DNA from: Ryuthela nishihirai
Taxonomy: Eukaryota > Arthropoda > Arachnida > Araneae > Heptathelidae
NCBI GenBank assembly: GCA_038380435.1
Contig: JAWZYU010000019.1
Location: forward strand, 29,413,801 to 29,477,800
Length of the DNA: 64,000 nt
Direction of reading: 5' to 3'
A program made the position numbers and the translations under genes. Every line of letters starts with the position of its first letter. The stretch's first letter is position 1. Under the pieces are notes generated by a model that saw nothing but the letters and a program-made list of their open reading frames with translations, made no database searches and had not been told where the DNA came from. Below, one piece after another: positions 1 to 64,000 of this stretch.

Positions 1-1150
1 ACGGTTTACAGAGAGATGTCAAAATGTCTCTCAATAAGGAGGTATTTTCAGGGGGTAACAAAAGCTTTGGAAACATTTCTTCTCCGAATTTAAGAGTAGA
101 TAAACAAAAACAAGTTTTTTTGCTCATTGACTTTGAATGAACTTTGAATGAATATTCACTTGACTTTGAATTCTAATGATCCACGACCTTACTTTTAACC
201 ATCGACTTTACGTCACAGAGGAACCTTCGTGCCCTTCGTTGTCAGATGTTGTCGTCTTGTCGGGGCCTGGTGAGGTTGGGTGAAAATGCTAGAGAGTCTT
301 TGGCAATGGAAATGCCTTTAACAAAGGAAAAGAAGAAGAGACAGAAGAGAAAACCCACAATAGTTTAAGCTCTCTTAATGACGGGAAAATAAAAGAATCG
401 TGATTTTGAGCCGGGTGAGACGTCCAGTAGGGCAGATATTTTTGCAAATCACGTCAATTTTTTTTTTTCATTTACGTTGCTTGATTTGCAGAGAGATGTC
501 AAAATGCTACTCAATGAAAAGGTATTATCAGAAGGTAATAAATGAATTGGAAACATTTCTTCTTTGAATTTAAGAGCGGATAAACAAGTTTCTTTCTCTC
601 ATTCTAAACTTGACTTTGAATTCAGTCTTCTAAAGATCTACGATCTTGCTTTTATCATTCGAGTTCATGTTGCAGAGTGACCTTTATGCCCTTCGTTGTC
701 AGACATCGTATATCATCACAGCTTGTCGTCCTGTCGGGAGTTGACCGTGCTAGGCATTAACTCTAGAATCTTTAACGGCGCTAGGCATTAACTTTAGAAA
801 GAATCTTTGACAATTGAACCGCGTTTAAGCAAACGGGGGAAAAAGTGGTTAAAAAAGCACACAATAGTTTAAGCCTTTATTTAAAGACGGGAAAAATTGT
901 TTTAATATTTACAGATGGTGTTTGTGAGGACAGTTGGGAAGTATATTTTGCAAATCGTATGAAAGACGTTTTTCCCGAATTGACTTTCATTTGCAGAGAG
1001 ATGTCAAGATGTCATTCAATAAAAAGATATTATTAAAGGGTAATAAATTCATTAGAAAAAAAATCTCTGAATTTAAGAGTGGATAAATAAAACATGTGTT
1101 TCTTTTTTATCATTGTAAACTCGACTTTGAATTCACTCTCTAAATGATAG
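1..1150. repeat. Tandem ~0.5-kb repeat, three units
   Basis: A unit beginning with GCAGAGAGATGTCAA/ACAGAGAGATGTCAA occurs near 8, 487 and 991, giving periods of about 480 and 504 bp. Each is followed in the same order by a (T/C)CAATAA-AAGGTATT block, a GGAAACATTTCTTC-like block, AATTTAAGAG-GGATAAA and a (C/A)TTGACTTTGAATTCA block. The third unit is cut short. Units are clearly diverged by point changes and small indels. The window edge cuts the array, so its total length is unknown. The short 63-codon frame at 845-1036 lies inside the repeat and is not gene-like. Confidence 0.8.
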
Positions 1151-1878
1151 AGAATAATGCCGTCGGACCAGAGAGAGTTAAGAATCTCGAACAAAATGAT
1201 GCAAACATTTATTTATTATGGATTTTTTCTGAAGACAAAAAAAATAAGAAATAAATTTACACAAGTCGCAATTATCTTTGTTTTCTTTGACATTTCTTTT
1301 TTTTCACCATCACGAGCCAGATTTAAAACTTTGAAATCAGACACATGACACGAAATTGCGCTTTCTGAGAGCGTGTGAGACTGAGGATTAAGTAATAAAT
1401 AAGCTTTTCCTGAATGCTCAGAATGGAAAGTGACTTTTGTATTTATTGCCGAGCTACTCTTCGACAGCGGGAGAAAAAAAACAAACGCTTTACTCTGAGG
1501 ATCTTTCGTTTTTAATGACTATTTTTCATTTCAGATTTAAATGATAGCTATGCAAACATAAGTCATTAAAGACATAGATGAAAATAAAATGCAATGTTGG
1601 TTCGTTAATAATACAATGTAGAGAGCATGCAAGTTATGATATAGTCATTTGTCCTCTAAATTACCTGTTATGAGTAACAAAACAGAAGAGTCTTTAAGGC
1701 TTTAAACTGTTCAGTGCAATTTTCTTTGTAAGGAGTAGGCTAATGTAGAATATAAATATATATTGGGGATTGGGTGTGGCCTCTTAGAATTCATTTTAAG
1801 TATGCGATCAGTTTCTAAAATTCTCAAATCTTTATTAATTTTTTGGTTGTTGTAATTTAGAAATTTGTAGTAGAGTAG
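1151..1878. other. Unassigned AT-rich sequence
   Basis: Nothing recognisable: no repeat family seen elsewhere in the window, no ORF with a known motif, no clear splice-flanked exon. Confidence 0.5.
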
Positions 1879-2030
1879 CTTGGTGGATGGCCTTGGTAGG
1901 AGTTACCATCTGTCTCCTAACAGCTGTCCAGTGGGTCCCCTTTCCCCAAACCTTCTCTGAATCTTCGGGGTCCTTGTAACCTGTTCACTGTGTGCAGAAA
2001 AGTGCCACTCAGAGGTAAAACAACCCAAAC
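1879..2030 (+). mobile_element. SINE-A, 5'-truncated
   Basis: This is the 3' third of SINE-A, from the 'ggatggccttg' block through 'ccatctgtctcc' and 'gtgtgcagaaaagtgcc' to the 3' tail AGGTAAAACAACCCAAAC. The tRNA-like head is missing. It runs directly into an inverted SINE-A piece at 2040, and the same junction recurs near 6625. Confidence 0.85.
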
Positions 2031-2039
2031 TCTACTGGA

Positions 2040-2209
2040 TGCGAATCCATGGCTTTAAACCCCATCTGATGAACACTGATTTGGCGTCCGCTTGTTGACG
2101 AGGTGGGGATTTATCGGAGATAAATCTCACCGATTACACAGATGGGACTCGAACTAAGATCTCCAGATTACGAGTCTGGCAAGCTATTGACTGAGCCATC
2201 CCCGGTCCC
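2040..2209 (-). mobile_element. SINE-A fragment, 5' half with deletion
   Basis: Read on the minus strand, this has the tRNA-like head (A box TGGCTCAGTC-like, B box GTTCGAGTCCC), then 'gatttatctccgata' and the 'gatggg' block. The segment between the head and the 'ccatggcttt' end is shortened. It abuts the plus-strand SINE-A tail at 2030. Confidence 0.8.
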
Positions 2210-2302
2210 TTTCTTACTAGAACGTCTTGGGTAATATTTCGAGCTTAAATAATTTTCATTGTTTGGAGCCCACAATATCATTAAGTGTGTGTGTTGATAG
2301 CG

Positions 2303-2647
2303 GGGGAGAGGTTACCTCTGAGCGGCTTTTTTTGCACACAATGGGCAGGTCACAGGGACCCCGAGGGCTCAGAGACGGTTGGGAGAAGAATGACTCACTG
2401 AACAGCTTTTAGAAGACAGGTGGTAGGCTCCCGTCAAGGCATGGGACGTTAAGCCGTGGCCCCGTACGGCTTAACGTCCCATCCGACGGATTATTTCCTT
2501 TTTTAGCTCATTGGTGTCTCCACATTGACCGAGGGCAGGGCGGAGAGTTTGACGGTGATAAATCTCAACGCTGACACAGGTGGGACTCGAACATGGGAAC
2601 TACAGATTACGAGTCTGTCGCGGTAACGACTGAGCCACCTCCGCCCC
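2303..2647 (-). mobile_element. SINE-A with internal foldback
   Basis: A minus-strand copy with its 3' end at the left (gttacctctgagcgg) and its tRNA-like head at the right. The normal segment between 'cccgtcaagg' and 'ggcttaacgtccc' has been replaced by an inverted copy of the neighbouring element sequence. The result is a perfect 17-bp inverted repeat (2441-2457 and 2466-2482) around an 8-bp loop. Confidence 0.85.
2441..2482. repeat. 17-bp perfect inverted repeat inside SINE-A
   Basis: ATGGGACGTTAAGCCGT at 2441-2457 is the exact reverse complement of ACGGCTTAACGTCCCAT at 2466-2482, with spacer GGCCCCGT. Other SINE-A copies hold only one of the two arms, so this is local to this copy. Confidence 0.95.
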
Positions 2648-2875
2648 AGGCGGGAAGAGGTAGTCGGTGCATTAAAAAGATTGCACTAATGTTAAAAGTG
2701 TCACCCGGAACAATGGAAAAGCTTACCTGGGATGAGAGACGATACTTTGCATGCCACTCAACTGAACTGGAATGCTGTTTAAGATGAGTACTCTTTTCAT
2801 CCCGAAATGCTTTCTCACAAACAGTGCAACACGTTTACCGCGGTCATTCCAAGAATCGTTCGGGGGGAAAGAAGT

Positions 2876-3246
2876 GTTGGGTTGTTTTACCTCTGAGCCG
2901 CACTTTTTTGCACACCATGGGCTAAATGGCTAGGTCACAAGGACCCCGAAGGCTCAGAGAAGGTTGGGGGAGGTGACCCACTGGAACAGCTGTTGGGAGA
3001 CAGATGGTAGCCTCCCGTCAAGGCCATCCAGCGTGCACAGGTATGGCTCTCCCGCACACGGGGCCGCTGCTTAACGTCCCATCCGACGGACGGCTGCCTT
3101 TCAAAGCCCAGCGGTGTCTCCTACTGACCGTGGGCAGAGCGAGGAGTTTCGCGGAGATAAATCTCAACGCTGACCCAGCGGGGACTCGGACCTGGGAACT
3201 TCAGATTACAAGCCTGGCGCGCTACCGACTGAGCCACCCCCACCCC
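2876..3246 (-). mobile_element. SINE-A, near full length
   Basis: Runs from the 3' tail complement (TTGGGTTGTTTTACCTCTGA) to the tRNA-like head ending CCACCCCCACCCC. The head retains A- and B-box sequence. Moderately diverged from the youngest copies. No convincing flanking duplication was found. Confidence 0.9.
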
Positions 3247-4185
3247 AGGGAAAAAAATTGAAAAATATAAATATACCTATACGGTTACCACATCTGCTCA
3301 GATTATTCAAATTCTCGTGAGTTGGTCATTGCCCCTGCTCCTAGATCCGGTGGTTGACTCAAAACAAATCATTTTGCTATAAACAATAACTTTCGCTATG
3401 CTTCCTATTGATAGCAATCAGCTCTCAATAAAAAAGCACTCACACCAATCCATTAAGGTGAGCAAAATGTTTGCGTTTTTTGTTTAAGGAAAAACTGTTT
3501 GGTCTTTGGATTACTTAAGTAACGCTGTAAATGATCCTTCACACGAAATGAAAACCTTTTTTCGTGAATACTCCAACAGTCGTTATTGCTCTTTAGCTCA
3601 GCAATAAAACAATGGCTCTTTTACATGAAATATAGGCATCGCTTTTATGTTAAAGGATATTTTAAACACGCAACTTTTGAATACCCTTGTAGCGATCATT
3701 TGGGTTACATGTTCACCGACAATGGCATGAATAAAATGCGTGATTAAGTTCTAGCTTGGAACACGGGAAAACACGTTTCGTTTAGCGTTCAAATTAACCT
3801 TTCAAGGATTTAGCCGAAGGAAGTGTAAGTTTTAAGGAAAAGAACAAATATATCGTTATTAAGTTAAATGGTTTCGTGCTTACATCAGTTCCATTTCTTA
3901 GTTAATGATGTTAAAAATTGATATTATTTGCATGGTCGTGATAGTTAGGGATGTGTTATCTGAGAAGATTTAGTAAAATCGAATTTTAATCTGTAATAGC
4001 TTAGAATATAAGCTTTAATTTCATTATTTTATTATTTTATTGTTATTGTATATATATATATCTGTGTTATAAGTGCATTTTCAGAAGTGTATGAGAATGT
4101 TGCTCTTTAGTTGATATTGGGGCCAAGCTGGGCTATTCTCCATATGCTCACGGAGGTAAGTGCATTCCATGGATCACGGAGTGAG
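3247..4185. other. Unassigned AT-rich sequence
   Basis: No repeat family or coding motif recognised. The stretch near 4000-4065 is a simple AT-rich run with a TATATATATA tract. Confidence 0.5.
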
Positions 4186-5974
4186 TGCAACTCTGAGTTA
4201 CTTTGGGGAGGTCCCCCCCGAAGTAACTCGGAGTTGGCAAAATTCGAAGCGACTTCGTAAAATCAAGGTGAGTTGTGAAAATTTGTAATCAGTTTTTTTT
4301 TGCAAAATAAAGGGGAGTTGTCAAATTTGAGACAACTTGGCAAATCTAGGGCAGTTTAGAAAATGGAGAGACGGCAAAATCTAGAGCAGTTTGCAAAATT
4401 CGAAGCCACTTCAGTAAAATACGGGAGAGTTGGCAAAATGTGGGGTATTTGACAAAATTCGGAGAGACTTGGTAAAATCTTGGGGAGTTGGCAAAATTCG
4501 GAGTGACTTGGCAAAATCGTGGGGAGTTGGCAAAATTCAGGTAAGATGTAAAAATTGGGATTTTTTTCTGGAAAATTATGGCGACTTGGCAAAATCTAGG
4601 GGCAGTTGGAAAATTTCGGAGTGACTTTGGAAAATCGTGGGGAATTGGCAAAATTCGGAGTGACTTGGTAAAATCTTCGGGAATTGGCAAAATTCGAAGT
4701 GACTTGGCAAAATTCAGGTGATATGTAAAAATTGGGATTTTTTTCTGTAAAATTATGGCGTTGGCAAAATCTAGAAGAGTTGGTGAAATCTAGGGCATTT
4801 GGAAAATTATGGAGTGACTTGGCAAAAATCTTGGCGAATTGGAAAAATTCCGGTGAGTTGTAAAAATTGCAATTTTTTTTGTAAAGTTATGGCGTGTTGG
4901 CAAAATCGAGGTAGCTTCGCAGTATCTAGGAGAGTTGGCAAATCTTGAGGGAACTGGCAAAATTCAGAGTGAATTTACGAATTCAGGTGAGATGTAAAAA
5001 TTGGGATTTTTTTCCTGTAAAATTGGCGAGTTTGCAAAATCGAGGAAATTTGGCACAATCTAGAGCAGTTGGCATAATTTAAATCCACTTGGTAAAATAC
5101 GGGTGAGTTGGGAAAATTGGGATTGTTTTTGTGAAATTAAAGAGAGTAGACAAAATCGAGGCAACTTGGCAAATTTTAGGGAAGTTAGCAAAACTGGAAA
5201 CCACTTGGTAAAGTACAGGTGAGTTGCAAAAATTGGGATGGTTTTTTGAAATTAAGGAGAGTTGGAAAAAACGAGAGCTCTTGACAAAATCTAGGGGAGT
5301 TGGGAAAACTCGAAGCCACTTGGTAAAATACAGGGAAGTTGTGAAAATTGTGCCTTTCTTGTGCAATTAAGAAGAATTGATAAAATTCGAAGTGGCTTGG
5401 CAAATTCAGGAAAGATATAAAAATTGTTATTTTTTCTGTAAAATTACGGCGAATTGGCAAAATCTAGGGTAGTTGGCAAAATTCAAATCCACTTGGTAAA
5501 ATATAGGCGAGTTGTGATAATTGGGATTGGGTTTGTAAAATTAAGGACAGTTGACAAAATCGAGAAAACTTGGCAAAATCTTTGGGAGTTTGAAAATTTT
5601 GAAGTGACTTGGAAAATCTAGGAGAGATGTAAAGATTGGGATTAGTTTTGTGAAATTAAGGAGAGTTGGTCAAATCAAGGGTATTTCGTAAAATTCACAC
5701 TGACTTGCTGCAATTCAGACGAGATGTAAATAATAGGGATTATTTCTGTGAAATTTTGGCTAGTTGGCAAAATTGGAAGTCAAAAATGGCAAAAATGCAG
5801 GAGTGTTGTGAAAATTGCTTCAAATCCCTCCCCACACAAACATACGGAGCGAAAATCTAGGTACGAACGTGATAGAGACATTATTTCCTCAGTTGGCAAA
5901 ATTTGATTTTCGAGTTGGAAAATTTTTTATTTCTCTCCCCCCCCCCACAACCATAGTCCTTCGCTATGCACCTG
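4186..5974 (+). mobile_element. hAT-like element filled with TTGGCAAAAT minisatellite (copy 1)
   Basis: Begins with the same block that starts the element at 11166-13130 when read on its minus strand (AAGTAACTCGGAGTTGGCAA at 4220-4239) and ends CCATAGTCCTTCGCTATGCA-CCTG at 5974. That end matches the terminal CCTTCGCTACGCCCCTG of the family. The interior is a degenerate array with TTGGCAAAAT (or TTGGAAAAT, TTGGTAAAAT) roughly every 19-20 bp, often as about 39-bp dimers, interspersed with a longer unit containing 'atgtaaaaattgggattttttt'. All units point the same way. The left terminus is rearranged and no 8-bp TSD was found. Short frames across it on both strands are by-products of the periodicity. 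Confidence 0.75.
4189..4235. repeat. Inverted repeat at the left end of the minisatellite element
   Basis: AACTCTGAGTTACTTTGGGG (4189-4208) pairs with CCCCGAAGTAACTCGGAGTT (ending at about 4235) with only a couple of mismatches, across a short G/C-run loop. It sits where the intact family member has its terminal inverted repeat, so the end here may have been rebuilt by foldback. Confidence 0.75.
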
Positions 5975-6029
5975 CAGGCAATGGCTAACCACCTGATGGA
6001 TAGTTTTTTCATTCGTGTGACAAAATTTT

Positions 6030-6235
6030 ATTATTTTAAATATAGTTATATTTATATAATTTAAATATAGTTATACCCTTGTTTATATTATATTTATTTA
6101 ATTTAAATATAGCTATACTCTTGTTTATATTATTTTTATTTAATTTAAATATAGTTACAGTCTTGTTTATATTATATTTATATCACTTAAATATTATTTT
6201 ATTTATATTATTTAAATGTACTTATAATTTTGTGA
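6030..6235. repeat. AT-rich ~42-bp tandem repeat
   Basis: About four to five units of AATTTAAATATAGTTATA-(C)-CTTGTTTATATTATATTTATTT with small changes. Explains the short leucine/isoleucine-rich frame at 6079-6378. Confidence 0.85.
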
Positions 6236-6625
6236 CCTGTCCATTTAGACCAGGCGTGTCCAACCTGTGGCCCTGGACAGCTAGTAATGCGGCCCACAAA
6301 ATAGTAAAGTTTACTTGTTTACGACATAAGCTTCAACACCATTATGTGATTTTCAACAAGTTTTTAATATCCCACTAGTTTTATGTTGCCCTTTTTTAAT
6401 TTTATAATAAAAAACATAAGAAAATAAATGAAGTTTTATTATTTATATACATTAACTATATTATATATTTTATGTCTGCCCAAAACCATTCATCTTCACT
6501 CAATGTGACCCAGGGAAGTCAAATCTTCACTCAATGTGGCCCAGGGAAGTCAAAAGTTTGGACACGCCTGATTTAGACGCATGGTCTGCGAAGAAACTAC
6601 CGATCAGATGTAAAACAACTGAAAC
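6230..6625 (+). mobile_element. SINE-A 3' fragment split by a hAT MITE
   Basis: The left part, 6230-6250 (TGTGACCTGTCCATTTAGAC), and the right part, 6571-6625 (atttagacgcatggtctgcg ... gtaaaacaac), join to give the standard SINE-A 3' region 'gacctggccatttagcccatggtgtgc...gtaaaacaac'. The element at 6251-6570 interrupts it. To the right, 6626-6662 continues with an inverted SINE-A-like piece, as at 2031-2067. Confidence 0.8.
6251..6570. mobile_element. hAT-type MITE (320 bp) with 8-bp TSD
   Basis: The terminal inverted repeat is CAGGCGTGTCCAA at the left end and the same sequence in reverse complement (TTGGACACGCCTG) at the right end, 13 bp identical. It is flanked by the perfect 8-bp duplication ATTTAGAC at 6243-6250 and 6571-6578. 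An 8-bp TSD and CAG...CTG ends are hallmarks of hAT elements. There is no transposase. A ~31-bp block (cttcactcaatgtg-cccagg) is tandemly duplicated near the right end at about 6490-6553. Confidence 0.93.
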
Positions 6626-6818
6626 TTTCCTGGATACAGAGCCATGGCTTTCCATCCCATCTATTCTTTATCTTATCCCAATCTATAGCTTCAGAGCTAT
6701 ATATATATTTCAGAGCCCACTCCTTTGTGAGTCGCGACCCACAATTTGAGAGTTTTTTTTTTTAAATAATCAGGATTATATTTTCTAGTTTTAACATGAT
6801 GAATATTTTCTTTTTTTT

Positions 6819-6910
6819 ACCTTCAGTTGATAATGTCAACATAGTTTTTTTCATACTACCTTCAGTTGATAATGTCAACATAGTTTTTTTCATACTACCT
6901 TCAGTTTATG
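6819..6910. repeat. ~40-bp tandem duplication
   Basis: Two almost identical units of ACCTTCAGTTGATAATGTCA followed by ACATAGTTTTTTTCATACT, with the start of a third. This generates the repeated peptide in the frame at 6796-7275. Confidence 0.9.
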
Positions 6911-7082
6911 ATGCAACACTGCGATATTTCAATTTCCTACTCAATATCGTGCCATCAAAGTTGACGCTTCCCACCATTAATTGCAAAATCCTGATGCAGC
7001 CATGGGCTACGGAGGTCCAACCACAATGTGCAATTTTCCTCTCCAGACTTGTTTGTTCTGAGCTATTGCCTGCTGCATTTGA

Positions 7083-7265
7083 CTACTCTAGGTCAATTCC
7101 AGCAAGGTCTTGTTTGACAAAGTCTGCCAATTGCATCCTAGTTCTCCTCCTTTTTCTCAAACGCCTAAACACACTGTTTATAATTCTGTTTGCCAAAATG
7201 CAGCTATGCATAAGGGCAACATGGCCAAACCAACGCAATCTCTCTCTGCACAATATGCTGCTCAA
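7083..7265 (-). pseudogene. LINE C-terminal coding fragment
   Basis: The minus-strand frame includes ILCRERLRWFGHVA followed by a basic stretch (RRLRKRRRTRMQLADFVKQD). This is the C-terminal tail typical of LINE endonuclease/reverse transcriptase polyproteins. It is the 3' coding end of the LINE whose reverse transcriptase lies at 9696-10217, separated by later insertions. Broken and not expressible as a unit. Confidence 0.8.
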
Positions 7266-7328
7266 AGGAGGTTGATGACTCCTTCTTTACCTCATTTATT
7301 AATTACAAAGTCGAATCACTTAATGACC

Positions 7329-7720
7329 AAGAGGCGGGGTTGGCTCAGTCGGTAGCGCGCCAGGCTCGTAATCTGTAGTTCCTAGGTTCGAGTCCCAGCT
7401 GGGTCAGCGTTGAGATTTATCTCCGAAAAACTCCCCGCCATGTCTTTGGTCACTAAGGGACACCGATGAGCTTGGAAAGGCCACCGTCCGTCGGATGGGA
7501 TGCTAAGCTTGGAACCGTGTGCGGGAGAGCCATACCCTGTACACATTAAAGAACACTCTGGATGGCCTTGACGGGAGGCTACCATCTCTCTCCCAACAGC
7601 TTTTCCAGTGGGTCCCCTCCCCTAACATCCTCTGTGTCTTCGGGGTCCATGTGACCTGGACATTTAGCCCATGGTGTGCAGAAAAATGCCGCTCAGAGGT
7701 AAAACAACCCAACCCAACCC
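7329..7720 (+). mobile_element. SINE-A, full length, inserted in LINE
   Basis: Head GAGGCGGGGTTGGCTCAGTC with a tRNA-like core and B box GGTTCGAGTCCC, and tail AAAACAACCCAACCCAACCC. Flanking sequence TAATGACC (7321-7328) versus TAATGCCG (7721-7728) suggests a partly decayed TSD. The LINE C-terminal region continues on both sides. Confidence 0.9.
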
Positions 7721-7933
7721 TAATGCCGAATATACTGAGTAAGCATCTAGAATCAAAGGCATCAAGTTTCTTGTTATCCTGCTTACAAAGGGTCCATTTT
7801 TCGCTACAATAACTAACCTTAGAATGAACCAAACTATTATATAGACTAATTTTAATGTTTAGGTGTACACCCCTATTTTTCCACACTCTCCATAGATTCT
7901 ATCTATAAATTAAAGCTACATAAATCCCCAGGG

Positions 7934-8881
7934 GTGGATAAAATCACCCCTGAAATACTTAGAGCTGGGAACATATGTGTTGTCATATGGCTGATGGAAA
8001 TTTTGAATATTTTTTGGGATAAAGATGTTGCTCCTAACGATTTTGCTAGAGCAATTATTGTCCCGATTTTTAAAAAAGGTCATCGCAGTTCTTATGATAA
8101 TTATAGGGAATTAGTTTACTCTCTGTTGCAGGAAAAGTTTTTTACATCATTATACTTAATAGAATTAGGAATTTGGTTGATGGATAACTGCGTGATGAAC
8201 AGTGTAGATTCAGAAGTGGTAGGGGATTTAATGATCAAATATTTTCGCTTAGGCAGATTCTTGAGAAATGTTAAGAGTTTCAAAAACCTGTAGTTTCTAG
8301 CTTTATAGATTTCAAAAACCTGTAGTTGCTAGCTTTATAGATTTCAAAAACCTGTAGTTGCTAGCTTTATAAATTTCAAAAAGGCTTTTAACTCTGTTGA
8401 TCGACATAATTTGTGGTTGATTGTTAGATCATTTGGAATACCTGATAAATTATTTAACATAATGAAAGCTCTCTGTAATAACACTGAGTCGTGTGTGAGA
8501 GTTGGTACGTCTTTCAGCAATTGGTTTAGCATTGCTAGTGGAGTTAAACAAGGAAGCATTTTGTCCCCTTTTCTGTTTTGTTTGGCTATTGATTATGTAA
8601 TGCGAAATTCTTTGCAAGGGAAAGATTTTGGTCTTAAATAGTCTAGATATTTCAGAATTTCTGATTTAGATTATGCAGATGATTTGGTCCTGTTGCCTAA
8701 TGATGCTGATGAGATTAATTCTTTCATTAGGGCTGTTCAAGAGAATGGTAATAAAGTAGTTTTGGTGTTAAACAGAGAAAATACTAAAGTGATGAAAATT
8801 GGTCAGGTGGATGGTGCTTCAGTTGCTTTGAATGGTTTCACCCTTGAGCAATTGTCTCAGTTAAATTGTTTTGGGAGCTAG
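7934..8881 (+). pseudogene. Reverse transcriptase fragment, frameshifted
   Basis: Successive frames give KSPGVDKITPEIL-like, FRSGRGFND-like, SGVKQGSILSPFLFCL (8411-8641) and DYADDLVLLPND (8640-8720) segments, the ordered core motifs of a LINE reverse transcriptase, including the YADD catalytic box. A 32-bp triplication at 8278-8380, an in-frame stop near 8639 and further frameshifts break it. Not functional. Confidence 0.88.
8278..8380. repeat. 32-bp triplication inside the reverse transcriptase
   Basis: TTCAAAAACCTGTAGTTGCT-AGCTTTATAGAT occurs three times in a row. The other LINE copies have it once. The two extra units add 64 bp, which shifts the reading frame. Confidence 0.95.
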
Positions 8882-9695
8882 GTTACAGATACCGGTGATA
8901 TGCGGCAAGAGATAAATGGAAGAACAACGATTGCAGCTGCGACTTATCAGACTATGGAGAGTGTGGAAATATTGGTGTATACACCTAAAGACTAAAATTC
9001 TGCTGTATAATAGTTTGATTCTTTCTAAGCTTAGTTATGGTAGCTAAATATAGACCCTTTGTGAGCAGGATAACAAGAAACTCGATGCCTTTTAATCTAG
9101 ATCCTTACGCAGTATCTTGGGCATTAGTAAGTAATGGAACACTTACTTTATAAGTAAATGACTTTGTAAGTAATGATGAGGTTAGAAGAAGTCATCGACC
9201 TCCTTTGAACAGCGTATTGTGCAGAGAGAGACTGCTTTGGTTTGGTCATGTTGCCCGTTTGCATAACTGCAGATTAGCAAACAGGATTATGAACCGTGTG
9301 CCTAAGGGTTTTAGAAAAAGAAGGAGACCTAGGAAATAATGGGCAGACAATGTCAAACAGGACTTTGCTAGAATTGGCCTAGAGTGGCCAAATAAGCAGC
9401 ATTAGCTGAGAACAGACACGTCTAGAGAGGAAAATTACGCAGTCTGGTTGGACCTTCCTAGCCCACGGCTGCATGAAGAATTTGTATGAATGTATCCACA
9501 GATTCTTAAAAGTCCCAGCGGCAATCCTTATTTTTCTATTTATCTCTTGCCGCATATCAACAGTATCTGTTACATAGCTCCCAAGATAGTTAAACTGAGA
9601 CACTTGCTCAAGAGTGCAGCCATTCAAAGCAACTGAAGCACCATCTGCCTGACCAATTTTCATCACTTTAGTATTTTCTCTGTTTAACACCAAAA

Positions 9696-10217
9696 CTACT
9701 TTATTACCATTCTCTTGAACAGCCCTAATGAAGGATTCATCTCATCAGCATCATTAGCCAACAGGACCAAATCATCTGCATAATCTAAATAAGAAATTTT
9801 GAAATATCTAGACCATTTAAGGCCAAAATCTTTCCCTTGCAAAGAATTTCGCATAACATAATCAATAGCCAAACAAAACAGAAAAGGGGACAAAATGCTA
9901 CCTTGTTTAACTCCACTAGCAATGCTAAAGCAATTGCTGAAAGACGTACCAACTCTCACACACGACTCAGTGTTATTACAGAGAGCTTTCATTATGTTAA
10001 ATAATTTAACAGGTATTCCAAATGATCTAGCAATCAACCACAAATTATGTCGATCAACAGAGTTAAAAGCCTTTTTGAAATCTATAAAGCTAGCAACTAC
10101 AGGTTTTTGAAACTCTAAACATTTCTCAAGAATCTGCCTAAGTGAAAATATTTGATCATTAAATCCCCTACCACTTCTGAATCTACACTGTTCATCACGC
10201 AGTTGTCCATCAACCAA
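9696..10217 (-). pseudogene. LINE reverse transcriptase core (longest intact piece)
   Basis: The 173-residue minus-strand frame carries the ordered reverse transcriptase motifs: QCRFRSGRGFNDQI near the start, DFKKAFNSVDR (about residues 47-57), SGVKQGSILSPFLFCL (about 102-117) and YADDLVLLAND (about 148-158). YADD holds the two catalytic aspartates. This is the central palm domain of the enzyme that would copy element RNA at a nicked target. It is a piece of the larger LINE ORF, which is split by insertions and stops, so it is a relic. Confidence 0.92.
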
Positions 10218-10490
10218 ATTCCTAATTCTATTAAGTATAATGATGTAAAAAACTTTTCCTGCAACAGAGTAAACTAATTCCCTATAATTATCATAAGAAC
10301 TGCGATGACCTTTTTTAAAAATCGGGACAATAATTGCTCTAGCAAAATCGTTAGGAACAACATCTTTATCCTAAAAAATATTCAAAATTTCAATCAGGCA
10401 TATGACAACACATATGTTCCCAGCTCTAAGCATTTCAGGGGTGATTTCATCCACCCCTGGGGATTTATTCAGTTTTAATTTAGATATAGC

Positions 10491-10603
10491 TGCTGAGGTC
10501 CTGTCATCCTCTCAGACCTTCTACTGTGGCATATAAACTGACAGTCTCCTGTCAGACCTCTGTGGCAAGCAGCTGCTTGAGGGGGTATTTATTTTTTTTT
10601 ATT
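10491..10603 (+). mobile_element. SINE-B, 5'-truncated, inserted in LINE
   Basis: Starts at TGCTGAGGTCCTGTCATCC and ends GAGGGGGTATTTATTTTTTT. Flanked by TATAGC at 10485-10490 and 10604-10609. The LINE copy at 43.8 kb lacks it, so the insertion is local. Confidence 0.88.
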
Positions 10604-11165
10604 TATAGCCAAAGTGACTTCGGAATGTGATATAGGGTCATCATTAAAGCCAGTAATGCACCTATTCTTATTACAAACAATGGGAGTAGAAATAATCACA
10701 TTTTTTAGAACTCCTCTGAAATACTCAGCCAATCTAGCCATCACAGAATCCTCATCTTCAATCACCTTGCCATGTTTATCCCTTAATCCATATGTATCTG
10801 TCTGTTTCTTCACGCACAAAACATTAATAATCTGGTATAACCCCCTGTTGTTGTGCTGTCTAACTGCTTCCTCAGCTTTGTCAGCCAAGCAATCAAGCCA
10901 AAGATTCTTATCAGCTCTTAACTAATCTTTTACATGTTTCTTAAGCTCGTTGTAATGCCTTCTGTTAGGAGTGGTAGGGTGTTGATTCATATTAATCCTG
11001 CACTTCCTTGTTTCAAAAATAAGTTCCATAGCCTTATCACTCACAGAATTTTGTTTCCTCTGTTCCCTTTTACCCAAAAGAGTACTGTTGGTTTCAAGAA
11101 AAGCCTGTTTAAACTGATCCATTCTTTCTCAACTTCAGCAGTAAGCAAACCATGATTGTCATAAC
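10589..11165 (-). pseudogene. LINE linker region between endonuclease and reverse transcriptase
   Basis: Minus-strand frames (MDQFKQAFLETNSTLLGK near 11122, then a lysine-rich segment and a RLAEYFRGVLKNV-type segment near 10700) match, in order, the frame at 43212-43577 of the other LINE copy. The region links the two enzymatic domains and has no recognised catalytic motif. It is interrupted by stops and truncated at the hAT-like insertion. Confidence 0.8.
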
Positions 11166-11499
11166 CAGGGGCGTAGCGAAGGAATATGGTTGGGGGAAGT
11201 CCAAAATATTCTAACTCGAGCAAACTTGCTTAGATTTTCTCTGTGGGGGGGGGGGGGGTAAGCCAACTTTTAAGTCTCTCCTACTTTTTTGCCATTTGAC
11301 TTCCAATTTTACCAACTAGCCATAATTTCTCAGAAATATTTCCAATATTTACATTTCGTCTGAATTGTAGCAAATCAGTAGCATGAATTTTTGCCTTGAT
11401 TCGGTCAAATCTCCTTAATTTCACAAAACTAATTCCAATCTTTACATCTCTCCTAAATTTGCCACTTCAAACTTTCAAACTCCCCAATTTTATTTTTTT

Positions 11500-12660
11500 T
11501 TGGAAAATTAAGGGGTGTTGTCAAAATCGAGACAACTTGGCAAATCTGAGGCAGTTTGGAAAATGGAGAGACGGCAAATTTCACAGCAGTTGGCAAAATT
11601 GGAAGCCACTTAGTAAAAACAGGTGAGTTGGCAAAATCTTAGGGAGTTGGTAAAATTCGGAGTGACTTGGTAAAATCTTGGAGAGTTGGCAAAATTCGGA
11701 GTGACGGCAAAATCGTGGGGAGTTGACAAAATTCAGGTGATATGTAAAAATTAGGATTTTTTTCCGTAAAATTATGGCGAGTTGGCAAAATCTAGGCGAG
11801 TTGCCAAAACGTAGGGAATTGGCAAAAACTAGGGGGAGTTGGCCAAAACTAGGGGCAGTTGGCAAAATTCGAAGTGGCTTGGAAAAATCGTAGGGAGTTG
11901 GCAAAATTCAGGTGAGATGTGAAAATTTGGATCTTTTTTTCTGTAAAATTATGGCGAGTTGGCAAAATCTAGGAGAGTTGGTAAAACTTAGGGAGTTGGC
12001 AAAAACTAGGGGCAGTTGGCAAAATTCGGAGTGACTTGGCAAAATCGTGGAGAGTTGACAAAATTCTGGTGAGATGTAAAAATTGCAATCTCTTTTCTGT
12101 AAAATTATGGCGTGTCGGCAAAATCGAGGCAGCTTCGCAATATCTAGGAGAGTTGGAAAATCTTGGGGGAGTTGGCAAAATTCGAATTAACTTGATAAAA
12201 TACGGGCGATTTGTGAAAATTGGGATTGTTTTTGTGAAATTAAGGACAGTTGATAAAAATCGAGAAAACTTTGCAAAATCTAGGGGAGTTGGCAAAATTC
12301 GAAGTCACTTGGTAAAATACAGGGGAGTTGTGAAAATTGTGCCTTTCTTGTGCAATTAAGAAGAGTTGATAAAATTCGAAGTGGCTTGGCAAATTCAGGG
12401 AAGATGTAGAAAATGCAATATTTTCTGTAAAATTACAGCGAATTGGCAAAATCTAGAGTAGTTGGCAAAATTTGAATGTACTTAGTAAAATATAGGCGAG
12501 TTGTGAAAATTGAGATTTGTTTTGTGAAATGAAGGAGTGTTGGATAAATGGAGGAAACTTAACAGAATGTAGGGCAGTTTGCAAAATTCGAATCCACTTG
12601 AAAAATACGGGAGAGTTGTGATAATTGGGATTGGGTTTGTGAAATTCATGGTAGTTGACT
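11500..12660 (+). repeat. Minisatellite core, forward units
   Basis: Dimeric units of about 39 bp: AGTTGGCAAAATTCGGAGTG followed by ACTTGGCAAAATCGTGGGG. They alternate with a longer unit containing 'gatgtaaaaattgggatttttt'. The TTGGCAAAAT word is far better conserved than the spacer. Confidence 0.88.
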
Positions 12661-12666
12661 AAAATC

Positions 12667-13080
12667 GAAGAAAGAATTTCACCTCCACATCTCACCAGAA
12701 TTTTGCCAACTCCCCACGATTTTGCCAAGTCACTCCGAATTTTGTCAACTCCCCAAGATTTTACCAAGTCACTCCGAATTTTGCCAACTCCTCAAGATTT
12801 TGCCAAGTTGTCCCGATTTTGGCAACTCCCCAAGATTTCACCAAGTCACTCCGAATTTTGCCAACTCCCTAAAATTTTGCCAACTCACCTGTTTTTACAA
12901 AGTGGCTTCGAATTTTGCCAACTACTCTAAATTTTGCCATCTCTCCATTTTCCAAACTGCCTTAGATTTGCCAAGTTGCCACGATTTTGACAACTCCCAT
13001 TAATTTTCCAAAAAAAAACAACAACAAATTTTCACAACTCATTTAAATATTTCGAAGTCGCTTCGAATTTTGCCAACTCC
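12667..13080 (-). repeat. Minisatellite, inverted units
   Basis: The same dimer in reverse complement (ATTTTGCCAA every ~20 bp), best kept at 12700-12880. Together with the forward core it makes a large imperfect foldback. Confidence 0.88.
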
Positions 13081-13130
13081 GAGTTACTTTGGGGGGAGCC
13101 TCCCCCCATCCCCCCATGGCTACGCTCCTG

Positions 13131-13950
13131 GTCATAACGATTAAGTAGCCTATCATTGTATGCTTTGGCTATATCTGGATCTTTCAGACCTTCAGTATTG
13201 AAGGTAATTTTATTAACCTTAAGCACAACAGTTCTTAAACTTGAACTGCAAGACACTTTTTACCAGTTAATGATCAGACCCAATTTCGGCTCCCTGTATA
13301 ATCTGGTATTCCTAACTGCAAATGGTTGAACTAACCCATTTGCTGTTAATTAAAAGGTAATCTATTATATTCCTGTGCAACCCATCAGGTGCATTATGTA
13401 TATTTATAAATATCTCGGTGTGTTAGTATGTGTTAGTTAGTATGTGTTAGTTATTCGAAAACAATTAAGTTTACTTACTTGTAGGAGACGTTGCCCATTG
13501 CCATTGGAACAACCAATGCCAAAGGGACCTAAAACTCCTTCTCAAGATTAGAGTCAGTATTAACTTTAGCATTTGAAAACACCTAGCACAAGAGAAATAT
13601 CTCGTTTCTTCACAGAATTTAAAATATCCTTAAACTTGTTGTAAAACGCATCCTTCTGGTTCTCATCAGAGTCTTTTGTGGGGGCATAACAGCAGATGAC
13701 ATTCAAGTCTTTAATTTTTGTTTTAAATTTTGCTGCAAGAAATCTTTCATTAATGCAGTCATATCCTAGAAGAGCATCTGAGAAGCAAACCTACACCTGG
13801 AGATGCTTTCCATCCTCCCTGCCTGAAAAGAGAAATTTAAACTTTTAAGTATCTCACCTTTACCTGTCCATCTGATCTCTTCCAGCCTAGAATATCTAGG
13901 TTATAACGCTGGAATTCCTACGTGAGGACATCAAAAGAATAATCTCTATG
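13131..13950 (-). pseudogene. LINE endonuclease region, decayed
   Basis: Read on the minus strand this aligns, block by block, with 42480-43200 of the other LINE copy (for example the 'catctgctgttatgccccc' segment at about 13690-13670, matching the YAPTED endonuclease box). Frames are broken by many stops and frameshifts. A short GTGTTAGTTAGTAT duplication lies at 13430-13450. Confidence 0.75.
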
Positions 13951-14082
13951 TAAAGTCCTCATGTTCCAAGTATATGCAGAGAGAAAATGATTAGTAGGAT
14001 TTTTAAAACAACTATGTATATTGAGAGAGATAGGGCCAACAATATCAAAGAGTCCCCTGACTGCATGTATGCGGCAAAGACC

Positions 14083-14370
14083 TATTCCTTCTCCTCTAAA
14101 GGCTGAAATCACCTATGCTGATAGGAACGTCACGCATCGCTTTTTCAAGTGGACCTTTTCAAGGACTTGCCTGAGACACATTACTCCAGTTTGGGATTGG
14201 CGATGCCCAACTAGCTAAGTGAGGGTTGAGGTTCTCCCACTGCTAAAGGTTGAAGCCACTCATGCTGGTAGGAACTTCAGGTACTACAATTCAAGTGAAC
14301 CTTTTAAAGAGCTGTAGACCTGCCTGAAACACATTACTCCAATTTAGTATTGACGATGCCCAACTAGCTA
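14083..14370 (-). repeat. LINE 5' UTR, two ~148-bp tandem units
   Basis: The two units share TTCTCC-C-CTAAAGG-TGAA, ATGCTG-TAGGAAC, AGTGAACCTTTT-AA and CACATTACTCCA-TTT-G, then GATGCCCAACTAGCTAAG. Tandem 5' UTR monomers often carry the internal promoter of non-LTR elements; that role is inferred here. Confidence 0.8.
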
Positions 14371-14634
14371 AGAGAGTCTGATCAGGATTATCCACCAGGT
14401 GATATAAGGTATCCCGTGCCTCAATTCACTTAGGCCTGGCAACTCACAAGCAAACAGAAAACAAAGCGGCAGATTCTCCTTCAACAGAGGCCCACCAGTA
14501 CAGCAAGTCCAATCAAGCTTAAATACATAAACCACTTCAGTCTATTGGGTATATATCCTGTACGATTTCTTCTGTTCGTAAGTTATTACAAGCAAATCCT
14601 CCAGATGTCTGTCAAAGCATTCTACCTTTGCATA

Positions 14635-14794
14635 GGGAGCCACTGCTTAGTATCCCATCCTTTACAAGTCCATAAGTGTATTCTTTCTCACAGGCAGGGT
14701 GGGAAGGAATTAGAGGAGCTGAATCTCAACGCTGGCCCAGATGGAACTCAAACGGGGAACTGAAGATTACGACAGTGAGATAACCCCCGCCTCT
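14635..14794 (-). mobile_element. SINE-A fragment, 5' part
   Basis: Minus-strand head (GGCGGGGGTTATCTCAC at the right, degraded B box) through the 'gggatactaagc' block. Its 3' half is missing. Confidence 0.75.
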
Positions 14795-15894
14795 ATTCGA
14801 CATTGATAGTAATGGTACTGACACGATAGAATAGTGATTATTCGACCTATAGAGAATTGATGTTGAACTTTAAAAAAAAAAAATCCTGTAATTCCTTTAG
14901 GTGAAATGATAAACGGGAAAATTTCTCCGTCACGATAAGTAAATGATAATCAAAACAAATACACTTGTATCGTAGTAATGCGAAGCCAAAATCGCTCAAA
15001 ATGAATAATTTAGACAAACAACAATTAAACTAATTGATAATCAAGAAATAACTTAAAGATTGCTTTATTACATTGTCATTCTCTTAAACTTACTAAGACA
15101 ACATCAACCCACAGACTCGAATGTTAAAATTTTAAGGATGTAAGGAAATCATAATAAAAGACATTAACAAAATGCACGATTTAGCCACTGAGCTCTGGGA
15201 GCTAGCTCTTTTCCGTCAAATTGGGATTATAAGCTATATCTATGAAATCTCTAGGGGCGCTACCTACATTTCGGATAGAGACAGCAAAGTTGTAATAATT
15301 GTTCTTAGAAATATAGTTAACACGCTTTATCAGCGTTGTTCAATGCAAGTTTCAATAGCAGAGCAAACCACAAATATCGTTCCTGTAAACATCGGATTTA
15401 TCAACGGATTGCTGAAAAAGCAAATGTTCTATGTTCACAGGCACTTGTACGTAATAAATAACACACAAATAAAATATTCTTATTATTTTTGATGCATTCG
15501 TTAATTAACCCAATGTTAAAACTTTAAATATTTCATTTCTTTTTAAACATTCTAATTTAGCATTTTTCCAGCCTAATCACTAAAATTCATGAACTAAAAG
15601 CGACCGGAAGGCGGATTTCTGTGATCACTTGCATTTTTCTGCGATGTATAATGCCGATTTTCTGTGGACGCTTCTATCCTTCTGGCTTTTAGCTGACAAC
15701 TTCTTTGCTACTTCCATACTTCTGTCTTATACAATGGTGATTTATGTGGTCATTGCTACTATTCTGGTGTGCAGTATGCAGGTTTTTGTAGCCACTTTAA
15801 TTCTGGCATGTAGAATGACTATTTTTGTATCATTTCTTTTGCAGAATAGCGATTTCTGTGATTCCTTCTATTCTACTGGAGCAAGTTTTTCCAG
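14795..15894. other. Unassigned sequence
   Basis: AT-rich, no recognised repeat. A 106-codon frame at 15172-15492 (+) has no motif I recognise, no splice context and ordinary low-complexity composition, so I do not call it a gene. 15629-15898 shows loose internal repetition of 'ttctgtgatc/ttctgtgg' words. Confidence 0.4.
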
Positions 15895-16280
15895 CTAGGA
15901 TTAGCTGCTCAGTCTGTAGCGCGCAGGACTCGTAATCTGCAGTTCCCAGGTTCGCGTCCCTTCTGGCCAAACGTTGAGATTTATCTCTGTAAACCTCCAC
16001 TCTGCTTTTAGGTCAATAGGGGATATCGATGGGCTTAGAAAGCCCGTTGGATGGGACGTAAAGCCATGGATCAGTATATGATCATGTAAGCCATGGATCA
16101 GTGTAAGGGTCACAACCTGAGAATGTTAAAGAACACGCAGGATGACCTTGAAGAGAGATTATCATGTGTCTGCTAACAGCTGTCCATTGGGTTCCCCTCT
16201 CTAAGTCCCGGGGTCCATGTGGCCTGTCAATTTCACCCATTGTATGCAAAAGAGTGCTGCTCAGGGGTAAAACAATCCAA
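15895..16280 (+). mobile_element. SINE-A, full length, moderately diverged
   Basis: Head TTAGCTGCTCAGTCTGTAGC, B box GGTTCGCGTCCC, tail GGTAAAACAATCCAA. A 'ccatggatcagt' block is duplicated in the middle (16064-16075 and 16091-16102). Confidence 0.88.
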
Positions 16281-16624
16281 CGTTTCAGTGGGCAGCGAAG
16301 TCTTTGGAAAGAGCTCCAGCACGATACTTTGAATTTTCGCACAATAAATAAAGCAAGAAACAAATTATGTTTTGAAGCGGATTCATGTACTAAAAGCAGC
16401 AGAACCAATTTTTAAAATGCACGTAGCTTGGAAGGCTCTTTTCTTTAAGCACAGTATAAATATACACTGGTTTCCGTAAATTAAGAAACAACCCTTACGT
16501 TATTTCAATGGAAAACTAACATCAAAGCAGAACTCTATAATTTCTTTTTTTTTTTGAAAAATGTGATAGCAGTTAAAGATCTCAAAATATATAAATATCT
16601 CGATTTTCAACAATATTCGTTCAG

Positions 16625-16714
16625 TATCCTCTCAGACCTTCTACTTTGGCATATAAACTGACAGGCTCCTGTCAGACCTCTGTGGCAAGCAGCTGTTTGA
16701 GGGGGTATTTTTTT
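16625..16714 (+). mobile_element. SINE-B, 5'-truncated
   Basis: Begins TATCCTCTCAGACCTTCTAC and ends at GAGGGGGTATTTTTTTT. It is immediately followed by a second, complete SINE-B. Confidence 0.88.
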
Positions 16715-16726
16715 TTATTAAATGAG

Positions 16727-16942
16727 CTCCCGTCCAGTGCCGAGTGGTTTGCGCGCTTGGTTACTGATCTAAGGGACCTGGGTTCGAGCCCCGGGCAAGA
16801 CATGGATGCTTGTGTTGTTTTTCTCCTGAGGTCCCGTCATCCTTACCGACCTTCTACTGTGGCGAATTAAACTGACAGGCCTCTATGGCAAACATCTGCT
16901 TGGTGGTGGTGGGGTATTTACATTTACTTTTTTTTAATATAT
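16727..16942 (+). mobile_element. SINE-B, full length, with 12-bp TSD
   Basis: The tRNA-like head (CCGAGTGGTTTGCGCGCTTG, then B box GGTTCGAGCCCC) resembles class II Ser/Leu-type tRNAs. The body contains 'aaactgacaggcctctatgg' and the tail is a T-rich run. Flanked by TTATTAAATGAG at 16715-16726 and 16943-16954, exact. Confidence 0.92.
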
Positions 16943-17108
16943 TTATTAAATGAGTTATGGAAGTTTGAACATTTAACAACAGTCACAAAAATTGACTTCA
17001 GAAGTTAATTAAAACTTATTAATAAATATTGTATGAAAGTATTTAATATAAATGTATGTATTAGAAATTTGTGCAAAGAATTCTTTCAGTAATTTTTCAT
17101 CAGTTTTG

Positions 17109-17193
17109 TACACTGTCGTATCAGAATAATATGACCCCCTGCCATACATGTAATATTGTAGGTGGTCATATTATTCTGATACGACGGTGTATA
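17109..17193. mobile_element. 85-bp palindromic MITE
   Basis: TACACTGTCGTATCAGAATA at the left is matched, in complement, by TATTCTGATACGACGGTGTA at the right, continuing through ATATGACC/GGTCATAT. The ~30-bp arms have about two mismatches and surround a ~25-bp loop. TA at both ends fits the TA target of Tc1/mariner elements, so this is probably a stripped-down derivative of one. Confidence 0.85.
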
Positions 17194-17210
17194 AGTCTCT
17201 TAAGACTGGC

Positions 17211-17424
17211 ATTAAATAAAAATAAATAATAAATAAATACCCCCTCAAGCAGCTGCTTGCCACAGAGGTCTGACAGGAGCCTGTCAGTTTATATGCCACA
17301 GTAGGAGACCTGAGAGGATGGCAGGACCTCAGCAGAAAAACGACACACACATCCATGCCTAATCCGGGGCTCGAACCCGGGTCCCTTAGATCAGTAGCCA
17401 AGCGTGCTAACCACTTGGCTTGCT
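17211..17424 (-). mobile_element. SINE-B, full length
   Basis: Tail complement AATAAATACCCCCTCAAGCA at the left, body, then the tRNA-like head GAACCCGGGTCCCTTAGATC and GCGTGCTAACCACTTGGC at the right. Confidence 0.92.
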
Positions 17425-17571
17425 GTTGTTAAATATTCAAACTTTCATAACTCATTAAACATTGAGCGAATATTGTTGAAAAATATTGTTGGAAGTTACA
17501 GAGCTTCGACGTTAGCTTCCCATTAACATAACCTACGATTATTCCTTAATTTATGGAAATCAGGGTAAATT

Positions 17572-18832
17572 ATATGACCTAAGGGAAAAAAAACCTGAAA
17601 ATCAACAAGGTCGTCGTTTACTTTATTAAATTTCACAATAATTAAACAATTTGCAATTTTCAACCATTTCTACTTCAATATTATCGCTAACTTTGATATA
17701 ATTTTGTTTCTTAAATACTGAAAGTTATTGGTGGAAATCAAGATTCAAATAGATTTCATTGAGATCTTTAAATTATCTTCAATCACAGTTTTTCATTAAA
17801 AAAAGACTATTTCGGAAGTTACAGAGTTCTGTATTTGAGTTTACTATCGACATAACACAAAACTCTACCTAATAAAGTGAACTCCGAGTTAATACATAAT
17901 GATTCAATTTTCCCTTTTCATTCCCCACTCTTCCTCTCAAGATTAACTCCCAACACGCTGACATTTTGAAAATAATCGGCTAACTTTATCCCTATTTAGA
18001 TATGCGAGAAGGATATTTAATGCGCTTTCCTTGCGGTTCAAGTAACAAACAAGTTCTCCCCAAAGTTACCGCTGTCACTGTATCTAATTTCTCATATTCT
18101 AAGATGAAGTTTTCACGCGAACATCCTTCATTTCTTTGTCTGCATTCCCCTCTTTCCCTTCCCTTCAACTCCTCCTCCTCCTCCCCCATGCAGCTTGTCT
18201 CACAGACATCGGAGTCTGTTGCACCCGCTCCCTTTGTGGACTGTTGTTACTCCCTCACAGCGCAAAATTCGCAGCACGCACAGCCTTGCTTTCTACTCAG
18301 CAGTGATCACACCTCGTGCGGCCGTAATTTCGTGTTGCTCAACCCCCCTCCCCCCACACACACTCTGCCCAAACCCCCATCATCTTTACTGCCTTCTCTA
18401 TTCATCACTGTCCACGGCAAACAAACGAGATGATCGTGGGCCACGTAAATGCTTCATTAATAGAGGAATCCGGAGGAAGAAGAACAATGCCGGGAATTTG
18501 TATCGTTTCCACTCTTGAAGGCGCGTCTGTTCGGAAATGTTTCGTTAAGTATGACGTCACTGCTTACTCTTGTCCACCATCATCTCTCTTCAACTTCAGC
18601 AGGCATCTTGATTCCGCCTGTTTCTATTCCTCACACTCTTCACTGGAGTTTAATATGTATGGTAAATCATTTTCTCCAACAGATGTCATTTTGGAAGTGA
18701 GGCCTTTGTTTTGCCAGTCGAGGATATAAGCCAATGGTTGTCAAACTGAGAACTTAGCTTTCTTCTGTTATTTGGGGCTACAAGTTATTATTGAGACAGG
18801 GAAGTACTTTTATATACATGAATAGGAGTGAA
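17572..18832. other. Unassigned sequence, part CT-rich
   Basis: 17760-17870 resembles one arm of the foldback element at 16471-17571 (GGAAGTTACAGAGTTCTGTA at 17815-17834). 18110-18420 is CT-rich with several overlapping frames (up to 143 codons at 18002-18433) of low-complexity Ser/Pro composition. I see no domain and no splice-supported exon. Confidence 0.4.
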
Positions 18833-18862
18833 CAACTTCTATATATATGTATATAGAAGTTG
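18833..18862. repeat. Perfect 13-bp inverted repeat
   Basis: CAACTTCTATATA and TATATAGAAGTTG around TATG. It is one of many CAACTTCTA words between 18830 and 19620. Confidence 0.95.
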
Positions 18863-18896
18863 AGTAGATGGGGGAACAATTACAGGCAGTTATAAA

Positions 18897-19026
18897 AAAA
18901 AATTAAATAAATACCCCCTCAAGCAGCTGCTTGCCACAGAGATCTGACAGGAGCCTGTCAGTTTATATGCCATAGTAGAAGGTCTGAAAGGATGGCAGGA
19001 CCTCAGCAGAAAAACGACACAAACAG
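18897..19026 (-). mobile_element. SINE-B, 5'-truncated
   Basis: From AATACCCCCTCAAGCAGCTG to GCAGAAAAACGACACAAAC; the tRNA-like head is absent. Confidence 0.88.
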
Positions 19027-19620
19027 AGTGGGGAAACTTCTATATTAATGTGTAGAGGCATGAAACTTCTACGTACGCTTTGAGGTGGATTGTTTAATCT
19101 CTGAGCGGCACTCTTTGGCACATAATGATCTAAATGGCCAGGTGACAAAGACCCCAATGTCTCAGAGAAGGTTGCGAGAAGGGGACCCACTGAACAGCTG
19201 TTAGGAGTCAAATGGGAGCCTCCCGTCAAGGACATCCAGCTTACTCTTTAATGTTCACAGGATATGACTCTCCTGTATACGGCGCCACAGCTTAACATCC
19301 CATCCAACGGACGGCAGCCTTTCCAAGCTCCTATATGCGCTTACAGGGTGGACAACTTCTACTTATACATAGAATGAACCTATATATACATGTATGCTCT
19401 ATACATTTACATGTAGAGTTCTACGTATAGAATGTGCATATGCATGTGTAGAGATGGACAACTTCCACATATATATGAGGGGGGGGGAGCAAACAATTTG
19501 TACCTATTTGTATAGAGGGTGGGAGACTTCTATATGTGGTGGACAACTTCTACATACATTGGGTGGCAAATTCTACATAATGTGTAGGGCGTGGATGATT
19601 TCTATATATTTAAGGGTTGG
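19027..19620. repeat. Degenerate ACTTCTA(C/T)AT repeat, split by SINE-A
   Basis: Words such as GACAACTTCTACATA and ACTTCTATAT, often with GTGTAGAG or GTATAGAG, recur at irregular 30-60 bp spacing from 18830 and on either side of the SINE-A piece at 19087. They account for the 86-codon frame at 19394-19654. Confidence 0.7.
19087..19332 (-). mobile_element. SINE-A, tRNA-like head missing
   Basis: Minus-strand 3' two-thirds, from GGATTGTTTAATCTCTGAGC to the 'ggacggcagcctttccaag' block. Confidence 0.88.
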
Positions 19621-19639
19621 TCCAGATCTGGAAAAAATT

Positions 19640-20424
19640 CGGAAGGAGGGGTAGCATTTAAATGGGTTAGATAGAATCGTTTAGAACGCCGTTCCGATAT
19701 CTCTTTTTTTCTCTTTAAATTACTCACTCTCGCCATATAACGTAAGATTATTTTACTTAGTTTTTCGTGACCTTAAAAAATCATTCGAAATATATATATA
19801 ATATAAAGTTTTTAATTATTTTTCCCTACATTCTGATTATTAAATTTCTGCAGGGGGGCGAGTTGCAAGAGAAGGGGGGTCATAATAACCCCCAGAAATT
19901 CGAATCAGTTAAGAGTAAGAATTCAGTTTCGTTTGAAGGCCACAGATTATCAATCTAAGTTAAAGTATTACTGCTGATTGTGTTTTATTTTGACAATTAT
20001 TGATCATAATCGCAGATTATTAAACATTTTTTATTGGAGGAAAATAAAATCAAGTCAACAACAGCACAGTCGTAGAGTTATAGAGAAAGGAGTGTGGCTG
20101 GGGGGGGGGGGAGGCCATTGCCAGTTGGCCATCTTTGATGTAAAACTCTTTCTCTCTTTTTGTGGTAACAAACCAAAAGATCTCTCTGAACCGAATTTTT
20201 CACTCGTTTTCGAAAAAATCAAAACCACTATTGGTTCCAGTTTGTCGTTTGTTCTTTAGTAGGGATTAAACGTTTTCTGTTTTTAATTAATTTAAAAATT
20301 TTAAATTATTATTGTTAAATGAAATATTTTGGGGGAGGGTTAGATAGGTACATGTGAAATATTAGGATTACTAGTCTCCTGGCATTCCAATAATTAAAAA
20401 TATACAATTAGAGAACTCTAAATT
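19640..20424. other. Unassigned sequence
   Basis: AT-rich with an 11-12 G run near 20100. No repeat or coding motif recognised. Confidence 0.45.
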
Positions 20425-20602
20425 TGTCCATGGTTAGCGTGCTTCGCTAATGATAGGGACCTAGGTTCGAGCCTTGGATAAGGCATGGATGTTCGTGTTG
20501 TTTTTCTGCTGAGGTCTTGCCATCCTCACAGACTTTCTACTATGGCATATAAACTAACAGACTCCTGTCAGACCTCTGTGGCAAGCAGCTGCTTGAGGGG
20601 GT
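20425..20602 (+). mobile_element. SINE-B, near full length
   Basis: Head TGTCCATGGTTAGCGTGCTT, B box GGTTCGAGCCTT, ending GAGGGGGTAA. It faces a minus-strand SINE-B about 200 bp away. Confidence 0.9.
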
Positions 20603-20653
20603 AAAACTTGAATATTGCAAACGATCTATTCATGTCAAAGATTCGAAATTTTT

Positions 20654-20671
20654 ATGGTAGAATTCTACCAT
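20654..20671. repeat. Perfect 18-bp palindrome
   Basis: ATGGTAGAATTCTACCAT is self-complementary over its full length. It lies in the spacer between two inverted SINE-B copies, which also holds a 'tgatgtcaaag ... ttgacatcag' imperfect inverted repeat. Confidence 0.95.
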
Positions 20672-20802
20672 CAATACATCATGTTTTTACCATCACTGAT
20701 GTCAAAGGGTTTACATTGACATCAGAGATTCAGAAGAATGGAAAAACATAACCTATTTGTTTTAAGAGACAAATGAATTTATATTTTGTATGTAGGTAAC
20801 AA

Positions 20803-21002
20803 TAAAAATAATAAATACCCCCTCAAGCAGCTGCTTGCCACAGAGGTCTGGCAGGAGCCTGTCATTTATATGCCATAGTAGAAGGTCTGAGAGATTGTAT
20901 GACCTCAGCAGAAAAACAACACAAATGATCATGCCTTACTCCGAGGCTCGAACCCAGGTCCCTTAGATCAGTAGCCAAGCGCGCTAACCACTCGGCCATG
21001 GA
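20803..21002 (-). mobile_element. SINE-B, full length
   Basis: From AATAAATACCCCCTCAAGCA to the head complement GCGCGCTAACCACTCGGCCA. Confidence 0.92.
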
Positions 21003-22277
21003 AACTAGTAAAATATTACTATTTACACTTTTCCAATCACATATTAATTCAAATTTTCACTGTTAAAGGGTGCAAAGCCATCGGTTCCCAAAGTGAAGAC
21101 TTAGTTTTTTTGCCATTTGAGGTATTTTGTCATTTGGGGCATGAAAACTTCAATCTTTTTTGAAAACGAACATACTTTATTCGCAGAAGCGATATTTTAT
21201 TCTTCTAGTTTTATTCCAATCACACGAAAAATATTTCCTTCTCCATTCAGTTTCTTCATCTCTTTTTTCACTTAAAGTCATTATCCCTGGTCAAGTCAGT
21301 AATATACGAAGCAAATAGGCTGAAGAATCTGTTCATAGTTTTTTTTATTTTACAATCTGATCAAATCCTGATTTTACAGTTTGCCTCTTCCCGCTTCTGG
21401 TTAAAAATTATACACTTTTAGGTTTCTGCTATGCTGCACATTTGTAGGTGGGATATTAACCTTAAAGAATGTAATCGATACCATGATAGTGTTACGGCTT
21501 GAAGAGCTTCGATTCAGTTGAAATTAAGATTACTTCATTAGAGTTTCTTCTGAGTCTTGTTCCTTGCTCTCAGTGATGGCCGATAATTTAAAAGAGGCTC
21601 CATTTATTTGATGAGTCTTTTTTTGTGCGAGAGATTTCAAGAACTCGCCTAGATGGCCTCAATGAATCATCTTTCATTTCTCTTAATAACTATTTAGAAC
21701 ATTTTGTTTTGCAGCTTTTACTGTCGCCAACAGAAAGCATTCCATCTGTTCTTATACATGTGATGCTGTGTTTTGGATTTTTTTTCTTCTGGAACCCAGA
21801 ATAGTAAAGACTAGATTGTTACCTTTTATCCCTAATAGCAACATAGTATTTTTTTTTAATCTGGAAATCTGGATGTCCCGACAGGAAGTTTTCTTATCTG
21901 CTCTTAATAGTGTTAGTCAGCGGATTTCTTTCTGGAATGAAGGATGGCCACGCCTCTGAAAGCTTTTTTATGCTCTCAATAGCTAGCCAATGAATTTATA
22001 CTCTAGAAAGAAGAATGGCGCAGAAGCGTTTTTTTTTTACTAGAACGCTTTTTGGCTTCAAAGAAAAGTTCACATCTGCCCCTGAGATATGCCCAATGGA
22101 TATTTTCTATAATGCTAAATATCCGCACTAGGATGGCTTTTTCTTTAGCTCGCCTAGTAAGTCTTATGTGCATTTCTTTGTGGAAAAGTCTTGTATAGCA
22201 ATCTTTTATTTTTTTTTATAGAAATGTCTAATGCAACAATCGTTTCATCTCTGCGGAACACAATCTTAGAGGAACAA
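21003..22277. other. Unassigned AT-rich sequence
   Basis: No repeat family, domain or splice-supported exon recognised. Several long T runs. Confidence 0.45.
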
Positions 22278-22390
22278 TCATTTTCCTCTTTGTGGAATGT
22301 TTTTGTCCCTCTTTGTGGCAAAATCTTTACCGCTTTATGGCACAATCTTTACTTCTCTGTGGCACAATCTTTATCTCTTTGTAATCCAAA
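22278..22390. repeat. ~24-bp imperfect tandem repeat
   Basis: Four to five units of TCT(T/G)TGTGGCA(A/C)AATCTTTA with changes. Confidence 0.75.
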
Positions 22391-23003
22391 CTTTTCTTTT
22401 TTGTAGAACGTCTTCTCTTTGCAAAAACTTCCGGTCGAGATTATTTGATTGGAAGTATCCATCTGTACTGATGTCTATCTAGTGTATTTTTTGAGACCAT
22501 AAAATGTATCCAGCAGACTTTTAAAACTTAATAGCTATCCAGTGGATTTCTAGTGCTCCTGCCACGAACATTAGGAATTATGCAAACTTATATTTTTAGT
22601 ACATTAAGCAGAAAAAAACTTTCGAGCACAACGATAAACAAACGAAAGTAATTTTCTGTTTTATTCCATTACATAACAAAAGTTTCCAACGCGTTGAGTT
22701 GTTTTTTCATTTCATTTTTTTCACTCTCTAGCACGCGACGCGTCATCGTTCCCGAGAAGAAGAAAAATATTATTATGCTACTGTTTCGAGATTAAGGAGA
22801 AAATAAAAGGAAGCAAGAGAAATTGAGGTAAACAACACTTCGTCTTCTTTCGTGATCCATTGCATTGTCTGCATGCAGCAGAACACTGTACGCTCAGTTC
22901 AAATGCTGAATTTTTTATTTTGATACCAATGTAGTGAGAAGGCAAAAAAAAAGAAATCCGCAACCAAATTTTAATAAAAAATGACCTTTCCTTTTTCTAG
23001 ATT
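22391..23003. other. Unassigned sequence
   Basis: Nothing recognised. Confidence 0.45.
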
Positions 23004-23004
23004 T

Positions 23005-23140
23005 GGTTAGATTGTTCTCCGCTGAGCGGCATATTTTTGCACAGAGTTGTATTAATTGTCAAGTCACAAGGACCCAAGTGCTCGGAGAAGATGGTAATGT
23101 GATACACTGGGCAGTTGTTAGAAGACGACCAGTCTCCTAA
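23005..23140 (-). mobile_element. SINE-A 3' fragment, diverged
   Basis: GGTTAGATTGTTCTCCGCTG, 'gagcggcatatttttgcac' and 'caagtcacaaggaccca' match the SINE-A 3' end in complement. It breaks off after 'gttgttagaagac'. Confidence 0.75.
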
Positions 23141-23346
23141 CAACTTCATTAATCGTGCTTCATCACGTGACCTTCGTGTCACGTGACACGAAGAAAGCCA
23201 GATCACTAATTTCTAAAAAAATCGTTGCCAGATATTTTTTCTGAATTTTGTAATCAACCCTAGTGTTTGGATACTTTTTTCAGCGACTGTACGTCCTTTG
23301 TATTGGATGCAGTGCTTTTGCAAATACTTTGCTGCTGGACAGCAGT

Positions 23347-23741
23347 AGGGCGGGGGTGACCCAGTCGGTAGCGCGCCAGGCTCGTAATCTGAAGTTCCCA
23401 GGTTCGAGTCCCAGCTGGGTCAGCGTTGAGATTTATCTCCGCAAATTTCCCCGCCCAGCCCACGGTCAGTAGGGGACACCGATGGACTTGGAAAGACAGC
23501 CGTCCATCGGATGGGATGTTAAGCCGTGGCTCCGTGTGCGGGAGATCCGTACCATGTGCCCATTAAAGAACACGCTGGATGGTCTTGACGGTAGGATACC
23601 ATCTGTCTCCCAACAGCTGTTCCAGTGGGTCCCCTCCCCTAACCTTCTCTGAACCTTTGGGGTCCATGTGACCTGGCCATTTAGCCCATGGTGTGCAAAA
23701 AAAGTGCCACTCAGAGGTAAAACAAGAACCCAAAACAATCC
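23347..23741 (+). mobile_element. SINE-A, full length, subfamily 2, 10-bp TSD
   Basis: Head GGGCGGGGGTGACCCAGTCG; tail with AAAACAAGAACCCAAAAC. Flanked by GGACAGCAGT at 23337-23346 and 23742-23751. It shares specific changes with the copy at 43881 (GATGGACTTGGAAAGACAG, GATCCGTACCATGTGCCC), which marks a subfamily. A ~30-bp 'gtgcttttgcaaa-actttgctgc' unit lies on both sides and looks like an older local duplication. Confidence 0.92.
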
Positions 23742-23778
23742 GGACAGCAGTGCTTTTGCAAACACTTTGCTGCCGTCT

Positions 23779-24055
23779 TTCTCCCCGAGGACAGATCCCC
23801 AATGAACAGATGATAGTCTCCCACCAAGACCATCGAACGTGTTCTTTGTGAACAGGGTTTGACTCTCCCGTACACGGAGTCACGACTTAATGTCCCATTA
23901 GACGGAAGGCGGCCTTTCCAAGAACATCGGTGTCTTCTACTGACCGGGGACAGGGTTGGGGTTTTGCGGAGATAAATCTGAACGTTGATCCAGGTGGGAC
24001 TCGAACTTGAGAACTGCAAAGTATGAACCTAGCGCTCTAGTGGCTGCCTCCCCAA
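23779..24055 (-). mobile_element. SINE-A, 3'-truncated
   Basis: Minus strand, from 'agacagatgata-tctccca' to the tRNA-like head GGGAGGCAGCCACTAGAGCG (right end). Diverged; the 3' tail is missing. Confidence 0.82.
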
Positions 24056-24399
24056 CTCCCTTTTCGGAATTCATTTGTTTATCGAAATGATTATTCGGAG
24101 ATAACATTTTAGTTTTTCATGCCTTTCTTCAATGTCTGTTTATATTACAAAATAATTTGTGCTTAAATATCTCTCTAACGAATGCTATCTCCATACTTGA
24201 CTATGATCCAAGTATTCTGAATATTGAGAAGCCAGCGGTATATCAAATAGTCTATCAAGAGCTGTCCGCATCAGAAGTTCGCAAACTATATTAGTTTCCT
24301 TCATACACCCAATCTCTTTGGCTTTTATAAATGAACATTGCCGAAATAGTATATTTTGAATGCTTTTTGCAATAGTTATGTACTAGGCCGCAGTTCACA
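24056..24399. other. Unassigned sequence
   Basis: Nothing recognised. Confidence 0.45.
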
Positions 24400-24548
24400 G
24401 AGTTTATCATCATCATCCTCAAGCAGCCATGGGCTACGAAGGTCCAACCAGACCATGCAGTTTAGTTCTCCAAGCATATCTGTTCTGAGCTACATCTGCT
24501 GCATCTGGCCACTGCACACCAATTCTAACAAGGTCTTGTTTGACTGAA
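24400..24548 (-). mobile_element. LINE 3' end fragment
   Basis: Starts with the tail complement TTTATCATCATCATCCTC, then GCAGCCATGGGCTACGAAGG, and matches the last ~130 bp of the LINE ORF and 3' end in complement (to 'aacaaggtcttgtttgac'). A strongly 5'-truncated insertion with a (GATGAT) tail. Confidence 0.88.
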
Positions 24549-24907
24549 CACCATTAGAAGGCTTTGAAAACCAAATAGCTACGTTTTGTTGTTTTTTTTG
24601 TAGCTAAAGCATTTGAAATGCACCAAAGAGTTATACTTTTGATAAGCTGAGAAAAGATTAAGGATAAACACATAAAAAGAAAAGAGCGAGTAATTCAGTG
24701 TAGGTATAATGATAAAAAGATGATAAACCCCATTGACAAAAATACTTCATTTTTAACATACATTCATGGAGTCGGCAAAAATTTTTTCGGGGGATAGGAG
24801 AAATTGCCAATGTTGAAAAGAAAATATCGAAAATCTTTAACCAACTAACTTCCACTTTATTAACATAACCATTTTCAACAGTTTTCCAGCTTACAGAATG
24901 ATCCACT
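24549..24907. other. Unassigned sequence
   Basis: Nothing recognised before the satellite begins. Confidence 0.4.
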
Positions 24908-26345
24908 ACAAATAGCATTTACTCATCGACAACAAATAGTTTTCTGTTCCATTTATTCATCTACAGCAAATGGTTTCTGTTTCATTTACTCATGAACATA
25001 AAATAATTTTCTGTTCCATTTACTCATGAACATAAAATAATTTTCTGTTCCATTTACTCAACACAACAAATAGTTTTCTGTTCCATTTACTCAGCACAAC
25101 AAATAGTTTTCTGTTCCATTTATTCAACACAACAAATAGTTTTCTGTTCCATTTACTCAACACAACAAATAGTTTTCTGTTCCATTTACTCATGCATAAG
25201 AAAGAGTTTTCTGTTCCATTTACTCATCACAACAAAATGTTTTCTGTTCCATTTACTCATTCATAAGAAAGAGTTTTCTGTTCCATTTACTCATTCATAA
25301 GAAAGAGTTTTCTGTTCCATATACTCATCTACAGCAAATAGTGTCTGTTTCATTTGCCCATGAACATAAAATATTTTTCTGTTCCATTTACTCAACACAA
25401 CAAATAGTTTTCAGTTCTAATTTACTCATCACAACAAATAGTTTTCTGTTCCATTTACTCATCACAACAAATAATTTTCTGTTCCATTTACTCATCGACA
25501 ACAAATAGTTTTCTGTTCCATTTATTCATCTACAGCAAATGGTTTCTGTTTCATTTACTCATGAGCATAAAATAGTTTTCTGTTCCATTTACTCATCACA
25601 ACAAAATGTTTTCTGTTCCATTTACTCATGCATAAGAAAGAGTTTTCTGTTCTATATACTCATCTACAGCAAATAGTTTCTGTTTCATTTACTCATGAAC
25701 ATAAAATATTTTTCTTTTCCATTTACTCATGAACATAAAACATTTTCTGTTCCATTTACTCATCACAACAAATAGTTTTCTGTTCCATTTACTCAACACA
25801 ACAAATAGTTTTCTGTTCCATTTACTCAACACAACAAATAGTTTTCTATTCCATTTACTCAACACAACTAATAGTTAGTGTTCCATTTACTCATGCATAA
25901 GAAAGAGTTTTCTGTTCCATATACTCATCTACAGCAAATAGTTCCTGTTTCATTTACCCATGAACATAAAATATTTTTCTGTTCCATTTACTCAACACAA
26001 CAAATAGTTTTCAGTTCTAATTTACTCATCACAACAAATAGTTTTCTGTTCCATTTACTCAACACAACAAATAACTTTCTGTTCCATTTACTCAACACAA
26101 CAATAGTTTACTGTTCCATTTACTCATCACAACAAATAGTTTTCTGTTCCATTTACTCATGCATAAGAAAGATTGTTCTGTTCCATTTACTCATGCATAA
26201 GAAAGATTGTTCTGTTCCATATACTCATCTAAAACAAATAGTTTCTGCTTCATTTACTCATGGACATAAAATAGTTTTCTGTTCCCTTTACTCATTCATA
26301 ACAGATAGTGTTCTGTTCCATTTATTAATTCAGAACCATATTTTA
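24908..26345. repeat. 33-34-bp satellite array (~42 units)
   Basis: The unit is TTTTCTGTTCCATTTACTCA plus a variable 13-14 bp end: ACACAACAAATAG, TCACAACAAATAG, TGCATAAGAAAGAG, TGAACATAAAATAA or TCTACAGCAAATGG. The left 20 bp is nearly invariant while the right part falls into about five discrete types. Because most units are 33 bp, long frames stay open by chance (189 codons at 25878-26447); this is not a gene. The array decays at both edges. Confidence 0.93.
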
Positions 26346-27504
26346 CTACTCTATTTTCTCAGCCGTAACTCCCTAAATACGACAAGTTTTTGTTATTTTT
26401 TGATTCATTCTATAACAGTCATTACTTTTCCTAAGGCGGTATTTTAGAAATCGTCGAGCGTCAAACAGCTTTTCAAAGACGAGTGTCGTAATAACTAATA
26501 ACAACTCTCCTAATGCATTCGGTAACATAGTGTACTTACTTTATTGACGTTCATTTCTTTTCATTCTCAAAGTCACATAATGTTAACAGGACCCTCTATT
26601 TTTGTCATAGCATTTTTCATGTTTTAGAAAACCGGCTTTAATTATGTTATAGGAAAAACATTACCTCATTGAAAAAACGGACCATTAATCATAAAAAAGT
26701 ACAATTCGAATTATACGAAAAGGGGCAGAAAATAAAACAAAACTTAAGGTGAGAACATGAAAAGCATCCTTATATATTCATACACTTTTTTTCACTTATT
26801 AAAAATCACTTTTCTTCTGCCCTATCCCATCATATATTATTTAAAAGGTAATGCTGTGAACATTTCTATCTGCTTGCGTTATGTGAGCAGTAACATTGCT
26901 TACACCATTTCTTCCACGAAATCTTTGAGGAGAGGAAAGTCGAGACAGGAAAAAAGAGAAGCCAGAGATATGTCACTATATTTGATGTGATGACCAACAG
27001 TGAGCCAACTTTCGCTTTCCTTTCCCGGACGAAGCGAAAGATGGAAACTAAGTATTGATTTCTTTTTTTCCTCTTTTAAACTTTTCTTCTTTCTCTCTCT
27101 TCTCCCTCATGCATGAAAGATTTTTACTGAAACCTACAAGTTTCTTCCTCTGGTAGCATCTCGCATTTCAGAGAAGGAACGCGTCTGTTTGTAAAGAGCA
27201 GTTTAAGTGAATCACTTCAGACTTTCTGTTTGGCTGTTTGATTCTTCTTTGCCGTTTGGCTCTGTGGCTCTTCTTTGCTCTTTGGCTCTCTGATTCTTAT
27301 TTGCTGTTTCGTTCTGATTTTTATATTTCTTTTCCGCTATTTTCTGCTGCTTCGGTGCCTCTTTTTCTCTCTCTCCAGTTTAGCTATTTTTATATTCACC
27401 ATTCCCCTTATGGTGCTTAAGGATGCAATTTGTTTGTAAAGAAATACTTGATGAGAGATGTTGTTACATAGCAGGGTTATTTTCGGTTTTTTTCCTTGAT
27501 GCCA
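26346..27504. other. Unassigned AT-rich sequence with CT-rich part
   Basis: 27050-27110 is CT-rich and 27225-27350 shows loose 'tttggctct/gattctt' repetition. No exon or element recognised. Confidence 0.4.
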
Positions 27505-27690
27505 TATCGTTTTCTGAGGTTTTGATCATAAAATAACTTAGCCGATACCATATTTCGATGGTTATGATATGAATCATCTATAGCACTTAATAGAGTTTTT
27601 TCTTCAACTCATATTATACGCTTAGGTTTTGACCATAAAATGCTTGCATAGGTTATAATGTGGATCCTTTATAGCACTTAGTGGCCTGTT
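27505..27690. repeat. ~105-bp imperfect duplication
   Basis: Two units share AGGTTTTGA(T/C)CATAAAAT, GGTTAT(G)AT and TATAGCACTTA. Confidence 0.6.
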
Positions 27691-28140
27691 TTGTCATCAT
27701 AAATATAAAATGTTTTTGTATGAACGTTTTCTTAGTTCTTTGTTATTCGAATATAATATTCTTTGCAGTTTCATGATCTAAATATTTTTCTTTCTATCTT
27801 TGTTATAATCATATTTTTCTAGCTCTGTGTAAATTCCTTCAATTTTTTTCTGTAGCTAACGTTGCTTCCCACGGAATTCTTTTACAAAAAAGAATATGTT
27901 TTTTTTTAAACAAAAATGAAATGCGTATTTTTTTTTCGTACCAAATTGTATAGAGGACGTCTAAGTTCGAAAGACCTATCAAATTATTCGGAACATCGTG
28001 TTGTAAAATTCTACCAATTTACTATAGAACTTTCACTCTAAAGAGCCCCATTAAATGGTTACAGAATTTCCCTGCTAAGCCAGTGGAAAGTCCAATTAAA
28101 AGACTTCATCTAAAACAAGCTTTTGTGGGTTGTGTTGCGT

Positions 28141-28222
28141 TTGTTTTACTTCTGAAAGTTCATACGCGTTCCTTCTCTAAATTGTTTTACTTCTGAAAGT
28201 TCATACGCGTTCCTTCTCTAAA
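28141..28222. repeat. Perfect 41-bp tandem duplication
   Basis: TTGTTTTACTTCTGAAAGTT ... CTTCTCTAAA occurs twice (28141-28181, 28182-28222) and is followed by a third TTGTTTTACTTCTGA that opens a SINE-A. The repeated unit thus starts with the SINE-A 3' end. Confidence 0.95.
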
Positions 28223-28499
28223 TTGTTTTACTTCTGAGGGCACTTTTGCGCACCCATTGAACTAAATGGTCAGGTCACAAGGACTCCGAGCTGAGGGAAG
28301 GGAATCTCATTTGAGACTGATGGTAGCCTCTCGTCAAGGCAATCCGGCGTGTTCTTTAAAGTGCAGAGAGTATAACTCCCATGCACACTGAACCACAGCT
28401 TAACATTCCATTCGACGGAAGACGGTACTTCCAGGCCCATCCGTGTCCCCTACTGACCGAGGGCAGTATGGGAATTTAACGGAGCTAAATCACAAAGGG
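28223..28499 (-). mobile_element. SINE-A, tRNA-like head missing
   Basis: Minus strand, from TTGTTTTACTTCTGAGGGCA to 'acggagctaaatcac'. Confidence 0.85.
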
Positions 28500-28507
28500 T
28501 TGTTGTT

Positions 28508-28633
28508 TGGGTTGTTTTACTACTGCAGCACTTTTTTTTTTGCGCAAAATTGACTAAATGGCCAGGCGACAAGGACCCCGAAGTAACACAGGTGGGATTC
28601 GAACTTGCTAACTACAGATTACCAGCCTGGAGC
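28508..28633 (-). mobile_element. SINE-A with a large internal deletion
   Basis: The 3' end (GGGTTGTTTTACTACTGCAG to 'aaggaccccgaag') is joined directly to the head region (AACACAGGTGGGATTCGAAC to 'agcctgg'). Confidence 0.85.
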
Positions 28634-28730
28634 TTTTTTTATGGAAAAAATGAGACTGAAGGTAAATCAAAGATCTAACTCAAATCAGTTTGATTTCGTG
28701 AGTTTCAGTAATATTCGTTCGGTACTTAGG

Positions 28731-29123
28731 ATCGGAGGTTGACTCAGTGGGTATCGCGCCAGGTTCGTAATCTGCAGTTCTCTGGTTCTAATTCCAACTT
28801 GCCTACATCGATAATTCCCGTTCCGATAATTCCGTATTTCTCCGATAATTCCCGTTCTGTCTTCGGTGAGAAAAGGAACCCCTCTAGGCTTGGAAAGGCT
28901 CTCGCACCCGTCGGATAAGACGTTCAGCCGTGGCTCAGTGTGTAGTTTATCCATACTCTGTCTACTGGAACACGCTGGATGGCTTTGATGAGAGGCCGTC
29001 ATCTAACAGCTGCCCAGTGAATCTCCTTCTACAACTTTCTCTGAGCCCTTGGACTCTTGTGGAGTGGTCATTTAGTCAATTTTGTACAAAACGTTTGTCG
29101 CTCAGAGGTGAAACAGCACAACA
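28731..29123 (+). mobile_element. SINE-A, full length, diverged
   Basis: Head ATCGGAGGTTGACTCAGTGG. There is a local 'cgataattcc' triplication (28809-28850) absent from other copies. Tail GAGGTGAAACAGCACAACA. Confidence 0.88.
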
Positions 29124-29379
29124 TTCATTACCTAGAGATGTTATAGTGTAGATGCCAGAATATTTATAAACAGAATTTTCTATGTAATGTTTTATATTTT
29201 CATTAACGCCTGTACAAATACTTATTACCAGCAATAAATATTTAACCTAGACGGTAATTAAAACTTCAAACATAATGTTATCTCAAAACATTTATTTTGA
29301 GAAAGTATTTTTAGTAGTTAGTGTAAGACTTATTTCCCTCAATTTTGTAGCCAAGCCCTCAAGTTATAGTGCAATTCAC

Positions 29380-29565
29380 TTTCATTCTGAATGCCCAAGC
29401 TTCCATAACTCTTTAAATATTGAAAGGATAATATTGAAATTCAAAATTCAGCGAGTTTGACTGATATATTCATCTTCAGTAGCATTTTACCATAAAAACG
29501 ATTATTTTAGAGGTTATTTAGCTTTGAATTTGGCATTTAGCTGTCATAGCATAGAAATAATCTAA
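29380..29565. repeat. Relative of the foldback arm
   Basis: CTTCCATAACTCTTTAAATATTG and the blocks after it parallel the right arm at 17430-17550 (CTTTCATAACTCATTAAACATTG), including 'ttaccataaaaacgattattttagaggttatttagct'-like sequence. No partner arm seen here. Confidence 0.5.
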
Positions 29566-29579
29566 TAGTTTTCATTGTT

Positions 29580-29840
29580 CGTTTGTTTTTGCATCTGAAC
29601 GGCACTTTTCTTCACACGATGAATTAAATCGCCAGGTCATTAAGATCTCTAAAAGTTCAGAGTTGCGTAGAGGATTTCTAAGGATCTGCTTGACAGTAAG
29701 ATTCTAATCAGTTCCAACCACTAAGTTCTTTAGTACGGCCAAAGTATGACCTCTCCTCCGCACTGAACCAAATCTTAACGTCCCATCCGATGTCAGCCTT
29801 TCCAAGTTCATAGAGGTCTTATTTCTAGAGGCAGAGTGCG
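29580..29840 (-). mobile_element. SINE-A, heavily decayed
   Basis: Recognisable words: 'gcatctgaacggcacttttc', CTTAACGTCCCATCCGATG and 'cctttccaag'. Head lost. Confidence 0.6.
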
Positions 29841-30007
29841 AGAAAGAATATATTGAAAGTAAAGAAGTTCGCCTTTGAGAAGGCGTAAGTAGCGACCTCA
29901 AATGCTGTTGAGATTCATATCGTGATTTTCAATATAACAGGGAAACCAACAATATGGGGCAAACAAATAATTCACTAAAAATTATACTTAAAAAAAATAA
30001 CAGCTGT

Positions 30008-30388
30008 GTTGGGTTGTTTTCCTTTAAGATGTACTTTTTTGCACACAATGGGCTAAATGGCCAAGCCACAATGACCCGGAAGACTCAGAGAAGATTGGTG
30101 GTAGGGCGCCCACTGGATAGCTGTTGGGAGGCATATGGTAGCTTCCCATCAAGGCCATCCAGCATGTTCTTTAACATACACAGAATATGGCTCTCCAACA
30201 CACAAATCCACGGCTTAACGTCCTATCTATGGACGACGGACTTCCAAGCACATCGGTGCCCACTACTGTCCGAGGGCAAGGAGGAGAATATTGCGGAGAT
30301 AAATCCCAACACCTGTCGGGGTGGGACTCGAACCTGGAAACGATAAATTACGAGCCTGGCACGCTATCGACTGAGTCACTCTCGCCCA
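30008..30388 (-). mobile_element. SINE-A, full length
   Basis: From TTGGGTTGTTTTCCTTTAAG to the head complement GACTGAGTCACTCTCGCCC, with B-box complement GGGACTCGAACC. Confidence 0.9.
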
Positions 30389-30719
30389 AAATAATAGTTT
30401 GTACTTGAAAAACAAATGCATAGTTTTCGTAGATGACCACTTTCAACTTTAGATTTTTTTTATTAGTTGCTATAAGTCCATAATGGACAGGGAAAACTTT
30501 TAAAGAAGCACGAGGTGAACATATAGAAATAATCTTTTCTGAATTAAATGATTTGAAGATTTTTCAATTAATCATTGACAGATTTAAAAAAAATATCAAG
30601 GCTAATTCATACAGCAAAGTAAAGAGAATGAAATTGTACAATAATAATTACCTGCAAAAGTATAAACTAACGTTACATTCGTCTCTGTAAAACTAACATC
30701 ACCCTAGGCGAAATGAACG
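30389..30719. other. Unassigned AT-rich sequence
   Basis: Nothing recognised. Confidence 0.4.
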
Positions 30720-31040
30720 ATAACTGATTTTGCAATGGTCTCTATGGAAGTTGCACAAAATGCACTATTTAGATTGCACAGTAGTCTCTATGATAGTTAC
30801 ACAAAATGCGCGATACATTATTTTACAGCAGTCTGTATGAGTGTTGAACAAAATATTGATGCCCGATTTTACAGTAATTCCTCTAAAATTAGCACAAAAT
30901 GCACGATATTGGATTTTACAGTAGTTAGTCTCTATGAGAGTTGCAGAAAATGCATGAATCTGATTTTACACTAGTCCTATGGAAATATCGCAAAATGCAT
31001 GATATCTGATTTCACACCTATGAGGTGCCTATGGAAGTTG
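30720..31040. repeat. ~58-bp degenerate tandem repeat
   Basis: Five units with GCACAAAATGCA-GAT, GATTTTACA-TAGT and CTCTATG(G/A)(A/T)AGTT in the same order. Confidence 0.8.
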
Positions 31041-32404
31041 AACATTTGTTCCTATGCATTCTTTGCTGCGAATTAACGGAGGAAATTTCATCCCAGACAG
31101 AAACTGCTAGATTCGCAGACTAATACATTTACAGGCTCTATTGTTTTGAATATTCCATACAGAATCAGGGGAATCATTCACCCAGAAACTTCGACGCAAG
31201 ATTTCATACGTTTCGTAGACTCTTCCATTCATCTATCTGTACACTGTTTCCTATGCAATAGTCCATATTTGGTCCACTCTATAAGCTAACCAAGCTGATT
31301 TTTTATTTTCGTTCTCACAAAACCTCATTTTCGCAAACCTGTTCCTTCCTTGCAACACACACCAGATCCTTCACTTCCTACCACACAGGAGGATATCAAA
31401 TAGGAAAAGGTCAAAATGAAATAAAATTTTTTGAGATTTCCGTTTCAATTTATCTTACTTTCGAGCTGAATTTTTTTCACGAAAAAAAAAATGTGGACGA
31501 GGTCTTATTTAACCGACATTTCACTTAAAAAGAGAGAGAGAGAAATGAAAAGAAAGTTTTCAGCAGAAAGTGATAAGAGAGCATACAATAATAATCTTCC
31601 TGCAATATGCAGAGACGGAGTAACAGTAATCCTTTTTAATATTGGGCTGCAGCGGCTCTGCAATTGATATGTAAATTCCTAATCGAGTGGCCTTTTCAGA
31701 TCTTGCTCACCACCACCATCTTGGTGATGTAGAGCAGGCAGAGTTATCTTCCCTTGCTCTTCTCACGGAGAAACCTAATTTATCTACGGTCTCTCTCTCG
31801 TCGTAAGGATATTTTTCATCTTTTCCTATCTCCAGCAGTTATCTCGATTTCTCCTATTCTTTCGGCGGTTGAAATTAGCCTTAGAGAAATAAATTATTTC
31901 TTTGGCCTTTTCCTCCAAGAGAGATTATCAAAGAAACTGTAGAATATAAAATTTAAGGGTAGCACCTTTTCCAGATGGACAATAAGCATCACATTCCGTG
32001 ATATGCTTATAATTATCACTATTCCGTCCCGTGAATGCAATTAATGCTAGAGTTTTATTTTACGGCGTCGGTTTTGTGTCAGTTTGACTGATTAGGTCAT
32101 TACATAGATTTTTGGATATTGCACTCATTTAAGTAAACGATTTAATATAACAGTAATGATTAATATTTTAATTAACTTTTGAGATAGATTCTTAGAGATT
32201 GCAACGTTACTGCTAAATGAAAGAGTTTACGAGATCTTTATTCATTTAATGAATAACATTGCGCTTATGACATGGGGAAACCAAATGGAATAATTGTAAT
32301 CGTTCTTCCTGGTGTATATATTTTCCTAGAGTATAATTTCCTGGTGTATAAGGAAAAATATCGAAACCGTAGGATGATACCTGGAATGTACCGAAGAAAT
32401 AAGA
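31041..32404. other. Unassigned sequence
   Basis: No repeat family or domain recognised. 31650-31740 is locally GC-richer, with CACCACCACCATCTTGGTGA, but no exon can be defended. Confidence 0.4.
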
Positions 32405-33830
32405 TCATGTTATTATGACGAAGACTGAATTATACTAAAAAAGTAGTATGATATACCCGTACAATGAAGATTCATTATACCAAAGAAGCGTAACATACCC
32501 GTACAATGAAGATTGAATTGAACAAAAGAAGCATGATATACCTTACAATGAAGATTGAATTGCACAAAAGAAGCATGATGTACCCTTACAATGAAGATTG
32601 AATTATACCAAAGAAGTATGACATACCCGCACAATGAAGATTGAATTATGTCAAGGAAGTATGATATGCCCGTACAGTGAAGACTGAATTATACCAAAGT
32701 AGTATGATATACCCGTACAATGAAGATTCATTATCCCAAAGAAGTGTAACATACCCGTACAATGAAGATTGAATTGAACAAGAGAAGCATGATATACCTT
32801 ACAATGAAAATTGAATTGCACAAAAGAAGCATGATATACCCTTACAATGAAGATTAATTATACCAGTGAATTATAATATGTCCGCACAATAAAGATTGAG
32901 TTATAGCAAAGAAGTATTATATACTCGTACAATGAAGATTGGATTATACCAAAGAAGTATGATATACTCTTACAATGAAGATTGAATTATACCAAAGAAG
33001 TATGACATACCCGCACAATCAAGATTGAATTATGTCAAGGAAGTATGATATACCCGTACAGTGAAGACTGAATTATACCAAAGAATTATAATATGTCCGC
33101 ACAATGAAGCTTGAATTATAGCAAAGAAGTGTGATATACTCGTACAATGAAGATTGGATTATACCAAAGAAATATGATATACTCATACAATGAAGATTGA
33201 ATTATACCAAAGAAGTATGACATACCCGCACAATGAAGATTGAATTATGTCAAGGAAGTATGATATACTCGTACAATCAAGATTGATTATACCAAAGAAT
33301 TATAATATGTCCGCACAATGAAGATTGAATTATAGCAAAGAAGTGTGATATACTCGTACAATGAAGATTGGATTATACCAAAGAAGTATGATATACTCAA
33401 ACAATGAAGATTGAATTATACCAAAGAAGTATGACATACCCGCACAATGAAGATTGAATTATGTGAAGGAAGTATGATATACCCGTACAATGAAGATTGA
33501 TTATAAAAAAGAATTATAATATGTCCGCACAATGAAGATTGATTATACCAAAGAATTATAATATATCCGCACAATGAAGATTGAATTATAGCAAAGAAGT
33601 ATGATATACCCTTACAATGAAGTTTGAATTATATCAAAGAAATATGACATACCTGCACAGTGAAGATTGAATTATTCAAAGAAATATGATATATCCTTAA
33701 AATGAAAACTGCATTATACAAAGAAGTATTATATATACCTGAACAATGAATATTGATTATACAAAAGAAGTGTGATATACCCGTACAATGGAGACTGAAT
33801 TATAGCGAAGGAATATTGTCGTATTCGCTC
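32405..33830 (+). repeat. 43-bp satellite array with higher-order units
   Basis: The monomer is AATGAAGATTGAATTATACC plus AAAGAAGTATGATATACCCGTAC. Monomer variants repeat in blocks. The TTATAATATGTCCGCACAAT variant recurs near 32871, 33087, 33301 and 33517, about 215 bp apart (five monomers). Earlier, a six-monomer block (~258 bp) starting ACTGAATTATAC near 32425 recurs near 32683. About 33 monomers in all. Confidence 0.92.
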
Positions 33831-34513
33831 TATGAAAATCAGAATGAATGCCCAAAGATGCAGGATCATAACCTTTTTTTTTTCTTTCTCTCTTTGGAGC
33901 ATTGAAATTCGAAGATCGTAAAGTACTAAAGAAATACGATCGAACCAGTACGATAAATATTGAAAGGTAGGAATGAAGTATAAGCCCTCCTACAATGGAA
34001 ACTGTAATGCACCAAAGAAGTATGATCTTGCAATACGATAAAGAATGGAATATTTCAAAGAGTTTTGAAAAGTATTAAATACTTTTTGTCTGTATTTTCA
34101 CGATAAAAAATTGTTATGAACCAATACGATAGTATCAGGTCGGTGAAAATTCGATTGCTCCGAAGAAGTATGATCATGCTATTGTGCATTTTGTGCTAAA
34201 GTGCGAAGAAAGTGAATTTACCAGCTAACCAGCCTTTTATTAATATTCATAATGTTCTTAAGAATGAAACTTTGCAGCTATGAAACTCTTATGCTCTTAT
34301 GAAACCTGCAGGCTATATTTGTGTAGTATTAATACAGACGGTAGTGATTAGTATTTGAATTAATAAATCACCGTATTTTTGCATTAGGTATGAAATTCAA
34401 ATTGAAGGAATAGGAATTAGAATTAAATCAGTAATGAACAGATAATACGAATAAATACACTGTACACAAAAAAGATTCATATATATATTTTTACTAAACA
34501 TATAATAATCCCG
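33831..34513. other. Spacer between inverted satellite arms
   Basis: Mostly unique AT-rich DNA; the first 350 bp may hold decayed monomers ('caaagaagtatgatc' near 34012 and 34162). Confidence 0.45.
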
Positions 34514-34675
34514 TTGGTAGAGTTGGTTAGCGAGCTTGGCTACTGATCAAAAAGGACCTGGGTTAGAGCCCTGGGTAAGACATGAATACTCGTGCAGTCT
34601 GCTAAAGTCTGGCCTGCCTCAAAGATCTTCTTCTATGGCGTATTAAACTGATAGCCTCCTGTCAGACCTGTAAGA
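34514..34675 (+). mobile_element. SINE-B, diverged
   Basis: Head GTTGGTAGAGTTGGTTAGCG, then GACCTGGGTTAGAGCCCTGG and 'ttaaactgatagcctcctgtcagacct'. The A-rich/T-rich tail is replaced. Confidence 0.82.
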
Positions 34676-34904
34676 CAAAATAGTCCTTTGTAGTCTAAGA
34701 ATTAGAAATTAACTTCTTCCTATCCCACAGAAAAAGTTTCCCTTCATGTTAAATATAATACATAGAGAAGAGGAATATTTATAACTTTATCGAAACAATA
34801 TCAAGCTAAGACATAATGCACTGCTAACATAGAAAATGTCACACCAGGAAATATTTGTCGACAATGACTGGGAGACGTCATCGGAAATCTTACCGATCTC
34901 TCCG

Positions 34905-35300
34905 AGGTATATATATATAATACTTCTTTGGTATAATGCAATCTTCATTGTAAAGGTACATCATACTTCTTTGGTATAATGCAATCTTCATTGTAAAGGT
35001 ATATCATACTTCTTTGGTATAATTCATTTTTCATTTTACGAGTATATCATACTTCTTTGGTATAATCAATCTTCATTGTACGGGTATATCATACTTCTTT
35101 TGTATAATTCAATCTTCACTGTGCAGGTATGTCATATTTCTTTGATATAATTCAAACTTTATTGTAAGGGTATATCATACTTCTTTGGTATAATTCAGTC
35201 TTCACTGTACGGGTATATCATACTTCCTTGATGTAATTCAATCTTCATTGTGCTGGTATGTCATACTTCTTTGGTATAATTCAGTCTTCATTGTACGGAC
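34905..35300 (-). repeat. 43-bp satellite, inverted arm
   Basis: The same monomer as 32405-33830 in reverse complement (ATCATACTTCTTTGGTATAA ... CTTCATTGTACGGGTAT), nine units. It ends where a Tc1-like relic begins. Confidence 0.92.
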
Positions 35301-35800
35301 ACCTTTATTAGAGAATTTATCAAAGGACTATGTACGGCTGGTTGGTCCCTGAGTCGCATCGCAGCGGAAAGGCATCCGGATGCAGCAACTGCCGGCCGAA
35401 TTTGGCGACAGTGGTTGAATCAAGGTAACGTAGTCGCCGTAGTGGGAGTGCACGTAGGCGGACGTCCGAATGCCTCAATCACCGCATTCGACGGCAAGCC
35501 GCAGCAGCCCCTCAATCAGTGGACTACATTCGACACAGTGTATAGGCAACTACAGATATCCCCATGTCGACATGGACTGTGAATCGCAGATTGGCTGAAG
35601 GAGGTTTGCGCTCTCACCAGCCATTGCAGCGACTGCCACTCATCGCAGTACATCGTTGCGAAAGGTTGCAGTGGCACTGTACCAAACATGCGTGGAGGGA
35701 TGAATGGAATCATATCGTATTCAGCGACGAGTCTCGCTTCTGTCGATTGGTGATCTCCATTTGAGAGTTTGGAGACGACGGGTCGCCAGGCTGATCATCA
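35301..35800 (+). pseudogene. Tc1-like transposase fragment
   Basis: Conceptual segments in order: a helix-turn-helix-like start (ERHPDAATAGRIWRQW near 35360-35415), VNRRLAEGGLRSHQPLQRLP (35580-35640) and EWNHIVFSDESRF (35704-35745). The last contains the first catalytic aspartate of the DDE triad typical of Tc1 transposases. A frameshift lies between the parts, and everything after the first aspartate is missing. Locally GC-richer than its surroundings, as expected of a more recently acquired element. Not functional. Confidence 0.85.
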
Positions 35801-36142
35801 TCATCAGTTTATTATAATAGTAAGGTTAAATAAAATAAAAAAGTAAGGTTAGAAACAGCATATATTTATAATACTCTTATTAACCTAAGAGCATCTAAGT
35901 TCCATGGAGGTAGGAAGAAGGGGAGGCGCACCATCGCTTGTCGCGTATTGCTTCTATCAAGCGTCGCCATATTGCTCCTAGTCCTAAGCGTGCTATCACT
36001 GTTCTAACAAACGACAGAATGTGTTTGAAAAATAGGTACGTGCGTAGTATATGGATGTCTAAATAAGCCTTCGTAAACGATCAAAAGGATAACATTTCAT
36101 AAGTAATGCTAAAATTTTGCTTTGTAAATTGAAACCTTTTTT
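35801..36142. other. Unassigned sequence
   Basis: Nothing recognised. Confidence 0.4.
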
Positions 36143-36182
36143 GCCTCTGTTCACTTAGGGTTGGCAACCCAGAAGCAAACAA
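36143..36182 (-). mobile_element. LINE 5' UTR sliver
   Basis: CTCTGTTCACTTAGGGTTGG-CAACCCAGAAGCAAACA resembles 14424-14458 (CACTTAGGCCTGGCAACTCA-CAAGCAAACAG), part of the LINE 5' UTR in complement. It abuts the minisatellite element. Confidence 0.55.
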
Positions 36183-36615
36183 TCTTAGAGTTCGCAAAAT
36201 TCGAAGTGATCAGCAAAATTAAGATTAGATGTAAAAATTGTGATTTTTTTTCCTGTAAAATTATGGCAAGTTGCCAAGATCGAGACAACTTGGCAAAATT
36301 CGAAGCCACTTTGTAAAATACAGGCTGGTTTTGCGAAATTAAGGTTGTTTGTGAAAAATTGAGCAAGCTTTGTTAAATGAAGGTGAGCTTCGGCAATTCA
36401 CAGTGACTTTCTATTTCTAAAATTCATGTTTGATTTTGATTTTTTCTAGATATGTCAACCTCCCCACACACACACTTAGCTAAATGCACGATGCGTCGTT
36501 AACAGAGATATAATATATGTCAAGGTCTTAGTTTCTCATTTGTCAAAATTCGAATTTCGAGCTGGAAATTCTTCGATCTCTTCTCCCCCAACCATAGATC
36601 TTCGCTACTCCCCTG
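36183..36615 (+). mobile_element. hAT-like minisatellite element (copy 3, left-truncated)
   Basis: Minisatellite words (GTTCGCAAAATTCGAAGTGA, TTGGCAAAATTCGAAGCCAC) run to the family terminus CCATAGATCTTCGCTACTCC-CCTG at 36615. The left end and TSD were not found. Confidence 0.78.
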
Positions 36616-36840
36616 GCCGCATTATATTGTCTCCTTGCCCATCGCATTCATGTAATCCCTCAGAAAATAAATTCCTTCTTCCCCACCTACTTGTGTGGTA
36701 AGTTTCTTCTCATTTCGTGCATTCCTTCATGGTGTGGCATTTGCTATGTTGAGCTGTGTGTATTGATTTCTTTTTATTGTTGATAAACTGTTCTAATACA
36801 ATACTTCTGGGTTTTTTTTTTTTTTTTTTTTTTTGGGGGG
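36616..36840. other. Unassigned sequence ending in T/G runs
   Basis: Ends with about 20 T followed by about 12 G at 36814-36846, directly before a SINE-A tail. Confidence 0.5.
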
Positions 36841-36843
36841 GGG

Positions 36844-37200
36844 GGGTTGTTTTCCCTCTGAGCGGCACTTTTTTGCACACAATGGGCTAAATGGCCAGGT
36901 CACAAGACCCCGATAAGATTGAGGTAGGGGACCCACTGGAAAAGTGTTGGGATACAGATGGTAGTTTCCCGTTAAGGCCATCCAGCGTGTTATTTAACGC
37001 GCACAGTTTACGGCTCTCCCGCACACGGGCCATGGCGTAACGTCCCATCCGACAGAAAGCGGTCTTTCCAAACCCATCGGTGTCCCCTACTGACAGAAGG
37101 CAGGGAGTTTTGCGGAGATAAACCTCAACGTTGGCCCAGGCGGGACTCGAACCTGGAAACTTCAGAATACGAGCCTGCCGCGCTACCAATTGGGCTACCA
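36844..37200 (-). mobile_element. SINE-A, full length
   Basis: From GGTTGTTTTCCCTCTGAGCG to the head complement ACCAATTGGGCTACCATTG. Moderately diverged. Confidence 0.9.
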
Positions 37201-37299
37201 TTGTTTGTTTGTTTTTAATGCAGGAATAATTTCTATTGTTTTAATTCTGAGATTTTTTATCGCGTAATCAGCAAAATAGCTACGTCACAAGAAACGTGC

Positions 37300-37693
37300 G
37301 TGGGTTGGGTTGGGTTGTTTTACCTCTGAGCGGCACTTTTTTGCACACCATGGGCTAAATGGCCAGGTCACATGGACCCCGTAGGCTCAGAGAAGGTTGG
37401 GGGAGGGAACCCACTGGAACAGCTGTTGGGAGACAGATGGTAGCCTCCCGTCAAGGCCATCCAGCGTGTTCTTTAACGTGCACAGGGTATGGCTCTCCCG
37501 CACACGGGGCCACGGCTTAACGTCCCATCCGACGGACGGCGGCCTTTCCAAGCCCATCGGTGTCCCCTACTGACCGTGGGCAGGGAGGGGGAATTTTGCG
37601 GAGATAAATCTCAACGCTGACCCAGCTGGGACTCGAACCTGGGAACTACAGATTACGAGCCTGGCGCGCTACCGACTGAGCCACCCCCGCCCC
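37300..37693 (-). mobile_element. SINE-A, full length, near consensus, 8-bp TSD
   Basis: From GTGGGTTGGGTTGGGTTGTT to GAGCCACCCCCGCCCC. AAACGTGC at 37292-37299 and 37694-37701. One of the least diverged copies, so probably young. Confidence 0.94.
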
Positions 37694-37790
37694 AAACGTG
37701 CATGCACAGAGTATGTCGTTCACGCACATGAAACCACATTTTAGCATGACCACATTTATTGAGTCCACATTATGAGCTACATTTTATGAG

Positions 37791-38128
37791 ACATCCGACG
37801 GACGGCGGCCTTTCCGAGTCCTTCGGTGTTTCCTTTCTCAGCGAAGGCAGGATAGGGGTTAAAAATAAATAAATAAATAAATAAATACCCCCTCAAGCAG
37901 CTGCTTGTCACAAAGGTCTGACAGGAGCCTGTCAGTTTATATGCAGTAATAGAAGGTCTGTGAGGATGGCAGGACCTCAGCAGAAAAACAACACGAACAT
38001 TCATGCCTTACCCGGGGCTCGTATCCCTTAGATCAGTAGCCAAGCGCGCTAACCACTCGCAACGCTGGCACAGTTGGGACTCGAATCTGAGAACTGGAGT
38101 TACGAGCCTAGCACGCCACCCCGCCCCC
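37791..38128 (-). mobile_element. SINE-A fragment split by SINE-B
   Basis: 37791-37862 (CATCCGACGGACGGCGGCCT onwards) and 38060-38128 (CAACGCTGGCACAGTTGGGA to GCCACCCCGCCCC) join as the SINE-A 5' half. Confidence 0.88.
37863..38059 (-). mobile_element. SINE-B inserted in SINE-A
   Basis: Starts with an (AAAT) tail, AATACCCCCTCAAGCAGCTG, and ends at the head complement CAAGCGCGCTAACCACTCG. The B-box region is shortened (GGGGCTCGTATCCCTTAG). Confidence 0.92.
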
Positions 38129-38563
38129 TCTAGTAATAGCAACTATGCGCTTACGTGGTGTGATATTAAGTCAGAGTTCCAGCGCATTGCTTCACAAAAA
38201 ATGCAATTGGTATTTTTTTGATTTGCGGTTTCTTGGGTTACTTTCCGTATGCCTATTTTTTAGCATATTCTGTTGATTTCGACCATTTGTTCACTACGAT
38301 ACGAGTGATAAAGTGGAAAAAATTAACTTAAATGACGCAAAAAACAAAATAATTTTAGTCTAAAATACGACAAAGTTGTGTAAAACTTTTTCAACGTATT
38401 TGTTTATTTTTGTTACAAAAACTGGGGTTTCAGAGCATGGAATGAAGCTTACCTTTTGCTGCGTAATAAAGTTTAAATTTTCGTGATGATATTTTTTTCA
38501 TTTATTTATTTGTTTCTCAAAAAAAAAAAGGGGGATTTTGGGCCGATTTTAAGTGAAGAATAT
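38129..38563. other. Unassigned AT-rich sequence
   Basis: Nothing recognised. Confidence 0.45.
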
Positions 38564-39325
38564 CTGGGGTATCTCAGTCGCTATCGCACCAGGCTCATAA
38601 TCTGCCAATCCCAGTTTCAAGTCCCTCTTGGGCCAGCATATATACAGTAATTATCTCCCAAAACGCCTTGCCCATCCTCGATCAGTAGGGGATACCAACG
38701 GGCCTGGAAAGATCACCGTCCGTCGGATGGAACGATAAACCGTGGCAACGTATGCAGGAGAAGCATATCATGTGCACGTTAAAGAAAACGCTGGATGGCT
38801 TCACGGCAACCAACCATCTGTCCTGTAGGTCCCATTCCCCCAACCTTTTCTGAGCCCTTGGAGTCCTTGTGACCTAGCCATTTAGCCCATTGTGTGCAAA
38901 ATAGGTTGTTGGGTTGTTTTACCTCTGAGCGGCACTTTTTTGCACACCATGGGCTAAATGGCCAGGTTACCTGGACCCCGAAGATTCAGTGAAGGTTGGG
39001 GGAGGGGATCCACTGGAACACCTGTTGGGAGACAGATGGTAGCCTCCCGTCAAGGCCATCCAGCGTGTTCTTTAACGTGCACAGGGTATGGTTCTCCCGC
39101 ACACGGGGCCACGGCTTAACGTCCTATCCGACGGACGGTGGCCTTTACAAGCCCATCGGTGTCCCCTACTGACCGTGGACAGGGCGGGGAATTTTGCAGA
39201 GATAAATCTCAACGCTGACCCAGCTGGGACTCGAACCTCGGAACTACAGATTACGAGCCTGGCGCGCTACCGACTGAGCCACCCCGGCCCCTGCAAAATA
39301 GTGTAGCTCAGAATTAAAACAACCT
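38564..39325 (+). mobile_element. Older SINE-A split by a younger SINE-A
   Basis: The left part, 38564-38904 (head CTGGGGTATCTCAGTCGCTA to TTGTGTGCAAAATAG), and the right part, 39292-39325 (TGCAAAATAGTGTAGCTCAG to 'aaaacaacc'), join into a complete 3' end once 38905-39291 is removed. Confidence 0.92.
38905..39291 (-). mobile_element. SINE-A inserted in SINE-A, 10-bp TSD
   Basis: From GTTGTTGGGTTGTTTTACCT to CACCCCGGCCCC. Exact TSD TGCAAAATAG at 38895-38904 and 39292-39301. Near consensus. Confidence 0.95.
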
Positions 39326-40350
39326 ATCGTGTACAAAAAAAGTTTCCTCTGGAACAGTGAATAAATATTCCTTTTTCTAATCACAACACTAGCTTGTGTG
39401 CAATGTGCTATCAGTTGGAAAACTGTTTAAATGCAAATAACAATGTCTCTAGAATTATAATTTTTCACACGACACATTCTCCTGATAAAGCAACTTATGC
39501 TCCACCGTGTACTTCGCAGACTTCTCAGGAATCGCATGCGTCTCTTCGAAGCACGATTTGACTTACCCTACTCTCTGCTCACCAAAACAACTCCGTCAAG
39601 GCTGTGTCACATGATCAAAAATAATCGAAAGAAATTGCTGTCCAAATCAGAAAAAGAAATGTTTGAGCAAATTAATGTACGTATGAGAGAATACTCCAAT
39701 TCCCTATTCTGTTCCTTCTGTTGAAACATTAGAATGTCCCCGACTCATTGTCCCGAAGGTCGACATCAAGATTTGTCGACGTGCTGTGCTCGAAAGCACA
39801 TTTCCATAAAATCTGCATTCACGTGGCCGGGTGAGCAAACAACTGCATCTGCACCTGTGGAAAATTCAAAACGACACATGGTAATTCGCGTGCGATTATC
39901 CTCGACGAAAACGCTAACGTCGTCAGTTAGTTTAATTGACGCTGTCGAGGTCATGAATATTTACCACTTTCCGTTCCTGCTCTGTAATTTTTAGGAGAAA
40001 AATGAACGACATTCGAATCGGCTCAACAAACTTTCGACATTAGCATTCTGAGGCAAACTAAGAGGAATATATTTTTGCTACAGGTGTTAAGAAAGCTAGG
40101 GAAGAAAAGTAATCTTAAACATAGCGCTGATTGCTATAAAAATGCCAGCAATAGAGTAAGTTGTAAAGAGCGGAGACGATCTAGGGGTTGGGGAAAGGAG
40201 ACAGCTCTCCCCTCTACCTTTTAGAATGCCAATAACCCAAACGGAGGCGGGAAAATATATTAAAAATATGCATTTCTGCTATTAATTTGGATTTTTTGTG
40301 GTAGAGAAGACTGAACCTGTCTAGTGGTTAGGGTATCTCATTACTAACCA
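39326..40350. other. Unassigned sequence with unclassified frames
   Basis: 39497-39724 (+, 75 codons) and 39734-39994 (+, 86 codons) lie in a locally GC-richer patch, and 39766-39954 is also open on the minus strand. I recognise no domain in any of them. An acceptor-like AAAATTACAG precedes 39977 on the minus strand, so a minus-strand exon is possible but unproven. Confidence 0.3.
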
Positions 40351-40718
40351 GTTGGGTTGTTTTAATCTCTGAGCGGCACTTTTTGCACACACTGGGCTAA
40401 ATGGCCAGGTCATAAGGACCCGAGAGCTCAGAAAAGGTTGGGGGGAGAGGACCCACTGGATAGCTGTTTGGAGACAGATGGCAATCTCCCGACAACTCCA
40501 TCCAGCATGTTCTTTAACGTGCAGAGAATATGGCTATCCCCACACGATTCCACGACCTAACATTCCATCCGAATGATGGCAGTTTTTCCAAGCCCATTGG
40601 TGTCCCCTACTGACCAAAGGCAGCGACATTTGTGGAGATAAATCTGAACGCTGGGAATCGAATCTGGGAACTGCAGATTACAATTCTGGTGTGCAACCAA
40701 CTGAACCACCCCCGCCCC
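40351..40718 (-). mobile_element. SINE-A, full length
   Basis: From GTTGGGTTGTTTTAATCTCT to CACCCCCGCCCC. There is a deletion in the B-box region (GGGAATCGAATCTGGGAACT). Confidence 0.9.
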
Positions 40719-40850
40719 TACTAAACAAATAGGCATGTCCCTGTTTATGTGTTTGCATGAGAAACCAAGACAAGCCTAATATAGCTTCTCAGTTTTCTCT
40801 ATCCTTTGTGTAGGAAGTATTATGATTCTTTCCTTTAAAAAAATAAAGAG

Positions 40851-41268
40851 GGTCGAGTTGTTTTACCTGTGAGCAGTACGTTTTGCGCACAATAGTCTAA
40901 ATGGCTAGGTCACAAGGACCTCAAGGGCTCAGCGAAAGTTGGAGGAAGGGGACTCATTACACATCTATTACAAATGCAACAGCCTATACTGATTATTATT
41001 ACAACAACTATATTACAACAGCTATATAGATGGAAACCTTTCGTTAAAGCCAACCAGCGTGTTTTTAACACGCAGGTTTTTTCCGCTGCAGAGGGTAGGA
41101 CTTTCCTGCATACGGATACGTGGTTTAACGGCCCATATATGCATCCTTTCTAACAGAGGCTGAACTAGATTTAACTGTAATAATTCTAAGGGCTGGCATA
41201 AGTGAAACTCGAACCTGGGAATTGCTTTTTATGAGTCTAGCACGATACGGTCGGAGCCACCCCACCAC
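40851..41268 (-). mobile_element. SINE-A, diverged, with internal insertion
   Basis: From GGTCGAGTTGTTTTACCTGT to CGGAGCCACCCCACC. About 70 bp of AT-rich sequence (ACAACAACTATATTACAACA region, 40955-41030) replaces the 'ctggaacagctgttgg' block. Confidence 0.82.
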
Positions 41269-41486
41269 GCTTCCTTCAATACTTCCACTAGATTGAGTAG
41301 CAATGCAATAATAGAATCCAGGGACCTCCAAATTAGCATATTCACATTATGCAAACAAATCATATTATGCTCTATCTATTATCCCTCCACATACGAGTGC
41401 AGTTATGGCAACCGCTTTTGAGATTGTGTACCAAAATTACAGAAATAAAAAATCATATTTTGGCTCACGTGCTAACTTTGCAAAAA

Positions 41487-41692
41487 TTAAAATAAATAAA
41501 TAAATACCTCTTTAAGCAACTGCTTGCCACAAAAGTCTGACAGAAGCCTGTCGGTTTATACGCCATAGTAGAAGGTGTGTGAGGAAGACGAGACTCAGCA
41601 GAAAAACAACACAAACATCCATGCCTTACCCGTTGCTCGAATCCAGGTCTCCTTGATCAGTAGCCAAAAGTACTAACCACTCTGCCTTATCT
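41487..41692 (-). mobile_element. SINE-B, full length, diverged
   Basis: AAATAAATAAATACCTCTTT tail, body, and head complement AAAAGTACTAACCACTCTGC. Confidence 0.88.
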
Positions 41693-42381
41693 TGAAGCAA
41701 CATTTTTATACTAGCTAAGGTGTGAATGTAAATGTAGCTAGGTATTAACTGAAAGGAGAGCTATGCTCCAATCCCATGTGATGATGCATAGAACCGGACA
41801 GGTCTAGCACCTAATGTCCGACCCCGCCTTCTCGTGGTACAAACCGTTAGTACCTTTCACAAGAGATACTCTATTGTGCAAGTGAACGGAATGGGAAGGC
41901 TGCCAGTTTAATATGTTCTACTGATCTGGACAACTATGGCTACTTTCCTTTTTTTCTACATTTCTGAGGAGTGGTCAACCACCAGGACTCTATAACCTAT
42001 TGGACTGGACTGGATTAAGGTTCTGAGCTTGATTATGGATCCTGAATTTGCTGCAAAGGTTGTCTTCTGTGGAGAGAAATTCTGTCGCTGTTTTTTTTTT
42101 TCTGTTTGTTTGTGGGTTAACAGCCCCGACTGAATAGAATCACAGAATATGTTTTATCAGCTGATGGATAATCCTGAACAGAGGTCATCGCAGGCACCTG
42201 AACTCTTTGCTTCTACTGGCATCGTCAAATTATACATTGGAGGAAGTCTTCCAGTGTAGTTGGCTTCAGTCTTTAGTGGTGGGGAATGGGTCTTTGACCC
42301 ATGCCTGCGATTAGGGGGCTGTTTGATATTGTCGGCATTCCCTCTTACAATAAGCATACTTTCTTTAAACATCCCACTAAC

Positions 42382-42834
42382 CATTTTCTCTCCATAGGTA
42401 ATTGGAATGTGAGGACTCTGCACAAAGCTTATTCTCTTGATGTCCTCGCACAAGAATTCCATCGTTATAATTTAGATATTCTCGGCTTGCAAGAGACCAG
42501 ATGGATAGATACAGGTCAGATTCTTAAAAATAATCTTGAATATCTCTTTTAAGGAAGGGAAGATAATAAGCATCACCAAGGCGTGGGTCTGCTTCTCAGC
42601 AGATACGCTAGTGCTCTTCTAGGATGTGAGTGCATTAATGAAAGGTTTCTTACAGCAAAATTTCAGACAAGCATTAAAGACTTGAATGTTATGTGCTGTT
42701 ATGCCCCCACTGAGGATGCCGATGAGGATGATAAGGATAGGTTTTACGGACAACTTCAGAATATTTTAAATTCTGTCAAGAAAGGGGATATTACCCTTGT
42801 TCTAGGTGACTTCAATGCCAAAGTTGGACTCTGA
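42382..42834 (+). pseudogene. LINE APE-type endonuclease domain
   Basis: The first frame contains IGNWNVRTLHKAYS and LGLQETRWID; the second contains CCYAPTEDADEDDKDRFYGQ and LVLGDFNAKVG. The N, E (QET), Y (YAPT) and D/N (GDFN) boxes are the catalytic and metal-binding signatures of the exonuclease/endonuclease/phosphatase fold, which nicks target DNA to prime reverse transcription. A stop near 42550 and a frame change separate the halves, and a stop follows GDFNAKVGL. A relic. Confidence 0.9.
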
Positions 42835-43211
42835 CCTTTGTGGAAGAGTGATAGGCCCTTTTGGTATTGGTAGCTGCAATGGCAATGGGCAACGTCTCCT
42901 AAAGGTAAGTAAACTTAATGGTGTCAGAATAACTAACACCTATTACAAACACCGCGACATACCATTATGAAGTTACACATGTTTTTCACCAGATGGGCTG
43001 CTTTAGAATATGATTAGATTATATATTAATTAACACAAATGTGCTAGTTCTGTTATTAATACCAAGTCATATAGGGGAGCTGAAATTGGATTTGACCATT
43101 ACCTTGTTAAAAGTGTCTTCCAAATTAAACTTAAGAAGTGTTGTGCTAAAATTAAAAATTTTACCTATAATTCCTGAGCTCTGAAAGACCCAGTTATAGC
43201 TAAAGCTTACC

Positions 43212-43577
43212 ATGATAGGTTACTTAGTCATTACGTATGACAGTCATGGTTTGCTTACTACTGAAGTTGAGGAAGAATGGTACCGTTTTAATCAGGCCTT
43301 TCTTGAAACTAACAATACTCTTTTAGGAAACAAGGAGCAGAGGAGACAAAATTATCCCAGTTATAAGGCACTTGAGCTTATTTCAGAAAGAAATAACTGC
43401 AGGAATGTCCTTAATCTATATCCTACTAGTCCTAACAAAAAGCATTACAGAGAGCTTAATAAGCGTGTAAAGGATCGGTTAGCTGCTGATAATAATCTTT
43501 GGTTTGATGACTTGGCTGACAAAACCGAGGAAACAGTTAGACAGCACAACAGAAGGGGAGCTGTACTAGATAATTAA
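43212..43577 (+). pseudogene. LINE linker region
   Basis: Contains FNQAFLETNNTLLGNKEQRR and a KHYRELNKRVKDRLAADNN segment, the same order as the minus-strand copy near 11122-10600. No catalytic motif. Confidence 0.8.
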
Positions 43578-43880
43578 TGTTTAGTATGGTAGAAAACAGA
43601 CAGGTATACAGAGATTGAAGGATAAACAAGGTAAGTGGAAGGTGAGGATTCTGTCATGGCTAGGTGGGCTGAACATTTCAGTAATGTTCTAAACAATGTG
43701 GTTAGTTCTACTCCCATTGTTTGTAATGATGATAGATGAATTACGGGCTTTAATGTTGGCCCTATAACACAATCTGAAGTTATTTTCACTGTTTCTAAAT
43801 TTAAACTTCATAAATCGCCAGGGGTAGATTAAATTACTACAGAAATGCTTGGAGCTAGGAATGTTTCAGTTACCACATGG

Positions 43881-44267
43881 GGGCGGGGGTGGCTCAGTCG
43901 GTAGCGCGCCAGGCTCGTAATCTGTAGTTCCCAGGTTCGAGTCCCAGCTGGGTCAGCGTTGAGATTTATCTCCGCAAATTTCCCCGCCCAGCCCACGGTC
44001 AGTAGGGGACACCGATGGACTTGGAAAGACAGCCGTCCGTCGGATGGGATGTTAAGCCGTGGCGCCGTGTGCGGGCGATCCGTACCATGTGCCCATTAAA
44101 GAACACGCTGGATGGCCTTGACGGGAGGCTACCATCTGTCTCCCAACAGCTGTTCCAGTGGGTCCCCTCCCCCAACCTTCTCTGAGCCTTCGGGGTCCAT
44201 GTGACCTGGCCATTTAGCCCATGGTGTGCAAAAAAGTGCCGCTCAGAGCTAAAACAACCCAATCCAA
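43881..44267 (+). mobile_element. SINE-A in LINE, 13-bp TSD, subfamily 2
   Basis: Head GGGCGGGGGTGGCTCAGTCG, B box GGTTCGAGTCCC, tail AAAACAACCCAATCCAA. Exact TSD AGTTACCACATGG at 43868-43880 and 44268-44280. The other two LINE copies show the uninterrupted site near 7980 and 10410. Confidence 0.97.
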
Positions 44268-44763
44268 AGTTACCACATGGATGACTGAAATTTTCAATAT
44301 CTTTTATGTAAAGGAATGGTTCCTAAGGATTTTACCAGAGCTATTATTATTTTCTAAAAGGTGATCGCAGTTCTTGTGATAAGAATGCTTCTGGATTCAG
44401 AACTGGTAGGGGATGTGTATATCAAATATTTTCACTTAGGGAGATTCTTGAGAAATGTTTAGAGTTTCAGAAACCTTTGGTTGCTAGCTTTGTTGATTTC
44501 AAAAAGGCTTTCGACTCTGTTGATCATCATAATTTGTGATTGATTGTGAGATCGTATGGCACACCAGACAAGTTAGTTAAAATAATGAAAGTTCTCTATC
44601 ATAACACTGAATCTTGTGTGATAGTTGGTAAGACTTGTATTAATTGGTTTATCATTGCTGCTGGTGTTCGACAAGGGTGCATTTTGTCTCCTTTTCTCTT
44701 TAGTTTGGTTATTGATTATATTATGCGAAATTCAGTGCAAGGGAAAGATTTTGGCCTTAAATT

Positions 44764-44971
44764 TTTTTTTTATTATTATTTGCGACATATAGGACAGAGA
44801 AGAATCCTAGAAACTACTCCTAGCTTAATACAGGCCTTCTCATACAAGGACATGCTCTACTAAGACCGAAGTCACTGCTGACCATTACCTTAGTTAGAGC
44901 TAACACAACACACAAAGTTTGCCTTGCTGGAACAGTCGCTAGCTGCCTAACCACTATGCCAGCTAAGGCTC
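44764..44971 (-). mobile_element. tRNA-like SINE (third type), inserted in LINE
   Basis: A T-rich/ATT-rich run at the left (AAATAATAAT tail in complement) and, at the right, CTGCCTAACCACTATGCCAG. In complement the latter gives TGGCATAGTGGTTAGGCAG, an A-box-like tRNA start. Absent from the other LINE copies. The B box is weak, so the class is tentative. Confidence 0.6.
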
Positions 44972-45031
44972 TGGTCTGGAGATAATGAAATATAATGGTC
45001 TGGAGATATGAAATGGTCTGGAGATATGAAA
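44972..45031. repeat. Triplicated TGGTCTGGAGATATGAAA
   Basis: Three units (44972-44995 with extra AT-rich bases, 44996-45013, 45014-45031). The LINE reference has one. The expansion abuts the SINE-like insert. Confidence 0.93.
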
Positions 45032-45433
45032 GTTCTGATTTAGATTATGCTGATGATTTAGCCCTTTTGGCAAATGATGTTGATGAGATGAACTCTCTTA
45101 TTCGAGCTGTTGATGAGACTGGTAGTAGAGTAGGTTTGATTATAAACAGAGAGAAAACTAAAGTGATGAAAATTGGTCAGGCAGTCTGATATAAAGCTGC
45201 CTGATCAATTCCATTGCTGATATCTATTGCTGATTCAGTTAATTTAAATGGTTGCAGTCTTGAGCAGGTGTCATAGTTTAATTATCTTGGGAGCAATGTA
45301 ACAGATACTGGTTGATGTGCGGCATGGTATTAACAGACGAATCGGGATTGCTGCCGGGACTTTTAAGAATCTATGGAGAGTGTGGAGAAATAGGCGTATA
45401 TACCTAAAGACAAAAATTTGACTGTATAATAGT

Positions 45434-45860
45434 TTGGTTCTTTCTAGGGTTATTTATGGTAGTGGAACTTGGACGCTTTGTACACGAGATAACAGGAAAC
45501 TAGATGCTTTTGATTCTATATGCTTACGCAGTATCTTGGGCATTAGGTGGTTCATCTTTGTAAGTAATGAAAAGTTTAGGAAAAGGAGTCGGCAACCTCC
45601 TCTGTGCAGTATATTGTGCAGAGAGAGAGAGTCCGTTGGTTTGGCCATGTTGCCCACATGATAATTATAGATTGGCGAATAGGGTTATGATCAGTGTGCC
45701 TAAAGGCCTCAGAAAGAGGGGGAGACCTAGGATGCGGTGGGCAGACAATGTCAAACAGAACCTTGTTAGAATTGGTGTGCAGTGGTCAGACGCAGCAGAT
45801 GTAGCTCAGGATGGATATGCTTGGAGAACTAAATTGCACTGGCTGGTTGGACCTCCGTAG
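45434..45860 (+). pseudogene. LINE C-terminal region
   Basis: Frames read SGTWTLCTRDNRKLDAFDS and, further on, RGRPRMRWADNVKQ and LHWLVGPP. This is the C-terminal segment after the reverse transcriptase, also seen in complement at 7083-7265 and in fragments at 24400 and 56105. One frameshift at about 45600. Confidence 0.82.
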
Positions 45861-45880
45861 CCCATGGCTTCTTGATGATG

Positions 45881-46454
45881 ACGATTAAGATGATGATGAA
45901 GGTTACATATCTATTTATCATACAATGTAAATTAAAAGAGACACAATACTATGGATTTTTATAATATAAGGATAAAAAATATTAAGTTTTAGTCTCGCCA
46001 TTACTCAAGAGAAAATTTAGAAAGCATTTATTCTTAGAAACAACATTCAATGCGACCCTTTCACTTCCTATGCTCAGCGCATCATTGACGCTAGACTGCA
46101 GCGATCAGAATGAAGTGAATTTTCTTTTACTGAGAGAGTAAATTAGCTCTATTAGAGGTAGAAGAAAAACCGCAAACTTTTAACCAAATTTTAAAATATA
46201 GAGAAGTGCTTTTAAAGAAATCAATTAATATTTGGTAGATTTAGTGTGTACATTTTTATGATGCAGTATATTTTGCAAACGTGTAATCAGTTATTTGACG
46301 AGGTCTTTGAAATATATGGGTGTGCAAAACTGAAGCGCAAATTATAGAATCATAGTCGCCGTCTTGTTACCAATGATTCATCCATAAATATGTATTGAAT
46401 TGTTAGAGCTATTCATTCCAAGTCTCTAGTCGGAGTCATATATTTCTTTCCACC
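45881..46454. other. Unassigned AT-rich sequence
   Basis: Nothing recognised. Confidence 0.45.
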
Positions 46455-46715
46455 TCTCAGTGACGTGTCAATAAAATCACCTCTCAGTGACGCACCAATA
46501 AAATCACCTCTCAGTTACGTGCCAATAAAATAATCTCTCAGTGACGTGCCAATAAAAATCACCTCCCAGTTACGTGTCAATAAAAATCACCTCTCAGTGA
46601 CGTGCCAATAAAATCACCTCTCAGTGGCGTGTCAATAAAATCACCTCTCAGTGACGTGCCAATAAAATCACCTCTCAGTTGGGTGTCAATAAAACTTACC
46701 TCTCGATGACGTGCC
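46455..46715. repeat. 27-bp tandem array carrying TGACGTG
   Basis: About ten units of CCTCTCAGTGACGTGCCAAT-AAAATCA. Most keep TGACGTG or TTACGTG. As 27 is a multiple of three, the minus-strand frame at 46577-46774 reads as a 9-residue repeat; that is a by-product. Confidence 0.93.
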
Positions 46716-47814
46716 ATAGTTTCGCTACAGCTGCACTGGTGCATACAGAGGAGGTGAATGTCCACTGAAGCCAAGATCTACTGCATTTCATGTTTACGTC
46801 CACTGATCTTTCCTCCAAACCACCACTCTCCACTTGCTTCTGGAGCGAGGTGATAAGCTGGGAATGCAATCACAGCTTGTACATAGGAAAAGACAAATTA
46901 AGAAGCTTTCAAGGTTCTACGGATCTTACGCAGTACCCAAGGGGTGGTCTTGGGTTACCTGAATCTCCCCCTCTCGCCTTCGGGATAAAGGTGGGGTTGG
47001 GAAGATCATGTCTTACACACGTGGGTGAGATTAAGGATGGTTCCGATAGGGAGGGTGCCGGGACATAGATAGTAATTAAATTTTTGCCCTAGACAAAGCC
47101 GCGGCAATTATCCTGAGCTAAGGTGGCTGCAGATGACCGCTCGTTAATGTAGCTTTTTCGTCTTCTGCTGGTTCTTTACCGCTCTTGCTTCAGTGGTCAC
47201 GTCGGGGCTTTTAATGAGGCCCTCGTTGAGGCTTGCGCCTCCGGGAATGTCCTGATTGGACTCGTAACGGTTGCTATGGAAACCTCTCTTTCCCTGATGC
47301 TGATAAAACGCCTTAGCATCTACTGCATTAGCATTTCTTACAGTAAGAGGGAGGGATGGGAAAAAATGTTAAAAAAAAACCTGTTACGAAGATTTCTTAT
47401 CAACGAAATGCTTTCGGTTTTAAAGGGTATAGCTGGAAAAGGAGAGCAAATTGCAACTGAGAGAAATGAAAAAGTTCTTTTTAATTCCTGAGACGCCAGA
47501 AAAAATAAGATTTAATGTTGATCATTAACTAAATGGTCTTTTTCCCACTGAATTTGCCGAATCGATCAATCAATTAAATATTAATTCAGAGATCAAGCAA
47601 TGTTTTTCAACAGTGTAGTCGAGTGATACGTTGAATGATACCGTTGCCAAAATGGCTCATTTTAATTGCAAGACGGTGGTGGAAGGAAGGAGGTGGAGAA
47701 CTGAAGAGGTCTCTAGCGCAACTGGTTCTTAACCTGATCGTCCCAAAATGAAATCTCAACTCTTATTCTATGAGATATCTTTCGTTTACGTTCTACACTC
47801 ACGAGAAAGAGGAA
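46716..47814. other. Unassigned, locally GC-rich, possibly regulatory
   Basis: 46920-47290 is clearly more GC-rich than its surroundings and contains no TE I recognise. The 92-codon frame at 46790-47068 has no domain. A candidate RFX site lies at 47270-47283. Confidence 0.4.
47270..47283. promoter_or_regulatory. Candidate X-box (RFX factor site)
   Basis: GTTGCTATGGAAAC matches the RFX X-box pattern GTTGCCATGGCAAC at 12 of 14 positions, including both half-site cores. RFX factors drive ciliary and neuronal genes in animals. One 14-bp hit in 64 kb is only suggestive; it gains weight from lying in the GC-richer patch. Confidence 0.4.
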
Positions 47815-48080
47815 AGAAAGAGAACGTCCATGGGATCTTGGGAAAAAGATGTCTGTTGGATGAGGCGTCAAGTCGTGGAGCCATTTTCAGATCCATACTC
47901 TACACACGTTAAAGAATACGCTGGATGGCTTCGAAGGGAAGTCTATCTTGATCTGTTCCCGAATAGATAAATAGCTAATGGATCCTTCAAGCAGTTCTGA
48001 CTATAGGAATCCTTGTGGCATGGTCATTTAACCTATTGCACGCAAATAAAAATAGCGTCCAAAGGTAAAACAGATCAACT
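47815..48080 (+). mobile_element. SINE-A, 5'-truncated, diverged
   Basis: From 'tctgttggatgaggcgtcaag' through 'acacgttaaagaatacgctgg' to AAAGGTAAAACAGATCAAC. Confidence 0.78.
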
Positions 48081-48128
48081 GTGCCACAGCATATATTTTT
48101 TTTCCTGCTTGTCAGAGTACGTATGAGT

Positions 48129-48347
48129 GGTTTGTTTTGTTTTACTTTTGAGCGGCACTTTTTTGCACCGATGCACCAAAGGGGCTAAACGACTAGGTCA
48201 CACTTAGGCTAAGTGAAGTGGACCCATTAGATAATTGTTAAGTGACAGATCGATGTCTCCCGTTAAGGCCATTCAGCGTGTTATTTAATGTGTATAGTCT
48301 CTCCTGTGTACGGACCACGGCTTAACGTTCCATCCGATGGACGGTGA
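48129..48347 (-). mobile_element. SINE-A, tRNA-like head missing
   Basis: From GGTTTGTTTTGTTTTACTTT to CTTAACGTTCCATCCGATGG. The 'gcaccgatgcaccaaagggg' stretch carries a small duplication. Confidence 0.82.
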
Positions 48348-48658
48348 ATAGTGCTACTATGATAATTCTAAGAAATCCAGTTAATAATCAAGAGATATCG
48401 CAATCTCGTTAGATGGCAGTCTGTCTAGATCAAAGATTAATTTTGATTGTGCATATCAATGCATCTGCAGTGTGATTCACATAAAGTCGGTAGCAGGCGA
48501 AAATTAATAATTTGTATAAACTTATATCGCTTAACTGTAGCAAAATGTTCCTGCAAAACACGAATTCCATCCTCAAAGATGAAATATATATATATAAATG
48601 AAGCACCATATGTTGTTGATATTATGCAAAGTATCCAATTTTCAACATCAATTGTAAA

Positions 48659-49152
48659 GGGTTGGCTCAGTCGGTATCTGCGTCTATTTCTATTTCTTCT
48701 TTGAGATTTATCTCCGATAGCCCCCACCCTGCCCTTGGATGGAACGCAGATATCACTGGAATTGGAAAGGCCGAAATCTTTAACATGAGGTGTAAAGCCG
48801 TTGCCCCCTTTGCGGGAGAACTATATCCCTTTAACAACGGATGCATTAACCATATCCCGTCTTTAAAGAACACTTGGTATGGCCTTGATGGGAGGCTTCG
48901 ATCTGTTTATTAACAGCTAGGCATGGTTGTATATGTCGTTTTTCTGCTGAGGTTCTGCCATCCTCACAGACCTTCTACTATGGCAAATAAACTGACAGGC
49001 TCCTGTCAGACCTCTGTGGCAAGCAGCTGCTTGAGGGGGTATTTATTTATTTATATTCAAGGAATATCCTTTCCCAATCTTCTCTGAGTTCTTTGTTATT
49101 TAGCCTATTTTGTGCTAAAAAAAGTGCCACTTAGCGGTAAAACAATCCAACA
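48659..49152 (+). mobile_element. SINE-A split by SINE-B
   Basis: The left part, 48659-48919 (GGGTTGGCTCAGTCGGTATC to 'tattaacagcta'), and right part, 49055-49152 ('ttctctgagttctttg' to GGTAAAACAATCCAAC), form one diverged SINE-A. The B-box region is deleted. Confidence 0.82.
48920..49054 (+). mobile_element. SINE-B inserted in SINE-A, 5'-truncated
   Basis: GGCATGGTTGTATATGTCGT to GAGGGGGTATTTATTTATTTAT. The second independent SINE-B-in-SINE-A nest in the window. Confidence 0.9.
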
Positions 49153-49970
49153 TCCCGTCGCTCGAAATTCAGAATATTGATAATAACAATCATATGAGAT
49201 TAACCTGCAATGTTTTATTTGTGGCTGTATTTTCTGCGCGAATCATTAATAGTTACACTTCGACACTCACCGTGCTCGCTGTTGTGAATAATTTCGCCTT
49301 TTGGCTCTATAAAATTCCTCTTTCTAAATAATCAGTATCGGCAACAGCAGTACCAATGCTAACGTTGGTTACAGAAACTGCGGATTTGCACTAAAACTGA
49401 GAGATCTAAGAAACCGATTACAAAAGCGATTCCAAAGTTCTGTGCAGTTTTCTAAATTCCATCCATCCCTTTTAATCACTGTGGTGCCTAAGCGTGTAAA
49501 TAAAAGTGGAAGTGATGCATCAGCCAAAAGATAGCATAAAATTGCATCTCTGAGTGAATAATGTTATGCTTTTGAACGAAAAGATTAACTATATGTCTCT
49601 CGGTGAAAAGTCTTTGAGTCAAAAGATTAAAATTGACTTTGAGTGAAAATATAATTATGATTCTTCAGATTACAGATCCAACTAATAGAATAGGTAATGG
49701 AGAATGATTCATTCCCGAAATGGAGAATCAACTTCAGGAGGAATATTCATTCGACGACAATTCCTTCTGCAGATATTTATCAAGGTTGAAAAGCGAAAGG
49801 AAGGTAATTTCAAACCACATCATTCATGAGACCAATCTCTTCCTCCTCCAACCATCTCCATCCGTATCATCTTAATTTTCTCTATTGCATCATTCATTAT
49901 AAGCTGAATAAAGTTTAATAGCCTTTGGATTCTTTATCTCTTACACTTGCTTCATTTTCTCACTGATTTA
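49153..49970. other. Unassigned sequence
   Basis: Nothing recognised. Confidence 0.45.
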
Positions 49971-50057
49971 GATTGTTTTGCCTCTGAAAGGTGCTTTTAG
50001 ACACACAATGGGCTAAGTGGCCAGGTTATAAAGACCCCCCCCCCAAGGCCTAAGAAA
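49971..50057 (-). mobile_element. SINE-A 3' fragment
   Basis: GATTGTTTTGCCTCTGAAAG to 'ccaaggcctaagaaa'; interrupted by a 9-C run and cut off by the next SINE-A. Confidence 0.82.
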
Positions 50058-50281
50058 AGGGGATGGCTCAGTTGGTAGCGCGATCGTAATCTGCAGTTCT
50101 TAGGTTCGAGTCCCAACTGGGTCAATGTTGAGATTTATCTCCGCAAAATTCCCCGCCCTGCCCACAATCAGTAAGGGACACCGATGAAGCTTGGAAATGC
50201 CGCCGTCTGTCGGATGGGAAGATAAGCCATGGCCCTGTCTGTGTGCAAGAGAACCATGCTCTGTGCGCGTCAAAGAACATG
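50058..50281 (+). mobile_element. SINE-A, 3'-truncated
   Basis: Head AGGGGATGGCTCAGTTGGTA, B box GGTTCGAGTCCC, ends at 'gcgtcaaagaacatgg'. Confidence 0.88.
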
Positions 50282-50620
50282 GTATTTTACCTCTTAGTGG
50301 TGCAATAGGCTAAATGGCCAAGTCACAAAGACCCCACGGGCTCAGAGAAAGTTGGGGAAGGAAACTCACTGGACAAGTGTTAGGAAACAGACGGAAGCTT
50401 CCTGTCAGAGCAATCCAGCGTAAGCTTTCATATGTGCAGGGTTCTCGGTACACAGCGCCACGGCTTAACGACCCATCTGACGGATGGCGGTCTTTCCAGC
50501 CCCATCGGTGTCCCATTTTTCACCAAGGGCAAGGTAGGTATTCCAGGAGATAAACTGGAATTCGAAATTGGAAACTGCAGATTACGAGCCTAGGACGCTA
50601 CCAATTGAGCCAATCCTCCA
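50282..50620 (-). mobile_element. SINE-A, near full length
   Basis: From TATTTTACCTCTTAGTGGTG to ACCAATTGAGCCAATCCTCC. Back-to-back with the preceding copy. Confidence 0.87.
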
Positions 50621-50754
50621 TATCCCCCACCTCCCTCAAGAATTCATTGAATGGCTGGGACCGGGCGAATGGCATCCTCACGTAAACGCCATCTGGAATA
50701 TCCAGATTCTACATATGCGGGATATGATTATCGTGCGCACAGGACCAGTTACAA

Positions 50755-50797
50755 AAATAAATTACTACTCAAGCAGCTGCTTGCCAAAGAGGTCTAT
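50755..50797 (-). mobile_element. SINE-B tail fragment
   Basis: AAATAAATTACTACTCAAGC-AGCTGCTTGCCAAAGAGGTCT; only the last ~40 bp of the element. Confidence 0.8.
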
Positions 50798-51177
50798 TAA
50801 TGATTGTTTGATACAACATTTAACTGCAGCAATATTACCCCAATAGTCTTGTGCCTAGAGGTTCCCATGGTCTTATGCAAAAAAAATTATTGAAATCAAA
50901 AACAATAAATGAAAATAATGATTAATAAGTAAAAATGACTGTTTTTCTTATTCTAAGAAACTGTGACTACAATAATTAATAAAATAATCCGTACAGTTAG
51001 CGTAAGAAGCCTAATTAAACTTGTTGTAGTTCATTTGGTGCACCCATTAATCCTCTATTATGCCTTTGGGTGTATTTATCAGATTTCTGTTAGTGTTATT
51101 TAGAAGAAAAAATATACTAAATAATTCCGCTAAAAATAAAGCTGAGTTTCTCCATGAGTGGAACTCAAACCACTAAT
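50798..51177. other. Unassigned AT-rich sequence
   Basis: Nothing recognised. Confidence 0.45.
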
Positions 51178-51188
51178 CTCTCAACGGT

Positions 51189-51575
51189 GGGTTGTGGGTT
51201 GTTTTACCTCTGAGCGGCACTTTTTTGCACACCATGGGCTAAATGACCAGGTCACATGGACCCTGAAGGCTCAGAGAAGGTTGGGGGAGGGGACCCACTG
51301 GAACAGCTGTTGGGAGACAGATGTAGCCTCCCGTCAAGGCCATCCAGCGTGTTTTTTAACGTGCACAGGGTATGGCTCTCCCGCACACGGGGCCACGGCT
51401 TAACGTCCCATCCGACGGACGACGGCCTTTCCAAGCCCATCGGTGTCCCTACTGACCGTGGGCAGGGCGGGGAATTTTGCGGAGATAAATCTCAACGCTG
51501 ACCCAGCTGGGACTCGAACCTGGGAACTACAGATTACGAGCCTGGCGCGCTACCGACTGAGCCACCCCGCCCCAG
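51189..51575 (-). mobile_element. SINE-A, full length, near consensus, 11-bp TSD
   Basis: From GGGTTGTGGGTTGTTTTACC to GAGCCACCCCGCCCCA. Exact TSD CTCTCAACGGT at 51178-51188 and 51576-51586. Confidence 0.96.
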
Positions 51576-51586
51576 CTCTCAACGGT

Positions 51587-52043
51587 AGTTCAGTATTCAA
51601 CTAATTATGCTTATAAATCAATCAACATTGCCAGAAACAGTGTTAATTAGACAGTCACATACGCTAAAGCGTTATTAATATAAGAATCAATCCACAGTAA
51701 AGGTGCAGATTACCTCTTTAGGGTGTGTGACTTATTTAATTTACACCATTTGTGCCAATGTTGAAAGGTTTCCGTTTAAGATCAATAGATGGCGCCCCGG
51801 TCGAGCAAAAATATCGAGAAGCTTTAGAGTCGCAATTAGCTGATGAAATAGGAGTTCATAGTTTATCTGTGAAACTTGGGTTCGAGTCTCACTCACGGCG
51901 AAACTCATTTTTCCAGCAAAATTATTTCTTAATTTCTATGTTAAATAGGTAATAGATATCTTTACTCTTGAAAAATACACTATATTTGTTACATTTGTAA
52001 TACAATAATATTAAATAAACATTTTTTCTTATGATACTGGAGT
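51587..52043. other. Unassigned sequence
   Basis: A 66-codon frame (51752-51952) includes GTTCGAGTCTCACTC, a B-box-like word, so part may be a decayed tRNA-derived repeat. Not a recognised gene. Confidence 0.35.
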
Positions 52044-52412
52044 TTGGGTGGCTCAGTTGGTAGCGCGCCAGACTCGTAATCTGCAGTTCCCAGGTTCGAG
52101 TCCCAGCTGGGTCAGCGTTGAGATTTATCTCCATGAAACCCACTGTCCACTGTCAATAGGGGACACCGAAGGGCTTCGAAAGACCGCCATCCGTCGGATG
52201 GGACGTTAAGCCCCGTGTGCAGGATAGCCATACCCTGTGCACGTTAAAGAACAAGCTAGATGGCCTTGATGGGAGGCTACCATCTGTCTTCCAACAGCCG
52301 TTCCAGTGGGTCCCCTCCCCCATCCTTCTCTGAGCCTTCGGGATCTTTGTGACCTGGCCATTTAGCTCATGGTGTGCAAAAAAGTGCCGCTCAGAGGTAA
52401 AACTACCAACCA
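52044..52412 (+). mobile_element. SINE-A, full length
   Basis: Head GTTTGGGTGGCTCAGTTGGT, B box GGTTCGAGTCCC, tail AGGTAAAACTACCAACCAAC. Confidence 0.92.
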
Positions 52413-52625
52413 ACATATAATACCATACGAGGAGGAAAATTCTGATGCCTAGGTCTAGGGTCTTACTCCACGAATTTATTCAAATTAATTTATTGTTTGT
52501 TCGACATCCTGTAACATAATAAAATTTAAATAAATATGAAATATTAACGTATAAGAGTTGTGCTTCAGTTTGTTACATCTGTTTTATGAGTTTCATTTTC
52601 CAATTCTTTGTTGTTGTTTTTACAG

Positions 52626-52801
52626 TATCAGTGGATTGCGAACCAGAAGTGATGTTAGCCAGGGTTGAGACAAACGCTTTATTCAAGGGCAAAGTTTACG
52701 CTAAAGGAAGGCCTCTGACGTGCAACACTGACGTCAGCAACAGCCTCGAGTTCACGCTTCCTATTCCACTGACCGGAACAGACTGTGGAACGGTTACAGA
52801 G
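52626..52801 (+). CDS. ZP (zona pellucida) domain protein, single internal exon
   Basis: A polypyrimidine tract and acceptor (TTGTTGTTTTTACAG, ending 52625) precede, and a donor (GAG|GTGAGA, GT at 52802) follows. The exon is 176 nt: two bases of a split codon plus 58 codons ending in phase 0. The peptide starts SVDCEPEVMLARVETN, continues with FKGKVYAKGRPLTCNTDVSN and ends LPLTGTDCGT-like (IPLTGTDCGTVTE). The V-x-C start, FxGxVYAKG, and the spaced cysteines with DCGT are features of the N-terminal half (ZP-N) of ZP modules, which polymerise extracellular proteins in cuticle, matrix or egg coat. Codon use and GC content differ from the AT-rich surroundings. Upstream and downstream exons were not recognised, so the gene is partial. 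The frame runs open 40 bases upstream of the acceptor by chance. Confidence 0.85.
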
Positions 52802-53098
52802 GTGAGAGGTTATTCTCCTCCATCGATTTAATCTAGTCTAGTAATTTCAAATGTTATTAATGATATTCACATGAGACTATCATGAGAAATCTTTAGCAAA
52901 TTGAACTACAACCAGTTTTATCGCATTTAGCCACTGTCGATCAATAATGATGAAGTTTCCTATGAAGTTGTCTGACCACTTTCATTCTAAACAGACGATT
53001 CTCCCTGATGCATTTAATGTTATTATTTCCAAATAAACTCACCAATTTATCAGACCTGACCGCCAACGCAAACTCTCCTCAACGTAAACAAAATGTTG
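52802..53098 (+). other. Presumed intron following the ZP exon
   Basis: Begins GTGAGAGG. AT-rich and without recognisable coding sequence up to the next SINE-A. The next ZP exon is not visible in the window. Confidence 0.55.
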
Positions 53099-53110
53099 CT
53101 CATTTTTATT

Positions 53111-53486
53111 GGGGCGGGGGTGGCTCAGTTGGTAGCGCGCCAGGCTCGTAATCTGTAGTTCCCAGGTTCGAGTCTTAGCTGAGTCAGCGTTGAGATTTAT
53201 CTCCGCAATAATTCCCCGCTCTACTCACGGTTAGTAGGGGATACCTATGGGCATGATAAAAGCCGCTGTCCGTCGGATGGGACGTTAAGCCGTGGCCTCA
53301 TGTGCGGAAGAGCCATACCCTGTGCACGCTAAAGAAATACTGGATGGCCTTGACGGGAGGCTACTATCTGTCTCTCATCAGTGGGTCCCCCTCCCCAACC
53401 TTCTCTGAGCCTTCGGGGTCCATGTGACCTGGCAATTTAGCTCATGGTGTGCAAAAAAAGTGCCACTCAGAGGTAAAATAACCGAA
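53111..53486 (+). mobile_element. SINE-A, full length, 11-bp TSD
   Basis: Head GGGGCGGGGGTGGCTCAGTT, tail GGTAAAATAACCGAA. TSD CTCATTTTTAT at 53099-53109 and 53487-53497. Lies in the presumed intron of the ZP gene. Confidence 0.94.
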
Positions 53487-53577
53487 CTCATTTTTATCTG
53501 ATGACTATTTCATCTGACCTGAAGTTCGCTCACAAATTCAAATAATCTATTACTCGTGATACTGTTTATAAGAATCT

Positions 53578-54054
53578 GGAGTTGTCTTGCTTTACCTTTG
53601 AGCGGCATTTTCGTGCACGCGTTGCATTATGCGACCAAATCAGAAGGACCCCAAGGGCTAAGAGAAGATTCGGGAAGGGAACTGAGCAAGTCACAACGAC
53701 CCCCAAGGACTCAAAGAAGGTTCGAGAGGGGAATTGGATCAGTCAAAAGGATATCAAGGGCTCATAGAAGGTTCGAAAAGGGAATTCACTGGACCGCTGT
53801 TTCTAAAAGTGGAAACCTACCGTCAAAGCCATTCAATTTGATATTTAACTTGGACTGGTTATGGCTCTCCTTGCCACAGTTTAACGTCTCATCCGACGGA
53901 CAGCAGACAATCCAAGCCCAACAGTGCCCTCTTTCTCACCAAGGGTAGATAGAGTGAGTGTTAATGGAGTTAAACCACAACGCTGGCACAGATGGGACTC
54001 GAACCTAGGGACTGCAGATTTTACGAGCCTAGTGCGCTACCTATTGAAACAACC
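53578..54054 (-). mobile_element. SINE-A, diverged, with internal triplication
   Basis: From GTTGTCTTGCTTTACCTTTG to the head complement 'gcgctacctattgaaacaac'. A ~56-bp block around 'gacccc-aagg-ctcaaagaaggttcg' is repeated three times (53645-53800). Confidence 0.82.
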
Positions 54055-55794
54055 CTTTCTCCAGAATCTGGAATCAAAAGCCTAAAGCATCTTATCATCT
54101 CTTTACCGAAAAATTTAGGTTTATTACTTAAAGAGGCTTTAAAGCAGTTTAAAAAATTTATTAAAGATTTATTAATTAAGATTCTTTAATTGATATATTA
54201 CCAACTGAAGTCTTCCTCGATTTCTACATAGTATTTATATAGATATACTTTTGCGTGATTTGGCAAAAATTAAGTTCAATTTTAAAACTGTTTGGTATCA
54301 TAGTTTAATATCTACGCTTATTGCATCAGAAACTATTTCATCATAACTTGCTAAAACATCCGATATTAAAACTTTCGCAAAAACTTAGGCCCTCTTTCAG
54401 TGACGTCATATCTGAGCAATTAGGTCTTATATATAAGATGTGTTGGCCATTCTCGCTACTGACTGAAATAATCGCTGCCCATTTCATAAGGTGGAATTCA
54501 TATTAAGGTTATTTCAATACTGGTTAAACTGAAATCCCTATGATATGCATCATATATATTGTATATATAAAGTTATACCTGTTAGTGTAGACACCAAAGC
54601 CTGATTCCTATAAATTTAGGTGTCTTCTGTCGTAGCCTAAAATGGCTGTCAGAAAATTATTCGATTTTTCTGATATGAAATTTGTTCGACCAATTTTAGT
54701 CTACACAGATGAATTCCATTTACATTATAAAAACTGACGATTTTAATACTAAATGGTTGTTTTTCATCTGGAAAATTAAAACGAAACTGCTCAGTTGCTA
54801 TACCTTAAAATGTGCAAGGGGGGGGGGGACAGAATCCCATTATAAAATCAAGATTCATATCCTATGATTATGAACACTGACATCACAAGCTCAGATCGAC
54901 AAAATTAAAGCAAACACTGTAAAAAAAAAGATTTTCAGACATATCCTGGAAATGTTTTTAAATGTGCACAAATACTACGAACATCCTCTGTGTTATACAT
55001 AATAAGAAAAAGAAAAAAATATAAGCAAAGAAAGCGAAAATGCACTGCAGCTGTATCTGAAAACTGACCTCGGCAAGATGCTACTACTTCTTTTTTGTAT
55101 CAAAACAGCGAAGGGTCACGCTTCACATTCAGGTCCAGCGCAGAGAGCTGAATCTGACGTCCTCTCCGTGAGAAACCTATTAATGCCGCATTTCCACCCT
55201 TCGGTTGCCAGTATTGTTAGGCGGCGAGGAGTCGTGTCGGACGCCATGAACACTTGCATTCCTCTCAGCACGACCAGCTCCACTCTATCGGTTGTCCGGT
55301 GTCCAGAGCTCCAGTGTTCTATTGCTTCTGACACAACATAGCCTTTTGTTCCCTCCTGGGCTTTGCACATCAGCTGAGATGATGCGGGGGAAAGATGTAG
55401 CTCGTCGGTTTTGCTTTTCATTTCATCCCATCCGCTGGATATCTCACATGAGGTTCTCTTATGTGGGACCGAATAGCTTCATTTTGTTAGTATTGCTTAT
55501 TTTTTTAGAGGGATGATTTTTTTCTCTGGTGGATAACACATGAAGGATGGGGGTATACCTTTAAGATTCTGTCAGGAGTTCCTATATTTATTTTGAATAA
55601 TATTTTTGTACATGTTAGTAGTGTTATTTTGTTTTCATTTTTTCGTCTGTCTGTCTGTGGATATTCAACGTTTCTGCTTTTTAATCTAAATTAAACAATT
55701 ATTTTTGTGTTAAATATGTATTCATGAAATATTATGATTCGCATTTTTTCGAATCTCCGAATATCATGTTTTCTATAGTTTACAATTATGTAGA
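54055..55794. other. Unassigned sequence with one GC-rich patch
   Basis: 55078-55421 is GC-richer and open on both strands (87 codons plus, 101 codons minus). I recognise no domain on either strand, and there is no clear acceptor/donor pair. It could be an unrecognised exon or a decayed element. A G run lies at about 54819-54828. The rest is AT-rich and featureless. Confidence 0.35.
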
Positions 55795-56102
55795 CTAATT
55801 AGAAAGAACTCCAGACTGGCAATCTGCAATTTCCTGGTTCAAGTCCCAGCTGTGATCGCATTGAGAATTTTCGCCTTTAATTTCCTTTCTTCGCTTCCTG
55901 AGACAGGGACAACAGCTGGGGGTAGAAAGGCCGCCGTTCGTCGGATGGGACGTTAAGCCGTGACGATTTGTGTGTAACAGAGCCATACCTTGGGGACGTT
56001 AAAAGACATGCTGAATGGCCTAGATGCGAAGATTCCATCTGTCTTCTAATAGCCGAACTTTTCTGGGTCAGGGGTGACCTGACCATTTAGCCCATTGTGT
56101 TT
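55795..56102 (+). mobile_element. SINE-A, decayed
   Basis: B-box GGTTCAAGTCCCAGCTG, then GTCGGATGGGACGTTAAGCC and ACCATTTAGCCCATTGTGT. Head and tail are lost, and LINE sequence follows at once. Confidence 0.82.
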
Positions 56103-56104
56103 AG

Positions 56105-56350
56105 GATTTGATTCTATATGCTTACACAGAAATTTGGGCATTCGCTTTGCAAGTAATGATGAGGTAGGTGAAGGAGTCAGCAATTACCTATCAAGAGCAT
56201 GTTATGCAGAGAAAGAATCCGTTGGTTTAGCTTTATTACCCATATGAATAACAGATTGACGAATAGGTTTATTAACAATGTGTTCAAAGGCCTCAGAAAT
56301 AGGAGGAAACCTAAGCTGTGATGGGCAGACAATATCGAATAGGTGTTGAA
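56105..56350 (+). mobile_element. LINE C-terminal fragment
   Basis: GATTCTATATGCTTACACAG, GTTATGCAGAGAAAGAATCC and TGGGCAGACAATATCGAATA align in order with 45510-45760. Both ends are truncated. Confidence 0.82.
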
Positions 56351-56453
56351 TCAAGGACAGCAAAAAATAATCCTGCAAAGAGTTCAATTGAAAATCTCGA
56401 TACTTTCGTTATAGTGAACCTCATATCCATATTCCACTTATATATATATAAAT

Positions 56454-56950
56454 ACAGGGCGATTATAAAATACTACCCATACTCTAAGGTGTTAATTTTA
56501 TTAAATAATTAAGTAAAAAGTAATTTTGTGTACAAAATGTCAAGAAGCTCTCAAAATTTCCATGATATGACATCGTGCAGTTAATATCTAATCGTGTAAT
56601 TTCTTAAATGCCAAATTTCCAAATCTTGCCAATTCCGATCTTGTGACCACCCCGAGAAGTGCGGATTTGACAACACTCAACTTCTTTTCTTGAGATACAT
56701 TAAAAAATCCTTTATCCGATCTTATCGTATTATTAGGCTCTATGAAAAAACCGTTAATTACAGCAATTAAAGGGAAGAATAACTCCAACTGTTGCAAATA
56801 TTACACCAGACATGCTGAATCGACGGAAATTGAATATCACGTTACAAATGGCGCCCATATTGAAGTCTGCTAAACACAAAACGATACCTCAAGGTACTTT
56901 AAACATATGAGCACTTTTTTTTAAACCCTGGGTGTAAATTCCATTACTTA
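56454..56950. other. Possible DNA-element relic
   Basis: Starts ACAGGGCGATTATAAAATAC, which looks like the terminus of a mariner-type element, but no matching inverted terminus or transposase motif was found. Left unassigned. Confidence 0.25.
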
Positions 56951-56959
56951 GCGATTTAG

Positions 56960-57268
56960 CTTCGTTTCGACCTTTATCTCCACTAACCCCCATCCTCTCC
57001 TCTCAGTGAGAAAGGGGACACCGATGGAATTGGGAAGACCGGCGTCCATCAGATGGGACGTTAATCCGTGGTTCCCTGCGCAGGAGAACCAAACCTTCTG
57101 CACATTAAGGAACACTTTGTATGGCTTTGATGGGAGTCAGCTTCTATCTGTCTCCTAACAACTGTCAGCTGGGTCTCCTTCGCTCAACGTTCTCTGAGCC
57201 CTTCTAACCTGACCATTTAACCCATTTTTTGCAAAAACAGTTCTCCTCAGAGGTTAAACAGCCCAACA
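56960..57268 (+). mobile_element. SINE-A, tRNA-like head missing
   Basis: From 'gacctttatctccactaa' through GATGGGACGTTAATCCGTGG to GAGGTTAAACAGCCCAACAA. Confidence 0.86.
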
Positions 57269-58145
57269 ATAAAGTCCTTTAGACATTTATTCACTTTTTC
57301 ATAAGGGGACTTTTCTTTCTGTTAACTTATCCCCTTTCTCTAATCCCGTTTTTTCACGTTTTTTTCTCTCTGCATCTCCCTCCTTCTTTCCAATTCTCCG
57401 AATAACAGATCCTAGGTTGGAAGCAGGTTAAAGGGAGGAATGCGCATGAACAAGTGTATGTACGACACATTTGGAAGTTTACGACTGACTTTAGGTGATC
57501 ATAAAATAACTTTTTTTCCCCCTCTTTTTTTATCTTTCGCTGGATGCCAAAGCCCTAACGCGTTTTGTTAAAAGCGCCGAGCATCCACACTTCCTGAGCT
57601 TCCTCCGCATCTGTCTCTTCGGAGCAGGTATCTGATACGTGATGATGCAGTGAGGTTTATCGTCTCTCTTGCTGGAAGAGAGAATGGTATACATATGGCG
57701 CTGCTGCGTTTTACTGCTTGCCTAGACCCCTAAGAACTGCCTCTTAAATCAAACGCAGTCCGGAATAACTGATGAGGTAGAAAGATCAAGAGAAAGATAC
57801 GGAGCGCATTGTGAAGTTAAACCTATAAGTCTCTAGGGACAACTGACATGTAAAAGACATTCTAACGCTCACTTCTTTTTTTGCAAGGGAGGCAGTACAT
57901 CTTCTACGTCGATATCATGCGACAGTTTGTCGGAATAGTTCTAAATGGACCCGTTTATTTGAATTCTGATTTATCGTTCGCCTTTTTTTTTTGCTAATTT
58001 AACAGTTTTTTTTATTCGAAAATTCATGATAGAAGTGGAATAGAGTTGGAAAAACACAGTTTTGGTAAGTTTTTTTTTTTAAACTACGTTTACAGAATCG
58101 AATAAACAGTTTTGCACATTTATATAGGGTGTATCCAAAACGTCA
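57269..58145. other. Unassigned sequence
   Basis: 57540-57800 is somewhat GC-richer, with no element or domain recognised. Could be conserved non-coding DNA; comparison with a related genome would tell. Confidence 0.4.
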
Positions 58146-58149
58146 ATCT

Positions 58150-58826
58150 TTTGAAAAGTATTCTACTACGCATAGTGATGAAAATGGTTCCTATGAACAT
58201 TGGGTGAGAAACTCTTCCCTTCCGAGTAATAGCACATTTTGAGAGTGCAAATAAGGAATTCTGTTGAAAGGTACGATGCTAGGTAAATTTACCTCATTTG
58301 TGTCCGACAGCATAGTAGATGCATGCAAATATTGGACAAAATTCCACCACTCCTGGATGATCTGAATCGTATGTATCCTGCCGGTTGGATTGGTAGAGGC
58401 GGAACCATTACATGGCCTGCACGCTCTCTTGAATCCTTGAATCCACTGGATTTCTTCTTATGAGGAGACGTTAAAGCTGATGTTTACAATACGTCGATTC
58501 CTATTTACACAAGCTCTCACCGAACGGATCGCGGATGTTTGTCAAAGAATTCAGAACACTCCAGGACTTTTCCAACGTGTTCGGCCGTCTATGAGAAGAC
58601 GCTGTGAGGCGTGTATTGCTTCTCAAGGAGGCATTTGGGACACTTGCTCTGATGACTTACATAATTGTTCTCATCGATCACTTACAATGTGCTGTAATAA
58701 CTGGAATAAAACCTAATTAACTCAACTGTCTTTCTTACTTGCTCTCTCAAAATGTGCTATAACACAGAAGGGGAGCTTTTTCGGTTCAAAGTTCATAGGA
58801 ACTTTTTCCATCACTATGCGCAAGAG
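58150..58826 (+). mobile_element. Mariner-like element relic with long inverted ends
   Basis: 58165-58257 is repeated in complement at 58722-58815: GTTCCTATGAACATTGG-type, AATAGCACATTTTGAGAG and CGCATAGTGATG blocks in matching order. Between them lies only the C-terminal end of a transposase, so the element is internally deleted. The sequence just before, GGGTGTATCCAAAACGTCAA at 58127-58146, may be the outer terminus, but its right partner is not visible. Confidence 0.82.
58375..58716 (+). pseudogene. C-terminal piece of a mariner-like transposase
   Basis: One frame has WIGRGGTITWPARS and LNPLDFFL followed by a stop where the family has W-G. The other frame has IQNTPGLFQRVRPSMRRRCE then ACIASQGG. 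The WIGRGG, LxPLDFFLWG and TPGxFxRVRxSMxRRCxACI pattern is the conserved C-terminal part of a widespread arthropod DDE transposase family; PLDFFLWG lies just upstream of the third catalytic residue. The N-terminal two-thirds are missing. Confidence 0.85.
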
Positions 58827-58961
58827 GACACTTGGAAACACTTTTATATGCAAAGACAACACCAAGGCAGGACTGACTGGGGGCTTTTTCAGAGAGCTAA
58901 TCATACAGCAGCAAAGTTTCAAATTTTTACGCAATCAAGTTTTACTATCATGTACAAATAA

Positions 58962-59210
58962 AGGACGCCGTCCGTCGGATGAGACGTTAATCCATGGCAT
59001 CGTGTGTGGAAGAACCATATCCTGTGCACGTTAAAGAACTTACGAAAACTGTATGTCTGGATGGCCTTAACAGGAGGCTAACATCTGTCTCCCAATAGCT
59101 GTCCTCTGGATCCCTTCCTCCCAACATTCTCTGAGCCCTCGGGGACCTTATGACCTGGCCATTTAGCCCATTATGTGCAAAAAAGTGCGCTCAGAGGTAA
59201 AACAACCGAA
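58962..59210 (+). mobile_element. SINE-A, 5'-truncated
   Basis: From GGACGCCGTCCGTCGGATGA to GAGGTAAAACAACCGAA. Confidence 0.88.
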
Positions 59211-60374
59211 TTGCATGCAAACAACTCTATATTTTTTTATCATCATAGTTACGTTGTACGTAAATACCTTTTTTCAACTGAATTTGAAACGTATGATGGC
59301 TATATAAACAATTAAATAAAACCATAGCGTCGCTAAATAATCCTCCTATCTTTGATAGTGATTACTGTAAAGTTTTATTTAATATTTCCTGCGAGATAAT
59401 AAATTTTTTGCTTGTGTATTACATGAAGTATTTTTAGCCAGAAGTATTTTCGTTGCAAAATGATTTAAGATCCGATGCAGTTAATGAAATGCCCATTTCG
59501 TGTAAACTTTTAATGGGACGCATTCTACATACTGCAAAAGATGAACCACGGGTATTAACAAACAGCTTTCCTTGTACACCGTAAATGATTATGTTTAAAA
59601 CATTTTTAGCAATTAACAGAAACTCCTATTTAACGTGCATTGCGAAACTGTACGAAGAAGCAATGATAATAACCAACGTCATTTAAAGGACATATGTCTT
59701 ACAGTTTATACCAACGTGAACGTTGTTTTTAGCCATTAATGTTGCATATAATAAGTGGTCTCGTTTGAACGTCATAAGAGCTTTCCTGGGTCAAATCTAT
59801 TTCAAACATCTTCTACGCAAACCTTCTACTCAAACGCCCATTCATAAACGGCGTCGTGTACTTTGTCAAAAACGATATACCCTCTTTACTAAAGTACTTT
59901 TAGGTCCATTATAAGAGAGGACTTATAATTAGGAAGAGGCAATAAGGGCAGAGAAAGTTTTATATTTATGTTCAGAATAATTGCTTTTATATGAGAAGGA
60001 GAAAAATGTAAAAGTATGATGAAAGGTTTGAGTAGGAGGCCAAGAAAAATATATATTTATTCCACAGACAGAAAAAATTCTTGAACACATGAACATTATG
60101 CGACATTATATCGAAACTTGGTGCTACAGGGAGGTAATTATAAGATGCTGAATCTAATGATTCTTGGTCTCAGTTCCGTGGTACTGCTTCGTAGTTTTAA
60201 TTCTTTGTCGCTCGTGGAGAACGGGGCAGACAGATATCAGAGTTCTCTTGGGAATTTGTGGTCAAAATTAATTATCGAAGTGGAATATTAAGTAGCCGTT
60301 ATTGCAAACTTCTAATAAGACTCAACAATTATTTTTCTTTCATTAGACTTCCTAAGGAGGTAGATAGAAACCTA
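59211..60374. other. Unassigned sequence
   Basis: AT-rich. A 63-codon frame at 59723-59914 has no domain I recognise. Confidence 0.4.
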
Positions 60375-60742
60375 GGTTGTTGTTGGTATTTTATCTCTGA
60401 GCTGCACATTTTTGCACAAATTGGAGTAAATAGACAGATCACGAGAATCACAAGAACTCAGAGAAAGTTTAGGGAAGGTTACACAGAGGACAGCTGCTAG
60501 GGGACACAGATGGCACAAATGGTAGACTCCGTCAAGGCCATTCAGCGTGCTCTTTAACTTACACGGGGCTCTTTTACACATGGAGTCACGGGTTAACGTC
60601 TCATCCGAAGGATGGCAGTCTTTCCAAGTCCATCGATGTCGCCTATCTGACCAAGAGCAAGGTGAGAGGTTAGCGGGGATAAATCTCACCATGGGCACAG
60701 GTTGGACTCGAACCAGAGAATTGAAACTACTTAAATCGCACT
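60375..60742 (-). mobile_element. SINE-A, diverged
   Basis: From GGTTGTTGTTGGTATTTTAT to the B-box complement TTGGACTCGAACCAGAGAAT. The outermost head is missing. Confidence 0.82.
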
Positions 60743-61085
60743 GAAAATTTGCAGATTTCCCTTGTTTTCGATTGTAATGATTTTATTAAAACACAAAATG
60801 TTGGCGTTATAAAATTTGAATAAGTATTTGGAAATCTAGTTTCACTTTTTCGTCGTTATTAAACATTGTTTAGTTTTTTTAGGGGATAATGTTTTATACG
60901 TTTCACTTGATAATGCCCTATTTTAGTGTGTTTACTTGTAATGTAACCGTATAGATTCATCTTTATAATCTTATTTAATGGTATTATTTAATAACTTTAC
61001 TCGATGGGTGTTCCCTACTCAGTAGGTTTTACTTGCTAGTGTTAAATAATAAGTTTCGCTAGAAAGTTATTTTTCTACTTATTTA
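60743..61085. other. Unassigned AT-rich sequence
   Basis: Nothing recognised. Confidence 0.45.
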
Positions 61086-61385
61086 GTTAGTTTTACCTCT
61101 ATAGGGTTATTTTTTGGAACACAATGAGTAAATGACCAGGTCACAAGGACCCAGAAAGCTCAGAGAAGGGATCCACGGGGCAGCTGTTGGGAGACAGATG
61201 GTATCCCCCCCCCGTCAAGACCATCCAGCGTGTTCTTCAACATGCACAGGGTATGGCTCTCCCGCACACGGAGCCACTGATTAATGTTCCATCCGATGGA
61301 CGGCGGCATTTCCAAGCCAACTGGTGTCCAATACTGACCGTGAGCAGGATGGGGAGTTTTGTGGAGATAAATTTCAACGCAGGGA
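61086..61385 (-). mobile_element. SINE-A, tRNA-like head missing
   Basis: From AGTTAGTTTTACCTCTATAG to 'gtggagataaatttcaacgc'. Confidence 0.86.
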
Positions 61386-62039
61386 GGAAAAAGGCCCCTT
61401 TTTCCCCATTGGGGGCGCCGTAAGGCTAAAAGTTAAAGAATGTGTTGTTATGAATTAAACGGATATTTAAAATAAATATATATATTTTGAAAACCTAAAC
61501 TTTAATTAAAGTTAAATATTAACAGATTTCCAAAAATTAAGCAAATTGTTTGAAACGTGTTTCTTGAACACATTGCCGTTTTTGCACGCACTCATATTAT
61601 CTTTCTCTGCATAGTCACTTCAAGAACACTGATAGTTTTTACCAACTACGCTGATACTTGCAATATCTACTCTGTTTATTGCAATACTTGATTGAGTTTA
61701 AGAAAACGAATGTTTGACAGATTTAAACAATACACTACACAAATAAGTTCTTATAATTTTAGCTGGTTTTGGGGGCACATTGGCTGCATCACGAATATTT
61801 CTCGGGGTTACGGAATTTTGCGAGTGATCTTAAAAATCGTAGCTTTATTCTATCTTCTGCGCATTTCGCCAGACTACATATAATGTACTACCACTTCCTG
61901 TCACCCTATAATGGCAAAAAATGTGCACAGTTTAAAGCCGAAGGTATGGAAATATGAAAAAGTGCATCTGTTCATAGGTATAAACTGGACACCGAATATT
62001 TCGATGTAAAACCGGAATATTAGCAACACTGCCTGTGGC
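61386..62039. other. Unassigned AT-rich sequence
   Basis: Nothing recognised. Confidence 0.45.
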
Positions 62040-63248
62040 ATTCATCGAAGAGCCAAAACATTATGACCAGCGCGTCTTTATGCAAATCGAAGCAACTGCA
62101 GGTAAACGACGGCATGTGTGAAGGTCATGAAACAGTATAAATAACACCTGGTAGTCTTGTTCTTCAGATGGGAAAGGCAGCTAAGTGACTTTGATAAAGG
62201 CCAAATTGTAATGACCAGACGACTGGGTCAGAGTATTTTCTAGACGGCAAGGCTTGTGGGATGCTCACTGTCAGCCGTGGTTAGTATCTTCAAAAAGTGG
62301 TCCTAGAAGGGAAAAACCACGAAGCGCTAGCAAGGTGTGGGCCGACCATGGCTCATCGATTCTAGAAATGAGCGAAGGCTATCCCATAAGGTACGAGCCA
62401 ACAGAAGGGATATTGTGGCACAGCTCGCCCGTACTTTGAATGCTGGTGATGGGAGTAATGTCACAACACATAGTACATCGAACTCTGTTGAAAATGGGGC
62501 TGAGTAGCCACTGGCCGCATCTAGTGGTCAGGCTAACCTCGATTCAGAGTCGAAAGCGCCTACAATGGACATGCAAGCATCAAAACTTGACCTTGAATGA
62601 TTGGAAGAAGGTCGTCTGGTCCGATGAATCTTGTTTCCTGTTGCACCCTGTGGATGGCCAGGACGTGTGTGTCATATACCTGGGGACGTGTGGGCACCAG
62701 GATACATCATGGGACAAAAAGAAGCCGGTGGAGGAAGTGTAATGCTTTGGGCAAAGTTCTGCTGGGGAAACCCTGCGTCCAGTCATTCATGTGCAGGAAA
62801 TTATGATGTCTACCACCTACCTAACATAGCATACCTAAACATCATTGCAGACCAGGTACAACCTTTCATGGCAACGGTATTCCCCTCTAGTAGTCCCTTC
62901 TTTCAGCAGGATAATGCGCCATGACACACTGTCCGGATTTTTTGACAATGGTTCGCGGAACATGATAAAGACTTCCAGGTATTGCCCTGGCCTCCAAATT
63001 GCCCAGACATCAATCCAATCGAGCATCTGTGGTTTGTGTTGGAAGAGCATATCCGATCTGCGCCGGGTCAAACACGTAACTTAAAAGAGTTAAAGGATCT
63101 GCTGGTAATGTGCTGGTACCAGATACCACAAGACACCTTTAGAACTCATGTAGCATGCATGCCTCCCCGGGTAAGAACTGTTTTGGCGACACGTGGAAGA
63201 CCAACATCATATTAGGCTGGTGGTCATAATATTTTGGTTCTTCAGTGT
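62040..63248 (+). mobile_element. Tc1-like transposon, full span, inactive
   Basis: Left end GAAGAGCCAAAACATTATGA (62047-62066) is matched in complement by the right end TCATAATATTTTGGTTCTTC (63223-63242), with four mismatches. TA follows CAGTG at the right. The 1.2-kb span is normal for Tc1 elements. The enclosed transposase is broken by stops and frameshifts. Left outer bases are decayed. Confidence 0.9.
62254..63215 (+). pseudogene. Tc1-like transposase pseudogene (DD34E type)
   Basis: In order: SSKSGPRREKPRSAS (DNA-binding region end), WKKVVWSDESCFLLH (about 62601-62645, first catalytic D), PGYIMGQKEAGGGSVMLW (about 62697-62750), PFFQQDNAP (about 62898-62924, second D) and WPPNCPDINPIEHLWFVLEE (62985-63044, with the E). 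Frames change at about 62640, 62760 and 62930, and a TGA follows QQDNAP. It would cut and paste at TA sites if intact. Confidence 0.93.
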
Positions 63249-63346
63249 ATACTTGTGACTGTTCCTTTGTGTATTTCAATATAAATTCATGCAAAATATC
63301 GATTAGGCGATTAATGACGACTATGTATCTATTATTACATAATCGG

Positions 63347-63732
63347 GTCGGGGGTGGCTCAGTCGGTAGCGCTCCAGGCTCGCAATCTGTAGTTCCCAGG
63401 TTCGAGTCCCAGCTGGGTCAGCGTTGAGATTTATCTCCGCAAAATTTCCCGCCCTGCCCACGATCAGTAGGGGACACCGATGGGCTTGGAAAGGCCGCCG
63501 TCCGTCGGATGAGACGTTAAGCCGTGGCCCCGTGTGCGGGAGAGCCATACCCTGTGCACGTTAAAGAACACGCTGGATGGCCTTGATGGGAAGCTACCAT
63601 CTGTCTCCCAACAGCTGTTCCAGTGGGTCCCCTTCCCCAACCTTCTCTGAGCCTTCGGGGTCCATGTGACCTGGCCATTTAGCCCATGGTGTGCAAAAAA
63701 GTGCAGCTCAGAGGTAAAACAACCCAACCCAA
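63347..63732 (+). mobile_element. SINE-A, full length, near consensus
   Basis: Head GGTCGGGGGTGGCTCAGTCG, B box GGTTCGAGTCCC, tail AAAACAACCCAACCCAA. ATTATTAC at 63331-63338 and 63733-63740 may be the TSD, offset by a few bases on the left. Confidence 0.94.
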
Positions 63733-64000
63733 ATTATTACTTATTAATTATTGGCGATGATGTTCAATTTCGTTAATATCGTAAAGAACACAAGCCGCTG
63801 ATTTCGATCGTGATTGCCGCAAACATCGACACGTGACGACTGCCGTCGCTATCACAGTCGAATCATTTCCCCAAAAAGCGCGGGAAGAAGGGGCAGAACG
63901 ACTTTCTTTACAATATACAGAATAATCGATTGTTTATCGATGAATAATGCCTGCTGAGTGTGGGACGTGCCCAGTTTTAGTTTCGGGGGAGGGGGGGTCC
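63733..64000. other. Unassigned, CpG-rich end of window
   Basis: 63750-63900 is richer in CG dinucleotides than most of the window and may approach a gene or promoter beyond the edge. No coding motif seen. Confidence 0.35.

Follow-up and report, generated by a model that had tools for sequence, protein, structure and literature searches.

A probable non-autonomous hAT-type transposon family with a minisatellite body in the spider Ryuthela nishihirai

An insertion of 1965 bp, here called W1, lies at positions 11166-13130 of the window, the 64,000-nucleotide stretch of Ryuthela nishihirai DNA that was analysed, and its exact borders were determined. The window covers 29413801-29477800 of contig C19. 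The element begins with CAGGGGCGTAGC and ends with GCTACGCTCCTG, and reading of the sequence places an exact 8-bp target site duplication, GTCATAAC, on both sides of it (11158-11165 and 13131-13138). The left terminal inverted repeat, CAGGGGCGTAGC (11166-11177, plus strand), is alike or similar in 22 aligned left ends and pairs over 12 bp with the right terminal inverted repeat (13119-13130, minus strand), which reads CAGGAGCGTAGC on the minus strand; the short inverted ends (CAGGGGCGTAGC / GCTACGCCCCTG) are of the CAGGG...CCCTG kind. In the family alignment, the likeness between left and right is limited to the first dozen or so bases. The duplication and the inverted ends had both been claimed in an earlier sequence-only reading, and both stand. 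The host sequence of W1 is a repeat that the same reading called a LINE, and around a further copy of the element (locus L009) a frame in this repeat matches endonuclease-reverse transcriptase domains. The reverse transcriptase has distant matches only, the best of which by E-value is at 40% identity.

Most of W1 is occupied by a minisatellite with the unit TTGGCAAAAT. TRF reports arrays with periods of 19, 39 and 117 inside the element; the units are ~19.5 bp long and form pairs of 39 bp, and longer periods of 77-78 and 116-117 bp are also seen. A unit like TTGGCAAAAT with up to two mismatches is found in 28 of the 33 60-bp bins of W1, so that the earlier figure of over 80 percent array holds if degenerate units are counted and fails otherwise. 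The array of W1 is not a single head-to-tail run: the orientation of the units changes from minus at the left end to plus and back to minus. The left-end domain of ~325 bp (11166-11490, plus strand), which is conserved among copies, passes from two G tracts into degenerate minus-oriented units. It is followed by a plus-oriented array block (11490-12657, plus strand) and by a minus-oriented block that runs to the right end (12698-13080, minus strand). The start of the plus block is an inverted copy of the sequence found ~110 bp inside the right end (83% over 325 bp), and the arms 11490-11700 and 12811-13021 are complementary at 91% over 211 bp. These long inverted arms are internal, beginning ~325 bp inside the left end and ~110 bp inside the right end.

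Two further members of the family are located in the window. W2 (4205-5974, minus strand, left end at 5974) has a one-directional array with minus orientation nearly throughout. Its right-end match begins ~18 bp inside, and no target site duplication with one mismatch or fewer was found for it. By eye, the terminal bases of this broken right end (4190-4240) are replaced by a near-perfect short palindrome, ACTCTGAGTTACTTTGGGGAGG / TCCCCCCCGAAGTAACTCGGAG, which looks like a hairpin repair scar. W3 (36168-36615, minus strand, left end at 36615) is truncated, with a short one-directional array, and the part that matches contains no right end.

Other repeats are also present in the window. A SINE-like short repeat with a matched core of ~75 bp occurs at 19 places in the 64 kb (2869-2952, 7638-7715, 37307-37385 and 63652-63730, among others), and it would be extremely abundant if the density in the window is typical. 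The identity of these copies to one inserted in the element at locus L025 is 77-97%, and 12 aligned copies have similarity beyond the core; the scattered ~75-bp matches, considered as further copies of the W1 element, were rejected on their match to this repeat. The stretch fetched with the L025 insertion also holds a mariner-type transposase fragment (PF01359) at 185-775. A 43-bp unit forms two arrays in opposite orientation, ~1.1 kb apart (32440-33804 and 34914-35298), and may represent a further element whose inverted arms carry repeats. A 33-bp minisatellite of ~42 copies (24916-26324) and a 27-bp array (46451-46716) were also observed.

The left end of W1 (window 11150-11260) was used as the query against the 3.11-Gb assembly, and 40 of 485 first-look candidates were scored, giving 41 matches at 40 places. 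The 39 loci other than W1 were fetched and analysed together with it. Units of the TTGGCAAAAT array are present in all 40 loci, with 5 to 48 units within the first 1.5 kb, in a sample that cannot show arrays without the left end because the loci were picked by it. Exact patterns of the left end and of the array unit had no matches in viral contigs, a set from which records near the genome of the window were possibly omitted.

Grouped by shared flanks, the 40 loci represent 28 distinct insertions (29 by strict identity of 12 flanking bases, because L036 differs slightly from its group). One insertion is present eight times, one three times (L011, L017, L018), one four times (L024, L036, L038, L039) and 25 once. 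The eight-copy insertion (L012, L014, L015, L019-L022, L027, on contigs C223, C789 and C8) has identical flanks in a multiplied multi-kb segment, and its loci were for this reason rejected as independent insertions; an Rfam scan of three of the eight copies (L012, L019, L022) gave no family above the cut-off, rRNA included. Left ends diverge from their consensus by a K2P of 0.036-0.126 in 27 of the 28 insertions; the left end of L046, at 0.675, is replaced or misaligned.

The 8-bp duplication is perfect at 12 of the 28 insertions (W1, L009, L011, L023, L025, L028, L029, L031, L035, L036/L038, L037, L047), although it is weaker evidence at L035, where TGTCTGTC is inside a TGTC repeat and the ends have mismatches, and at L023, where the octamer recurs in the surrounding satellite. 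Five insertions have one mismatch (L013, L016, L026, L044, L046) and two have two (L042, L043). The sequence read contains no usable right end for the remaining nine, namely the eight-copy insertion, L010, L030, L032, L033, L034, L040, L041 and L045; the stretches of L030, L032 and L034 end at 3 kb. When read by eye, the duplication of L024 is also perfect if its right end has one base missing. Counted by locus, a perfect 8-bp repeat stands beside a right-end-like motif (up to three substitutions allowed, best candidate used) in 13 of 40 loci and in none of 200 shuffles, in which the left octamers were permuted among loci and loci drawing an identical octamer were skipped. Twenty-one loci have an accepted right end and elements of 839-2881 bp. 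The repeat is a perfect 8 bp in 13 of these 21, and perfect repeats of 5, 6, 7, 9, 10 or 11 bp were found in none, in a set selected with the 8-bp test itself. Ends common to other genomic copies and 8-bp duplications at other insertions, both anticipated in the sequence-only reading, are therefore present, and the array is carried to many places by an element that is non-autonomous and has short inverted ends.

It is very probable that these copies belong to a non-autonomous cut-and-paste DNA transposon family with a minisatellite body, derived from a single founder. No transposase frame was found in 14 bounded elements, in which the longest stop-free stretch is 222 amino acids (L038), and no hAT domain was found in the 10 frames scanned of 46 frames of at least 140 amino acids from the fetched loci. 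Elements of the hAT superfamily have CAG...CTG (CAGGG...CCCTG) ends and prefer targets of the form nTnnnnAn or nnnTAnnn. On the basis of its ends and duplications, the family is probably of hAT type. Duplications of 8 bp are not unique to hAT, and the same kind of element could have been moved by another superfamily that makes them (P, Merlin or Mutator), a reading that overlaps the preferred one except for the enzyme. The scanned elements and frames, in which no transposase was found, are compatible with this, and in the parts of the two sources available, Tetris, with duplications of 8-10 bp, is filed in Mutator by its authors (PMC4079207) and Galileo, which is internally repetitive, belongs to the P superfamily (PMC3573991). 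The CAG...CTG ends point instead to hAT, and where the repeat is perfect (13 loci) the duplications measure 8 bp rather than 7, 9 or 10, which makes another superfamily unlikely.

Empty counterparts were found for five insertions (W1, L009, L016, L023 and L031). The sequence-only reading had proposed a second LINE copy in the window as the empty site of W1. This copy, near 43240 on the reverse strand, does belong to the same repeat, but it has four extra bases at the W1 site (GTCATACGTAATGAC versus GTCATAACGAT in the joined flanks) that are absent from both other compared copies, W1 and L009, and it was rejected as an exact empty site. The left flank of L009 reads GTCATAATGACTAAG without a gap at the W1 site and continues for ~22 bases to the right of the junction before the L009 element begins; it is the better empty site and was used instead. 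The joined flanks of L009 itself match the LINE copy at 43146-43270 (minus strand) gap-free at the junction, the same four extra bases excepted. Those of L016 match an uninterrupted repeat gap-free at window 41779-41896, and those of L031 match an uninterrupted repeat gap-free in L007 and also in L005 and L008, the three being one multiplied segment. The joined flanks of L023 match their own surrounding satellite. A match of L029 to L028 was not counted (60 bp, with just 12 bp to the left of the junction), nor was a self-match of L035 in its TGTC repeat.

These sites bear on whether the array owes its spread chiefly to segmental duplication, or to carriage within other repeats, and not to transposition. 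Such multiplication did occur, as eight loci have one left flank, three have GGATCAGG and four have TCTGTTCC, but it is confined to 12 extra copies among the 40 loci. The 28 distinct insertions, 12 of them with their own perfect target site duplication, and the existence of empty sites make it a very improbable main route compared with transposition.

The copies have a common architecture in which the left end is followed by an inverted array, a direct array and the right end. The junction between the left end and the inverted array was aligned through in 37 of the 39 other loci, corresponding to 25 of the 27 other insertions, the exceptions being L023 and L046. One internal junction common to so many loci indicates a composite that was formed once and then spread by transposition. 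Some match to the inverted copy of the right-end-proximal sequence is present in all 15 bounded elements compared, at another position in L013 and over only 28 bp in L025. The centre of the fold-back is variable, as 14 of 25 compared elements (W1 included) align through the W1 centre and at least two forms exist. When W1 was compared with eight other bounded elements, six aligned over 1.2-2.1 kb at 72-78%, with shorter alignments of 440 bp for L025 and 523 bp for L013, although part of such an alignment is expected between any two arrays of the TTGGCAAAAT unit. That separate elements with common ends each acquired or grew the minisatellite, as the repeated capture proposed earlier would have it, agrees with the variation of array length and detailed make-up among copies (bounded elements of 839-2881 bp) but was rejected as highly improbable on the shared junction, which places the array in one founder; the alignment of W1 with six of eight other elements also speaks against it.

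The array of L034 contains, at 1271-2434, a stop-free frame of 388 amino acids with no Pfam match; long open frames in arrays of this type may be a by-product of the periods, since both 39 and 117 are divisible by three.

The single founder may itself have come from a simpler element. The left-end alignment of W2 has no junction with an inverted array, and its left end is more diverged than those of 27 of the 28 insertions (K2P 0.174 versus 0.036-0.126). Aligned with W1, L028, L029 and L031, the W2 array runs opposite to the plus block and in the same direction as the minus block on the right. In L009, L011, L023, L031 and L035 the direct array opens with a second left-end anchor that has at most one error. 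The bases after this anchor are AAAATTTA in L009 and, as in W2, AAGATTTT in the other four. Anchors with two or three errors are found at this position in L030, L032, L034 and L042, but these looser matches may be due to chance, because the anchor is a variant of the ordinary unit and W2 alone has three matches at five errors or fewer. We read the W1-like structure as likely to have arisen when the body of a W2-like element was duplicated in inverted orientation, with the second anchor since lost in the W1 type. W2 would then be the ancestral form, or it could instead have lost the inverted block. L025 was considered as a second one-directional form with a target site duplication and was rejected, as it keeps ~30 bp of the inverted side before the SINE-like insertion.

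In the proposed sequence of events, a simple one-directional element of the W2/W3 type would have had its array duplicated in inverted orientation immediately inward of the left end, perhaps through template switching during repair, with a junction in a T-run that offers possible microhomology. The founder would have been mobilised in trans by a transposase encoded elsewhere in the genome, and each insertion would seed a dispersed minisatellite whose units could then be gained or lost by slippage or unequal exchange.

Changes in array length were observed between copies of one insertion. The comparison covered ten pairs of loci belonging to the same insertion or group, several of the copies being on small contigs where allelic copies or assembly effects are possible. 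L012 and L015 are 99.9% identical over 1454 bp and differ by a 210-bp indel in the array; for L017 and L018 the identity is again 99.9%, over 2026 bp, and the array indel is 91 bp. Indels were also found between L012 and L014 (97.9%; 267 bp), L012 and L027 (98.1%; 40 and 267) and L014 and L022 (97.5%; 9). L036 and L038 (96.0%) have several, and L012/L019 (92.9%) and L011/L017 (88.3%) have many. Indels of at least 8 bp were absent between L019 and L020 (99.2%) or L019 and L021 (99.8%).

MITEs are short (under ~800 bp), non-coding elements with short inverted ends and a high copy number, and the 21 bounded loci of 839-2881 bp are above this size. Foldback (FB) elements have inverted blocks of short tandem repeats; their inverted repeats extend to the termini and their duplications are 9 bp. 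Inverted tandem-repeat blocks without coding capacity, as in foldback-type elements (FB, Tetris), are present in the W1 family (14 bounded elements, at most 222 amino acids), whereas long inverted repeats that include the termini are not, the arms at 11490-11700 and 12811-13021 being internal. Work by Inukai from 2004 reportedly concerns minisatellites in rice.

The known elements closest to the W1 family are Tetris, Foldback and Galileo. The nearest published case is Tetris, a foldback transposon of Drosophila virilis described in a source that also names the FB elements of Drosophila. In the portion of that source available, Tetris is, like the W1 family, apparently non-autonomous and modular with inverted internal tandem repeats, it makes duplications of 8-9 (to 10) bp, and its repeat number differs between two allelic copies (PMC4079207). 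The same portion reports that the source of its transposase was not found and that its repeats also form kb-size satellite arrays. The Tetris repeats are ~220 bp, in contrast to units of ~19.5, 39 and 117 bp here, and they lie within long terminal inverted repeats of up to 1735 bp, whereas the long arms of W1 are internal (PMC4079207). Galileo, an element of the P superfamily in Drosophila, is also internally repetitive with tandem repeats that expand and contract, and its inverted extension has been explained by copying the tract of one end into the other (PMC3573991, as far as its text was available). Unlike the W1 family, it has 7-bp duplications, a known P-type transposase and a tandem unit of ~210 bp (same text). 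The tandem repeats of Galileo have been proposed as extra transposase-binding sites (PMC3573991, same text). Here, too, the TTGGCAAAAT unit might be an expanded subterminal transposase-binding site, with array growth raising mobility and the inverted duplication favoured by the orientation of the sites beside the left end, although we consider this unlikely. If the array were the working part in this way, the family would be a minisatellite evolving by selection for transposition.

Several MITEs are associated with tandem repeats. Xstir, miDNA4, (GTCY)n, HindIII and BIV160 are non-autonomous and carry or spawn a tandem repeat, and the MITEs in the available part of this review are ~400 bp as compared to 0.8-2.9 kb, mostly array, here (PMC9659126). 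Further elements of this sort, bearing or generating tandem repeats, are listed in the accessible part of PMC6947457. Among the literature matches listed, none described the W1 family by title or abstract start, which leaves its unpublished status unproven. In the literature searched, the 12-base end CAGGGGCGTAGC was printed only in work on the gene TINF2/TIN2, no title among the matches listed for the array-unit strings concerned a repeat family, and no literature was found that combines minisatellite, MITE, hAT and internal tandem repeats. As far as could be looked, this is a new family and not a new kind of element. What sets it apart is that units occur in 28 of 33 60-bp bins of W1 and that its long inverted arms lie inside the element and not at the ends.

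The dispersal of a ready-made tandem array by transposition is a known principle, with precedents in Tetris, Galileo and several MITEs. The W1 family offers a clean case of it, with borders, duplications, empty sites, one traceable founder architecture and an array length that can be compared between copies of one insertion. The family would make the question of whether transposons seed satellites a countable one in a 3.1-Gb genome.
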